Under the pieces are notes generated by a model, which was not told the origin of the DNA, did not search any database, and was given only the letters and a program-made list of their open reading frames with translations. 64,000 bases of DNA, taken from Peromyscus leucopus (lineage: Eukaryota > Chordata > Mammalia > Rodentia > Cricetidae). The translations under genes and the position numbers were made by a program. Positions 1 to 64,000 of the stretch are shown piece by piece; positions within the stretch are counted from its first letter, which is position 1, and every line of letters begins with the position of its first letter. The stretch covers positions 51,563,453 to 51,627,452 of the forward strand of contig NC_051068.1 in NCBI RefSeq assembly GCF_004664715.2, given 5' to 3'.

Positions 1-299
1 TAATGCTTACAATATGATATGTCATGACTGGGAAGACACAGTTGCAGGATATGAAGGCCAGATGATTGCATTGCATGAACAGTCTCAAAGCAGACAGTGA
101 ACAAAATGAGTTTAGGCTACAAAATTTCAAGGTCTATCCCCCAGTAATCCACTTCCCACATCCTTCTAATGGTTGTACAATCTTCCTAATTAGAGACACC
201 TCTGGGTACGTACTAAATGTTCAAACACATGAGCCTAAGGTAGATAATTCCAATTCAAACTAAAACACCAACCAAAAAAATAGAAGAGATGTATACAAT
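1..299. other. Unassigned sequence
   Basis: No repeat family, RNA gene or credible exon is recognised here. The only open frame is a 65-codon one without family resemblance. Confidence 0.5.
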
Positions 300-313
300 T
301 TAAAAGTAATTAA

Positions 314-459
314 GCCGGGCGTTGGTGGCGCACGCCTTTAATCCCAGCACTCGGGAGGCAGAGCCAGGCGGATCTATGTGAGTTCGAGGCCAGCCTGGGC
401 TACCAAGTGAGCTCCAGGAAAGGCGCAAAGCTACACAGAGAAACCCTGTCTCGAAAAAC

Positions 460-508
<49 letters not shown>

Positions 509-541
509 AAAATAAATAAATAAATAAATAAATAAATAAAA
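314..541 (+). repeat. B1 SINE, young, with poly(A)/(AAAT)n tail
   Basis: This is a full-length 7SL-derived B1 SINE beginning GCCGGGCGTTGG and reading through the pol III A-box and B-box region (GAGTTCGAGGCC) to the cricetid-type 3' body and a long A tail ending in AAAT repeats. A perfect 14-bp target-site duplication, TTAAAAGTAATTAA, lies at 300-313 and 542-555. The intact CpGs and perfect duplication point to a recent insertion. Confidence 0.97.
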
Positions 542-584
542 TTAAAAGTAATTAAAATGCTTCCCAGTTCATTGGTATTCTAGT

Positions 585-648
585 AATGATCACTAGGGAA
601 TGGAATTAGCCTAGGTGTCCATCAATGATAAAAGGAGAATGAAAATAT

Positions 649-693
<45 letters not shown>

Positions 694-2430
694 CAGTTTC
701 AAAGAAAAATGACGTTATGATATTCACAGATAAATGGATGGAGAAGGAAATGTTCATTCTGAGTGAGGTTAACCCAGAACCAGGAAAACAGACAGCAAAT
801 GTTTTCTCTCATGTGTGGATTCTAGCTTTGAATCTTTAGATATTTGTATTTAAATTGGAGTAGTCATGGAATACAGAGTAATAAGGTTTCAGGGAATGGG
901 AGTCTCAAGTAAAAGGTCATAGAACAGAAGAAAATGGGAGTTAGAAAAGGGTAGATATGGAAGAGGGATGGGGAATGAGGTGAGGAAGGCTGCATAAGGA
1001 AGGATAAATAACACTGATGAACTTGAAATGTAATTTAGAAAGCTACTGCTTCAGAAGTTTCCTAAATATGTATATATTTATATAAAAGGAGTTTAAATTG
1101 AGTAACACTATAATCAATGCTTAGAGACTGTAGGATATTAAATAAAATGCTGAGTACCAAGAATGGTTTACCTCTATTTGAGTTATTGGTCAGTGGGGTC
1201 CCATAATATTACAATCTCTTCCCACTTTTTTTCTATACTCTCCAGAGCTTAATGGTAAATCCCTATTGCTAAAGATACCTCATATTTGTGTCATAGGACA
1301 CAGAGACATCAAGATGGTACTCACCTGGAAACTTCATCCCTACTAGCTAGCCTTCATAGTTCAGGGGTTGCTATACACACTACAAGGACAATCAACAGGT
1401 TTCCATAGCTGTGAACTGCATATGGTATAAAAACCATTAGACTGGTAAGATATTTCTACTGGTACCATAATAGCAGGAGTGTTATGAAAATAATCAACTT
1501 TTTTTTTTTACTTGGAGGGAAATAATGCTCCACAAAATGAAACTCAGGCTTGGTATTGTTAACAAAGCCCAAGACAACTACCCAACACTAGAAATAAACC
1601 AAAACATGCCTGGGTAGGTTATGGCACTAGAGGAGATCCTAAGGCTGTTATTCTGAAAAATGGGCAAGTAATAACAACTGCCACTAGAACTTTTATCTGA
1701 ATATCCACAGATTATAATTTCTTCCATTGTTCACCAGAGAAAACTCTTTTTACAGTATACGGCAACTGATACAGGGGTATATATATAAAGGTAAGCGTGG
1801 ATATGACGAGAGATTGTGTGTGCCCAGTTTTAAGTGAGACAGATATACTATAGCCCCTCACTCCTAGGCTCATAGATCATAGTATAACAGAAGACAGAAT
1901 GACTGCAAGAACCCAAGGTAATGGTTATGTGTTCATTTGAAGCAAAACAATACTTTATAAGACATGACAATGCCATTTGAACACATGAACTCAAGATAGC
2001 TGTGTCTGCTTTCTTGTACAAAACCTGCATAATACCAAACCCAGTCTGAATTCCAGTATGGATGAGGAGGGATTTTTCAGTCACACCCCTAACCAAGTAG
2101 CTATTAATAACTGTTGGCCCATACTGGAGGGAGAATAAGTTATCTTCGGGGTGTAGTGCCTTAGAAGCTACCTATAGTCTGATAGAGGTCCTTACACATA
2201 TGCAAATTCAGGTGGCATTAAATTGACTCAGTGGTTTTTACAAACAACAACAACAACAAAACAAACCTCCCCCCTCCAAAAAAAAAATGCAATGAGGAAG
2301 TTGGGATGGAAAAGTTGTGGAAGAAAGGGGAAGAATTGGAGGAAGAAGGAAAGGGGAAGTAGGTTTGATCAAAATGCATCATATGTGTATAAAATTCCAA
2401 AACCCACAAAAAAGAAAAGAAGACATTAGG
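585..2430 (+). repeat. L1 LINE 3' end (ORF2 C-terminus relic plus 3'UTR), old
   Basis: The left part resembles the end of rodent L1 ORF2 (GTGTCCATCAATGATAAAAGG, GAGTGAGGTTAACCCAGAAC) and the right part resembles an Lx-type 3'UTR ending in a purine-rich block with GATCAAAATGCAT near 2368. The coding part is full of stops and is interrupted by a (TA)n tract. The element is 5'-truncated and degraded. Treating it as one element is an inference from order and orientation. Confidence 0.7.
651..690. repeat. (TA)20 microsatellite
   Basis: Perfect TA dinucleotide run lying inside the ORF2-derived part of the surrounding L1, probably grown from a TA-rich stretch there. Confidence 0.98.
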
Positions 2431-2589
2431 TAACTTCAGAAGAAAATAGCACAAGGAGAGAAGGAGAAAGAATAAAATGGAGGAGGACTCTATAGTCCTT
2501 CCACTTTTATAAAGGCAAAAGAGAAATATCATCTTTTATTAAACTTCAAATTTTGCTTACAACTGCAATAAGCATGACTATGAAACCAT

Positions 2590-3551
2590 GCAATCTATAA
2601 ACCCATGCCCTACTCCAATACACATCTGCCTGCAAACCCAGTAATTTCCTAAGCAAGGAATCTGCCAGCTCCCATTGGACCAAGAGTACTCATTGGACCA
2701 AGAGTGGATCCCTGAGACACAGAATCTGCTAGCTCTCACTGGACCAAGAGAGGCTTTCTGAGACATAGAATCTACCAGCTCTCACTGGACCAAGAGCCCT
2801 GATAAGACCAAGAGGGACTCCCTGAGTCACAAAATCAGCTAGCTTGGATTGGGCCAAGAGCAGCTCCCTGAGATACAGAATCTGCCAGCTCCAATTAGAC
2901 CAAGAGCTAAGATTGGATCCAGTGGGGGCACCCTGAGACACAGACACAATAAGCACAGAGTGGACCAATAGCTGCTCCTCAAACACAGGCACCTCTTGCA
3001 CCTATCAGAGGAAGACATGGGCAGACATTAATGCAAAAATACATACAACAACATAAAGAGTAATATGATGTCACCAGAAACTAGCCCTCCTCCAACACCA
3101 AGACCTGAACATCACAATGTAGAAAAAGCAGAGGAAAGTGACTTTAAAAACAGCTTCATGAAGATGCTAGAGGCATTTAAAGAAAAAAATGAAAAATTCC
3201 CTTAAAGAAACTGAGGAAAAGACAAACAGAAAATTGGAAGAGATCAATAAATCCCTTAAAGAAAGCCAAGAAAACCATGAAAAAAAAACAATTAAACATG
3301 TGAAGGAAACAGTTCAAGATCTGAAAAATTGAAATAAAAACAATTAAGAAGACACAAACAGAGAGAATGCTGGAAATAAAAAATCTGAGTAAATGAACAA
3401 GAAACACAGAGGCAAACATAACTAACAGAATACAAGAGATGGAAGACAAAATCTCTAGTGTAGGGGATAAAATAGAAGAAATAGATTTGTCAAAGAAAAC
3501 ACCAAAGCCAAAAAAGTCTTAACACAAAACGTCCAGGAAATCTGCAACACC

Positions 3552-3552
<1 letters not shown>
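2590..3552 (+). repeat. L1 LINE 5'UTR tandem array plus ORF1 N-terminal relic
   Basis: Positions 2658-2930 hold tandem copies of a motif built on GAATCTGCCAGCTC...GGACCAAGAG, as expected of a monomer-type rodent L1 promoter/5'UTR. Downstream, 3070-3550 resembles the start of L1 ORF1 (proline-rich leader, then a lysine/glutamate-rich coiled-coil region) but carries several stops in the sense frame. The remnant ends at a GATA microsatellite. It lacks everything 3' of the ORF1 N-terminus and is a decayed fragment. Confidence 0.65.
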
Positions 3553-3604
<52 letters not shown>

Positions 3605-3619
3605 CAGATAGACAGATAG
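3553..3619. repeat. (GATA)n microsatellite with GACA variants at the end
   Basis: About 16 tetranucleotide units, the last few alternating GATA and GACA. It marks the 3' break of the adjacent L1 ORF1 relic. Confidence 0.97.
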
Positions 3620-3639
3620 TATGATTATATGATACTAAT

Positions 3640-4010
3640 ATCAGTTGTCAATTTAATAAAATCTAGTATTCATTTGGGAGATTGGTCTCTGGGTATGCCT
3701 AAAGGGAATTATCTCTATGTTCATTTTAGTTGTAGTAGACCCTTCCCTGGACAAAGTATTCTGGGCTGTATAAAAGGTAGGAAACAAGCTGAGAACTAGC
3801 CTATGTCTATTCCTTTATTCTCTTTATTTTTGATTGCAGACATAACAGTCCAAAGACTTCAAGCTCCCAAGGCCTTAACTTCCATGCTTTTATGGACAGC
3901 AAATTGATTTGTGAGCTACACTAAACACTTTCTGCCTTAAGTTGCTTTTTTTTTCAGGACATTTTATCACAGTGACAGAAGAAAAAATGAAGAAATACTT
4001 TAATAGACAG
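3640..4010 (+). repeat. Rodent interspersed repeat, possibly a hAT-type DNA transposon fossil
   Basis: The segment resembles a common rodent repeat that begins with a GTCAACTTGACAC-like end and finishes with a TTTATCACAGTGACAGAA-like end. A second copy in the same orientation is at 38,485-38,760. Family assignment (URR1-like) is tentative because no consensus could be aligned. Confidence 0.4.
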
Positions 4011-4235
4011 TCTGGATGCCATTACCAGTTTAACAGAAATAGAGAGAGAAGAGTTGTATATAAACCTATGTCATGTTGTGATTACTTAAATCAGAATGTC
4101 ATGTAGTAGACTAGCAATAATAGGATGGGGATGATGAACGGGAAAATAAAAGTTTTAGATAGAAATACTCACCTGTACAATTTATTATTTGAACTTTTAA
4201 AAATTCTGATTCCTACAAATCATGTACTAGAGATC

Positions 4236-4575
4236 TGTAGCTGGAGTTTTCTCCAGTCCTGCCTGGCCCATGGTTAGGACAAATCTCTCTCACTCACCAG
4301 TCCCGCAGCCACTCAGACCCAACCAAAAACTACATAGAGACTTATATTGCTTACAAACTGTATGGCCATGGCAGGCTTCTTGCTATCTAGTTCTTCTAAC
4401 TTATATTAACCCATTTCTATTAATCTATAAGTTGCCAAATGGCTTGTGGCTTACCAATATCTCCTGATTCAGCCTTCCTATTCCCAGCATTCTTTTCTCT
4501 GCTTGTCCCACCTATACTTCCTGTCTGGCTACTGACCAATCAGCATTTCATTTATACAGAGCGATATCCACAGCA
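4236..4575 (+). repeat. Solo LTR, family LTR-A, 340 bp
   Basis: The element starts TGTAGCTGGAG and ends CCACAGCA, so it has the TG...CA ends of a retroviral LTR. Perfect 6-bp direct repeats GAGATC flank it at 4230-4235 and 4576-4581, the duplication size typical of class II (ERVK-type) integration. A CCAAT-like box (GACCAATCAGC) lies near its 3' side. Related copies are at 4620, 22,679 (minus), 39,802 and 46,373 (minus). No internal region remains, so it is a solo LTR. Confidence 0.85.
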
Positions 4576-4619
4576 GAGATCTATAAAGTAATAAGGGTAA
4601 GCAAAACATAGATATTCAG

Positions 4620-5032
4620 TGTAGCTAAAGGTTTTCTCCTGTGTGCCCCCCATGGCCCACAGTCAGGACAAATCTCTCTCACCTGCTGGTCCCTCAGCCA
4701 CTCAGACCTAAGTAAACACACAGAGGCTTATATTATTTACAAACTGTATGGCCATAAACTCAAGCTCATTACTGAGTAGCTTTTACACTTAAATTAACCC
4801 ATAATTCTTATTTATGTTTAGCCATGTGGCTTGTTACCTTCTCTCAGTTCTGCCTTGTCATCTTTCTTCCTCTGTGTCTGTCTGGCAATTCCTTACTCAG
4901 CCTTCTTCCCAGAATTCTCCTTGTCTGCTTATCCCACCTATATTTCCTGCCTGGCTACTGGCCAATCAGCATTTTATTTATCAACCAATCCAAGCAACAC
5001 ATTCACAGCATGCCGAGTGACATCAGTCATCA
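4620..5032 (+). repeat. Solo LTR, family LTR-A, 413 bp
   Basis: Same family and orientation as the LTR ending 45 bp upstream. It starts TGTAGCTAAAGG and ends at CATCA. The flanks ATTCAG (4614-4619) and ATTTAG (5033-5038) match at 5 of 6 bases, consistent with an aged target duplication. The separate duplications show that the two neighbouring LTRs are independent insertions rather than one provirus. Confidence 0.8.
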
Positions 5033-5038
5033 ATTTAG

Positions 5039-5968
5039 AAATACCAAAAATGAATTTAAAGGAAGTAATTTTAAATACACAAAATTTGTATGCTAGCTAA
5101 TCTAGGTTACATTCTATTTTTCATTGAATTTACTACTAATATTAATAAGGGAAATGAAATTGTAACCTGAAAAAGAATGTAAAAGAATTATTTAATCTAT
5201 AGCTTTCTCCACCATATGTCTTAGAGAATCTATGTTAAACATAGAATAATAGAGCTCAGAAAAGTGATGAGAGACAAAATTTTAAAATTTAACTGTTATT
5301 ATCAGCTGACATTCAATGGGTGGAGCATAGGAAACTGAAAACTTGAATTATAACATGCTGCCTTACCTTTAAACACCACTCTGCATGTGTCTGTCTTGCA
5401 TACAGGAGCTAGGTATATGAACACAACATTTGGTTATACTTAAATGCTGTTTGAGAGATAACATAAATATTTCCCTTCCCCAAATGAAATGGTGAATTCC
5501 TGAAGCAAACTATAGATAAAGGAGAATTATTAAATGACCCCAATTTAATAAAAGTAGATGAACACTGGGAAATCATGCCCTACAATAAGGCTTCAAGCCC
5601 AGTTGTAGGAGATTGCGTCAATTCTAGAAAAGAGAGTCAAATGTGGTCTCTCTGTTCCTGTGGGAACTTACTCTAAATTGCGACAGGTCTATTTTGTGCC
5701 CCCAAGTCAGGTAAGACCTGCCCACTGAGATACCTAGTGGAAGGTGAAAAGAATTTGGCCTAGGCAATGGAAGTAACTTGACAAGAAAGGCATGATGAGA
5801 ACAAGCATTGTTACATTTTTTTCCCTTTGGAAAGAAGATATAAATATATTAGATTGTGAAGGCTATTTTCTTTTCAAATGCCTAAGCACACAATTTTAGA
5901 GCAGACTGTTTGCAAAAAGTAAGTAACTAATTGACTGACTTGTATTACAATAAAACATTTACCTGTAA
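5039..5968. other. Unassigned AT-rich sequence
   Basis: No recognisable repeat, exon or RNA gene is seen; only short chance frames occur. Confidence 0.5.
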
Positions 5969-6116
5969 GGCCAGCTGGTGGTGGCACATGCCTTTAATCC
6001 CAGCAATCAGGAGGCAGAGACAGGTGGATATTTCTGTGTTCAAGGCTAGACTAGTCTACAGAGCAATATCCAGGAAAGATTCCAAAGCTACAGAAAAACC
6101 CTGTCTCGAAAAACCA
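5969..6116 (+). repeat. B1 SINE, diverged
   Basis: Recognisable B1 body (CCTTTAATCCCAGCA, GGAGGCAGAGACAGGTGG, then ACCCTGTCTCGAAAAACCA). Several substitutions in the B-box region indicate an older copy than those at 314 or 29,842. Confidence 0.93.
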
Positions 6117-6180
6117 ATATATATACCTATAAATCTTAGAATGTAAATTTCATATTATTTTCATGTCATGAGATATGATT

Positions 6181-6395
6181 GTCTTAGCTAGAGTTTCTAG
6201 TGCTGTGAAGAGACATCATGATAATGGCAACATTTATAAAAGGAAACATTTACTATGACTTGAATGATCAAAGGATGGATGATATAATCCATACCTGAAG
6301 ATAACTAAGATCTGAACTTTGGGAGGAAGCCAGTCTGATCACTGTGTAGAAAGAAAGGTTACTACACAGAGGACAAACATGTATATTATAAACTG
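6181..6395 (+). repeat. Rodent interspersed repeat, possibly a hAT-type DNA transposon fossil
   Basis: Begins with a TGTCTTAGCTAGAGTTTCTA-like terminal motif and continues GTGAAGAGACATCATGA, like a widespread rodent repeat with inverted-repeat ends. A related copy is at 51,318. Family name uncertain. Confidence 0.4.
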
Positions 6396-6804
6396 CTCAA
6401 ATGATTAAAGAAATAATTTCTTTCTTCATTTTACATAGATAAATTTGTATAGGCAGGTTTTTATACCAAAGCCCAAAAATTTGTATGTGAGTACTTCAAA
6501 AACTGGAAAAATTGGAAAAAATAAAAGAAACACAATTCTTCAAAGGACTGTTCTGAACTAATTGTGCTTTTTCTCCACAGTGTCGGAATTACTGCACAAA
6601 CTCTCATAGAAATACATGAACTGTCTTTTCACAATAGCAGAATTTTTGTGAGAGACGTATAGAGGCATATTTATATAAAAAATTACTCTTATTTTAAAAG
6701 TATATTTCATTTGATAATAGATATAAGAAATACTCCAATTGACTTTATTAATTTAAAAAAAATAAATTGAAGTATAACCTTATTTCTTTTTTATTCATTT
6801 TGGG
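6396..6804. other. Unassigned AT-rich sequence
   Basis: Nothing recognised. Confidence 0.45.
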
Positions 6805-7378
6805 AGGTGATAAGAGCTGAAGTCATGTCATCAGAGAGCTTTCCTCCAGTGACTGATGAAAACAGATACAGAGATCCACAGCAAAGCACTGGGCAAAGGT
6901 GATTCCTTTTGAAGAAAGGGAGGAGGGATTGTACAAGCCAAGGGTGTCAAGGTCATCACCAGGGAACCCACAAAAACAACTAAGCCGGGCTTATAGGAGA
7001 GCGCTAGGGAGACCACATGGAACTGACCTAGACCCGTTCTCCACCTGTGTGCCACAGTTTTGTAGCTTGATCTTCTTGTGGAACTCCTAGTAGTGGAAGC
7101 AGGGCCTGTCCCTAACACTTGGGCTGGCTTCTGAGAACCTATGGTCCATGCTGGGTTGCCTCACCCAGCCTTAATACAAGGGGAGGAACTCAGTCCTACC
7201 TCAACTTGATATGCCATACTTCTTTAACACCTATGGGAGGTCTGCCCTGTTCTGAAGAGAAACAGAGGAGGAGGAGTGAATTGGAGGGTGGGGTGGAGAG
7301 GGAATGGGAGAAGAGGAAGAAGGGCAAACTGCAGCTGGGATATAAAATAAATGAGAGAATTTAATTAAAAAAATAAAA
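6805..7378 (+). repeat. L1 LINE 3'UTR fragment
   Basis: Shows the ordered landmarks of a rodent L1 3'UTR: CAGAGATCCACAGCAAAGCAC, GGAGGGATTGTACAAG, CCTGTCCCTAACACTTGGG, CTCAACTTGATATGCCATA, then a GA-rich block and an A-rich tail at 7365-7380. It is 5'-truncated and has no coding part. Confidence 0.85.
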
Positions 7379-7420
7379 AACTTGTAGCTAGGGACTATGG
7401 TAAATATATGCCAAGCAAGT

Positions 7421-7502
7421 TCTATACTCCTTGACTAAAGTGAAGTTATCATTTCCATCCCCCTTTCCCTTTTTATATCCTCTATTTTGACATTTACTTT
7501 CC
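7421..7502. repeat. 82-bp local duplicate, copy 1
   Basis: Starts TCTATACTCCTTGACTAAAG and ends GACATTTACTTT. It matches 8131-8212 in direct orientation with three substitutions and one single-base gap. It matches no family I recognise. Confidence 0.9.
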
Positions 7503-7610
7503 TTTTTGATAATTTTTTTAACCTTAAAAGGAGTTAATTCCATGAGCATATTGCTACAACTGACAATCCAAAGATTTATGATTTTATTGCATGTTAAAAA
7601 GAAAATATTG

Positions 7611-7770
7611 TAGCCAGGTGTGGTGGCACACACCTTTATTCCTACCACTCAAGAGGAAGAGGCAGGCGGATCACTGTGAGTTTGACTCCAGCCTGGTCTT
7701 CAAAGTGAGTTCTAGGACAGCCAGGACTGTTATACAGAAAATCACTGTTTTGAAACAAAAGAAAACAAAC
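7611..7770 (+). repeat. B1 SINE, diverged
   Basis: B1 body starting GTAGCCAGGTGTGGTGGCAC with pol III A-box and a recognisable 3' part ending in an A-rich tail. It lies between the two copies of the 82-bp duplication. Confidence 0.9.
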
Positions 7771-8130
7771 AAAAATATTGTACTACAGAGCACATTTGAT
7801 TGCCCATCATTATGTTAGTTTTAGTGAAATAAAATTCTATAAGGTTCTGTACAAAATATCATATTCCATGTACATTTATAAATAAAACCCTGTACTTATA
7901 TGATGTTTGACTACATCTCATGCATTTTTCAAAAGGATCTCTAATTTATTTTAAATTATACTCCTCTCTGAAGTTTAGAGAAAAATTCCTGATACAATGA
8001 TTTTTCTTCCTTATTTTCTGCTCAATTTCACTAAGAATTAACTATAAGATATATTAATATTTTTGTTTTTGTCTGCATGGAGATTTTTACAACTTTTTAA
8101 CTCCTTGAACAGTATATGTTTATATCATCA

Positions 8131-8212
8131 TCTATACTCCTTGACTAAAGCGAAGTTATCATTCTCCATCCCCCTTTCCCTTTTTATATCCTTTATTTTG
8201 ACATTTACTTTT
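8131..8212. repeat. 82-bp local duplicate, copy 2
   Basis: Direct repeat of 7421-7502, 710 bp away; flanking sequences on both sides differ from those of copy 1. Confidence 0.9.
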
Positions 8213-8214
8213 TA

Positions 8215-8440
8215 ATGCATCTTGCTACTTTTGTAAAAGAGCACTCAAATCAAGCTGGTCCAACTGTAAGTAAGTTGAGCCTGCAGGGAATCCAGTGCTT
8301 TCTTCTGGTTTCTGTAAATCTGTCTACAAGCAAGCACACAAGCATGAGCATACACACACACACAGACACACACACACACACACACACAAACTCACACATA
8401 TAACTAAATAAATAATAAAATAATTTTTTAAAGTACTTGT
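8215..8440 (+). repeat. B2/B3-type SINE, degraded, with (AC)n tract
   Basis: Contains the B2/B3-like phrase CAGTGCTTTCTTCTGGTTTCTG followed by an AC-rich stretch (8352-8400) and an (AATA)n-like tail. The 5' tRNA-like part is poorly preserved. Confidence 0.55.
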
Positions 8441-9785
8441 TTTGAAATTTAAAAGGAACACTTGTAAATAAAAATTAAAACAAAGGAATCTAAAATCCAA
8501 ACAGAGGTATAATTACTTCAGAATCTTTATTCAAAGTTAACATAATAGGTAGGACTACGGTCCAATTAACATTTGTTTTGTTTTCAGAAATTTGATAATA
8601 CTGTATTGTTATTATATTTAGCAATAAATTCCATCAATGTTTTTGATGCAAAACTAAAAATTCTCAAATTTTCATATTTTAAGATTTCTTGTAACAAGAA
8701 AATGAGAATTAATTGCTTTTAGAAGTTTGGGTTTTGGAAAACACAAATGTCCCCATATTACACTATAAAGTAACTGTCCTGAAATATAAAGATATTTATT
8801 TCTTTGAAAATATGTTTTATTTTTAACTTATAAAATATTATCATAACTCTATTATAAGTTTGTCTAATTTATTGAAAATTATTATGTAATTCATTATAAT
8901 TTTATGCATGAATATATTATGTATGAGTTAGAGGTTTTATATCCAATTAACTTTAACTAATTACATAAATGGAGATATTAATATTTATAACAAGTTGCAC
9001 TATAATTTTCAATAACAATTTTGTTTTTTGATACATTTTGATTATGTTATTTAATAATAACAGATAATATTTCATCATATATTATCTAGAATCCATAAAT
9101 TTCTATTAATTTTTATTTAATTTTCTTAAATGTAATGATAAGTATTGTATACTGGTATATACTCATGGAAACACTAAGAATGTTGAGTGACTCCATGAAA
9201 ATGTTCTGCTGTCCTTGACTTTAAGTTCTTAAAATGTGAGTTAGCCCCCTTTATTATCAAGTGCTGTCTCCACAACATATCACATGGTGATTTTCTACCC
9301 AGATGACCTAGCAATTGTTGCAAACACAATTATGGTATCCTATTAGTATTCTATTGCTTTATATTTCTCCCTTTAAATTTCTGGGTGGAATTATGGCCTA
9401 TCAGAATCAGTCTTGGTACTAATCTGTGTTATCATGGAGGAAAATATCAAATCATTAAAGTAGGAAAATGTCTTATATCCTCAAATGTTGAATTATATAT
9501 AATTGATGAAGATACATAAATTTTAAATACCATTCTTGGACTTTGCTGGATTCTTCCTTTCAGAAAAATATAGTCATTTGTAGTTCATTTTTTTTTTTTT
9601 TTTTTTTTTAAGAAATCACTGATCACGAGTCCTCCAAGGGGTTGATGGCAGTGCTCCTTTTCGGTTCCTTTGCTCATCATAACAACTTTTGTGTGTTACT
9701 TCAACATTCAGTAATAGGTATTCTTCCTCTTTGTTTCTGTAAAACCTATTTTGGTAATGAACTGAAACATGCCAGGAATATTTAA
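8441..9785. other. Unassigned AT-rich sequence
   Basis: Long AT-rich stretch with a poly(T) run near 9590-9611. No gene or family recognised. Confidence 0.45.
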
Positions 9786-9829
9786 TAAGTCCTAATTTTC
9801 TCTTTTCCCTTTTATTTGAAACAGGTTAC

Positions 9830-11165
9830 TTTCACATATGCTATATTCTAATTACAGTCTCCCTTCCTGTCCTCCTGACAGTTCCTCCCGCCCTCTGTTC
9901 CCATCTGTATCCACTCCCTTTCTGTCTCTCATTAGAATAAAACAGGCTTTTAAGAGATAACAACAAAACATAACAAAATAAAATATAAGATAAAGCAAAA
10001 CCCACCTCATTTAAATTGGACAAGTCAAACCAACAAAAGGAAAAGATCCCCAGGAGAAGGCACAAGAATCAGATACCCACTCATTCATACAATGAAGAGT
10101 CTCATAAAAACACTAAACTGAAATCTATTATACATATACAGAAGACATGATTCCCTGTATTTTCTGCTTTAGTCTATGTGAGTTCATATGCACACAGTTG
10201 ATTGAGAGGCCTTGTTCTCTTGGATTCCTCCATCCCCTCTGGCTTTTATATTCTGCCCACCTTCTCTTCTACTGGGTTTCCAGATCTCTGATGGGATGTA
10301 TTTGATGGAGAATCTCTTTTAGAGCTGTGTGTTCCAAGGTGTGGAATGTAATGCCTGGCTAATGATCTCTGTATTTGTCCCCATCTGCTGCAGCAGGAAG
10401 CTTTTTGGATGAATGTTGGATATGGCACTGATCTATGAGTATACAGAATATCATTAGGATTCATTTTATCAATACTTTTTTTTAGAACAGTGTTATTTGA
10501 TTTTCCCCTAAGTCTTTGGGTGGTCTATCTAGTCTCTGCTTCTTGGTCCCCCAAAGAGCATCAGGTGTGGGTTCCATTTCATGGAGTGTGGCTTATGTCA
10601 TATAAGACATTGATTGATTACACACACAAGCTTTGTGTTACCATTGCTTGAGCATATTTTGCTTCCAGGACAGCACTGTAGATTAATGTTGTTTTGCTTG
10701 GTTTGGTGTTCCTCTTTCATTTTGGGTATCCTGAAGAGTCCTTCTGATACCAAAGACACTAGAACATAGGTGCAAAAGTCCTAAGCAGGCACCAGCTAGA
10801 CCTCTTTATGTTCAATTAGTTGTTTGGGTATTGTCCTCACCAATTCACCTCCCCGCCATCGGTTTGTGAAATCAACCTACTGTCTTGGCAACAATCTGTG
10901 TTATTTGGGAATTGCCATGGGACACTTTTGGCCAACAAGTCAATTACAGCCCTAGTACTGTAAACTTTGCTGAGAAGAGATGACCAGTTGGGACTCTGCC
11001 TTCCTCAGCTTTTGAAGACTTCATTAGAATCATTTTCATATATTTTAGGAAGTTTCCATGTGAAAACTGGGTTTTCATATCATCCCTCAAGTGCCCCTCA
11101 ATTCTAGTAGTCTCTCCCTGTATTCCCTTTCTCAACCACATCTCACCTTCCCCTCCCCACCTGAT
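9830..11165 (-). repeat. L1 LINE 3'UTR, Lx-like, about 1.3 kb
   Basis: On the minus strand this matches a high-copy rodent L1 3'UTR whose terminal part also occurs in plus orientation at 53,075-53,640 (shared landmarks include the run reading GAGAGACAGAAAGGGAGTGG in sense). It carries no ORF2 sequence. The L1 3' end is at low coordinates. Confidence 0.7.
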
Positions 11166-11259
11166 AGTCACCTGACTTTTAAATTATTTCTTTTGTTTTT
11201 TAAAGATTATAATACAATTGCTTACTTTAATATCAAATAATTACTTCTCCTATCATCTA

Positions 11260-11479
11260 TCTGCAAATGTTTTATCTTTTGACTCTCTTATCAAATAATA
11301 CACAACCATCAGCTTTTAGTCTGTCTACTGAATTATCCCTAGCCTCTTCTGATGTACAATATTTGTATTCCTTCAGTTCTATATTTGTTTGTAGTTTGCT
11401 ATGTCTATTTAAAATAGTGGGTGTACTTTTATAAATGGATATTCTGGTGAATTGAGTGAGAATGGCCACCATAGCCTCC
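11260..11479. other. Unassigned sequence
   Basis: Nothing recognised beyond a possible weak L1 3' end at its left edge. Confidence 0.35.
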
Positions 11480-11600
11480 ATTATTTGAATGTCTGTTCTT
11501 GTTGGTTGATTGTTTGGGAAAGATTAGGAGGTGGGACCTTATTGAAATACACAAGTCACAGGGCTTTGAGTTTTCTTTCATTTTTGTGATAAAGAGAATC
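11480..11600 (+). repeat. Rodent interspersed repeat fragment
   Basis: Phrase GTTTGGGAAAGATTAGGAGG followed by GGGCTTTGAGTTTTC matches the 5' half of the same repeat whose 3' half is at 14,485-14,735. Family tentative. Confidence 0.4.
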
Positions 11601-12534
11601 ATATAACTTTTATTAAGCTGTATTGTTTTGATTGCTTTATTCCATTATTAGTTTCTGTTGCTAACGGTGTATATAGGATTCAGAGTTAGTCATTGTTTCA
11701 AATATCTTCTTTCAGACTAAAAGTTATTCATCATATATTAAAATTGTAAACGAATGCTTTCAATTGCCATGATACTCCACAATCTAGCACAAAGCACATT
11801 AGTGTTTCTTTAAACAGTTAAGTATACTAAAATAGCAAAACCACTTGGATTTCCTGTTGTAAACTTGATATTGTAATGGGGATAGCTGATTAGGAGTTGA
11901 ACAATATGAATTACAAATTTACTCTTTCAAGTGATGTGGGAAAATTGTCACCACATAACCCACATTTGATCTGACCTAAGGAACATAGTCATTTAACTCA
12001 GGGCATCTCTGAACCCAAGGCTCCTAGAAAAAAATGAGTATAGCCCTGTGGACAACTATATGAGTCATGCTGACCTCATTGTAACTGTACTGTAAGCACA
12101 AGCTATTTGCTTTACTTTCTTATCATCTACTTATAAGCTTGCAATAAGTACACTGCATTGCAAAAAGTACAGGACCTGTTGATGTAGCTTCATTTGGACA
12201 GGTTGATCATAATAAAATAATATATAGTACACATTTATTATTATCCAAACAATTATACAAAATAAATTCTCAAGTGTCTTCCATGTTTCATTATGAAGAA
12301 GTCACTTATTTATTCATTTTATTTTGTTTGAGTACATTACCATAAAACACTTGTTTTAAGAAGCCAAGTCCAATTTGACAATAAATGAGGTTTGTGAGTT
12401 TCCCACAAATATTTGGAGCTGTTCATTCTCAACACTGTAGAGTTGTTAACGAATAAGATGTCTTATGGGCAGTAATTTTTAATGATAAAGTTAAATGAGT
12501 AGTTTCTTTTGTTTTCTGATTGTTTCTTTGAGGC
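11601..12534. other. Unassigned AT-rich sequence
   Basis: No recognisable gene or repeat. Confidence 0.45.
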
Positions 12535-12632
12535 TTTGAGGCAGAGTGTTACTTTATCTGCTGGTCTTTAACTTCTTATTCTTCTGTCTCTGCTTCCAAC
12601 CCTTTGAGCTTACGGATGTGATCCACCATTCC
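12535..12632 (-). repeat. Ancient B1/proto-B1 remnant
   Basis: Weak minus-strand resemblance to B1: GCTGGTCTTTAACTTCTTAT, a CTGTCTCTGC block and GATCCACCATT at the expected spacing. Many substitutions. Confidence 0.4.
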
Positions 12633-12639
12633 TTCAGGA

Positions 12640-13125
12640 CTTCTTTTAGAGAAATCACTTGTGATTCTGAAGAAATAGGCATCTGAAGATCTGAGGCCTG
12701 GGATCAAGCTAGAACTGAATTCAAGCTCAGTTCCTGGTTGCTGTTTTCTGCACCTTCCCACCTACAGACAGTAGTAATGGTGGAATGCATGCCTGACTCA
12801 AGCATGAACTCATCAGCCCTTGTCTCTTGGGAGAAAAACTGTATGTTGTGGGTGGGTAAAACTTCCTTTTCAATATTATGTATTATGTATTAGTCTACAT
12901 GATAGGCATTTGTACTTATGCATTCCAGTTTCCTTACCATCCCCTAGAATGTTCATTTATTGATGGTATTGTTTTGGTGTATATTTTACCAAGTAAAGTG
13001 GAAAGCTGTGCTTTTCACTTTGAATTATTATTATTGCATTTTTAAACATTGTTCTCCATTTTTTTTAGAAAGCATGTGTTTTCCAGTTGCTAGTCAATTA
13101 TGTTACTGGGAAAAGAATTTTATTT
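12640..13125. other. Unassigned sequence
   Basis: No family or exon recognised. Confidence 0.45.
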
Positions 13126-13509
13126 TATTGAAAATAGATTCTTTCTCATACAATACAGTCCAACCACAGTCTTCCATTCCTCCACTCATCCAAAGGACCC
13201 TCCCCACTCCACTGTCCTCCAGATCTAACCTTTCTCCATTTAATTTTCAAGAAGGAGTGGGTTTTCAAGAGATAACAACCAAACATGACAAAACAAGATA
13301 CACCAAAACAAGGTAAAACTCTCTCATCAAGGCTGGACAAGGCAACCCAACAAGAAGAAAAGAGTTCCAAGAGCAGATAAAAGAGGCTGAGACACACATG
13401 CACCATCGCACAAAAACACCAAGCTAACAGCCATAACATACACACAGGACCTGGTACAGACTCATGAAGGCCCTTTGATTGCGGTTTCAGTCTTGTTGAG
13501 CCTATATGC

Positions 13510-13891
13510 GCCGTGCTTTGTGAAGCTTGCCTCTGTAGTTTCTGTTTGAAATTTTAAATTTTTCATTTTCAGAATTTGTTCAGTTTCTGTTTTCTTTATT
13601 GCTTCTAGTTCTATTTTCAGGTTTTGAATAGTTTTATTTATTTCCTTCAATTGCTTTTGTTTTCTCTTGGCTTTCTTTAATGAATTTATTCATTTCTTCC
13701 AGTTGTTTTTTATTTCCTGTCTTTCTTTTAAGGACTGATTCATTTCTTCCATTTATTTGTTTGTGTTCATTCATTTCTTCTTTAAGAATATCTATCATCT
13801 TCATACAGTTGGTCTTAAGGTCTTTTTCTTGTGCTTCAGCTATGTTGGAATATTCAGGGCCTGTTTCAGTAGGATAACTGGATGGATACAT
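13510..13891 (-). pseudogene. L1 ORF1p N-terminal coiled-coil relic
   Basis: The minus-strand frames 13,634-13,891 and 13,462-13,650 are shifted relative to each other and overlap. They carry heptad-rich K/E/N/Q sequence as in the trimerising coiled coil of the L1 RNA-binding protein ORF1p. The RNA-recognition and C-terminal domains are missing, so it cannot make a working protein. Confidence 0.65.
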
Positions 13892-14182
13892 ATTTCCCAG
13901 GCTGTTATTGATCGATCATATTCTTATGCTATTGTCTAGGCATCTGGGTTTGGGCTGATTGTAGGTCTAGGTGCTGATGTCTGGGTTTGCTTTTGATGAT
14001 TTGGTGTTTTGTTTTTTTAGTTTCTGTTCTCTCTATGCATTTTCAGAGAGTTGACTATGTCATTAGCCTGCTCAGCTGGTGTGTTCTTGGTGAGTGGTTG
14101 CTAGTGTTACAAACTGTGGGGAGGGATGTCATTGGGGGCATGGTCTGTGGGATCCACAGTAGGCATGGGCTGGCGAGAAGGG

Positions 14183-14184
<2 letters not shown>

Positions 14185-14220
<36 letters not shown>
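14185..14220. repeat. (GCT)12 trinucleotide tract
   Basis: Twelve uninterrupted GCT units, followed by GTTGCT. On the minus strand it reads CAG repeats and encodes a 13-residue glutamine run within an 81-codon frame. It lies in the L1-like 5'UTR. Confidence 0.98.
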
Positions 14221-14225
<5 letters not shown>

Positions 14226-14484
14226 TGGCCTTTTTCAGTGCTAGGGATGACCCTGAGGATTGGGTCTGTTGGACTAGAAAGAGTGGACAAGTCTACTGGC
14301 AGCCTGCCCGTTCTTCCGGTGGGTTGTCCTGTATTTGAGCTCAGGGTCTCTGTCTGAATTTGCGACTTGGACACAGGGAGAAGTAGAGGGAGGGATGCTG
14401 GTGTGGGCTGAGTTCGAGAATTGCAGCTGCATGATCAGAGAAGTCCATGGACAGCTGACTTGATCTTTCCAAAGTAGTGACCTG

Positions 14485-14735
14485 TGGTTGGGGGTTTGAG
14501 TTTTCAAAAGCCCATACCAAGCCAAAGTTTATACTCTCTCTGCATGTTGCCTGTGGTAAAACTCTTAGTTACTGTTTCAGCCCATGCCTGCCCACCTGCT
14601 GCCATGCTCTCAGCCATAACAGAAAAGGATTAACCCTCTGAAACTGTAAGAAATACCCTAATTAAATGCTATCATTTATAAGTTGCCTTATTCATTGCAT
14701 TTCATCACAGCAATAGAATAGTAATTAAGGCAGAT
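14485..14735 (+). repeat. Rodent interspersed repeat ending CACAGCAATAGAA
   Basis: Phrases ACCCTCTGAAACTGTAAG, AATTAAATGCT and TTTCATCACAGCAATAGAAT...AATTAAGGCA match the 3' half of an abundant rodent repeat with inverted-repeat-like ends. hAT/URR1 affiliation is tentative. Confidence 0.45.
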
Positions 14736-14754
14736 ATTAATCACAAAGTAATAA

Positions 14755-14975
14755 AAATAAAATGGCTCTGGAGATAAAGCAGTTATTTTTATAAAGGTCC
14801 AGGTTTCAGTTCCTACAACCCACATCCAGAGTTTCACAACTGCCAGTAACTCTAGTTTGAGGAGACATAACATTATTTTCCTTCCTCTGAATTCACTGCA
14901 CTCACATAATGCAATAAACTTAAACACATGCAGGCAATAGACATGTACATAGATAGTAACTAATTAAATATTTTA
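14755..14975 (+). repeat. B3-type SINE, degraded
   Basis: GGCTCTGGAGATAAAGCAGT at the start is the tRNA-like B2/B3 head. CACATCCAGAGTTTCACAAC and a late CACATGCAGGCAATAGACA block follow in the expected order. Confidence 0.7.
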
Positions 14976-15754
14976 AAATGTAATGGTATACCACAAACTT
15001 AGATACCTAGATAATACTGTAATCAGAATGATTTGACTGAAGATTTATAAGGATTATCACATGCTTATAGAATGTGTGGAGGTTGTCTTCAAATGATATA
15101 TGTACATAAAAATATTTTTATTTTTCATTTACAAAAAAAGAGATGACTTAGATTTAGTCTGATTTTGAATTTTGAATTGCCATTGGGACTAGTGTGTTTA
15201 ATTATTGTGTTTAAGAAATTTACTGTTTAGAATTCTAAAATAACCCCAACATTTGTACATATGATATAAATATAAATGCATTTTTGGATGTTAAAAGGTC
15301 ATTTTTTAGTAACTGACAATCACATATAGTTCAAATAATTTTATTTCCAGCTTCTTCCCCTGAAAATTGACTTAATTGAAGCACTGTACTTTTTAATATC
15401 TGATAGGCTTGAAAAATGATAGTTACAACTTTCTTGCAGCTAGAAAAATTAATATGCACCATTCTAAAAATGAGGATCTGACACCTCCTTATCCATGTAT
15501 AGCTGTATGTCTTTTAAAATCTTAGGTAAGACAAAAATTCTGTCCCCTTAATGTATCACTCAATTTAGCTTCTTGAATGATGCTTTCTGGTGAATAACTA
15601 GGACTAAAGGCAGAAACTAGAATGATCTAATGGCAACTAATGTGTTAAACATTATCCATGAATTGGTATTTGTTTCTCTTTTAAAATGCAAAGGGACTCA
15701 TAGCAACTTTTGAATATTGTGCTAACAAGGTAACACCAGTATATCACAAAACAT
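14976..15754. other. Unassigned AT-rich sequence
   Basis: No gene or repeat family recognised. Confidence 0.45.
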
Positions 15755-15885
15755 AGCAATAGAAGACATGACATTGAGGAGGGTCTGACAGTGGTCCAGG
15801 ATGAGTTGTAGATGGAGAGTGAAGCCTGGATATTCTCTAAGTACATTGTATTCATGTATGAAATTATCAAAGAAAAAAATCACAT
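15755..15885 (+). repeat. L1 LINE 3' terminal fragment
   Basis: Short piece ending TATTCATGTATGAAATTATC plus an A-rich tail, a common end of old rodent L1s. Confidence 0.45.
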
Positions 15886-17504
15886 GTATCTCCAGATATA
15901 ATTAGAGGTTACTATTATTTTTGATAAAAAGTAAATTAAAAAGCATTTCTTTGATAATAGGTGTAACATAACTCATTAATTTGTGATTATTTATAATGAG
16001 CCTAATTATATACTGTAACAATCTCATGCATCTAAGCTTTAATAATAGTGACAAGTGGGTGATTTAAATGAGGCATATGACAAAATCATTTCAACTTGAA
16101 ATGTTTTGAAATTTTGATGTATATGTGCACATGCATATAAATGTGTATGTCTATGTTCTTTTCTATGTGGATGATTTTGATTGCATAAAAATATTTAAAT
16201 TATATTTTTGATGAACTTATGTCATAAACTCTTCCTATGATATTTAATGTCATATTTTTCTTATTTCTCATGTAATAAATATTTTGATTTCAAAAGCTAT
16301 CTAGCATTTTATCTACTAGCACACTAAAACATCAACAAGTCTAAGTATTTTCTTGTTGACAAATAATATTCAACAAATATTAAATTTCAAGACTAAAAAA
16401 TATAGGTTTTGTTGACTGATAGAGAAAAATGTCTAAAGTAATTTAACATGTATAGAACATCTCTTTCTTTGTCAGCATTTACTTAACTTTTTTATCTTCC
16501 ATAGAAAGGCCTTTTTCTGCATGGAACTATTTTGCAATTTCTTGCTCTGCTATTCATGAATTTGTTTCTCAAACTCATCTATTCCACCTTTCACTGTCCA
16601 GAGGTTTTTTGTTGTTGGTTTTTTTTTTAATTTTTTTTGCATTTTTTAGGGTAGTGCCTTGAAACTTGACTCAATGTTGATGGACAACATATGGTAGTGA
16701 GAGTAACATTTCCTAAACTATAAAAGAGTAAGAGACAGACCCTTAGGAGCTACCGGGTTCCCACATGTCTTGAAAGTTGTCAGATGCTTAATTATATTAT
16801 GTTTTCCAAAGAAAAAAATCTTTCACATTAAAATCTAAAAAATAAGATATTGTAGCAAAATAATGTAAATATGACAGCTTCAAAGGACATGAGAGACTAT
16901 TGTTAAATCACAAGGATATTGTCTTGTTCTTTTCACTTTGGCATGACATGCTACGGAAGGGTAATTTATGTCCACTCTTCATAAAGAACAAGGCATGGAA
17001 TTTTCGTGGGTTTGATATAAGACCTGGCTTTTTGACAAAGCAAAGGACAAGCAAATGGGGATTGTTACTTTAATTGGCCACATTTTTTAATTAAAATTAC
17101 AAAGTGGAGTATTAAATTTAAAAACAGCTATAATTTATTCCACATTGTTTCAACTACAACTTAAATGTTTAAGGAAAATATGTAGATTTCTGCTAAGATT
17201 TATGGTCTTTTAATCCAGCATTGAGGAGAAGATTTATGTGAGGTGCAACAAGGTATAAGAAGCTGTGGAGTGCTATGCTTTTAGTATCTGAGTGTACTGA
17301 ACAAAATAAGGCATTGTATGTATGTGTACCTGTGTACTTGTGTCACATGAAAACTCCTATTCAACATTTTACATCCGAAAAGAATATTGTGTTGATTATA
17401 ATAACTGGAAATCTCACCCTGGAGAAGGGAGGGATACTTATCAAGCATAAAATATTCTTCTTGCTTATAATCCTTAGAGCCAGTTTTTAAAACTCTGTTG
17501 TAAT
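15886..17504. other. Unassigned, mostly unique AT-rich sequence
   Basis: One of the longest stretches without a recognisable repeat. It contains a T-rich block at 16,618-16,648. I see no exon, promoter or RNA gene that can be defended. Confidence 0.45.
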
Positions 17505-17810
17505 TCAGAGGAATTCACAGTAAAGAAATTCTACAAATGAGATCAAATGGTAAGAAAATGGTTGGTGATGAAGAGCTATTACAAAATGTGGGAAGCTTGT
17601 GACACCCAATGAGGCAGCTGGCAACTCTCTAGAACACTGTTGTAAAGTCTCATTACCACAGCTTGATGGCAATTGTTCACGCTTTAAACAGCTGTCTGGA
17701 TTGCTGGAGCAGCTGTTACCTGGAAAGATCATTTGAAGAGATGAGTCTCCTGTAGACTCTCCAATAACTTTCCTAAAGAGGGACATGCATAGGAAGAAAA
17801 GTGCAGCCAT
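17505..17810 (-). other. 101-codon open frame of unknown status
   Basis: A minus-strand frame in repeat-free sequence starts MAALFFLCMSLFRKV, which could act as a signal peptide (hydrophobic core after Met). A splice-donor-like TTTCCAG|GTAACA occurs 30 codons in. No family resemblance is recognised, no acceptor-linked partner exon is visible and codon use is not informative at this length. Chance is the leading explanation. Confidence 0.1.
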
Positions 17811-17819
17811 AAAGTGCAG

Positions 17820-18165
17820 TCACAGAAGTAAGATAGACTTCAAGCCAGTTCTGAGGCAGAGATGAAAAGCACTGTTAATTCAAGAGACTGTGTGTGTTTG
17901 CTTTCCAAAGCTTGTTTTATAAGCTACAAAAGTGATTTCTCCAGTACATATATTATTTCACATAAATAAAAATGATTTGAGCAAACTGTATTGATATTCT
18001 TATGGTATTAAGTAAATTCAATTATATAATAATGGTCCTCAAAACTTTTAAAACATATCAGTAATTTTAAGACCTTGTGAAAGATAAAGAATTTTGGTAC
18101 ACTGGCTTTTAGCTTGGAATATAGAAAGTATTTTTCAACTTTAAATTGTTTGTACTTTTACCACT
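17820..18165. other. Unassigned sequence
   Basis: Nothing recognised. Confidence 0.45.
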
Positions 18166-18178
18166 AAAAGATATGAAT

Positions 18179-18370
18179 AAACCAGGCAGTGGTGGCACAC
18201 ACCTTTAAAACCAGCACTCGGGAGACACAGGCAGGCAAATCTTTGTGAGTTCAAGTCCAGCCTGGGCTACAGAGTGAGTTCCAGGAAAGGCACAAAGCTA
18301 CACAGAGAAACCCTGTCTTGAAAAATGCAAAATAAATAAATAGATAGATAGATAGATAAATCAATAAAAT
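18179..18370 (+). repeat. B1 SINE with (AAATA)/(GATA) tail
   Basis: Cricetid-type B1 with the GGAAAGGCACAAAGCTACAC body. A perfect 13-bp target duplication AAAAGATATGAAT lies at 18,166-18,178 and 18,371-18,383. The tail has diversified into GATA units. Confidence 0.96.
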
Positions 18371-18383
18371 AAAAGATATGAAT

Positions 18384-18944
18384 TATCTACCAAAATTCTT
18401 GATAATTTAACAGTGGTCATGTATTCATTCCATTTTGAAGGAGCTGCAAAAGGCTAACTATAATTAACAGACATTATTTTGCCTTTATTCAAATATGGAA
18501 AATTTAAAAAATTTTATTTTTTGTGTGTCCTTTAATTTTGTATCATTGCAATTACTTTAAGCTTTTTCAGTCTTATTTTTACCAAATATAGTAATAAAAC
18601 ATTATTTTACATAAGAACTGATCTCTCTAATGTACATAAGATCATGATGTGAGAATTTTTCAGTGAATATGCTTACACAGTGTTAGCATCTTTGGTATGT
18701 ACAGAAGAACAATTTGGTCTATACTCGAGAAAATAACAAAAAGGAACGTTTCCATACATTATTAAGTAAAGGAAATATTAAGGCTAATTAAAATAAACCT
18801 TAATGTTAATGTGATTTCTAACTGTAAGATGTCATGTGAATTTAAATACATTTACCTTGAACTCTAATGAAGTAATTTTATTATGATCATAGTTTTTCCT
18901 AAAATAGTCAGTACATTTGTTGCACCTTTACAGTATTTTTAGAT
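18384..18944. other. Unassigned AT-rich sequence
   Basis: Nothing recognised. Confidence 0.45.
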
Positions 18945-19228
18945 TTACTTATTTACTTAATTTTAAAAAAAATTTACATGCCAACAACAGTTTTCACTCC
19001 CCCCCCCCCACTCTTCCCCCACCTCCTCCCACCTCTCCTCACACTCTATCCACTCCTCAGAGAGGGTAAGGCCTCCCATGGGGAGTTAATGAAGTCTGAC
19101 ACATCAAGTTGAGGAAGGATCAAGCTCCTCTCCCCTGCATCAAGGCTGAGCAAGGTATTCCACCACAGGCAATGGGCTTCAAAAAGCCAGCTGATGCAAA
19201 AGGGACAGATCTTGGCCCCACTGGCAGG
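18945..19228 (-). repeat. L1 LINE 3'UTR fragment
   Basis: Minus-strand rodent L1 3' end: a T-rich 3' tail at the left, a C-rich block (19,002-19,035), then CAGAGAGGGTAAGGCCTCCC, ACATCAAGTTGAGG and CAGATCTTGGCCCCACTGGC, the reverse of the plus-strand landmarks at 50,200-50,400. Confidence 0.85.
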
Positions 19229-19305
19229 ACCCCCCCAAAAAGAGGGAGGAGGGATTGTATAAGCAGGAGGAGGTCAATATCATGATGGGAAAACCCACAG
19301 AAATT
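19229..19305 (+). repeat. Short L1 3'UTR piece in plus orientation
   Basis: GGGAGGAGGGATTGTATAAG and GATGGGAAAACCCACAGAA occur in the same order as at 6920-6975, i.e. plus strand, directly abutting the minus-strand L1 on its left. This could be the inverted part of a twin-primed L1. Confidence 0.5.
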
Positions 19306-19525
19306 AAAGGTATGAGCCTCCCAAGTGCTGGGATCAAAGGCATGAGCCTCCCAAGACTGAGATTAAAGGTGTGAGCCACCACCACCACCACCACCACCAC
19401 CACCACCACCACCACCACCACCACCACGCCTCTATGGTTATCTAATGGTATCTAGTGGCTAGCTACTCTGTCTGATCTCCAGACAAGTTTTATTTGTCAG
19501 AACAGAATCAATATATAACACAACA
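19306..19525 (-). repeat. Partial LTR, family LTR-B, with expanded (CAC)n
   Basis: On the minus strand this begins TGTTGTGTTATATATTG, continues ACAAATAAAACTTGTCTG and GCTAGCCACTAGATACC (all shared with the LTR-B copy at 62,619), then enters the B1-derived part that LTR-B carries. The other end is lost at the junction with L1 sequence. The B1-derived part contains the triplet expansion described separately. Confidence 0.65.
19378..19426. repeat. (CAC/GTG)16 triplet expansion
   Basis: About 16 uninterrupted triplets located exactly where B1 normally reads GTGGTGG near its pol III A-box, so the SINE motif seeded the expansion. Confidence 0.97.
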
Positions 19526-19892
19526 GTAATATGAAATACTTTCTGCCCTATGCATGACTAATATCTACATGCAGCTTAAATCTTTTCATACTAGCAAAAT
19601 TGGTACTTATTTCTCAGGTAAAGTTTATCATTCAATATTTAGCATTTGTATTACCTTTCGGAAGTACTTATCCTCAATACCAACCCAGTTTATAGAAATA
19701 GATACAGACATCTGCCTAAACAATTTCAAATGCCAGCAAGTGGTACAGTGGCATATGGAAAGAAAGTCCAGTTCTTCATCATGGTCTGTGTCTTTTTGTC
19801 ACAGTATGTCTTGAATATGCTTTTGTTGTCCCATATATTTTAACAAACATTCTATAGTGCATTTAAAGGGGAATCTAAACTATTTTTATAAA
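19526..19892. other. Unassigned sequence
   Basis: An 86-codon plus frame exists but has no recognisable features. Confidence 0.45.
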
Positions 19893-20098
19893 TTTTAATA
19901 ATTATTTCAAATTTATTTTTATTAAGTTTAATTGTGTTCGTATATCTGAGGACTAGTGCCCAGAGAGTCCTGAAATGCCATATTCCTTGTAACTGGAGTG
20001 GTAAGACATCTGATATGGGTGATGCAAACTGAACTCAAGTCCTTTCGAAGACCAGGATGTTCTCTTAGCTACTGAGCTCTCAGTTCATTCCCAAATGT
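19893..20098 (-). repeat. B2/B3-type SINE, degraded
   Basis: Minus-strand landmarks: ACTGAACTCAAGTCCTTTCG, a CTCTTAGCTACTGAGCTCTC tRNA-like end on the right, and an AT-rich tail on the left. Confidence 0.65.
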
Positions 20099-20429
20099 TA
20101 GTAATTCTTCATTTCTAATGTAGAAGATCACTGGTCTAGTCTAGATAATTTACCATGCAGACTTCTACAAAGTTTGTTTAAGTGTAGTGTAATACAGAGA
20201 TGTCAGTTCCCATCCTCGAGTAGAGTTGTTGGCTATGTGAGTAATTATTGAAGACAAAGGAAAGCAGTGAGTCAGATCAGATCTTGTGGACACAATGATT
20301 TACCACAAGGCTCAAAAGGATTGAGAAACTTCTAAACTGTTATCTTTTCTTATAAAAATATTAGCTGCTTTTTATTGATGCTATTCCAAGTTCTCCACAC
20401 AACATCATTATCTGAACTTTATTGCAAGG

Positions 20430-20700
20430 TTGCAACAAGTGAGACAATGTAAATGGTCCAGTCTTTTATTCTTTGAACTGCCAGCTCTCCTCCATACTGT
20501 AAGTCCAACTTCCTCTGCTTCTTGCCAGAGAATCCCCCACATCTCAGATTCTCCACCGGAATTCTTCTCTCTTCCCAGAAGTTCTGCCTATCCTCTCCTG
20601 CCTAGCTCCTGGCCATTCAGATTTTATTAAACCAATCAGAAGTTGCCTTAGGCAAAGGAGGTTAAACAAACACATCTTCACAGTGTACAAAAAGATTATC
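20430..20700 (+). repeat. LTR-like fragment related to family LTR-A
   Basis: CTGCCTAGCTCCTGGCCATT and TATTAAACCAATCAGAAGTT echo the CCAAT-box region of LTR-A, followed by a CACATCTTCACAGTGTAC end. Boundaries and target duplication were not found. Confidence 0.35.
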
Positions 20701-20784
20701 TGACAACAATGCTCATAATACTTTTACATGCTTGGTTGATCCCAAATAAATGATTAGATTTGAATCTTGGGACTTATGGACTAG

Positions 20785-21249
20785 TGTATATGTAACCAAC
20801 CATCTTATTAAATAAGAAACACAGAACCAACGCAAAGAAGAAAGCCAAGAGATCAGAGCTAAGAGCCTTACCTGCCTGCTGCAGCTAGCCTCTTAAGCCA
20901 AGAGACCTCTCTGAAAGAGACCTACTTCCTGTCTGTCTATGTTTATATAGACTTTCTGTTCTGCTTTCTCATTGGTTGTAAACCCAACCACATGACTGCC
21001 TCGTCACTGCCTGTATGTACAACCCTCCTGGTCTTCTATGTTATTGAGATTAAAGGCATGTCTCCAATGCTGGCTGTATCCTTGACCATACAGAGATCTA
21101 CCTAGTTCTGCCTACCAAGTGCTGGGATTAAAGGTGTGCACCATGAATGCCCAGCTCTGCTATAGCTTGCTATTAGCTCTGACCCCCAGGCAACTTTATT
21201 TATTAACATACAAATAAAATCACATTTCAGTACAAATAAAATATCAGCA
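20785..21249 (-). repeat. LTR-B as 3' LTR of the 20.8-22.7 kb element
   Basis: In sense (minus) it starts TGCTGATATT and ends TTACATATACA. It holds AATAAATAAAGTTGCC near its 5' end, a B1-derived segment, a CCAAT box (AACCAATGAGAAAG) and a TATA box (TCTATATAAACA), so a promoter layout is still readable. Confidence 0.75.
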
Positions 21250-21266
21250 TATTTCCCCTTTTCTGT
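21250..21266 (-). promoter_or_regulatory. Polypurine tract (plus-strand primer site)
   Basis: In sense it reads AACAGAAAAGGGGAAATA and directly abuts the TG of the 3' LTR, as required for priming plus-strand synthesis by reverse transcriptase. Confidence 0.7.
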
Positions 21267-22324
21267 TTTAATAAAAAGAAAAAAAAAGGAAAAAGGTTAT
21301 AACTAACATAAGAAAAACTATGTACAAAAGTACAATAACTATATACAATATATATAAGTACTAAATACCTAAACAATGACTAGTCTATTTGTACTTGACA
21401 CATTCAGAGAAAATAATTCCATTATCTATCCTATTTTGGTAAGTCCAAAATGTACCTAATTCACTTTCTATCCTAACTAGTCTTCAACTTTAACTAACTA
21501 ATCTTCAACTATAACTAACTAATCTTCAACTATAACTAACTAATCTTCAACTCCCTCAGAGACCCAAAAAGGAAATAATATTACCTAACAAAAATAAAAA
21601 CAGGAAGTGTATGCAAGCAACTTCCAAAAATTTTGTGAGTTGACAGAAACAGTCAGCTGCCTGGACAGTCTCCTGAGGTTTTTCTGCAGTGTTGGGGCAT
21701 CATCTTCAGCCTATAGGCTTAGTGTATCTGACAGACTCATTTGTGAACTAGGATGTACACAAGGTCAACAGTGCAACCTCACATTGGGTGAGAGCAGTCC
21801 ATGTACCAGAAACACCCAAATTCCACTAGTGTCATGTCATGATTCAGGATTTGAAATTCTGGAAATTGTTGATAGTTTTTGAATTCAGCTGTCTATTCTT
21901 CTTGGCTGTGTATATATGGCTTCTTCTCAGCATCCCGTTCTTCTCTGCATCCCTCTATTAAATGCCAGTCTACTATTGAGAGGCGTGAGATTAGTTACTT
22001 CAAGAATAACTGTTTCAGCTGCTGTTCCATTGCACATCAGAAGCCATCATCGGACCACTGCCTGTTCAGCTGCCTTTGAAGAAAAGGGCACTGTACCTTT
22101 TCCGGATTGTGAAGGCCACTTCAGGGATGGTGCCATATTTTCCTGGCCTCAGAAGATGCCTTTTGATAAAGCCAAAACCACACTTGTTTTGGCAAGAATC
22201 GGTAGTCCTTTGTTTCATGTCCTGTCTGTCCATTTTGTCCTGTTGATTCTAGGATACTTTGTTGTCCAGTGGCTAACTTTTGCCACAATGAAAGTTGACT
22301 CCATATGCATTTTCTTTTGCTCTG
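21267..22324 (-). mobile_element. Internal region of the non-autonomous LTR element
   Basis: About 1.06 kb between the polypurine tract and LTR-A. No gag, pro, pol or env motifs are present on the minus strand. It includes a 21-bp tandem repeat at 21,481-21,552. I recall similar non-coding ERV interiors in other murid genomes but cannot verify this here. Confidence 0.55.
21481..21552. repeat. 21-bp tandem repeat, about 3.4 copies
   Basis: Unit ATAACTAACTAATCTTCAACT; two perfect copies at 21,511 and 21,532, one near-perfect at 21,490 and a partial copy before it. Confidence 0.95.
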
Positions 22325-22679
22325 ATTGGTCAATAAATAAAACACTGATTTGCCAGTGGCCAGGCAGGAAGTATAGGGGGGACTACCAGAGTGGAGAACT
22401 GAGAGAACAGGAAGACAGAAGGAGACACTGCCAGCCACTGCCAGGACAAGCAACATGTAAAGATACTGGTAAGCCATGAGCCACATGGCAAGGTATAGAT
22501 TTATGGAAATGGATTAATTTAAGCTATAAGAACAGTTAGCAAGAAGCCTGCCATGGCCATACAGTTTGCAAGCAACATAAGTCTCTGTGTTTACTTGGTT
22601 GGGTCTGAGCGGCTGTGGGACTGGCAGGTGACAGAGATTTTGTCCTGACTGTGGGCCAGGCAGGAAAACTCTAGCTACA
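22325..22679 (-). repeat. LTR-A as 5' end of the 20.8-22.7 kb element, 3' part missing
   Basis: Sense start TGTAGCTAGAGTTTTCC; follows LTR-A through the CCAAT-type GACCAATCAGAGCA, then departs about 50 bp before the expected LTR end and runs into internal sequence. Confidence 0.75.
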
Positions 22680-22770
22680 GACTAGTGTCTCTCTACATGC
22701 TCCTTGGGCTTTTTAAGGGAGTACAGAGACTTCTGCTGGGCTCATACACCAAGGTGCCTATGAATCAATA

Positions 22771-23231
22771 TGTAATGATAATTTATCTGTGTCCTCCAAT
22801 AAAATTTATCTGAGGATCAGAGGATGAAGGTCAGCCACTATCAATAAAAACAGAAGTCATGCAATGTTAGCACATGCCCTTAATCCATCTGGATCTCTGT
22901 GTGTTCAAAAGGCCATACTAGGGAACAGAGTCAAGTATGGTGACACATGCCTTTAATCCCAGTACCAACCATAGAGACCTAGAGTTCTGTACAGACAGGC
23001 AATAGCAAGGAAGAGAGGTAGCTGGGCTAAGATAGCCAATGAGAGGGCAGAACAGCAAGGCAATAAAGGCATGGGTAAGACAGGAAGCAGCTAGCACTTG
23101 GGAAACTCAGGTGTGGTGAGATAAGGTTACCTGGTGGTTGTTCCGATTTCTCTGATCTCTGTCAGATTTTCACCCCTATTTCTGGCTTCATCTGTATTAA
23201 TTTAGAAAGACTGCTTAGAAATTTATCTACA
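22771..23231 (+). repeat. Solo LTR, family LTR-B, 461 bp
   Basis: Starts TGTAATGATAATTTATC and ends ATCTACA. Flanks TCAATA (22,765-22,770) and CCAATA (23,232-23,237) match at 5 of 6. Contains the B1-derived segment, a GCCAATGAGAGGGCAGAA box and the GTGTGGTGAGATAAGGTTACC block near its R region. Confidence 0.8.
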
Positions 23232-23424
23232 CCAATACTTTCACAGACCTCTCACTTTCAAATTGTAGGTCACTTTTCAATTATTTAGATTTTTTTCCTT
23301 GTCATGAGAGGACCTGCCTTTTCAGTTAGAACCACTTGAAGGTTCCCAGACTTACTTATTCTTTCAGATATCTGGCTTTAATATGTTTTAATTATTCATT
23401 CTGCACATGATTTCTATGACATAG

Positions 23425-23437
23425 CTGTGTGTGTGTG

Positions 23438-23480
<43 letters not shown>
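23425..23480. repeat. (TG)n microsatellite
   Basis: About 28 TG units with one CA interruption near 23,438. Confidence 0.97.
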
Positions 23481-23482
<2 letters not shown>

Positions 23483-23489
23483 TTACATT

Positions 23490-24440
23490 CTTGCCTGGAA
23501 TAAAAAGAATTTTAAAAACTGTTGTAGTCCTCTTTTTCATTGATTGACACTCTTCTATCTCTCAAGAACATCTGCCATCCTTAAATAATTCATTTTTTAA
23601 ATATTTTCAGCTAAAGACATCCTTTCTCTGGCACCCATTTGTCCTGAGATTAGTAACAGGAGAAAGTGGGAACAACTGACTTAATAGATGAAGCACACAA
23701 AAGTGACAAGCTTCTGTTTTGTCACTCAACCCGAGTTCAGATATCACCAGGGAAACCACATAGCCTGTTAAAAATATTAGGAGAATATTAGGAGAATTCT
23801 GAATGAATATTGAGGAACACTAAACACTTGCTCACATACTCTGCATATACTGACACATTATATGTCATATCTCAATATTTTGAAATTACTTACTAATGGG
23901 CATAAACATCTCTTCTAGAGTTTTCTATAACATTTCATTAGTTACACAAGTGCATCATCAAACTTCTCTGGAATTTTAAGGGATTGATTTTTGTTAAAGG
24001 AATTCTTAAAATAAAAGGTATACATACTCTCCATTTCTCCAGTCTCAAAAAGGACTGTTTCCCAAATGGTGTCATTTTTAATAGATTTGTCACTGACTGC
24101 CTTCTTATCTCTCTGTATATGGGAATATTAATTCTAAATTATAAAATATTTCAAAGACTATCATAAAATTTAATTTTAATATTTATACAACAAACAGGAT
24201 TTAATCAGCTTAGGTTACTATTAAAGGGAACACAGAGAACAAACTAAGAAAAAGATATTCCTTAGAGGGATGAAATAAGAGAGGGAATTTATGTAATTAA
24301 ATTATAATCTAAAAATCTATAATTTTTTTTTACAAAATTGAATTTTCACCATAGCAAATCTTAAAGCCTAAATAGATCTCACATAGAGGATTATAGAAGA
24401 ACAATAAATTGAATGTGTTTAGATATAATTTTGACTTGTT
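23490..24440. other. Unassigned AT-rich sequence
   Basis: Nothing recognised. Confidence 0.45.
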
Positions 24441-24721
24441 CATTGATTATTTGTGTCAGGACAATGAAACGTGAAAAATAGACTTGTAGAAAATTCCCCA
24501 CTTAAAGGGCGCTGAGGAGACATAGAAAATCTTACTTGTAACAGCATGAGTTCACATGTCCAAAGCTGACTCTGACAGATCTTATTATTGGTTATTAGAA
24601 TATGTGTGTAGTCAACCTCCAGAATAGTATTGCAGAGCTTTGTGTATATATAGTACTGAAATGGAGAATGTACTTGGATGCGTGCACGCTCATTGATGTA
24701 TCTAGTAAATGGACCGGCATC

Positions 24722-25380
24722 TGTGCAAGAAACCACAAGATCAACTTCTCCGCACAAAGGAGATGTATTTTCCCCAGAGGGACAGAGTACAGGGAAGAAG
24801 AGACAAGATGGGAGACAGAGGACAAGAGAGAAGGAGAATAGAGCAAGGAAGAGGGAAAAGGAATACTTGTCCTGCCTCTGGTGAGAGAGGAGGCAGACTG
24901 AGCCCACAGGCAAATGTCAGTTTATAAAAATAAAAGGGGAACCCCACGGTTAGGATGAGATGTATAATTTTGATTGGGTATGCTAATTAGTGTAGCCAAA
25001 GGGGGACTTTCTTTATTTTATTTTATTTTATTTTTCTTTATTAAGAAATTTTCTACTCACTCCTCATGCTATCCATAGATCCCCCCTCCTCCATCCGCCC
25101 ACCCCCAGCCCTCTTTCCCAAGCCACCCCACATCCCCCAAATTGAGGTCTCCCATGGGGAGTCAGCAGAGCCCAGCTCACTGAGCCTAGGCAGGTCCAAG
25201 CCCAAAGGGGGCTTTGATTGCTGGTCGTCAGTACTTTGATAAGTGGAACTTGGCAGTTAGACTGTGGCGAGGAACTAGCCAAATAAGGGACTAGACCTTG
25301 GTGGCTAGTTTTAGGAATGTAATCTGACAGTTTTTAGCAAGGAAGAGGGAATGGGGGAGAAGGGCAAGCCCTGCCAGATG
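24722..25380 (-). repeat. LTR-like element split by an L1
   Basis: The minus strand ends with the R/U5-like phrase CTCCTTTGTGCGGAGAAGTT...TTTCTTGCACA. The U3-like side continues at 25,212 after an L1 insertion with the phrase reading CCAGCAATCAAAGCC in sense. The upstream boundary is approximate and no target duplication was found. It may be an ERV1- or ERVL-type LTR. Confidence 0.45.
25006..25201 (-). mobile_element. 5'-truncated L1 insertion, 196 bp
   Basis: Starts at the left with a (TTTTA)n-rich tail complement, then L1 3'UTR sequence in minus orientation. Flanked by CCAAAGGGGG at 24,996-25,005 and 25,202-25,211, a 10-bp perfect target duplication. It interrupts an older LTR. Confidence 0.85.
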
Positions 25381-26027
25381 TCATTTTTGCTATGCTGGGG
25401 TCTGCTGGAGCCCCTTCATTGAATTTATGAAATAAAAATGTTTCTATCTTTCCTAAAAACTTCTGATAATCACTGAAACATTCCAGGCTTTGAGGTATGT
25501 GGAAACAGCATAGGGTTGAGATTTCAAGGTAAGAATTTTTAGTTGTTTTTTTTTTTCCTTTTAATTGTGTAACTTTCAAAGTCCCTTTAAGTCTTAGGCC
25601 TGACAAACACTAAGGGCTTTGAAGTCTCTCCGGAGAGCCTTTCCAGCTCCAAAGGCCAGCAATCAGGGTGATCCATGAAGCTCCAGATTCCATTACTTTC
25701 CTTTTGCCAAAACTTCTTTATTGTCTCCATTTTTCTGTTTCACTTTTATAAGGTTTCTTCAGATTTTATATTAGAAGGACTTTTGGGCCAGAGAAAAATA
25801 TACTGAGAATCCCTACCAGTGTGTTTTACCAGACAAAGGATACATTCAATTAATTAGATGCCCTTTAGATAAGAACGTGATTTCCCCCTACGGGAATTTA
25901 TAGCTCTTTGTCTCCTATTACTTCAGAATAAAACCACTCTATACTTACTATAAAACCTTACCTTCCAGCCCACGAAATTTTAAAAATTGCTTTATTTTAA
26001 CCACAACAGGAGAAACATTTGTTTGTA
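25381..26027. other. Unassigned sequence
   Basis: Includes a 90-codon minus frame without recognisable features; no repeat identified. Confidence 0.4.
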
Positions 26028-26140
26028 TATTTTTGAAACTGTGTCTCACTGTGTATTCCAGGCCTGTCTTTAATGCCTGATCCTCTGCCTGGACCCCTTA
26101 GTGCTGACCTCAGGCGCCTCAGCTACCATACCTAGTTGCT
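26028..26140 (-). repeat. Old B1-like remnant
   Basis: TTTTGAAACTGTGTCTCACTG, TATTCCAGGCC and GTGCTGACCTCAGGCGCCTC resemble a minus-strand B1 with heavy divergence. Confidence 0.5.
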
Positions 26141-27148
26141 TGTGTGACCGCTACTGTTTTAGTTTGTTCCTCAGTCATCAAAAATCCCTTCACATCTCTA
26201 GTTAAAACTTAGTTTCCAAGCTATTCTTCAGTTTCACTGTTCTCTGTTAAATATTAGTTTTAATGCTGATTTTGAATGACATGTTGATGGAAATGAAGGG
26301 AAGTGTGCGCAGTAAGTGAAAATGCTGCCCTTTTGTGCTGTCTGAAAGGTTCTGACTCCAAATACAGTCCATTGATCTGTCAACTCCCATATTCCCATTG
26401 AATTTTCCCATCACATTTAAGTACTCATCTTTGACTTTCTCTGAGTCTGGCTACCAACAAGAGGGCCAAATTTCTGTGTACTTCTTAACCTAGGAAAGCT
26501 GGGCCACACAGTCAATCTGATATAAATGATTCCTCACTGGGATTTGCTTGTCAGATGACTCTGTATTGTGTCAACCTGATAATTAAAACCAAAGCCACCC
26601 AACTATATGTGGACAAAATTAATTCATTACTTTCCTTCCTTAATCGTTATAGTCCACTTAAAGAACCCTTCATCCTCGGGTAATAGGTTTACTTTTCTGG
26701 GCCATTTGTGGAATGCAGTGCTCTGAGTCCACCTCACAGTATATTAGCCAGTGTGCTCTATGTAATTCTCAACTCACAGATATTCAGTTTCTCTATGTAG
26801 TCAGATAATTTGATACAAGAGATGCAAAAAATGGCAAGCTTTGACAAACAGGATTCCTAGTGTCTACCTAACTACTGTGTGTCAGCATACCTCCTGAGAC
26901 GCAGGAAATGGATAGATGTTCACAGAGGAAGTTCAGCTGTTACTTAGCTTCTCAAACTCATGACTACTCAGAACATTCATGCTTCTAATAAAGAATTACA
27001 CATGCAAATGGATTGCTCATTAATAGAACAATGAAAGTGTAATAATTGTTCAGACAACTTTAAAAATATTAGAGGGCCATGAAGAAATAAAGTAAGAAAA
27101 GATGAGACATCTATAGAGTTCCTCTGCATGCAATGGAAATAGAAGAAT
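26141..27148. other. Unassigned sequence
   Basis: No gene or repeat family recognised. Confidence 0.45.
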
Positions 27149-27165
27149 TTCCCATTTGATATTCT

Positions 27166-27346
27166 TTTTTTTTTTTTTTGTTTGTTTTGTTTTTGTTTTT
27201 GTTTTTCAAGACAGGGTTTCTCTGTGTAGCTTTGCGCCTTTCCTGGAACTCACTTGGTAGCCCAGGCTGACCTCGAACTCACAAAGATCCGCCTGCCTCT
27301 GCCTCCCGAGTGCTGGGATTAAAGGCGTGTGCCACCATTGCCCGGC
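27166..27346 (-). repeat. B1 SINE, young, 17-bp target duplication
   Basis: Minus-strand B1 with a TTTG-rich tail complement. Perfect duplication TTCCCATTTGATATTCT at 27,149-27,165 and 27,347-27,363. Sequence is close to the copies at 314 and 29,842. Confidence 0.97.
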
Positions 27347-27363
27347 TTCCCATTTGATATTCT

Positions 27364-27962
27364 ATTTTAGGTATCTGATAATGATTTTCAATTTTTTTTT
27401 TACCTAGAGCTGATATTATACTTAATATACTTAATACCCTCATTTGGTAGAACTGAAGTTGTTATATGTAGTTTTGTATTTCTTCTGCCTCTTTGGCAAC
27501 TAATTCCCAAAATGATCAGAAAAATTCTTGGAAAACGTATACATGTTCCCTTGAATGGTGATGGCAAAATTTTTCTTTGGTGGCATAAATTCCTCTGAAT
27601 CATTAGGCCATCTGTCAGCTTTGCATAGCATAGGATACAATAAAATGAAGTTGGGTATGGGGAATAGCCAGTGCTAGAGCCTGAGTAAAGAGAATTCAGT
27701 TATTTTATTGAAAATACTGTATATCAATAATATGCATAAATTAAATAATGCACATTAATTTTAAGCAAAGCTAAACTAATATAAAAGAAAGAATATTTCA
27801 CTTTTTAATTTAAAAGGTTACTATTTTTTGAAATGTATTACATGTGTATTTGATTAAAAAAATACTTATGCTAATGTTAGATACCCAAATGCAAAGCCTG
27901 AAAAATAATTTATTTTTAATCCAACTTGCATGATTCTCACGTGTCTTTCAAGCCAGCACTCT
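27364..27962. other. Unassigned AT-rich sequence
   Basis: Nothing recognised. Confidence 0.45.
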
Positions 27963-28065
27963 CAATGCCACAATTCTGATTCAGTCAGTAAACACAATGC
28001 CACAATTCTGATTCAGTCAGTAAACACAATGCCACAATTCTGATTCAGTCAGTAAACACAATGCC
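27963..28065. repeat. 32-bp minisatellite, 3.2 perfect copies
   Basis: Units begin CAATGCCACAATTCTG at 27,963, 27,995 and 28,027, with a partial unit at 28,059. The three full units are identical. Confidence 0.98.
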
Positions 28066-28104
28066 TTGCAATGTCACAACTGTTGTCTTGAGAACACACA
28101 GAAT

Positions 28105-28166
28105 CTTTTCATTTATTAAGATTTTTTTTTAATTTCATGTGTGTATGTGTGAGTGTGTGTGTGTGT

Positions 28167-28210
<44 letters not shown>

Positions 28211-28375
28211 ACCACAGGTTTGCAGGGACTGTCAGAGACTATCCGATATCTGGAACTGGGGTAAAAGTTGGTTGTTAACCACTTGTCATGAGTTCTGGTA
28301 ACTGAAATACAGTCCTCTTGGAGGAGCAGTAAGAACTCTTAACCACTAATCTGTCTTTCGAACCCTGCATGCACT
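28105..28375 (-). repeat. B3-type SINE with (TG)n tract
   Basis: Minus-strand B3: TG-rich tail complement (28,138-28,206), ACCACAGGTTTGCAGGGACT, and AAGAACTCTTAACCACTAAT near the tRNA-like end at the right. Confidence 0.8.
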
Positions 28376-29825
28376 AGTTCTTAATTCAGTGGCTACAGTA
28401 TTTAATAAGTCTGCCCTTCTCTGGATGGAAGGTAACTGTTCTAAGCTATAAAGCATAGTATCTCTCAGGCACTCTCTATGCAAAATACAGAATTATTAGG
28501 CATTTTACATTCTTCTCTGTGAGCTAGAAACTTACCTTCTTCAAAATAAAATAGTCCTTTTTCTTAGTATCAATCAGACTCATTTTCTGGAATTTCTATT
28601 ACATTTTGGTACTGACAACTTTGTGAATGCTATCTTTGTAAACATGCTGATTCTCCTCCAGCGCTGAACCATTTCTACTTGCTCAGGAGCAAACACTGAG
28701 GTATGAGTTTCAAAGCAGGGCTTCACTACACAGGAAGCATCTCGTGATCACTGCTGCCGAGGTGTTGCAGGGACTCAGGCTCATTTTCTTTTGCCTGGTT
28801 GGTGCTCCCAATCTTCAAGTTCAAACTTATTTGGGGTTCTGGAAATGGGACTAACTCATGACTTTGTACATGGCAGGGATAGACTGGATGAATAGGAAAC
28901 AGACACTAAAGAATTCTCTTGAGAGAATTAGCTCTAGATTGGATTTTAGCACTTGCACGGAAGATAGGAAGATAAAAAGGTCAAGGGATGCTTTTGTTTG
29001 CTTTTGCAATGAGACCTATTACTGCATGTTTTGTAAAGGGGACTGATGTAGTGAAGCAGAAATTCAATGATTTATTAGCGAAAGCCGAAATTCCCAAAAG
29101 GAAGGGCTGAGAACACATGAGAGAACAGAGACAAAGGTCAAGCTTGGAAAGATTCGATTTGAGAATGCACAAGTCCAGTTTAATCACTGAAAAGTGAATT
29201 TGCCAGACAAGAGGGTGGGTTTCAGGGCAGTTTTGTTTGGCTTGTTTTTGTGTTTCCCTGACTCAAGCTTTTGTTAAGTGACAGTTCTTGGGACTGAGTT
29301 CCAAAGGGACACACGTGTTAATATGTATGGAGAACTTAAACAGACTTCGTTCAAAGGAGTAACTGGCATTTCCATCTGCTAGCTCTGGAGTGTGGTATGC
29401 TGATCCAGGATCTATTGGTTTGGATGCCAGCTGACTGCAAACAGACCTGCTGGGCTTCACCATTCTGTCCAAGGCTCAAAAGCAGAACAGCAACTTCAGC
29501 AAGTCAGGTCTCAAGTTTTCTTAAAATGCTATTCAGTGGCTTTACATAAAATATGCTTGGTTTTGTTTTAGGTCTAAATCTAAAAGAAAGAGGAACTTGG
29601 GATAAAAACCCTAACATGTGTGACCTGCTATCAACAAAAGCATCTTTATCAATTATAGGCTGAGCACATTGCATCCCATTGTGTTGGTAGTTACCAGGAT
29701 CTCTAGTTGATCTCTTGGTTCTCTGGGCCTTGTGATGTTAGTCTAATAAATTTAGATGAGATTAACATAGCAGCATTGTGGTATGTAAAAGACAGATAGT
29801 ATTGATAATAAATATTTTCAGGGAT
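28376..29825. other. Unassigned sequence
   Basis: Mostly unique by eye. 29,060-29,200 has a weak look of an ancient LTR-like repeat (ATGATTTATTAGCGAAAGCC), not strong enough to call. No exon recognised. Confidence 0.4.
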
Positions 29826-29841
29826 AAGAATAGGCTGTGAC

Positions 29842-30027
29842 TTAGTCAGGCGGTGGTGACGCATGCCTTTAATCCCAGCACTCGGAAGGCAAAGCCAGGT
29901 GGATCTCTGTGTGTTCGAAGCCAGCCTGGGCTACCAAGTGAGTCCCAGGAAAGGCGCAAAGCTACACAGAGAAACCCTGTCTCGAAGAAAACAAAAAACA
30001 AAAAACAAAAAACAAAAAACAAAAAAA
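29842..30027 (+). repeat. B1 SINE, young, (CAAAAAA)n tail
   Basis: Cricetid B1 with GGAAAGGCGCAAAGCTACAC. Perfect 16-bp duplication AAGAATAGGCTGTGAC at 29,826-29,841 and 30,028-30,043. Confidence 0.97.
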
Positions 30028-30043
30028 AAGAATAGGCTGTGAC

Positions 30044-30615
30044 CATAAAGTCCTTTGTAAAGAAAAACACTTTCCTGCTGAGAGTGGAAAGTGGCCAGAG
30101 AAATCACAGTGTCTACCTACTTATTTAGGTAGCCTAAATGCTATTTCATAAAGGCTCCAGACCAGGTGACTCTCCTAAGGGGCATTTGCTGTTTAGGTGA
30201 CTAGCTGATCCATTTGGAATAACTCTTCAGAATGTTGGAATGGTATATATGTGTTCTTTACCAGAAAGCCTCCCAGCAGACCAGTTTTCCTGGAATTTCA
30301 AGTCATGTCTCCACCCCAGGCCAGGACCCTGTAATCAAGCCACACTGTTTCAGTCCTGGCTCCAAGACTGTGAAAGCTGCTCACTTTTGGCAGGCTCCCT
30401 AACAATAGGACTTTACTGAAATTTCAGAATTAAGGTTTAACTGAAGGGGACCGGGTTCTTGGTAAATACTTTTTTGTAAGGATTTATCTAATTATGAATC
30501 TGATTTTTACTGCTCTTTCGGTAAAGATAGATAGCAACTATGAACAGAGATTTTGGTTCTTAGTTGCAGGGTGAGTACTTTCTCTTAAAAACTAGAAATA
30601 TACCTTTAACCTTTA
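30044..30615. other. Unassigned sequence
   Basis: No gene or repeat family recognised. Confidence 0.45.
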
Positions 30616-30617
30616 TG

Positions 30618-30776
30618 TTGTTGTTGTTTGTTTGTTTTTTCAGACAAGGTTTCTCTGTGTAGCACTGTCTGTCCTGGAACTGTTCTGGAGACCAGGCTGG
30701 CCTGAAACTCACAGAGATCCTCCTTTGTTTGCTTCCTAAGTGCTGGGATTAAAGGTGTGTACCATCACTGCCTGGA
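30618..30776 (-). repeat. B1 SINE
   Basis: Minus-strand B1: GTTTGTTTTTTCAGACAAGG tail side, GACCAGGCTGGCCTG, GTGCTGGGATTAAAGGTGTG. Possible short target duplication around CTTTAAC. Confidence 0.92.
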
Positions 30777-31820
30777 TGATCTTTAACTTTTTACAAACAC
30801 TTCCAGCTGAGTGCATCTTAAGATGGTTGATTGTTTCAGATCTCACTTTGGAGTTTTTCACTCTTTTTCTCAGATTTTGACCTTCCCTTTTGTATCATGA
30901 ATACCCAGCCTGTTATGAGAGCATTTCCCCCAGACAATAATATATATTAGATATATCTTAAAATAATATATACTTTAAGTGTTTATAAAAACTTCAAATA
31001 AAATGTGATGTTTTGCTATTTCAACATATTTCAAAAAGTGCAATTAAATCTTTGTAGACATGTCTCTGTGTAAAATAATTTCTAAGGAACTTTTTCAAAT
31101 TTAGCAGTTCTTACCCTACATTCCCTACAATGACTATATACAGCAACAATCCCTAGCTCCCGAAGAAGTTTGCTTCAGTAAAATGCTGAATCAGGTCCCA
31201 CGGGAGGAATCTGATGCTTGTGTAATGCTACACTGCAAGTTTCTTGACATCTGAGCACTGGGGGAAATTACATTGGAAGATGCGAGGGTTCAGGAAACAT
31301 TTTGTCGAGTGGAAGAAAATTTCACAGCTTGGCATAGACAGACTTTTGAAAATCACTTTCTAAAACCATGAGGTTGGGCCAATCTAGCGAAAGGATGAGA
31401 TAGGCCACAGTCTCAACGCAACTTTAACCAAACCTCCTCAAGGTTGGAAACTGAGTAAAAGAACTCCTCCACTCTTAAGTTCGACAAAGTGTGTAACAGT
31501 TAATGTCGAGTGGACATTAATATGATTCTCATTTTGATGTTATAACCAAAGCTGCCTCAAAGATCTTTTTATTGTGAAAATAAACTCTTAGAAACATGGT
31601 GCTCAGTTTCTTTTCTCCGTCACTACTGGAAACACACTGTTCTTTGAATCCTTTAAGTATAAATTCTCTGTCAGACAGGAGTGAGCCGTAACAGGTCAGA
31701 TTACTACCTAAAACTCTCCTTCACTTTAGTTTATTGAAAGTGATCCAGGCATGAAACAAATTTCCAGACCAATGTGATGTATCAGGGTAGGACTCTTAAC
31801 TATCAAACAAATCTAGGCTG
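30777..31820. other. Unassigned sequence with scattered CpGs at 31,260-31,510
   Basis: No repeat or exon recognised. The stretch 31,260-31,510 holds at least six CpGs, more than its surroundings. Confidence 0.4.
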
Positions 31821-31836
31821 AAAAGATTGCCCTACC

Positions 31837-32673
31837 TCGATCCCTCATGTTCCCATTCCTCATCCCCTCCACTCTACCCTGCCGGCCGACCCAGTTTACC
31901 CAGGAGAGCTTAACCTTTTCCCATTCCTTGGGCAATCCCTCTGTGACCCTCTTAGGGTCCTCCTCTTTACCTAGCTTCTCTAGGGTTGTGGATTGTGGCC
32001 TAGTTATCCTTTGCTTTGTGTGTGATATCCACTTGAGTGACTGTTGTGTGGCTCAGTCTGTTTGTGGGGCCCCTGGCAGTGGTACCAGGACCTATCCTGG
32101 GCACATGAACTGGCTGTTTAGAGCCCAATCCCTATGGTAGGATGCCTTCTGTTAGGATCAGAATGGCTCTGACCCCTCTAAGATTGCCCCCACCTCCCCT
32201 GTTCTGAGTGCACTGAGGACAGGCTGTTCTGCAGATGTTTTGCTGTTTGGTATATCTCCTGGTTTGGCAGCTGTGGCTTCCTGGGGCATGCTGAACGTTC
32301 CTTGACCCTGGGTGCTCGATAAACAATTTTGTTTGTTCCTCCTGAAAGGGTATATAAGATGGGGAAGAAAGAAAAAAGAGTCCTGATGCTTGCAACTTGA
32401 GTGGTGTGTGCTGTGTTCATCCTGACTGCCCTCGCCAGGTTTTGGGCCCAATTGCCGTGCAGGCGGGGTAGCCTTCCTCAGCCATGACGCTGGGGGAGAG
32501 AGGCTTGGTCCTGCCCCAACTTGGTATGCCAGTCTGTGTTGACTACCCAATGGAGTCCTTACCCCTGTGAGGATTAGAGGGGGTTGGGGTGGGGATAGGT
32601 AGTGGAGAGGTGGGAGAACTGGAGGTAGGGGGAACTATGGTTGGTATGTAAAATGAAAAAAATTAAATTAAAA
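31837..32673 (+). mobile_element. L1 insertion with inverted 5' segment (twin-priming structure)
   Basis: 31,837-32,033 is the end of L1 ORF2/start of 3'UTR in MINUS orientation (e.g. AGCTTCTCTAGGGTTGTGG). 32,034-32,673 is the downstream 3'UTR in PLUS orientation with an A-rich tail. Flanks AAAAGATTGCCCTACC (31,821-31,836) and the matching 32,674-32,689 agree at 13 of 16 bases. Inversion of the 5' part inside one target duplication is the signature of twin priming. A solo LTR is nested at 32,150-32,470. Confidence 0.8.
32150..32470 (+). repeat. Solo LTR, class II-like, nested in L1
   Basis: A 321-bp element starts TGTTAGGATC and ends GCGGGGTA. It has a TATA box (GGGTATATAAGATG) at about 32,350 and perfect 6-bp flanks GCCTTC at 32,144-32,149 and 32,471-32,476. 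The terminal CA expected of an LTR reads TA, which a single C-to-T change would explain. Related to neither LTR-A nor LTR-B by eye. Confidence 0.75.
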
Positions 32674-32689
32674 AAAAGATCACCCTATC

Positions 32690-32996
32690 ACTAACAAATT
32701 TGGACCTATTCAATGATGCTGCATTTGAAATCAAAGCAGACACTGCTCTTTGCATGCATGACCGACTAGAAGCTTTCAGTTAATTGTACTATTGTTTAAC
32801 TCTCACCTTTAGCTAATCTTGCCCTGAGTTCTGATCAGAGCTATAGGACAACAGAATCTGCACCATTAGTGCTAAACTGAAAGCCTCAATTATATGATAT
32901 TATTCTGGAATTTAACAGAGAAATAACAATCCCTAAGCATTCAAAGTATATGTTTTCAAAGAATTGTAATAATCTGAGAAATATATTATGGGCATT
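32690..32996. other. Unassigned sequence
   Basis: Nothing recognised. Confidence 0.45.
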
Positions 32997-33011
32997 AAAC
33001 TACTTGACATA

Positions 33012-35116
33012 GTTTTGGAAATTTATACATGTTCTTTATGACTGTTTTTGATGTCTGTTCAGTCTGTCAAAAAATTATCCAGCAGTTAGGTAGGAAAAGT
33101 AGTTCAGACCAAAATTTGTGGAGTAATTTAAATTTATTTGACTGGAAAAAAAGAAAGCATCTTCAACAAATGATGCTAACATGTAGAAGATTGCAAATAT
33201 ATCCATATCTATGGCCATGCATGAAACTCAAGTCCAAGTGGACCAAAGATCTCAATGTAAATCAAGTTACACTGAACTTGATAGAAGAGAAAGTAGGAAG
33301 TAGTCTTGAACACATTGGCACAGGAGACAACTTCCTAAATATAATACTAGTAGGACAGACACTGAGAACAACAATTAATAAATGGGACCTCCTGAAATTG
33401 AGAAGCTTTCGTAGGGCAAAGGACAGTCAATAAGACAAAAACTACAGTCTAGGAATGGAAAAAGATCTTCACCAACCCCATATCAGACCGAGGACTGATC
33501 TCCAAGATATATAAAGAATGCAAGAAAGTAGACATCAAAATACCGAACAATCCAATTAAAAATGGGCTACTGAGCTAAACAGAGAATTCTCAACAGAAGA
33601 ATCTCAAATAGCTGACAGATATTAAGGAGTTGCTCAGCATCCCTAGTCATTAGGGAAATGAAATCAAAAGGACTCTGAGATACTATCTTATGCCTGTCAG
33701 AATGACTACGATCAAAACAATGAAGACAGCTTATGTTGGAGAGGATGGGGAGCAAGAAGAACACTCCTCCACTGTTGGTGGGAGTGCAAACTTGTACAGC
33801 CACTATGGAAATCAGCATGTTGGTTTCTCAGAAAATTGGAAATCAATCTACCTCAAGACCCAGCTATAACATTCTTGGGTATATGCCCAAGGAATGCTCA
33901 ATCATACTATGGAGACACATGCTCAAATATGTTCATAGAAGCATTTTTCATAAGAGCCAGAAGCTTGAAACAACCTAAATTCCCCTCAACTGAAGAATAG
34001 CTATAAAAAATGTGGCACATATACACAATGGAATACTACTCAGCAGTAACAAAACAATGACATCATGAAATTTTCAGGCAAACGGATGGAACAAGAAAAA
34101 TATCATCCTGAGTGAGGTAACCCAGACTCAGAAGGACAAACATGGTATGTACTCACTCATAAGTGGATACTAGATGTAAAACAAATGATAACCAGACAAC
34201 AACCCACAGCTCCAGAGAAGCTAGCTAACAAGGAGAACTCTCAGAGGGATATATGGATAGCCCTGGGAAGGGGAAATAGATGAGATCTCCATGAGTAAAC
34301 TAGGGGTAAGGGGGGTGGTAATGGAGGGCAAGGGATGGGGAATGAGAACATAAGGGAATTGGAGGTTCAAGTTGGAACAGGGACAGAGTGGGAGAGCAAG
34401 GAAAGAGATACCATTATAGAGGGAGACATCATGGGAATAGGGAGAAACAGGTTACTAGAGAAGTTCCTAGGAATCCACAAAGATGTCCCCACCTTAGACT
34501 AGTAGCAACAGTGGAAAGGGTGCCTGAACTGGCCTATGCCAGCAATCAGATTGGTGGATACCCTAACTGTCATCATAGAGCCTCCATCCAGTAACTGATA
34601 GAAGCAGATGCAGAGATCCACAACCAAGCACCAGGCTGAGCTCCAGGTGTCCTGCCGAAAAAAAAAAAAAGAGGGATTCTATAATCAAGGGGCATAAAGA
34701 TCATGATGGAGAAATGTACAGAGACAACCCAACCAAAGTAGTGGGAACTCATGAACTGTGGACCAATAGCTGTGGAGCCTCCATGAGACTAGACTAGGCT
34801 GGCCCTCTGCATAGGCAAGACAGTTGTTTAGTTTGACCTGCTTAAGGGGCCCCTGGCAGTGTGATCAGGATCTGTCTCAGATGCATGAGAGGGCTTTTTG
34901 GAGCCCAGTGCTTTGGTTCAGGGGGAGGGCCTTAGACCTGCCTCAACTGAATGTACTGGGTTCTGCTAACTGCCCATGGGAGACCTTGCCTTGGAGGAGG
35001 TGGGAATGGGGAGTGGGTTGGAAGGAAAGGATGGGGGGTAGGAGGAGGGAAGGGAGGGGGGTCTGTGGTTGGTATGTCAAATGAATAGAAAATTTCTTAA
35101 TAATAAAAAAAGAAAA
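33012..35116 (+). mobile_element. 5'-truncated L1, 2.1 kb (ORF2 C-terminal relic and full 3'UTR)
   Basis: The flanks AAACTACTTGACATA (32,997-33,011) and AAACTATTTGACATA (35,117-35,131) agree at 14 of 15 bases, defining the ends. The coding part resembles the C-terminal third of ORF2p, including the LNLIEEKVGS and INKWDLLKLRSF segments near 33,280-33,420, but stops and shifts follow. The 3'UTR runs from about 34,200 to an A-rich tail. The endonuclease and reverse-transcriptase domains are absent. Confidence 0.88.
33029..34190 (+). pseudogene. L1 ORF2p C-terminal relic
   Basis: The longest frame is 33,029-33,433 (134 codons). Later parts continue in other frames, with stops near 33,433, 33,860 and 33,935. 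ORF2p is normally about 1,280 residues with endonuclease, RT and C-terminal domains; only the last part is present, so it cannot mobilise. Confidence 0.75.
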
Positions 35117-35131
35117 AAACTATTTGACATA

Positions 35132-35750
35132 AACACTAACACAAGAAATCTCAGACAGTTTAGTTAGGACAAAGGACATTCTGACCTTCTACTTAGCCAT
35201 GTTGGTCCTATGTTGGTCCAGCAACTTTAAACATTGCTAACATCCACAGTTTAAATATTGGAACAATAAAATCATAGGATAAAAAGAATAATAGAGACAA
35301 GTTGTAGTTGATTCAGTAAAACAATAAGTTAGTTATATGTGAAATGATGAAAGATTTTCTTCCATATCCATATGGGTGAGATAAGTAATAAAATTAAAAA
35401 AAAAAAACGGAGCTAGGGCAGTTGTGAACTTCAAAAAGTAAGACAAGAGTTAGCAACTTTTCATGGAATTTTGAAGCTTCAGTTTCAAACATTATTGCTA
35501 TGATAGTTACAGCACAAATGAACATGTATCTAAGGGCCAAGGGAAGGAGGGAAATATCACGATCACCAGGTCAAGCGATCAGTGTACACTGTGAAACTTG
35601 GGACAAATAATTTATATAGCATACCTATGGGCAGGATGGAGAATTGCAGCATACTGACCTCAGTTGCAAGACTGGAAAAACAAACAAACAAAATAGTCTG
35701 GTTTCTTTTTGTTGGAAATAAAGGACATTTTTTCTTTTGGTTTGTTAGCA
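35132..35750. other. Unassigned sequence
   Basis: Nothing recognised except a short A run at 35,396-35,407. Confidence 0.45.
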
Positions 35751-35751
35751 G

Positions 35752-35754
<3 letters not shown>

Positions 35755-35808
<54 letters not shown>
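35755..35808. repeat. (TG)27 microsatellite
   Basis: Perfect TG run, probably the tail tract of the adjacent SINE. Confidence 0.98.
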
Positions 35809-35810
<2 letters not shown>

Positions 35811-35837
35811 CGTGTTCACTAGTAGTACACACTCGTA

Positions 35838-36148
35838 TATAGTATACATGTGGATGTGGGTACACATGTGTGCTCATGTGGAAACCAGAGGTTGATGTCT
35901 GATGTCTTCCTTAATCCATCTCCAATTTAGATATGGAGAAAGGATCTCTCCCAGGACCTGGCATTTATAAATTGAAGTCAGGTAGTTTGCCTGAAAGCCT
36001 AGTGGTTTTCCAGACAAGTCTCTGTCCCTTGAAGTACTGGAATTGCAACTAGGTGTGACATGAATTTTGACTTGAGTGTGGTGCATAAAAACAAACTCAG
36101 GTGCTTAAGCTTGTGCAGCAAGCACTTTATCCACCATGCCTAGCCCCT
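35838..36148 (-). repeat. B4-type (ID-B1 composite) SINE
   Basis: Minus-strand B4 layout: TG-rich left end, GGAAACCAGAGGTTGATGTC, an internal B1-like part, and GCAAGCACTTTATCCACCAT near the tRNA/ID-like end. Confidence 0.7.
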
Positions 36149-36749
36149 GTCTATCAATAACTTCCCTAGGGGCATGCACATCAAAGGAAATTGTTGCACT
36201 TTTGTCCTCTGCAGTTAATGCAACCCAAATAAGTATTGAAGATATGCTAGTTTAGAATGTAAGAGGAGTATAGTGTACTCCTCTTTAATTGATGTTGAAT
36301 TCTTCCAGGAAAAATCCAACCGTGCTTTGCTAATGCTTCTGTATTTCTCCCAGGCTTCTGAGTGCTATACTGTGTCTCAAATGACCTTGTTTAGATTTTA
36401 CTGGAATTTACGACCTATTTGGTGTCAGGTATAGAATTGTAATATTGAAATAATTTCACAAAAAGAAAATCTTGTATCTTCAGGTAACAGCAGAGCAGAC
36501 TACGCATTTTAAAGCACGCTCCACTTTTATTTGTCTTGGTTCATCTCCTTATTGTTTGGGATCTCACTTCCAGAGGGTAAGAAACCCTGCCACAGCTACT
36601 CAATATAGCAGTTGCTCAACACAGACACTAAACAGCCTGGCATGGCCCAGAATCACAACAGGTTCTACATAGAGTCTTTTAACAGAAATGGATGGTGAAA
36701 GTGTTCAGTACCTATACTGGCACAACTCAGTCTATAGAAAAAGAGTCAT
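36149..36749. other. Unassigned sequence
   Basis: No gene or repeat recognised. Confidence 0.45.
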
Positions 36750-36913
36750 CAAGGACTGAAGCAATTGTGCAGTAGTCAAGGGCTTTTGCTGCTTTTACAG
36801 AGGCCAGTCTTTGAGTCTTAGCACATTTCAACTGGCCTGTAACTCCAGCTCCAGGATTGGGCACCTTTTCTTTCTGTTATTCTTTATGAGGACCATCATT
36901 TTTGCATGGGCAT

Positions 36914-36955
<42 letters not shown>
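36750..36955 (+). repeat. B3-type SINE with (AC)n tail
   Basis: CAGTAGTCAAGGGCTTTTGC, GTAACTCCAGCTCCAGGATT, then (AC)20 at 36,917-36,955, in B3 order. Confidence 0.7.
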
Positions 36956-36957
<2 letters not shown>

Positions 36958-36974
36958 CCAGACAAACAAACGCA

Positions 36975-37205
36975 CAATATTTTATAAAGATTTTTTGTAT
37001 GTGTATGAGTATTTTACCTCCATCTAGGGTTGTTACACTACTTGTAAGTCTGGTGCCTGCAGAGAACAGATAGGGGCAGTGGATGGCCCTTGGAATGGAG
37101 TTACAGAAAGTTGTGAGCTATAGTATAAATGTTGAGAATCTAATTCACGTCACCTGGGAACAGCATAAAATGCTCTTAACAACTGTGCCTTTCTGTAGAC
37201 CCGTA
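36975..37205 (-). repeat. B3-type SINE, tail-to-tail with its neighbour
   Basis: Minus-strand B3: GTATGTGTATGAGTATTTTA, GTCTGGTGCCTGCAGAGAAC, GGAATGGAGTTACAGAAAG, TGCTCTTAACAACTGTGCC. Its tail faces the tail of the plus-strand B3 on its left. Confidence 0.8.
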
Positions 37206-38484
37206 AAATAAAACATAAAAAAAGAATAATCATTATTTTTTCTCAGATGGATTTTTCAAATAAAATAATATTGTTATAAATGAAATGTCCCATGCAGATG
37301 GCAGATGACCACAATATAAACTCTCCCCCCATGTTTGTCGGGGAGGGGGGGGCATGGAGGACTCAGAAGTTGAAATTGGATTTTTTTTATTGGTCTTCAA
37401 GTATTTACCAAGGCAGGATTCTGCATATATCAAGATCTCAAGCTTAGGAATAAACTATTCTAGCTTGTAGCTTGCCAGGATATGTCCTACTACTGCCTCT
37501 CAGGGTGGAGAATTCCCACTGGTTGCTGCACTGGCCTGACACATCTTTGTGGGGAAGCACTTTATCCCAGAACCATCTCCCTAGGCGCCAATGTAGTCCT
37601 TTCTTAAACGTTATTTTCCTTCTTCAAAGGTTGTTTTCTTGTCCAATGGACATGCAAAGTCAAAACACAGGAGTTTCCTTGTAAAAGTCACAGGCTGTAA
37701 ACTGGAGAGTACTGATGCAAAAGAGGTAGACACAATGGTTTCTGGAGAAGGGCAGCAGATGTTAATTTAGTAGGTCAATTGGTTACCACCTGTGACTGCT
37801 GCTGAAAGGCTAACTTGGCCTGACCTCTGATCTGTCTTACCCTTTCTATACTGATCACTAATTTGTTCCTTTCATCCAGGTTTAGTCAAGTTCATCACCA
37901 CCAGGCCCTTAGTCATCTCTAGAGATCAGAATAGATTTGAAGTGCATGACATCTGATATTTAAATCCATAATTAGAAGAAAAAAATATATATCTACTCCT
38001 ACAAAATGTGCAAATGGGATTTATAAAACATGACAAATGAAATGATACTTTAAAAAAAAAAAAAAAGCACATGAAAATAACAGGAGTAAATTTTGAACCA
38101 GGGGGCAGTGCCGGGTCATTAGCTGACAGCTAGTGGAAAGGTCAGTCTGAGCACACCTCCCTTCACTAGGCTAACCGGAGATATCAATCATTACCTGTCT
38201 GGACTGTTTATAAGTTGGTCATATAATATTATGTTTCTCCACTTGTTCACTAGCTGTTTCACTAAAATTCCCTCTTAGTCATTCTATATGTGAATCACGT
38301 TCCTTTTCAAAATGTCTTAAGTATATGAAACAGAAAGACAACGCAACATCCCTCCATGTCTTCGCATGTACGGGCCAAGGCAGCACCCCAAATGTGCAAA
38401 TAGGAATGCTTTTCAGACATTGCCTACATTTATCTCAATACATTTCTGTGACAACTGCCATAAACTAATTTACCTGATTTGCTG
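37206..38484. other. Unassigned sequence
   Basis: No family or exon recognised. It contains a G-rich run (37,340-37,351) and an A run near 38,051. Confidence 0.4.
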
Positions 38485-38760
38485 GTTGGGTTTTGTTAAC
38501 TTGACACTACCTAGATCTTCTCATGACAGAGAATTTTAATTCAGAAAATGCCATCATCATATGTGACCTGTGAGCACATCAGTGGGGCATTTTCCTGGTT
38601 AATTGTTGGTGTGTAAGAGCCCTGTTCACTGTGGGTGGTGCCAGCACTGGGAAGTTGGTCATATGTTATATAAGAATACTGGCTAAATATATTCTATGTT
38701 CCCCAGGTTGGTTTAGTTACCTCAAGAGAGAAGCAAACTAGTACAGTAACTATACTACAT
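38485..38760 (+). repeat. Rodent interspersed repeat, possibly hAT-type
   Basis: TTGTTAACTTGACACTACCT end followed by CACTGTGGGTGGTGCCAGCA; same family and orientation as 3640-4010. Confidence 0.45.
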
Positions 38761-39544
38761 CAGAGAATCAAAAATGGTGTGAGAAACTGATATAAACTGG
38801 TAGCTAAATTTGTGAAGATTTTTGATATATTAAGAAAATCTAGAATTTTTTTAAATTAAATATTAAAACTTTATTCAATTACACTTTCTGTATTTCCCCA
38901 AATCAATTACAATTTTCATTTTATAAGCAACTCAATTTTAAATGTAAATGGAGATTTTTTAATTTGGAAACATTTAGTTTTGTACTATACAGCTTCATAA
39001 ATGCATATAAGAGTGCTTTTGCTATTTTATTCCACCATCACCTAAACTATGCTTTAAGTCAGAAAGTTACTGAGTAAATAATCCAGTAAAGAAAGGATTT
39101 GAACAGCAGTTACTTCCTTGATTATTCTTTAAATAAAAAAGCTGAACAGTGAATATTAAAGCCTTAAGTTTAAATATTGCTATACTCAATCTAATTTTGT
39201 TATTCTCTAATTAAACCCTACAATATAGAAAGGAAACAAAATAATTAAAATAATATACAAAATTAAGTCATTGAATAAATGGGTGATAAATTTGTTTATC
39301 TATATCTTTATGTCAAATGTATACATCAAAATGTATAGATTAACATCAAAATGTATCCATTTACTAGATTTTTTTAAATGTCCAAATATTATAAGACCCA
39401 ACATAAATTTCAAAATATGTGTATGAAATGTTTGTCATACTAGATTGGTGATAAAACAAATATCATAAATGACAGAGTTTTCAATCCTTAAAAATTATGA
39501 TTACAATAGTTGGTCAATACAATATAACTCAATGATATTTTTGT
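38761..39544. other. Unassigned AT-rich sequence
   Basis: Nothing recognised. Confidence 0.45.
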
Positions 39545-39801
39545 AGATGTTCTGTCTCATTTTGTTTGTTTTTTGTTTTTTATTATTTTTTGTTTTTTTG
39601 TCTTTCTGGTCCTTTAATTGCATACTTTGGTTTCTTTTTGTGTCTTTCTGTGGAAATTTGCATGAGATTCTTGTTTTTTGTTTGTTTTGGCTTTTTTTTG
39701 TTCTTGTTTTCTATTGTTTTTATTTAAAGAAAGGGAGGAAAAAAGAACCTAAAGTTGGGTAGGTAGGGAAGTGAGAGGATCTGAGTGGAAATTGAGGAGG
39801 C

Positions 39802-40197
39802 TGTAGCTGGAGTTTCGTTGTGTCCTGGCAGGCTGGCAGTCAGGACAAATCTCTCCCACTCTCATTCCCCAAGTAAACACACAGAGGCTTACATTAACTA
39901 TAACTCCTGGGCCATTAGCTCATACTTATTACTGACTAGCTCTTACACTTAAATTAACCTATAATTCTTATTTATATTTAGCCATGTGGCTTAGTACCTT
40001 TTCTCAGTTCTGGCTTGTCATCTTGCTTCCTCTGTGTCTGGCTGGTGACTCCTGACTCTGCCTTCCTCTTCCCAGAATTCTCCTTGTCTCCTTATCCCAC
40101 CTATACTTCCTGCCTGGCTACTGGCCAATCAGCATTTTATTTGTCAACCAATCAGAGAAATGCATATTCACAGAATACAGAACGACATTCCACACCA
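39802..40197 (+). repeat. Solo LTR, family LTR-A, 396 bp, perfect 6-bp duplication
   Basis: Starts TGTAGCTGGAGTTTCG and ends CACACCA; flanks GGAGGC at 39,796-39,801 and 40,198-40,203 are identical. This is the clearest reference copy of LTR-A in the window. Confidence 0.9.
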
Positions 40198-40203
40198 GGA
40201 GGC

Positions 40204-40350
40204 AAAAACTTGTTCAAAATATATTGTTTGACATTTTTTTTCAGTAAAAATGTGGTTATTTGTTAGAGGAAAATGAAAGAAAAATTCTGAAAAAGTCACC
40301 ATGCATTCAATAATATTCATATTAGCCATAATGAATGTGATCACTGATAG

Positions 40351-40412
<62 letters not shown>

Positions 40413-41043
40413 CATATATATTGTTTGTGTATCTGCACTGCTTCCTCCTACTACTGTCAAAAACTGTTTGTTGTTTCTCTTTGAGGAAAAACTATCTCCA
40501 TTACTTTGCTTTCTATCCTAGTGGGTTATACACTAAAATTCACTCTAATCCACTGAGAGAAAATGGAAGGGAACACAAATCTGCCATTTTAGTTGGAGGG
40601 TAGCAAAGCAGAATCACTATAGAAGATGATATCTCATAAAATTCTAAATCTTGGCAAATGATATCCATCAAACAAACAGGTATGACTTAATACACATGAA
40701 AATTATACCATCTGCCAGTACTTTGCAGTCAGAAAAAAAATAACAGATCCAGAAAATGTTACAACTGTCTTCTCTCTTTTCACCCAAAAATAAAGTTCAA
40801 GTTTTCTTTTAACATTTTTTAATTTCCTTTCTTTCTCTCCCCCCTTCAAATGTCAGGTTTCTTTCCCTTCATCTCCATGTCATAGATTGTTGACTAATTA
40901 TCTGTTTCTTTCTGTGAATATAATATTTGTCTCTTTGAGGTTTAAATTTCCTTGATCAATTAAATGTGATATTCACAAGAGAAAATGACATATTAAAATA
41001 ATTTTTGTTGGAAATACTGTTGGAAAAAACACAATAATTATCA
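40204..41043. other. Unassigned sequence with (CT)29 at 40,352-40,409
   Basis: A long perfect CT run is the only recognised feature. The remainder is AT-rich and unassigned. Confidence 0.5.
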
Positions 41044-41049
41044 TATATA

Positions 41050-41472
41050 TGTGGTGGTAATCTAATTATACTGAAATGTGATTTTGATTGTATCTTAATA
41101 AATAAAGTTGCCCGGGGGTCAGAGCTATTAGAGCCATAGCAAGAGTGTGGCGGTGGTGGCACACGCCTTTAGTCCTAGCATTCCAGAGATAGAAATCCCT
41201 CTGGATCTCTGTGAGTTCAAGGCCACATTGGAAATAGCCAAGCATGGTGGTGACACACTCCTTTAATCCCAGAAAACCAGCCTTTAATCCCAGGGAGTGG
41301 TGATAGAAAGCAAAAAGATATATAAGGCGTGAGGACCAGAAACTAGAAGCATTTTGCTGGTTAAGCTTTCAGGCTTTGGAGCAACACAGTTCAGCTGAGA
41401 GCTATTGGGATGAGGACACAGAAGCTTCCAGTCTGAGGAAACAGGACCAGCTGAGGAACTGGTGAGGTGAGA
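41050..41472 (+). repeat. Left LTR-B arm (plus orientation), U3 and part of R
   Basis: Begins TGTGGTGGTAATC. Carries AATAAATAAAGTTGCC, B1-derived sequence (GGCGGTGGTGGCACACGCC) and a TATA box (AGATATATAAGGCG). It stops at GGTGAGGTGAGA, inside what the 55.4-kb copy shows to be a longer LTR, and is followed at once by pol. It is the reverse complement of the right arm; I count only two mismatches. Confidence 0.88.
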
Positions 41473-41474
41473 CA

Positions 41475-42584
41475 ATAACTGATGATCTTCCAAAGACACC
41501 AATAGCTCTACCTTTAAAATGGTTAACAGACAAGCCTGTATGGGTCCAACAATGGCCTTTAACAACAGAGAAACTCCAGGCTTTAGAAGAGCTGGTAGAA
41601 GAACAGTTAAATGCTCAGCATATTGAAAAATCAAGTAGCCCCTGGAATTCTCCTGTCTTTGTTGTTAAAAAGAAATCTGGCAAATGGAGAAGGGTAACAG
41701 ACCTTAGAGCAATTAACAAAGTAATTCAGCCAATGGGCTCTCTACAATCTGGGATGCCTTTGCCTACTCTGTTACCAAAAGGATGGCCTCTCATAGTTAT
41801 TGATTTAAAAGACTGTTTCTTTTCAATACCCTTACAAGAAAAAGACAAAGAAAGATTTGCTTTTACAGTGCCTACTTATAATAATTCTCAACCGGTTAAA
41901 AGATTTCAATGGAGGGTCCTCCCACAGGGAATGTTGAATAGCCCAACTCTGTGCCAATATTTTGTACAACAGCCATTGGAAGTGATACGTAAAAAAATTC
42001 CTAAATCTATAATTTATCATTATATGGACGATATTTTACTAGCTGACTCAAATGAAGATACTTTAGAAATAATGTTTGAAGAAGTAAAGAAAATTTTGCC
42101 TTGCTGGGGATTACAAATTGCTCCTGAAAAGATACAAAGAGGAGATTCTATTAATTATTTAGGATACAAAATAGAACTACAAAAAATTAGACCCCAAAAG
42201 GTGCAAATTCAGAGAAATAGATTACAGACTCTTAATGACTTTCAAAGATTATTTGGAGACATTTCTCATCTACGAACTACTGTTGGGGTAAAAAATGATG
42301 AACTGACTAATTTGTTCAAAACCTTAGAAGGTGACAAGGACTTAAATACTCCAAGAGAATTATCACCTGAAGCTGAGAAAGAATTAGCCTTGGTAGAAAA
42401 GAAAGTGCATGAAGGGCACGTGGATCGTATTGATCCAAAGCTGGATTGCATTTTGGTTATTTTACAATCTAGGCATTCTCCTACTGGAATATTAATGCAG
42501 AGGGAAGATATTATATTGGAATGGATATTTTTACCAAATAAACCAAATAAAAAATTAAAAACTTATGTGGAAAAAAATCTCTGA
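41475..42584 (+). pseudogene. pol: Retroviral pol, reverse transcriptase (frame 1)
   Basis: Betaretrovirus/IAP-type reverse transcriptase, which copies viral RNA into DNA. The frame is open from the left LTR junction to a stop at 42,582 and shows LPLKWLTDKPVWV near its start, the VIDLKDCFF catalytic-aspartate region, LPQGM (41,919-41,933) and the YMDD active site (42,021-42,032). No start codon belongs to it; in a provirus this part is made by frameshifting from gag-pro. Reading ends early because of a shift at the A7 run 42,571-42,577. Confidence 0.9.
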
Positions 42585-43770
42585 CTTGATTTACAAAGGA
42601 AAACTGAGACTTCGTCAATTAGCAGGCATAGACCCAGCAGAAATTGTCGTACCATTAACTAAGGAGGACATTGAAAAATTATGGATAGAAAGTGAACCTT
42701 GGCAAAGAGCTTGCAGTAATTTTTTGGGAGAAATTAACAGCAAATATCCCAAAAGCAATAGAATTGATCTTATAAAGAGAGCTGATTGGATCTTGCCTCG
42801 AATTGTACGGCAAAAACCCATATCTGGAGTTCGTACATTTTATACAGATGCCAACAAAGAAGGAAAGGCAGGTTACAAATCAGAAAATTTAAGTAAAGTG
42901 GTTCAAAGTCCGTATAATTCAGTTCAAAAATCAGAATTGTATGCTATTCTGTTGGTATTAATAGATTTTTCAGAACCTCTCAACATAGTAACTGACTCTC
43001 AGTATGCTGAAAGAGTGGTGTTACATATTGAGACTGCAGAATTTATCCCTGATGCTTCAGAATTAACTTCATTATTTATTCAATTACAAGATACAATTAG
43101 GAAAAGGAATCATCCTTTATATATAACTCACATTCGATCCCATACTGGTCTGCCAGGCCCTTTAGCACAAGGCAATGATGAGATTGATAAATTATTGATA
43201 GGAAATGTGCTGGAGGCCTCAGAATTTCATAAAAAACATCACATTAATAGTAAAGGTTTAAAAAAGGATTTTTCCATAACCTGGCAACAAGCCAAAGAAA
43301 TAGTAAAGAAATGTCCTACTTGTTCCTTCTACAATCAAACGCCATTACCAGCAGGATGTAACCCAAAGGGTACTCAGAGAAATGAAATCTGGCAGATGGA
43401 TGTGTTTCACTTTGCAGAATTTGGAAAATTAAAATATGTACACCACACTATCGATACTTATTCAGGATTTCAATGGGCAACTGCTTTGAGTTCTGAAAAA
43501 GCTGATTCTGTAATCACTCATTTGCTAGAAGTTATGGCCATCATGGGTATACCTGCACAAATCAAAACTGACAATGCTCCATCATATGTCTCAACTCTAA
43601 AGGATATGCTAAATAAACAGAAATGGGTAACAAAAACCCCCAGAAATAGACTGCATAATGCTCTTCTAACTTTGAATTTTCTGAATGCCAATGAGAAAGG
43701 AACAACAGCTGCAGAGAGTCATTGGATAATAGAAAAAAACTACAGAATTAAATCAGCCTATATACTTTAA
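42565..43770 (+). pseudogene. pol: Retroviral pol, RNase H and integrase (frame 2)
   Basis: Continues pol in another frame. RNase H catalytic acids are present: D (42,847), E (42,934), D (42,994), D (43,177). The integrase zinc-binding HHCC region lies at 43,228-43,323, with CPTC near its end. Integrase core aspartates are at 43,399 and 43,570, but the segment after SYVS (about 43,590) is missing and the third catalytic acid, a glutamate, is not found. A second shift at the A7 run 43,733-43,739 ends the frame. The integrase would therefore be inactive. Confidence 0.9.
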
Positions 43771-43915
43771 GGATGTGCTGACCTCAGAATGGAAACCAGG
43801 GTATGTATTACATTGGGGACGAGGTTTTGCTTTTGTTTCTACAGGAGAAGATAAGCTGTGGGTACCATCAAAATTGATAAAGGTTCGATTTGAACAAGAG
43901 AGACCTCTTAATTAG
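43740..43915 (+). pseudogene. pol: Integrase C-terminal domain (frame 3)
   Basis: The third frame contains WKPGYVLHWGRGFAFVS and LWVPSKLIKVRF, the DNA-binding C-terminal domain seen at the end of betaretroviral integrase, then a stop at 43,913-43,915. It is out of frame with the core. Confidence 0.8.
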
Positions 43916-44273
43916 AGGAGGTGATAGTTCATCAACCAGCATGAACATCCAATTTAAACTAACTGGTATCAATAATACATGCCTTTTCATTTAATCAGAT
44001 AATAACTTGTCAAAAGGAAATATCCCCAAAATTAGTCTTGGGGAAAGGTTTTTGTTTTTGTCTTTTAGGAGAATGAAGGTTAAGGAATTTGAAGAAAACT
44101 GGACAAATGAGACAACTGAAGAAAAGGGACAAATCATCTATCCCAAGAAACAGAGTGAAACGGTGTATGGGTATATATTATCTAAAAAATTTTTATGTCT
44201 TCCTAAATGTTTGTTTCTGCTTTTCTCTAAAGATTTAACACTATTGGTTTTCTAATAGTCCCAGTTCAATTAA
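43916..44273 (+). mobile_element. Post-pol region, unassigned
   Basis: A pyrimidine tract ending TTTTGTCTTTTAG (44,048-44,069) resembles a splice acceptor, as before env in retroviruses. The downstream frame (44,007-44,255, 82 codons) contains two NxT sequons in ENWTNETTEE, but I recognise no Env domain. It could be an env remnant or a joining piece. Confidence 0.4.
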
Positions 44274-44807
44274 AATTTAAAAGCTGATTTTGGAGTTGGA
44301 GAAAATTCAGGAGAAAACATAAAGAAAATTTTTTGGCAAACTTCTATTAATGAACAAAGACCAAAATTAATGATAAAAATAAATGGTGTTTTGTTGTCTG
44401 GTCTGGTAGACACAGGTGCAGACGTTACCATAATTGCACCAGAATTTTGGCATCCAACTTGGCCTCTTCAGGAGGTAAACGTTCAACTGTTAGGAATTGG
44501 GACATTATCTCAGGTGAAACAGAGTGCAAGATGGCTCGAATGTATAGGTCCAGAAGGACAGAGAGGAAAATTAAAACCATATGTGGCTAACATAACTATG
44601 AACCTGTGGGGTCGAGACTTGTTGCAACAATGGGATACTCAGATTAACATCCCTCCAATCTCAGAAACAAATCATAACCTAACACATGTTACTGAGAGAA
44701 ATATTAGAAGATATTATTCTAATGAGTGGTCACCAGCCATCCATATTATACAAGAACAAGGGCAACAGAATGCCCCTTCCTTCTGGAGTATGCAGAAGGT
44801 GTGGTAA
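44274..44807 (+). pseudogene. pro: Retroviral aspartic protease
   Basis: The frame opens at 44,274 and contains the active-site motif LVDTGADVTII (Asp codon at 44,409) and the conserved WGRDLLQQW near its C-terminus. This enzyme cleaves Gag and Pol polyproteins as a dimer. Upstream ADFGVGENSG fits the region before protease in class II viruses. After about IHIIQEQG (44,740-44,763) the frame runs into Gag sequence out of frame, so the join there is a rearrangement. Protease lies downstream of integrase, the reverse of the normal order. Confidence 0.88.
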
Positions 44808-44979
44808 GGGAAAACACTGGACCAACGAATGTAGATCAACAAAGGACAGACAGGGTAATCCTTTGCCTCAGTCTTTGGGAAACTCCCAGAGGGGCCTCAC
44901 GCAGGCCCCCAGTGCAAATCCAGTTCAAACCTTTCCTGCAGCTATAGAGGAAATGCCTGCTCTGGAGAGCGATTAAATA
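44770..44979 (+). pseudogene. gag: Gag nucleocapsid C-terminal zinc knuckle and Gag end
   Basis: The frame contains one CCHC zinc knuckle, CRRCGKGKHWTNEC (44,791-44,832; C-x2-C-x4-H-x4-C), then a proline/glutamine-rich tail typical of the end of class II Gag and a stop at 44,977. Only the last knuckle is present; the first knuckle, capsid and matrix are missing. It begins right at the junction with protease. Confidence 0.85.
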
Positions 44980-45050
44980 ACCAAATGCCTATTGGAATAA
45001 ATCATGCTGGTCAGGTTGATGAAACAGAGAGAATAGAACGAGAAAGCTAG
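44943..45050 (+). pseudogene. Possible start of pro frame after Gag
   Basis: A frame at -1 to Gag stays open for about 36 codons across the Gag stop (YRGNACSGERLNN onward) and ends at TAG 45,048. Position and frame fit the gag-pro overlap of class II retroviruses; no enzyme motif is visible. Confidence 0.4.
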
Positions 45051-45311
45051 TCTGGCGTGCAGGGGCGCTTCTCCATCAGAACTGATGAGAAAAGGAATAG
45101 ACCTGACCATTTCAGAAGAGACTAGTCACAGAGAGAAGGGAGAACCCAGAACGGCAATTCTGCACCCGGGAATAGCATAGTCTGCTACGGCAGAAGAGAA
45201 CCAAGACAGAGCCAACGATGCAAAAAGATATGAAAAGCCGAGAATGGCAGTGGTGTCTAGTGCTCCAAGGACGGAGAGACATGTGTAAGGAGCGTGCTGC
45301 AGCACTGTTCA
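45051..45311. mobile_element. Unassigned 261-bp segment next to the right LTR arm
   Basis: GC-richer than the rest. Starts TCTGGCGTGCAGGGGCGC, which faintly recalls a primer-binding-site/leader region, but no tRNA match can be shown. Read on the minus strand it directly continues the LTR, so it could be R-U5/leader sequence. Confidence 0.3.
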
Positions 45312-45734
45312 TCTCACCTCACCAGTTCCTCAGCTGGTCCTGTTTCCTCAGACTGGAAGCTTCTGTGTCCTCATCCCAATAGCTCTCAGCTGAACTGTGT
45401 TGCTCCAAAGCCTGAAAGCTTAACCAGCAAAATGCTTCTAGTTTCTGGTCCTCACGCCTTATATATCTTTTTGCTTTCTATCACCACTCCCTGGGATTAA
45501 AGGCTGGTTTTCTGGGATTAAAGGAGTGTGTCACCACCATGCTTGGCTATTTCCAATGTGGCCTTGAACTCACAGAGATCCAGAGGGATTTCTATCTCTG
45601 GAATGCTAGGACTAAAGGTGTGTGCCACCACCGCCACACTCTTGCTATGGCTCTAATAGCTCTGACCCCCGGGCAACTTTATTTATTAACATACAATCAA
45701 AATCACATTTCAGTATAATTAGATTACCACCACA
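45312..45734 (-). repeat. Right LTR-B arm (minus orientation)
   Basis: Reverse complement of 41,050-41,472, exactly the same length (423 bp), with two differences noticed (one at a CpG). It ends CCACCACA at 45,734, then TATATA. Confidence 0.9.
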
Positions 45735-45740
45735 TATATA

Positions 45741-46094
45741 TGTTTATTGCATGTGTTTAATAATGCATGATGGTGAGAATGTATGCAAGCATGTGTGCTA
45801 GTGTTTGTTTATATAAATATGCCAATAGTCAGATATGTATTCTATAGTGGAACAAAATTACGTGGAGTAGCATAGAGAGTTATACACTTGTACAAAGCAT
45901 ACTGTAAATAATAATAGAAACTTATTGTTAGCTAGTTTGTTTTCTACCTTTAAGCATACTTCTGTCAGGCTATTAAACTCCTGAGATGGGTCTGTCTGCC
46001 TACCCACCAACCTGGGAAATCTTGCTCTTGTCCCCAGATATCAGGAAGAGTAGAAAATGGCTTTATTCTAAAGACAAGGAATTGTAGGGATTTT
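45741..46094. other. Unassigned sequence
   Basis: Nothing recognised. Confidence 0.45.
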
Positions 46095-46100
46095 GTAATG

Positions 46101-46373
46101 TATAGATGAATTTGGAGGAAGGGCTGAGGAGGAGTCACCAGACACAAAGGAAGCAACATCTCAAGGCAGAACTGAGAAAAGGTACCAAGCCCCGTGACTA
46201 AACATAGATAAGAATTATGGATTAATTTAAATGTAAGAGTTAGTAATAGGCCTGAGCTAATGGCCAAGCAGTTGCAATTAATATAAGCCTCTGTGTGTTT
46301 GCTTGGGGGATGTGAGTGGGAGAGATAGTTCCCAAATGCTGGCCGGCTGGGACACAGAAAAACTCCAGCTACA
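46101..46373 (-). repeat. Solo LTR, family LTR-A, shortened
   Basis: Sense start TGTAGCTGGAGTTTTTC at 46,373; follows LTR-A with an internal shortening near its 3' end. Flanks GTAATG at 46,095-46,100 and 46,374-46,379 are identical. The last two bases in sense read TA, not CA. Confidence 0.8.
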
Positions 46374-46379
46374 GTAATG

Positions 46380-47164
46380 AGCATCGGATCCTGATTTGTC
46401 TGTTGTTTTTTTTTTTCTTTCCCCAAGGTGACCTGAAAGGTGCAGTGGTGGAAGGAAACAAAGGAAAAAGAAAGAAAAATATAGGTATAAATGTGAGTGA
46501 AAGAGAGAGAGGAGATAGGATGATCTTTAGAAACCAACTGTGGAAGTGAGGGGTTATTCCAGGACAAGCAACACCATTCACACATGGAGTCCAGAGCAGC
46601 AAAAGTCTGTCAAGCTGAGGCAATCCTAAACAGCGAGTTAGAGAGCAAAGAGAGGAGGAATGATTCTAGAGAGAAGCTAGGGGTATGTATAACAGAAAGA
46701 AACAGAGGAAGCCGGCACCAGCAACAGAGGGAACCTGTACGGGAGAGGAGGAAACGGTGGGGCGTGGGGTGGGAAATGTGCTAGTTAGGACAGGGTAAGG
46801 AATTCCAAGTGAGCTAATGTGAGAAGAAATGAGAACAAGCGAGCACTAACCAGAGTAGGAAGTGTGTGAGGAAAAAAAAGGGGGGGGGTGAAAAGGGACT
46901 GGAACAGAATATGTGTCAGTACGAGGGACAGAGGAAAATGTTAAACCAAATCTAATTTCTAGTCCTACATGTGAGCACACGGCACCAAGCTTCTGCTGTA
47001 TTTTCTTTATTTTGTCTTCATTCCTCCTCTTTTTCTTGTCATGGTTTTACTTCTTCCTCCTCCTCCTTCTTTGATCGGTCAGCATAGCAGTGGATAACAA
47101 TTATGAGAATGGAAATACATGGATTATACTGAAGATAACAAAACCCTGTGCCACTCTCATTTTA
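46380..47164. other. Unassigned, purine-rich sequence
   Basis: 46,440-46,930 is strongly AG-rich on the plus strand with scattered CpGs and a G run at 46,879-46,888. No family recognised. Confidence 0.4.
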
Positions 47165-47650
47165 GTAAGGGTTGCTCTCTCCAAGAAAAGAGATCAGAAG
47201 TGCTGGCCAAGATGAGGAGTAAGTGCATCCTTGTGAACTGATGGGGATGATAAGAATGAGTACAGCCAATTTGAAAAATGAATGGATGGAGCAATTCCTT
47301 AAAAGATAAAAATAAAACCACCACTGAGGAAATAATCTCGTTATGGTGTCAACTATATCTGTTCCACTGGGTATATCATAACCCTGTCCACAATGCCCAA
47401 GAAACAGAATTTCCATCAGCTATTTGTGGATGAAGTACCTGGAGGCATATTTACAAAATGAATTATTATGTAGCCACAAAAGGATGTAATCCTGTTACTT
47501 TTGGTGCCAAGAATAGAACTAAGAATTATTCTTGATTGAAATATCCAATTTCAGCAACACAGGAACCACATTTCCTTCATGTGTGTATTATAAAAACATT
47601 GATGCTATAGAAACTGAGGACAGAATGGTGATTACAGTGATTACAACTGG
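47165..47650 (+). repeat. Ancient L1 ORF2 3' relic (mammal-wide type)
   Basis: Order of degraded landmarks (GAGTACAGCCAATTTGAAAA, CACTGGGTATATCATAACCC, AATTATTATGTAGCCACAAA) matches the end of old L1 ORF2. No reading frame survives. Confidence 0.55.
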
Positions 47651-49324
47651 TAAAAGGACAGTTAAGGAAACTTGCCACTCTTGTATAGAACCTTGTTTTC
47701 AGCACCCAAAAAGGGCATGTAACACTGGTGTGAGGGAATTCTACACTCTTTTCTGTCGTCCTCGGGCATCTGCACTCAGGTGCACACACCCAACCAGACA
47801 TGCATGCATATAAATAATTAAATAATAATAACAAAATATTTAAACTAGTGCAAATTACTAGAGGCTGGAGAGAGTAGGGAGTGATAAGAGATTGGGAAAA
47901 TTCAATCAATGGTCACGAATATATTGGTAAAAAGCATTTAGACATTCTGGTAAGCTGATTTAGATTTGAGAAAGATGATAATGATGGTAATGTAATGGTG
48001 TAATGTAATTCCTAAGAAATATTTTGAAAAAAACTCTCCAGAAATAAAGTATTTGAGAAGATGAATATGGTATCCTTGATTAAAGATTTTAAAATTCATA
48101 CATGTGTAGAAAAATTCTGTTCTATTCAAGATATGTATAATTTTTATTCTTGCGCATACTAATTTAAAATTCCACTTACATTTGAGTCTGGACACGTGGA
48201 CCAGTGGTCAAGAGCATTCATTTTTACAGAAATCTGTGTTTGATTTCCAGCACCCACCTATACACAGAAAATAAAAATGAATACATATTTAACAATCATT
48301 TGTGTTAAAAATAATAGAATATTTTATATGAGTATGGCACTTGAATAAATTTGATTCCTTTATGTCAAGGCTTTGCCATCCTCATCTTTTAATTGTGTGT
48401 TTGTTTTAGTTCATGGGTGTTTGTAGGTACTCACTGACAAACAGTGCATTTGAATGTGTGTAGTTCTATATGATTTGTCTTTCCATGCAACACGTCTAAT
48501 CAGCATTAATTTCATTGGTGACTTAGGAGTATGGATATTAAGTTATTAGGCTTATTACCAAGATATCTTTTAGGATTTGAGAACATGCAATGTTAACTTA
48601 GAAATGTCACAAATATTATCAAAATTAACTTTAAAATAGAAAACAAAGAATGTCTATAATTCAGGAATGGGATTATATACTGTATGAAGTGATGATATTG
48701 ACCTTTGATCATAAGTGAGATATAATAGAGAATCTGCTATGTATAGTCATGATATTGTGAAAACAACATTAGTGCATTCCTTAAGTTATGTTAATAGTTT
48801 GAGTATGATCACACTCAATGATTATGGCTGAAGGATTTACCCCCTTCTTTCCCATTACTATCACATTTTTAATGTCTCTAACGTTAAAGACAGTACAGTG
48901 TAGAAATCCTAGCCAGAGAGGGTGAGATGACTGCACCTGCTTACGGCAGTGATGCAATTCCTACCGGGGTTAGCATGAGCCAATGCATTAAGTAAAATAG
49001 TGACAAAAATGAGTTCAATCTTCCAAAAACAGTATATAAAACTTGTTGTTTGGGTAAGGGGAGGGCGGTACTCTGAAAATTGGGGCAAATTTGGTCATAT
49101 GTCATCATAAATGGGAAGTTTATGATATTCTCAAAAATAAATTAAAATAAAAAATAAATGAAAACCAAAATATACACACCTTGAGTCACCATAGTTTGTT
49201 TTCTATATTCATTCTTAAATGGATTTATTTCATTCCATATCAAGTATATTAAAAGTCAAGTGAAAATATATAAGGCTAAATTAACAAAATTGCATATAAT
49301 TATTTTTTCTTTTTATAAATGAAA
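47651..49324. other. Mostly unassigned; B2/ID-like fragment at 48,185-48,290
   Basis: Only GTGGTCAAGAGCATTC and TTTGATTTCCAGCACCCACC suggest a degraded tRNA-derived SINE head. The rest is AT-rich and unassigned. Confidence 0.4.
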
Positions 49325-49501
49325 TTTTTAAATATATTTTGATTGGAATATAATTATATCACATTTCATGCTCTTCCCTCTAGTCCCTCCCATTTCCCCA
49401 CCCCCACTCTGTCTCAAACTTATGGCCTTTTTAACGTTGATTATTATATAATCTCTCTCTCTTTTTCCCCTCCCTCCCCACCCCCACCCCCCCACCCCCG
49501 T

Positions 49502-49541
<40 letters not shown>
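49325..49541 (-). repeat. L1 3'UTR fragment with (TG)n
   Basis: TTTTGATTGGAATATAATTA and a C-rich block (49,468-49,500) are the complement of an L1 3' purine block; a (TG)19 run follows at 49,503-49,541. Confidence 0.6.
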
Positions 49542-49543
<2 letters not shown>

Positions 49544-49774
49544 GAGAAACACACACAAATATATAAATACAGCCTGGTGATTGCTTTTTTATATTTGATA
49601 TCAGGGCGGATCACTTATATTGAACTTTTCTGTAAATATACATATCTGTTTTATGCTCTATATTATTAATTACAAATGCTTTGTTTTTAAATGTCCTAAG
49701 TAATTTCTAAATGTTGCTTATAATTTGTTTCAATCACATGCAATGACATTGTATATTGAATTGCATTGTTTATT

Positions 49775-49965
49775 CTTAGTTGAATTTTTTAGCATTAGGG
49801 ATCAAACTGAGTGTCTTGGGCATTCTAGGTAAGTTCTCTTCCATTTAGTTTTTTCCTAGCTCTTCATAACACAGACTCCTATAGTTCAGACTAACCTTGA
49901 GCACTATAGACCAGAATTTCTAGAATTACAAACTGGGCCACTAGGCTTGGCTTGAACTACATTTT
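49775..49965 (-). repeat. B4/ID-B1-like SINE, degraded
   Basis: GGGATCAAACTGAGTGTCTTGGGCATTCTAGGTAAG... is the tRNA-like end and a B1-like part with CAGACTAACCTTGAGC follows. Confidence 0.45.
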
Positions 49966-49995
49966 GCCAAGTAATGTTTTCTAAGGATTTCTTGA

Positions 49996-50515
49996 GATCC
50001 AAAGTCAAGCACCAGGCTGAGCTCCAGGAGTCCAATTGAAGAGAGGGAAGAGAGATTCTGTGAGCAAGGGAGCATGATGGGGAAATCTACAGAGACAAGT
50101 AAAAATCAAGCTCATAGGAATTCACTAACTTTAGACCTACAGTTGTGAAACCTGCATGGAGCTGGACTAGGCCCTCTCCATAAACGAGACAGTTGTGTAC
50201 TGGGTCTGTATGCGGGGCCCCTGGCAGTGGGATCAGGACCTATCCCTGGTGTGTGAGCTGATATTATAGAGCCCATTATATATGGTAGGATGCCTTGCTC
50301 ACCTTTGATGCAGAGGGTAAGGGCTTGGTCCTGTCTCAACTGAATGTATCGAGCTTTGTTGAGTTCCCATGGTAGACCTTACACTTAATGAGGTGGGGAT
50401 AGGTGGTGGGGGTCAGAAGCAGGAGGCTGGAAGAGAACTAGAGGAGGCTTGAGAGGGGAATCTATGATTGGTATGTAAAATCAATAAAAAAACATTAATT
50501 AAAAGAAGAAAGAAA
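49996..50515 (+). repeat. L1 LINE 3'UTR fragment
   Basis: Complete set of landmarks: AGCACCAGGCTGAGCTCCAG, GGCCCCTGGCAGTGGGATCA, CTCAACTGAATGTATCGAG, GATTGGTATGTAAAATCAAT, then an A-rich tail. Confidence 0.88.
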
Positions 50516-50740
50516 AAGAAAATTTAAAGTACAAAGTAAGGTAAAGTTTTAGGATAAAGTTTAACACTACTAAACATAATTGATCACATTATTTAATTGA
50601 CTATTACATCTAAGATAATTAATTTTATTTTTAATTTTGGTGCATTGCTTAAATGTTATTAATTAATTTGATGATTTTCTTCTATCATATTTTAAGCTTC
50701 TTATAAAGCTTATATAAATTAGCTTCATGTATATACATGC

Positions 50741-50787
<47 letters not shown>

Positions 50788-51317
50788 GAGTAAAATAAAT
50801 GTATGAAATACAGGTATCTCTATTTAAAATGTCCTCTTCTGGCTATTTATAGTAATAAAAGAACAGAAATGGGGACAATATTTCTCTACAAATATATTTA
50901 CTACATAGTGTTACACAATAAAATATTAGTATACAATACATATACTATTTTTAAAAAGATAGTTATGACATACAATTCATATTTCTAATGTGACAGCAAA
51001 GTAATTGAATGTGACTGCTGTAGAATAGTAATCCTTCTGGGATAATAAATGCAATATAATACATTAACAAATTTTGTTTATAGATTGGTAAGTATTGGCC
51101 CTAATTTCAAGCATTGGTACAAGTGTAAAGGTTGTGAACTGACCTGCAAAACAGGGGATAAATATGTGGAGAGCTCTTCTCTAACTTGGTTTTTATAACC
51201 CCTTATATCCTTTATAATTTTACTATGTGCTTGTGTTTATTTTAATAATACATTTTTCAATTAATGAAAACAAATACAAAAATCAAGAGTAAAAGTCATT
51301 ATATTAATTATTATATA
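50516..51317. other. Unassigned AT-rich sequence with (TA)n at 50,738-50,785
   Basis: Only the dinucleotide run is recognised. Confidence 0.5.
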
Positions 51318-51640
51318 TGTCTTAGTGACTTTTCTATTGCTATGATAGAATACTGTGACCAAAGTGACTTATAGAAGGAAGAGTTTATTTCGTAGTGTTT
51401 CAGGTGGTTAGGCCCATGTACATCATGGTGGGAAGCATGGCACCAGGCAGGTGCATTGGAGAAGTAGCTGAGAGTTTCCAACTGGATTCCCAAGCATGAG
51501 GCAGGGAGAGGTAACTAAGAATGGTGAGAGTTTTGAAACTCAAACCCCACTCTCAGTAACACACTCCTTCCAACAAGGATTAGCTATTCAAACATGTGCA
51601 CCTATAGGAGATATCCTCATTTAGACCACCACAATATAAA
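51318..51640 (+). repeat. Rodent interspersed repeat, possibly hAT-type, near full length
   Basis: Starts TGTCTTAGTGACTTTTCTATTGC and continues TGGCACCAGGCAGGTGCATTGG in the order of a widespread rodent repeat; best-preserved copy of the family in the window. Confidence 0.5.
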
Positions 51641-53074
51641 AGACAAATTTACGAAAAGTATACTATATTTATTTTTCATATCCTAATAATATACTTAATA
51701 TTATATTTCATGAAATTCCAATAAAATGCAATTATCTTAACAATAATGATAAAACATTTTCCTGTTTTGAGAATGACATTTCAAGGTGGTTCCTTATTAT
51801 TGACCTAGCCCTAGTTTTTATGTCCAGTAACAGTCATACAATTCAAGTGTATTAGAAATTAATATACAGAAATGAAAATTAGAGTCTAAAAATGAAGAAC
51901 CAGTGATCCTTACTTCATGAAATCTTAAGAACAACCTACCTTTTGGTCAAGACTTTAATTGGTATATTCTCTTCTATTCTCTTATTTCATTTAGAAATTG
52001 CACACATACATCTATATAGTCTCCAAGGTTAGCCTGAAACTCACTAGGTAACTCAAGTTCAATTTGAACTCCTCTTATCTTTAATCTCTGTTGTGGCTAC
52101 AAGAATGTGCCAATAACTCTATCTGGAAAGAGCTTTTTACCAATAGGCATTTTTACAGCTGACAACACACGGTGATAAAAAATAAAAGGATATGTATTGG
52201 ATTTGAAGTTGTTTTCCAAGTGTTTACATACGAGATCCAATGAATGGATGGTCAGGTTTGAATCTCCTCAATTTCTGAACATACTTTTGTACTTATTGCA
52301 AACATATTTGGATTAAAAATTATGACTGAATGTTTCCAGCATAATGATACAGAAGTTGTATGCACTCCTGAGAATCTAAATTGGACACCTGTAGAAATAA
52401 TTAACTGAAGTACCAATTAAATAATTTATGAATTAAAATTGATGTGGAAAGTGCTAATTTAGCATTGGCATCCTCCTGATCTGAGAGAAATTTGTAATAA
52501 GTTGAATCGTTAGTTTAGAAATACACCTTCATACATGGCAGTCATTATCACTGTTCTCTGAAAAAGTTTTATAGTAGGGTATGCTGAGTAATGCCAAGAT
52601 TTTTTTGAGTACAGTTAAGAAGAAATACTTAGAGTTAAATTTTTAATGGAGTTAATAGTTATTTTAATATAATAAATTTTAAGTTCTTGTAAAAATAGCT
52701 AACTTCTGGGTCCACAAAATGGCTCTGTGCATAGCAGCACATGTTTGCACAAATTCATAAACATGTCACAATTTACTCATGTAACAAAATGCATTTTCTA
52801 TTGCTATTTAATATAGAAAAGGATAATTATCTATTGGAATGAAATATATTAAACAAAATAATGGGTAAATAAAATTCCAGGAAGGCTTAATTTTATATTC
52901 TACATGTTTAAAAACTAACTGTTTATTCGAAAAAAAAAAGTGTTTATTTGCCCTTTCTGGAAACAAGAAAGAGATAGCATGCAGAAGATGATAATCTGAG
53001 TGTCAATTTTCTACATTTGTATTCTCATTGACTTTTTGTCTCACACTTTTCTAAGATCACAAATGATATTTGCT
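51641..53074. other. Mostly unassigned; old B1 remnant (minus) at 52,015-52,118
   Basis: GGTTAGCCTGAAACTCACTA...CAAGAATGTGCC is a decayed minus-strand B1. The rest has no recognised feature. Confidence 0.4.
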
Positions 53075-53640
53075 TTGAAACAGAAACAGAGACCCACAGC
53101 CAGACATTACATGGAAAGAGAGTCTAAATGAGATTTCTCCATCATATCCTTCCTTCTGAGCTCAGAGAAGCCTGCAGAGGAGGAGGCAAAAAGAATGTAA
53201 GACCCAGTAGAGATAGATGGATGGCTCTAGGAGAACAAGGCCCTCTGTCTGAATCAACTAAGCAAGGTGCATGTATACTCACAGACGCTGAAGCAGCAAG
53301 CACAGGACCACATGGATCTGCACCAGCTCTTCTGTGTATATATTATAGCTTTTACTTTAGAATTTTTCTGAGACTCCTGAGTATGTAAACTAGTGGGTCT
53401 CTGATTCTTGTGCATGCTGTTAGGAAGTGTTTCCTTCTGTTGGTTTGCCTTGTCTAGCTTTTATATGATGTTTTCTATTTTATTTACTATATTTTATTTT
53501 GTCATGCTTGATTGTTATCTCATTGAAGCCTATTCTTTTCTAAAGAGAGACAGAAAGAGAGATGAGCAGTAGAGGGTGGGATAATTATAATCAGGATATA
53601 TTATATGAGAAAATAATCTAGGGTCAATAAAAGGAAAAAA
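53075..53640 (+). repeat. L1 LINE 3'UTR fragment, Lx-like
   Basis: ACAGAGACCCACAGCCAGAC at the start, GGTCTCTGATTCTTGTGCAT in the middle and GAGAGACAGAAAGAGAGATG near the end, finishing in AATAAAAGGAAAAAAAA. Same family as the minus-strand piece at 9830-11,165. Confidence 0.8.
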
Positions 53641-53794
53641 AATCCTAAAGGAATTCTTTTATTTTTTCTACCAGATAAATGTAAATAGAAAAACGTGGTA
53701 ATTGAATCAGGTAAATAAAATACAATGAATGTGGGGCCAGTATGAGCTATAAACAAGACATAATAAAAAAAAAAAAGTATTCAAATGGGAAACA

Positions 53795-54034
53795 TTAAAA
53801 GAGGTAACTCAGACCAAGAAAGGCAAATGTTCCAAATTCTTTCTCACATGCCAATGCTAGCTTCGAATGTTTAGATGTGGTGGAAATGAGGACCCCTGCA
53901 CAATTCAAGTCCTTATTGACAATAATTTTTGCAATTCCTTCACCGAAGTGACAATATATTTGGTTCACTACTTTTCCTGGAAGAGACCACTCTAAAGGCT
54001 TCCACTTAGCCTTTCCAACCAGAACATGCCTCAC
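53795..54034 (-). pseudogene. pol: ERVL-like pol, region just before the reverse transcriptase core
   Basis: 79-codon minus frame with PLPGKVVNQ-like spacing (here SLPGKVVNQIYCHFGEG) and a KDLNCAGVLISTTS segment, as in the N-terminal part of ERVL reverse transcriptase. It stops before the catalytic motifs. Confidence 0.55.
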
Positions 54035-55133
54035 TTTACAAATTAGGGAACTGATATGGGAGTTCTGCCAACTTCTAAGTTTATATTCTGGTTATATATT
54101 CTAGAACTGGGGAAATAACTGCAAAATGAGTTTGGAAATCCACTGGACCTACTGTGAGTCAGACTTCAGCCAAAACTCCATCTGACCTAGATAAGTCCCT
54201 ACTTTAACTGGAGGGCCAACAATGTTTCTCAGAATCTCCCAGAATCAGGGTCCACTCAGAACTACTATGCAGTAGACTCTGGAAAGTCTGTTTTCTTTTC
54301 CCAGTTATATAGTTATCCTGAAAAAGACCATATGTCCCTCTGGGGAAGGACTGGAAAAAGGTGAAAAGTGAAACTCACAGGTATTTTATCAAGGTCCTTC
54401 CTCAGGACAGCCTGGCCTTTTCTTCATTTTAGGGATTCTGGGTCTACAAACTGTCTCAACTCTGGAAATTGGTTCACAGTCAAAATTCCTTCTTTCCATG
54501 ACCCAATGCAGCTCATCTTTCATTTGTTTAAGAATGTTTCTACTCTACATATCAACCAGAAATGCAGTAGGTTTCTTACTATTTCATTCCTGGAAACACT
54601 ATGATTGATTAGGCAGTAGCAACAACAGTCCATATAAGTCCTGGCTCCATGGATACTCACTCTGCCTGTGCTGATCATTATGGGCGTGGCCATTATTGGC
54701 ATGGCATTGCCTTTGATGACTATTTTGATAACTGCAATTACTTTACCTTTGATTATTTAGTGGCACCTTCTGGCCTCTGGTATTCCTGACCACAATTAAA
54801 CCCATTACATTTAATTCATCCAACTGAGCATCACTGTCCCCAAATCTGAGTTCTGGCACAAGGAAAAAAACAATGACAAAGCTCATCAGATGTGCTGGTG
54901 GCCCTTTCACCATTTTGCATCTTACAGACAAGTGAAGGGCTTCTTTTCTGGACTTTCTCACTATGGAGGATTAGATTTAGCATTGTGATTTTCCTGGTCC
55001 TAAAAATTCCTTCATAAATGTAAATCCAAGGTATATCAAGCATCTCCAGCTCCTTCTCAGGAGACCACAGACAAATGTTTCAGTCAATCAATCAAATAAA
55101 AATTTAACACCATGTTTAAATATTTGTACTTCC

Positions 55134-56160
55134 CAGATGCAGAGACCCACAGCTAAGCAGTAGATGGAGGGATTATATGAGCAAAGGGGTCAAGCTCATA
55201 ATGGGGAAACCAGCAGGGGCATCTGACCTGAGCTAGTTGGAACTCACTGATTCTGGACTGACAGCTGGAGAACCTACATGAGACCAAATTAGGCCCTCTG
55301 AATGTGGCTGACAGTTGTGTGGCTCGGGCAGTTTGTGGGGCCACTGGCAGTGAAACCGGGATTTATCCCTAGTGCATGAGCTGGCTTTTTGAAGCCCATT
55401 CTCTATGGAGGGACACCTTGCTCAGCCTCTATACAGGGAGAAGGGGTGTATTGCTCAAATTTTAAATTGTCTTTTAATAAACCCTGGAGCCAGATATTGG
55501 GGTAAATGCTGAAAGATCAGAGAGACAAAGGAATCAGCCACTGCCACATCTCACCTCACCAACTCCACAAATCCTCTGACTGAAATCTTCTGAGTCCTCA
55601 CCTGAAAGGTTCCAGCCCCCAAAAAAAAGCCTCTAGCTGAAAGGGATGATTTTGCAAGAAAGCCTTTATTTCCTGTCTCCTCATACCTTATATACCTTTC
55701 TTTGCCCAGCCATCACTTCCTGGGATTAAAGGCATGTGTGCCTCCCAGTACTGGGATTAAAGGTGTGTGTCACCACTGCCTGGCTGTTTTCTCTCTTAGA
55801 CTGAGACAATCTCATGTAGTCCAGGGTGGTTTTGAACTCAGAGAGATCCAGATGGATCGCTGCCTCCCGAGTGCTAGGATTAAAGGTGTGTGCCACCAGT
55901 GCCTGGCCTCTATGTTTAATCTAGTGGTTTGTTCTGTTCTCTGATCTTCAGGTAAATTTTGTTAGGGTACACAATATATCACCACAGGGCTTGGTCCTGC
56001 CTCAACTTGACATGCCAGAATTTGTAGACTCCCTATGGGAAACCTTATCCTCTTGAGGAGTGGATGGGAGGCAGGGTAGGGAGAATATGGGAGGGTGAGC
56101 AGAAGGAGGGGAGGGAGGGGGAACTATTGTTGGTACGTAAAATGAAAAAAACAACTTAAA
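55134..56160 (+). mobile_element. 5'-truncated L1 3'UTR inserted into the ERVL remnant
   Basis: Starts CAGATGCAGAGACCCACAG and ends GGTACGTAAAATGAAAAAAAC plus A tail. Flanks at 55,118-55,133 (AAATATTTGTACTTCC) and 56,161-56,176 agree at 13 of 16. It is itself interrupted by LTR-B at 55,447-55,986. Confidence 0.82.
55447..55986 (-). repeat. Full-length LTR-B, 540 bp, nested in L1
   Basis: In sense it starts TGTGGTGATATATTG and ends GAGCAATACA. This is the most complete LTR-B: AATTT-rich U3 start, two B1-derived blocks, TATA box (AGGTATATAAGG), the GGTGAGGTGAGATGTGG stretch, then CTCTGATCTTTCAGC and an AT-rich U5 end. It splits the L1 phrase GAGAAGGGG|CTTGGTCC. Only G residues are duplicated at the site, so the duplication cannot be measured. 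Confidence 0.82.
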
Positions 56161-56164
56161 AAAT

Positions 56165-56775
56165 ACTTGGGCTTCCATATTAACCTCAGGGTCTCTACTC
56201 AGTAGGTCCATATCAACTCAGCCTGATCTAGTTTTACATTCCTTCTACCTTTATCTCTCACCTTTAAAATCCATTGCCACACTCCTCCCCAGATCTTAAA
56301 TGGATTAGCAAATTCACTAAGATCTTTAATGGTAAAGCATCCATCCTCATGGACTAAAATGTCAATCCTACCTCTAGGAGCCTGTTCAAACTAAAGAGTG
56401 ATCATAGTAGAAGCAACTACTGGTAGTCCCTGGCAGACATCAGTATTGTCTTGCCTGGAGTCTCCTTAAGGTGAAGTTATTGCTGGCTTGACAGACAATG
56501 AAGGAGTAATTCCACTATGATGTGGGATTTGGGATACATCATTTGGTAAAAGTGAAGAAACTACCTCCTCCTGTGAGATAAACACCTTAGAATATGAGGG
56601 TTCAAAGGCCACAACCTCAATCGGGTCCTCCCACACATCTCTATCCCATGTTACAGGATCCTCTTCCTCACTAGTCAGTGCCCTTACTTGAACCACTGAC
56701 ACCCCCTGAGACTGGGACTGGAATTTTCATTAATCCAGTCAACTTTTTAATAAGAGCTGTGGCTTGATTTTCTAC
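56165..56775 (-). pseudogene. gag: ERVL-like gag relic, 3' part
   Basis: A 78-codon acidic minus frame (56,466-56,702) including DPVTWDRDVWEDP, plus decayed flanking sequence, reads as the C-terminal part of an ERVL/MaLR-type gag. Identification rests on order and resemblance, so moderate. Confidence 0.45.
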
Positions 56776-56782
56776 AGCGTGA

Positions 56783-57241
56783 GCGCTGTGTCTGCTGGAA
56801 AGAAGATTTCAGGACACGCTTAGAAACCTGTAAATTGCTTTTGTGCATCTAGTATAGGTCAATTGTTTCACTAAATGTTGATATTCTGACCCACCCCTTG
56901 AAATCCCGCTCCTTGGTGCCGCCCTGAGTCCTGACATAAAAGCCTCATTTTAAGGAAAATCCTCTCCCCTTCCTCTCTCTCTTCTGCTGTTTTTTCTCTC
57001 CATCCCCAAGAGTTATGCACCCTCGACCCCTCACCTTCTCTTCTCTTTCTTCCTGTCTCCCTCTTTGCCTAGTTTTCTCTTAGTCTCCCATTATAATAAA
57101 CTCATTTACACTCGGGTGCAGTGCCTGGGTTGTGAATGACCTGTCACCTTCCGCTGTCCACTACTGCATCTGCCCAGCGTGTTCTCTCCCACGGGTGGGA
57201 CATCCTGGTCCCGCCAGCTGGGGTCCCCAGCGCGAAATACT
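56783..57241 (+). repeat. Solo LTR of unassigned ERV family inside the ERVL gag
   Basis: Starts near TGTGTCTGCTGG. Has a TATA-like GACATAAAAGCC (56,934), a poly(A) signal ATAATAAACTC (57,092) and a GC-rich end (GTCCCGCCAGCTGGGGTCCC). The interrupted gag frame resumes on both sides (NELS before, ATALIKKLTG after, on the minus strand). Exact ends and target duplication are unclear (about GCGC/ACGC). Confidence 0.6.
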
Positions 57242-57570
57242 GTAACGCTAAGTTCATTCTTTTTCTTTGCCACTGGATCCTCAGAAACAAGTTCGTTGAT
57301 TTTATCCCTAAACTCACTCTTTTCTGTTGTCAGTTCATCCACAAGTACTATAAGCAACTAGCTAGCAGCATTATTTTTCTTACTCTCCCACAAATTGTCA
57401 AAACTTTCATATATAGAGTCACTAAATTCCTATTCAAGGCAGAAATCCTTTCAAACATTTCTGCTATGGGGTTTCAGTGTTCTCCATACTACCAGAGGAG
57501 TCTTCAGTAACTGAAGGTGTTGGTGAATTGCCAAGCCTGCTCCAGATACTTAACATTCATGCTTAAAATT
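57242..57570 (-). pseudogene. gag: ERVL-like gag relic, coiled-coil part
   Basis: Minus frame with LTTEKSEFRDKINELVSEDP, a charged helical region like the coiled coil in ERVL/MaLR gag. It runs into the LTR on its left. Confidence 0.5.
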
Positions 57571-57581
57571 CTGTTTTCTCA

Positions 57582-57599
57582 GAACTACTCCTGGTACCA
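57582..57599 (-). promoter_or_regulatory. Retroviral primer-binding site (tRNA-Leu type, likely)
   Basis: In minus sense TGGTACCAGGAGTAGTTC directly follows the LTR end. TGG at the start fits the CCA tail of a tRNA, and ERVL elements use tRNA-Leu. The tRNA match itself was not verified. Confidence 0.55.
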
Positions 57600-58000
57600 C
57601 AATCTGTATTAGTCAGAGTCCTTTAGAGGAACAGAACTATAAACTCTTTACTCACATTTCAAACGTCCCCCATATATAAGAACCAGCAATTCTGACCCTG
57701 TAAACATAAGCAGCAGGTAGTTTGTACAGCATTTGTGCTAACAGTTTGTGAATTGTTGTCTAAGAATTGCTTAATTCTTCAGACCCATAGGAGGCAGTAA
57801 TTCCTGAGATTCTCTTTACAGAAAAATCTGTAAGGGTGATTAACTCAAGGAGTTTGGAAATATTCACAGTCTTGATAGTTTTAAGGGGGTGATAATTAAA
57901 ATTATTGACTGAGAGTTTAAAACCAAAAGTCAACATACCTCTGTCATTATGATTGACAATGAAGCTTTGCGATTATAAAGTCACTTTAATAATTTTATCT
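57600..58000 (-). repeat. 5' LTR of the ERVL-like remnant (approximate extent)
   Basis: The phrase CTGTATTAGTCAGAGTCCTT at the junction is the complement of the end of MLT2/MT2-type LTRs. The outer end is not defined. Confidence 0.4.
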
Positions 58001-58170
58001 CTTGTTCCCTTCCCCTGAATTGCCTGGAGAACTATATATCTTCTTTTTAATTTTCCCTTATAGCTAACTAGTCATATTACCAAGCTTTAGCACACAATAA
58101 TATAAGCAGATCTATTTGGGAATGGTGATGCTTGGCAGAAAGTTTCTACTTCTCTAATTAAACAGAAAAC

Positions 58171-58172
58171 AT

Positions 58173-58227
<55 letters not shown>
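58171..58227. repeat. (CTAT)14 microsatellite
   Basis: Perfect tetranucleotide run, last unit CTAC. Confidence 0.98.
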
Positions 58228-58877
58228 CCTAATCTGGTGCATGCCAAAACCCAGGACCAGTCGTGTTCTTTCCTTTTTTGTTTGTTTGGTTTTTTTTTTT
58301 TTTCATTCATCTGATGTAGAACTCCCAGGAGCTCTCTCCCCAGGGAATTCAGCTGCTCTGAACCAAGCTCCTGATCAGGCTCTCCTAAGTTATATATGGA
58401 TCATTTGTTTCTGCTAACTTCTGCCACTCAAAAAAAAAAAAAAATGGATTCCAACTTCCAGAGTCCAATTCTTCATCTGCTCCTTCCCTTTACATGCTTT
58501 CAAACCACTTGTCTCTCTTCTACTCCTTGTTTCAGGGCTCTGGCATGCTATGTCCTCCCCGTGGGCACCTCTTCCTGACTGCAGCAGCCTGCTATGCCTC
58601 CAGCCTGGGTAATCTGCCTTTTGTTCCTGCTCTCTTATGTCTCCTCTACTGGCTAAGTGTCAACCCAAGCTGCCTGCTTTGTTTACTGTTACTACAGAAG
58701 CCAAACAGGTGTGCCAGGAAACTACTCTCATCTCCAATGGGCTCCAAGGTCAAGGGACATCTTCTGTGAGTTGGAATATTGTTCTCCCTGACAAGTTTCC
58801 TATTCTGCTTGGGGTCTCCCTAGATGGAAATTCTCGTCAAAAGATACTATCTGCTTAACTTCAGCTCCAAGATTCAC

Positions 58878-58926
<49 letters not shown>

Positions 58927-59095
58927 CAAAATCTTTTATACCTAAATTTGCTTTGCTCCTCATTTCCACAAGTATCGTGTCTCTAAGACTCTCCATAAGA
59001 CTCTCCATCCTGTTTCTACTGAGTGTGTACTGCTCTCACACCACTGTGAAGCTAGACAGAAACATCAGTGAAATCACTTTAAGTCAAGGACTGTC
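58228..59095. other. Unassigned sequence; (AC)22 at 58,879-58,923
   Basis: Pyrimidine-rich on the plus strand, with a 91-codon frame (58,494-58,769) that is leucine/cysteine-rich but matches nothing I know. No family assigned. Confidence 0.4.
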
Positions 59096-59172
59096 AGCTC
59101 AAGAGGGTGAGAGGAGAGGATCACTTGAGCCCAGGATTTTGGTGAACCCCACACAGCATAGTGAGAACCTAC
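59096..59172 (+). repeat. 7SL-like (B1/proto-B1) fragment
   Basis: GAGGATCACTTGAGCCCAGG followed by CACACAGCATAGTGAGAACC resembles the right part of 7SL RNA-derived SINEs, more Alu-like than the young B1s here. Confidence 0.4.
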
Positions 59173-59561
59173 TGTGGGGGGCCATACCACCCCTACTTTT
59201 CTCCAGGGTAATCTTGAGCAGGAGCAGCAGGAAATATTAGATAGAAATATACCTGAAGAGAGAGACAGACAGAAACATAGAATAGCCTTAGGAGAGCCTG
59301 AATCCTTATCCATTGGGCCCTGACTATGTCTACCAAAGGGTTTTTAAAGGAATGCCAAGGGGTGGAGCAAATGACCCCCCCTCCAGGCACAGCCAACTAC
59401 AGACCCTGCCAGCCACCTAGCATTCTTGCCCATAGTCAAACCCTCCCCTTATGCAGCTCTGCTGTGTCAGGCAAACTCAGATCTCACAAGGAAACTTTTG
59501 TGGGCTCCCACACCCTACCATCCCTTATAGAAATAAAGAAAAAAAACTGCACAGTTCCTCA
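59173..59561 (+). repeat. LTR-like element, about 390 bp
   Basis: Starts TGTGGGGGGCCATACC and ends with a poly(A)-signal region ATAGAAATAAAGAAAAAAAA and CAGTTCCTCA. The layout suits a retroviral LTR, but no target duplication is visible. Confidence 0.45.
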
Positions 59562-59734
59562 ATGTTTATGATGGGAAACCACTTATTGGAACACGAGGGG
59601 CTGAGCATTTTGGGAAGGATCCGCAGCTTCCAGTCAGCCATTGAACTGGATCACAATGGTAATACGCCCACAGTCTATAGTATACTGTAGTTAGACCATG
59701 ATGATCAGTAAATGAGGTATACTAAACAGATTAT
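59562..59734. other. Unassigned sequence
   Basis: Nothing recognised. Confidence 0.4.
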
Positions 59735-59955
59735 GTGTATGGGTGTGCATGCAGTGTGCCCATGTACATGTGCTGGTAGAGGCCAAAGAGAACCTCAGCT
59801 GTCATACGTTGAGTGTTCTGTGTGTTTTATTTGAGACAGAGTTTTTCAGTGGCCTGGAATTAGCCAAGTAGGCTCGGCAGGCTGGCTGTCCACCAAGACT
59901 CAAGGATCCAGTTGTGTTTATTTTCCCTTCACTGGGTATCGGGACCTTATGCAGA
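59735..59955 (-). repeat. B4-type SINE, degraded
   Basis: GTGTGCATGCAGTGTGCCCA, GAGACAGAGTTTTTCAGTGG and CAAGTAGGCTCGGCAGGCTG in minus-strand B4 order. Confidence 0.55.
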
Positions 59956-60159
59956 GCCTGCTCCAAGGCTACCACCAGGATAATGCAAGAAAATCCACAA
60001 AGGCCATGAGGACTTAGGAAAAATTCTTATCTGTCTGAGAGCTAGACTTTTTCTATCTGAGGGTAATTAGAAATAAGTTTCTATCTATCTTACTGGTAAA
60101 ATAAAAAATACGCATGCTTTCTGATATTAACTTTCTCTTTTACTTCATATTACAAATGA

Positions 60160-60540
60160 TCTCTGACTTTCTGTTTACACACAACTACATATCTCCACAC
60201 CACTGCATAGAGCTACACATCTTTCCATACATACATCTTTTCACACAGCTACACATCTTTCTTTTACATACATTTCCCTTCTACATCTTTTCTACACAGT
60301 CTCATCTTCCTTGCCTTCACACAGTTACAAATCTCCGGTCAAAGCTAAACATCTCATTTACATAGCTCTTTCTCCATGCAGCACTTTACATAGATCCTAG
60401 GCATAGCTCCCCTATGTAGTAACATCCCTATCACACAGCTTTCTCTCTCACACTCACTCACACGCCTTTCTTTTACAATATTTACTCACTCTTTACTCAC
60501 TCCCTCTTTCACCCCGTCATCACCCCCCCACTTCTCTAAT
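60160..60540. repeat. Degenerate CTACACATCTTT-type tandem region
   Basis: Pyrimidine/adenine-rich stretch with repeated ACACAGCTACACATCTTTC-like units of uneven length, grading into CACTCACTC sequence. Confidence 0.5.
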
Positions 60541-60561
60541 GCTTCTTCTTCATCTCTCACT

Positions 60562-60565
<4 letters not shown>

Positions 60566-60597
<32 letters not shown>
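60566..60597. repeat. (AC)16 microsatellite
   Basis: Perfect dinucleotide run following the degenerate pyrimidine-rich region. Confidence 0.97.
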
Positions 60598-60599
<2 letters not shown>

Positions 60600-61397
60600 C
60601 TCACTCACATTCTTCAGTAGCTCATAGCTCTACACAGACATCTCTCTCCATACCACCACCGCTACTGCCCCACAGCCAAACTCTGGACAATTCTAAGTTA
60701 CATTTTCAGGGCCCTATCCATTCTCATAACACAAGATAAGTCACACAGTTTCTCTTATTGACCCATGCCTGTACCTCTGGATTGCTGAGGGGTCCCAGAC
60801 ATTAAACAGTTCCCTGAACCTTGATTGGTAGAGGTATATGCAGGAGGAGAGCTACTGCAAAGAGCCAGTGTCAATGTGAACAGCCTGGCCTTGATTTAGC
60901 AATAAACAACATCTGGGAGTTAGTCTTTGTGTATATTCTTTAGGGGCAGCTTGGCCTGTTTTGGACTTGTTCTAAGGTTTTTGCAAAATGTGTAAAAGGC
61001 TGTCTTAGAGACTGAGAATACTGTTGCTTTCCTGTGTCAGTAAAGAAAAATATTCTGGTAATATTTCTGTTCATCAGAATTATACAACTTAAACAGAAAT
61101 CCACAGCTAAATGTGTGCCCAGTGACGTAAAACACACTACCAAAGGGGTGTGGAAAGGACCCACAGCTGTTCTTATTAAGGAAGCATAATAGTGGCACCC
61201 CAGAAAGTTACTGACAGAAAACAACTAGTTTCCACAGCTGGTGACTCCAGAGCTTTGCCAGCTAGGGCTCCCTATCAGGGAGTTATATGTTTGGTGGGCC
61301 CACTTGTCAAACCCTATTTATCACCTGCTGTATACTTCCATGGCCCTCAGCAACTAAGATTATGACCTCAAGCCACTACACACAGATTCATTTTTAA
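60600..61397. other. Unassigned sequence
   Basis: CCTTGATTTAGCAATAAACAACA near 60,890 has an LTR-end look, but no boundaries were found. Confidence 0.35.
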
Positions 61398-61475
61398 ATA
61401 CAGGTTCTGGAGATTAAATGGAAGCCCTCCAGACTTCAACATGCACTCTACCAATCGAGTACCTCTCCAATGTTA
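61398..61475 (-). repeat. tRNA/ID-like SINE end
   Basis: GGTTCTGGAGATTAAATGGAAG...ATGCACTCTACCAATCGAGT resembles the complement of a tRNA-derived SINE head. Confidence 0.45.
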
Positions 61476-61654
61476 TTACATAAACTTTTTTCATGGATTT
61501 TTACTCTTAAAAAAAAAGATTCTCCATCCCACTCTTAAAAGCTTTAAGCTCTACAATATCTCTGAACTCTGCTCTCAAAAGAAAAGACGCGTGAGACTGT
61601 ACAATCTATCACAGGATTTCAGGATTTCTAATTTCATTGGATATGGTTAAAAAA

Positions 61655-61838
61655 TCTGCCAGGCCATGGTGGCACATGTCTTTAATCTCTGTACTTAGGA
61701 GGTTGAGGTAGGTGGATCTTTGTGTACTTAGGAGGCAGAGGTAGGTGGATCTTTGTGAATTCAATGCCAGAGTAGTCTACAAAGCAAATGCCAGGATAGA
61801 CAGGACTGTTACACCAAAAAACCCTGCCTCAAAAAACC
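61655..61838 (+). repeat. B1 SINE with a 33-bp internal tandem duplication
   Basis: B1 body with the segment from TACTTAGGAGG to ATCTTTGTG present twice (61,692-61,724 and 61,725-61,757; two mismatches), then the normal 3' part. An (AC)12 run follows. Confidence 0.9.
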
Positions 61839-61937
61839 ACACACACACACACACACACACCCCTATAAAATCTGTAACAAAAAATTGGCTTTAAACTTAT
61901 ATCAAAGGCTTATAATTATGAATCTGCAAGTGGAGAC

Positions 61938-61987
61938 ACACACACACGCATATATGCACACACACACAACACATATATATTATATAT

Positions 61988-62047
<60 letters not shown>
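61938..62047. repeat. Compound (CA)n(TA)n(GA)n microsatellite
   Basis: CA-rich, then TA-rich, then a perfect (GA)13 run. Confidence 0.97.
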
Positions 62048-62052
<5 letters not shown>

Positions 62053-62612
62053 ACTCTTTTTAAAAATATACTCTATATGTATCTTAGATTCAACTCTTGT
62101 TTAGGAAAATATATTTTTTTAAATAGCAACCATGTGACTCTCCTCCAATTTGACTGATAACCTCATCAAGTTGCAAGCAGCCACATGGTCTGCAGCCTTC
62201 TTTACTAAGGTTAAAGGGTACATTCCATGTGACTTCATCATTTTAAGATGACCACAAAGTATAAAGCAACAAGCACAACACTTCTCAGTTCTACTGAGCC
62301 CACTGATTATCATTTTATCTCCTCTTAAGACTAAAGAAATCACAATAGATCTATAAATTATTGTAGGTTGGTATGGATCTTTGTATGATGATAAAAATTT
62401 ACAGTTATAAAAGTCTACATGGATTAACAAAAGTTGATTAAAGATGTATGTCTAACTACTTATGTCTTTGCTAACTGTTCAACACCAAGATTCTAGAAAA
62501 TTTAGATAAGTAAAATCGTGTGTGTAATAAACAAGGTATATTTGATAAATAAGATTTGTATGTTTCTAAAGTCTACTCACAGTAATATTTCTCTAACCTC
62601 TTTTTCTTTGGT
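62048..62612. other. Unassigned sequence
   Basis: Continues on the other side of the LTR-B at 62,619; nothing recognised. Confidence 0.4.
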
Positions 62613-62618
62613 CACCTT

Positions 62619-62899
62619 TGTTGTGTGATGTTTTGATTGCATTCTGACAAATAAAGTTGGTTGTGAATCAGAGGACGCAGCTAGCCACTAGATGACCAAA
62701 ATTAACCATAGAGTTTTGGAGGATTGAGGTAGTAGTAAGATGGGACTTTGAGAGGATTTCAGCCCTTTTGGATGGAGGAACAGAAGAGGTAGGAAGTCAC
62801 TGGTGGCTGCTCCACTGCTTCTCTGATCTTTCAGGTTCTTATCACATATCTGACTCCCGATTTTTTTAATTGATAAAGAACAATTAGATAAATGCTTCA
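62619..62899 (+). repeat. Solo LTR, family LTR-B, short form (281 bp)
   Basis: Starts TGTTGTGTGATGTTTTG and shares ACAAATAAAGTTGG, GCTAGCCACTAGATGACC and TCTCTGATCTTTCAGG with other LTR-B copies, but lacks the B1-derived block and TATA region. Flanks CACCTT (62,613-62,618) and CACATT (62,900-62,905) agree at 5 of 6. Confidence 0.75.
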
Positions 62900-62905
62900 C
62901 ACATT

Positions 62906-64000
62906 GTTAGCTTTAGCTATTTGGGTAAACTAAGCCATATAAAAAACTGTGATACACTGTTTAAGCTTCCCCTAATAGACATGTCCCTACTTAGTGGGAA
63001 CCTGGTGGTCTCCAAAGAAGATAGATGGGACACACCAACTCCACCTGAACTGTGGTAACACTAACCTGAGCAAAACTTCCCCATGCCTGCCTGCTTCCAG
63101 GGCTCTACACAAACTGAACATTTTTGTGTTGATTGCCCTAAGTGGCCTGGTCAAAGAAAGGTCAATTTTCCCAAGTTCCTCTACAGGAAAAATCCCTCAG
63201 ACCTGGGTCTGACATACAAAGGCCCACTGCTCTGGGTATCAACTGAATATTAAATGCTGTCCTGGATGACACCCAAAGACCTACAGTTACATAACTGACA
63301 AAAGCCGTAGAGACTACTGGAGTCCAGGGTAACTTCTCTAGGCAATGGGAAAGTCTATGTCATTTTAATAGATGTACAGGCCATTTGGATTATACCTATA
63401 GCTATAATTTATCCTTTTCAGAGCTCTGAAGATATTGAGTAACTGTAGCTTTAAAAGCAGCAAGCATACTAGCTCCTCTTCCAAGGCTCTAGCTTCCTGC
63501 TCTTCAGAAGTAAAAAATCAGGCCTCACCTTGTTACCAAACTCTAAAAAGAATAAACTCACAAAACAGATTTCAAAGTATCTTTTCACTGTTCTTTATTT
63601 AAGGAACCTTGCTTTACAATGACTGTTCTCAGAAATCAACTACACATTGTCTCATGTTAAATAATTGGATAAAAAAAGTTTAAAGGTTATAAAAGTTCTG
63701 AAAGTCTAAGAAAATGCTAAATAAAAATGTTTCAAATTTCTTTCCCTCTCTATGCTATTGTTATATTAATACTCCAAAAGTTCAGAGTTTTAATATTAAT
63801 CAATGGGGTTCTAATAAGCTATTAATCCAGCTCTAGTAAGCACTGATTACTATTATTATAATCACAAGGTCAAAATTTTAAATTTCATTTGGTTGTCCTC
63901 TAAGTATAGACATAAAAAATGCTTCTCTCTCATACTAAAAACATCTCTGTCCAATCTATATATCCATCCCTCTGGAAAGTGTGTTGTGTCCTTTTAAACC
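62906..64000. other. Unassigned sequence to window end
   Basis: No gene, RNA or repeat family recognised. 62,990-63,320 has an old-retroelement look but no motif to support a call. Confidence 0.4.

Follow-up and report, generated by a model that had tools for sequence, protein, structure and literature searches.

Reversed pol, protease and gag blocks between inverted LTRs in a defective class II (ERVK) integrant of Peromyscus leucopus

The 64,000-nucleotide stretch of the Peromyscus leucopus genome analysed here (the window) contains a 4.7-kb unit (41,050-45,734) in which two inverted LTRs, with their U3 ends outward, enclose three neighbouring pieces of a retrovirus that, by comparison with native copies, are each used once and stand in reversed order, followed by a captured piece of host sequence (Table 1). 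We found one defective integrant and nothing to suggest that it has propagated; its real surprise is the combination of the inverted, two-U3 structure with the use-once block reversal. The reading we favour is that it belongs to a young class II (ERVK) family and probably arose in one aberrant round of reverse transcription with serial template jumps.

Table 1. Features of the rearranged element, in window positions
Feature	Coordinates	Strand	Basis or comment
Left target-site duplication TATATA	41044..41049	.	6 bp
Left LTR, positions 1-423 of the 603-bp LTR (U3 start to ...GAGGTGAGA)	41050..41472	+	truncated before U5 end; joined to pol
Block A: RT, RNase H, integrase and native integrase 3' flank	41473..44303	+	contiguous as native, minus 99-bp deletion
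Native sequence 3' of integrase (end of block A)	43916..44303	+	3/3 native copies examined
Junction A/B, AGAA on both sides	44300..44303	.	comparison with native copies
Block B: protease	44304..44758	+	Pfam, structure match, native copies
Junction B/C, GAACA on both sides	44754..44758	.	junction string once in genome
Block C: last Gag zinc knuckle, Gag C-terminus, protease-frame N-terminus	44759..45038	+	native copies
Single extra C between block C and host piece	45039..45039	.	junction comparison
Captured host sequence z	45040..45312	+	sole other genomic match found: C17:49455302-49455570, 96% identical
Right LTR, inverted, positions 424-1, U3 end outward	45311..45734	-	AT (45311-45312) common with host piece z
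Right target-site duplication TATATA	45735..45740	.	6 bp

A Pfam search covering eight reading frames placed the reverse transcriptase (RT), thumb and RNase H domains and the Zn, core and DNA-binding domains of integrase at 41,475-43,915, an aspartyl protease in a frame at 44,274-44,807, and a Gag zinc knuckle at about 44,779-44,874, all on the plus strand. These domains confirm an earlier, sequence-only reading of the window, in which pol, protease and the Gag knuckle had been noticed in reversed order on one strand. That reading was right to place the pol domains at 41,475-43,915, but the block runs on to 44,303, because 43,916-44,300 is the sequence that follows integrase natively in all three copies compared, and its integrase lacks a 99-bp segment (at 43592/43593). 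The solved structures closest in sequence are 7sr6 for RT (E = 1.2e-126), 3sqf for protease (E = 3.3e-21) and 1cl4 for the Gag knuckle (E = 8e-10). The betaretrovirus-like RT, protease and Gag knuckle, as well as the 6-bp target duplication, are those of a class II (ERVK) element; the direct LTRs with a primer site and the gag-pro-pol order are absent from the unit, and no lysine-3-type primer site was found in the window.

The reversed order is not native to this family. In a genome search with the protease block, the best 40 of 2,249 candidates, one of which is the window, were scored, and 20 loci including the window were fetched. Protease directly precedes pol in all 19 other fetched copies, by which a native reversed order is rejected, and in 17 of the 19 the gag-tail block, over at least 267 bp, directly precedes protease; the exceptions are L018, which has no match to this block, and L025, which matches over 31 bp. 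Two of the three native copies followed outward are flanked by direct LTRs and the third shows a 3' LTR only; in the three copies, approximately 2.3 kb separate the end of block A from the 3' LTR. The native order is also found in P0001, from the public protein set; this protein has no dUTPase, and we therefore dropped the possibility of a dUTPase between gag and protease. Substitutions private to the window occupy 9 of 1,500 columns in block A, 0 of 464 in block B and 1 of 272 in block C (10 of 2,236 in total), with one private inserted base each in A and B; the count for block B is biased low because the native copies were chosen by their likeness to this block.

Compared with the native copies, block C ends in ...ATAGAA and block B starts at this AGAA or just past it, with 0-4 nt in common, whereas block B ends in ...GAACA and block A starts 4-5 nt beyond. 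Protease and pol were thus nearly adjacent in the original, as had been supposed from the letters, and the microhomology that had been suggested for the breakpoints was detected as AGAA at one junction and as GAACA at another. Where the LTR meets pol, the homology is 1 nt; where gag meets the host piece, there is no homology and one base has been added. For two breakpoint pairs to fall within 4 and 5 nt of each other, the analytic probability is 2e-6, and such a coincidence appeared in 4 of 2,000,000 simulated draws, presuming independent breakpoints on an assumed 7-kb genome. The adjacency of the breakpoints is not due to chance. Genome searches gave one occurrence each for the B/C junction string and the junction of the 99-bp deletion, and two for the host insert, one of them being the host locus. 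Because both junctions searched are single-copy, a propagating scrambled subfamily, which had been envisaged previously, was not seen.

The outer parts of the unit form a 437-nt inverted repeat, with 41,036-41,472 and 45,312-45,748 being 99% complementary in a repeat search. A genome search with the right arm (best 40 of 3,209 first-look candidates) yielded 38 loci, namely, the window pair, an inverted pair on C11, and 36 single matches, all of which were examined with their inner flanks; a further listing (best 40 of 4,515 first-look candidates) added 15 new copies, as coordinates only. The full 603 positions of the L005 LTR, from TGTGG to ...CATCAATA, are matched with small variants in 34 of the 36 single copies, the other two, L055 and L061, being cut at LTR positions 486 and 488. 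Given this full span of the family LTR, the two arms in the window are truncated LTRs, the left one ending at position 423 and the right one at 424. This cut is absent from all 36 other LTR copies examined, and the RNA fold at this place is unremarkable (z-score -0.77), so that RNA structure was rejected as the cause of the stop.

Both U3 faces point outward and TATATA, which begins at 0.11-0.18% of the window positions, stands on both sides; the simplest reading, therefore, is that the unit was integrated as one piece by its two U3 ends. Both window arms have T at LTR position 306, a base present in 0 of the 36 other copies, which suggests that both arms probably derive from a single parental LTR. 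The arms differ at position 116, and C at position 45 is present in the left arm alone. Two differences per 423 bp suggest a young insertion, to which we assign no age because gene conversion can homogenise inverted arms.

The host piece z (approximately 270 bp) was placed at two sites, the window and C17 (2 of 2 candidates), and its match to C17 stops at the junctions, with the extra C on the gag side and the common AT on the LTR side. It differs from C17 by 8 substitutions and a 2-bp indel, a greater divergence than that suggested by the private substitutions of the viral blocks, and C17 may for this reason be a relative of the donor rather than the direct donor. A viral origin of z was rejected, as it is absent from the flanks of the 19 protease copies and from three native 5'/3' neighbourhoods and was placed on C17. 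Inspection of its frames by eye yielded no convincing gag frame in z, and no Rfam family reached the gathering threshold in the window or in the C17 region. An LTR-like stretch, 69.6% identical, lies approximately 260 bp from the C17 match. Neither the inverted LTRs nor the host insert had figured in the sequence-only reading.

We propose that plus-strand synthesis would have started normally at U3 and, without the U5 end, would have jumped into pol, where block A was copied. The polymerase would then have jumped back to protease, copying block B up to the start of block A, and next to gag, copying block C up to the start of block B, before a jump onto a host template added z. The longer strand, LTR(1-423)-A-B-C-host, would have been joined tail to tail with a second, shorter U3-started strand, LTR(1-424), cut at the same place, and fill-in would produce a duplex terminating in U3 at both sides, which integrase could insert. 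If every jump of the polymerase went back along a single template, and copying halted each time at the point where the earlier copy had started, the blocks would come out in reversed order. A mirror version, in which minus-strand synthesis proceeds on RNA consumed by RNase H behind the enzyme, would give the same product and would be indistinguishable here. Excerpted text of PMC3187697 covers forced and dynamic copy choice, dependence on RNase H and plus strands made discontinuously; that of PMC4997597 covers the patching of retroviral sequence with host RNA.

Two forward template jumps had been suggested for the block order. Template jumping is indeed the likely class of event, but two forward jumps are insufficient because the element also has inverted LTRs, two U3 ends and a host insert; recombination of several RNAs, the other suggestion, is unnecessary for the viral blocks, all three of which read as a single template that was used once. 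Serial jumping is supported by the inverted LTR pair, the TATATA flanks, the breakpoint adjacency, the microhomologies (AGAA, GAACA and AT), the single-copy junctions, the native order in the 19 other fetched copies, T306 in both arms, two further U3/U3 integrants (C10 and C11; see below), and solo LTRs with 6-bp duplications in 22 of the 36 single copies. Against it, the block order and adjacency do not in themselves distinguish polymerase jumping from breakage with rejoining; homology is as short as 1 nt at the LTR/pol junction and nil, with one base added, at the gag/host junction; the common stop of both arms at 423/424 is without explanation; z is more diverged from C17 than the viral blocks suggest; and, in the two further U3/U3 integrants, C11 has flanks matching at 5 of 6 positions and arms differing by 2 substitutions and an 11-base gap, and C10 has arms with no common private base and differences at 2 of 148 positions.

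The main rival is breakage followed by microhomology end joining, whereby linear viral DNA was broken at two points, cellular repair put its pieces and a host fragment together out of order, leaving LTR pieces at either end, and integration followed. Adjacent breakpoints with little loss would fit breaks of one molecule, and 4-5 nt microhomologies, a 1-nt homology and a 1-nt insertion would fit such joining; however, repair would also have had to leave all three viral blocks in one orientation and in exact reverse order, to cut the LTRs within one base of each other with U3 outward, and to retain two integrase-competent ends. As the two further U3/U3 integrants additionally suggest a replication error over random repair, we consider this account unlikely. 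An assembly artefact is very improbable: repeats can be misjoined and one assembly was examined, but there are no N bases in 38,000-48,000, contrary to the earlier concern that junctions might coincide with assembly gaps, the target duplication and microhomology are present, and the C10 integrant has a perfect duplication. Inverted repeats can drive rearrangement, a general consideration with no locus-specific support here, and later scrambling of an ordinary provirus in the chromosome is hardly credible, given that the right LTR meets the target duplication by U3, whereas an ordinary right LTR does so by U5, and that exact inversion of the right LTR alone and two exact block moves would be required.

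In the inversion circles of autointegration, the LTRs end in opposite orientation. Attack of viral DNA ends on their own DNA, which uses reactive LTR ends and yields deletion or inversion circles according to excerpted text of PMC2644782, is nonetheless a highly improbable origin, because the window element is a linear integrant with its own 6-bp target duplication and not a circle with an LTR terminus joined to an internal site, its LTRs are truncated inside (inner ends at 423/424 of 603) with no junction at an LTR terminus, and its two block joints have microhomology of 4 and 5 nt.

Other odd integrants were detected in the LTR census. C11:51366531-51367751 consists of LTRs 1-581 and 1-598, which meet at their U5 sides and point their U3 ends outward, between flanks GCTAAA and GCTAAG; its arms share A172, which is present in 0 of 36 other copies. 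C10:62850291-62851516 comprises an LTR, the primer site, a leader of approximately 470 bp and an inverted LTR piece (148-1), flanked by TTCTTT on both sides. C1:14326634 comprises an LTR, the primer site, and sequence from the integrase tail with its 3' flank, first as a short stretch in forward orientation and after it as an inverted one; it ends with GGTACCCACA before GAAAGG, a hexamer also present at the left, so that a U3 end is combined with an end internal to pol.

Among the 38 loci, which are the top-scoring LTR copies and not a random sample, three are U3/U3 (the window, C10 and C11) and one combines U3 with an internal U3-like end (C1). Four (L046, L065, L066 and L055) have U3 on the left and an apparent U5 of another family on the right, with an identical hexamer on both sides; these are of the U3/U5 type, lend no support to the U3/U3 reading, and show that unlike ends can integrate together. 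Solo LTRs, with their 6-bp duplications outside the full LTR, account for 22 loci, and LTRs behind a purine tract (gaaaaggggaaa) for four, all among the 34 full-length single copies. The other four (L044, L061, L070 and L073) were assigned to none of these classes, L070 being a full-length LTR with neither primer site nor purine tract. The primer site (TGGCGCCCAACG or a one-base variant) adjoins the LTR in 7 of the 36 single copies, all of them full-length, where it reads tctggcgcccaacg or a close variant.

We tentatively raise the possibility that this family has a recurrent class of integrants in which both ends are plus-strand starts (U3/U3, or U3 with an internal U3-like TGTGG), made of plus strands joined tail to tail and accepted by integrase, to which the window element would add a readout of a single template used once. 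C10, C11 and C1 would likewise have formed from two plus strands with start ends, their 3' tails being joined and filled in. The U5 end of the family, ...CATCAATA, does not end in CA, which may favour U3/U3 pairs. Among titles and abstract openings found by our literature search, which was largely confined to literature outside subscription, none named a U3/U3 integrant.

Integrated retroviral DNA normally records successful reverse transcription; here, integrase apparently rescued a failed product, so that jumps, stops and partner strands become readable from the genome. If U3/U3 integrants recur, they would provide a natural assay of how frequently plus strands are joined tail to tail, of whether integrase requires one end of each kind, and of whether an already copied template is closed to later jumps. 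Annotated pairs of inverted solo LTRs may also be single insertions.

DIRS elements encode a tyrosine recombinase, are not known to make a target duplication and have inverted terminal repeats. The last feature is shared by the window element, whereas its pol encodes retroviral integrase domains (Pfam, eight frames) and its target duplication is 6 bp, so that it is not of the DIRS type. Nonhomologous recombination, forced copy choice and host patches, as described in excerpts of PMC3187697 and PMC4997597, resemble the window element in short-homology switches and host pieces; beyond what those excerpts describe, its blocks are fully reversed and used once each, with a putative second U3-started strand and integration through two U3 ends.

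The family is probably mysTR-related, a name taken from the published description and the host. In the excerpted text of PMC10089650, the mysTR-related ERVKs of Peromyscus are young, abundant class II elements that have pro-pol and, between pol and the 3' LTR, a further region; mysTR-related subfamilies are reported to lack env, and related nonautonomous subfamilies to exist. By this description, the likeness lies in pro-pol and in the region between pol and the 3' LTR; the native copies found here have the ordinary gene order, whereas the window element is scrambled and its LTRs are inverted. The rodent relatives among the named protein matches, Scotinomys, Cricetulus and Sigmodon, are consistent with this host. 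The protease query had no match in the viral contig collection, and a Gag query, which matched three proteins, was of little help.

Integrated copies of the LTR family carried by the element (e.g., locus L005, 1501-2103) open with TGTGG at the U3 end and finish with ...CATCAATA at the U5 end. The last bases of the latter are thus TA, whereas retroviral ends usually finish with CA.

Four further loci (L046/L080, L065/L082, L066/L083 and L055) open with the family LTR, and their right ends, ...CTACA or ...CAACA, resemble the U5 end of a different LTR family. In each of the four, the hexamer after the right end is identical to that of the left flank, and these loci look like hybrid-ended insertions. 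The integrant at C1:14326634 (L060/L081) has a normal U3 as its left end, and its right end is an inverted integrase-tail segment with a U3-like finish, ...CCCACA; GAAAGG flanks this integrant on both sides. At C3:6925918 (L061), the LTR is cut at position 488; the approximately 0.6 kb plus 6 kb inspected contain no close partner LTR, and a CA with a matching flank hexamer was not found.

The host match of the captured piece in the window element, C17:49455302-49455570 (L040, L041), is only 96% identical, in contrast to the younger look of the viral blocks of the element. The donor copy or allele may be absent from the assembly.

One protein relative, P0010, is an endogenous protease-pol fragment closely similar to the Cricetulus protein P0021. 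Its record is assigned to Pseudomonas sp. MAP12, whose contigs reach 7,031 bp at most; this assignment probably reflects animal contamination.

An older inverted repeat pair encloses the window element, outside both target duplications; these are probably dispersed repeats unrelated to the element.

Other repeats in the window
Feature	Position	Strand	Identity	Source
Older inverted repeat pair	39801-40041 and 46138-46374		80-86%	Repeat search
LTR-start piece, same LTR kind as that of the element	21120-21249	minus	79-81%
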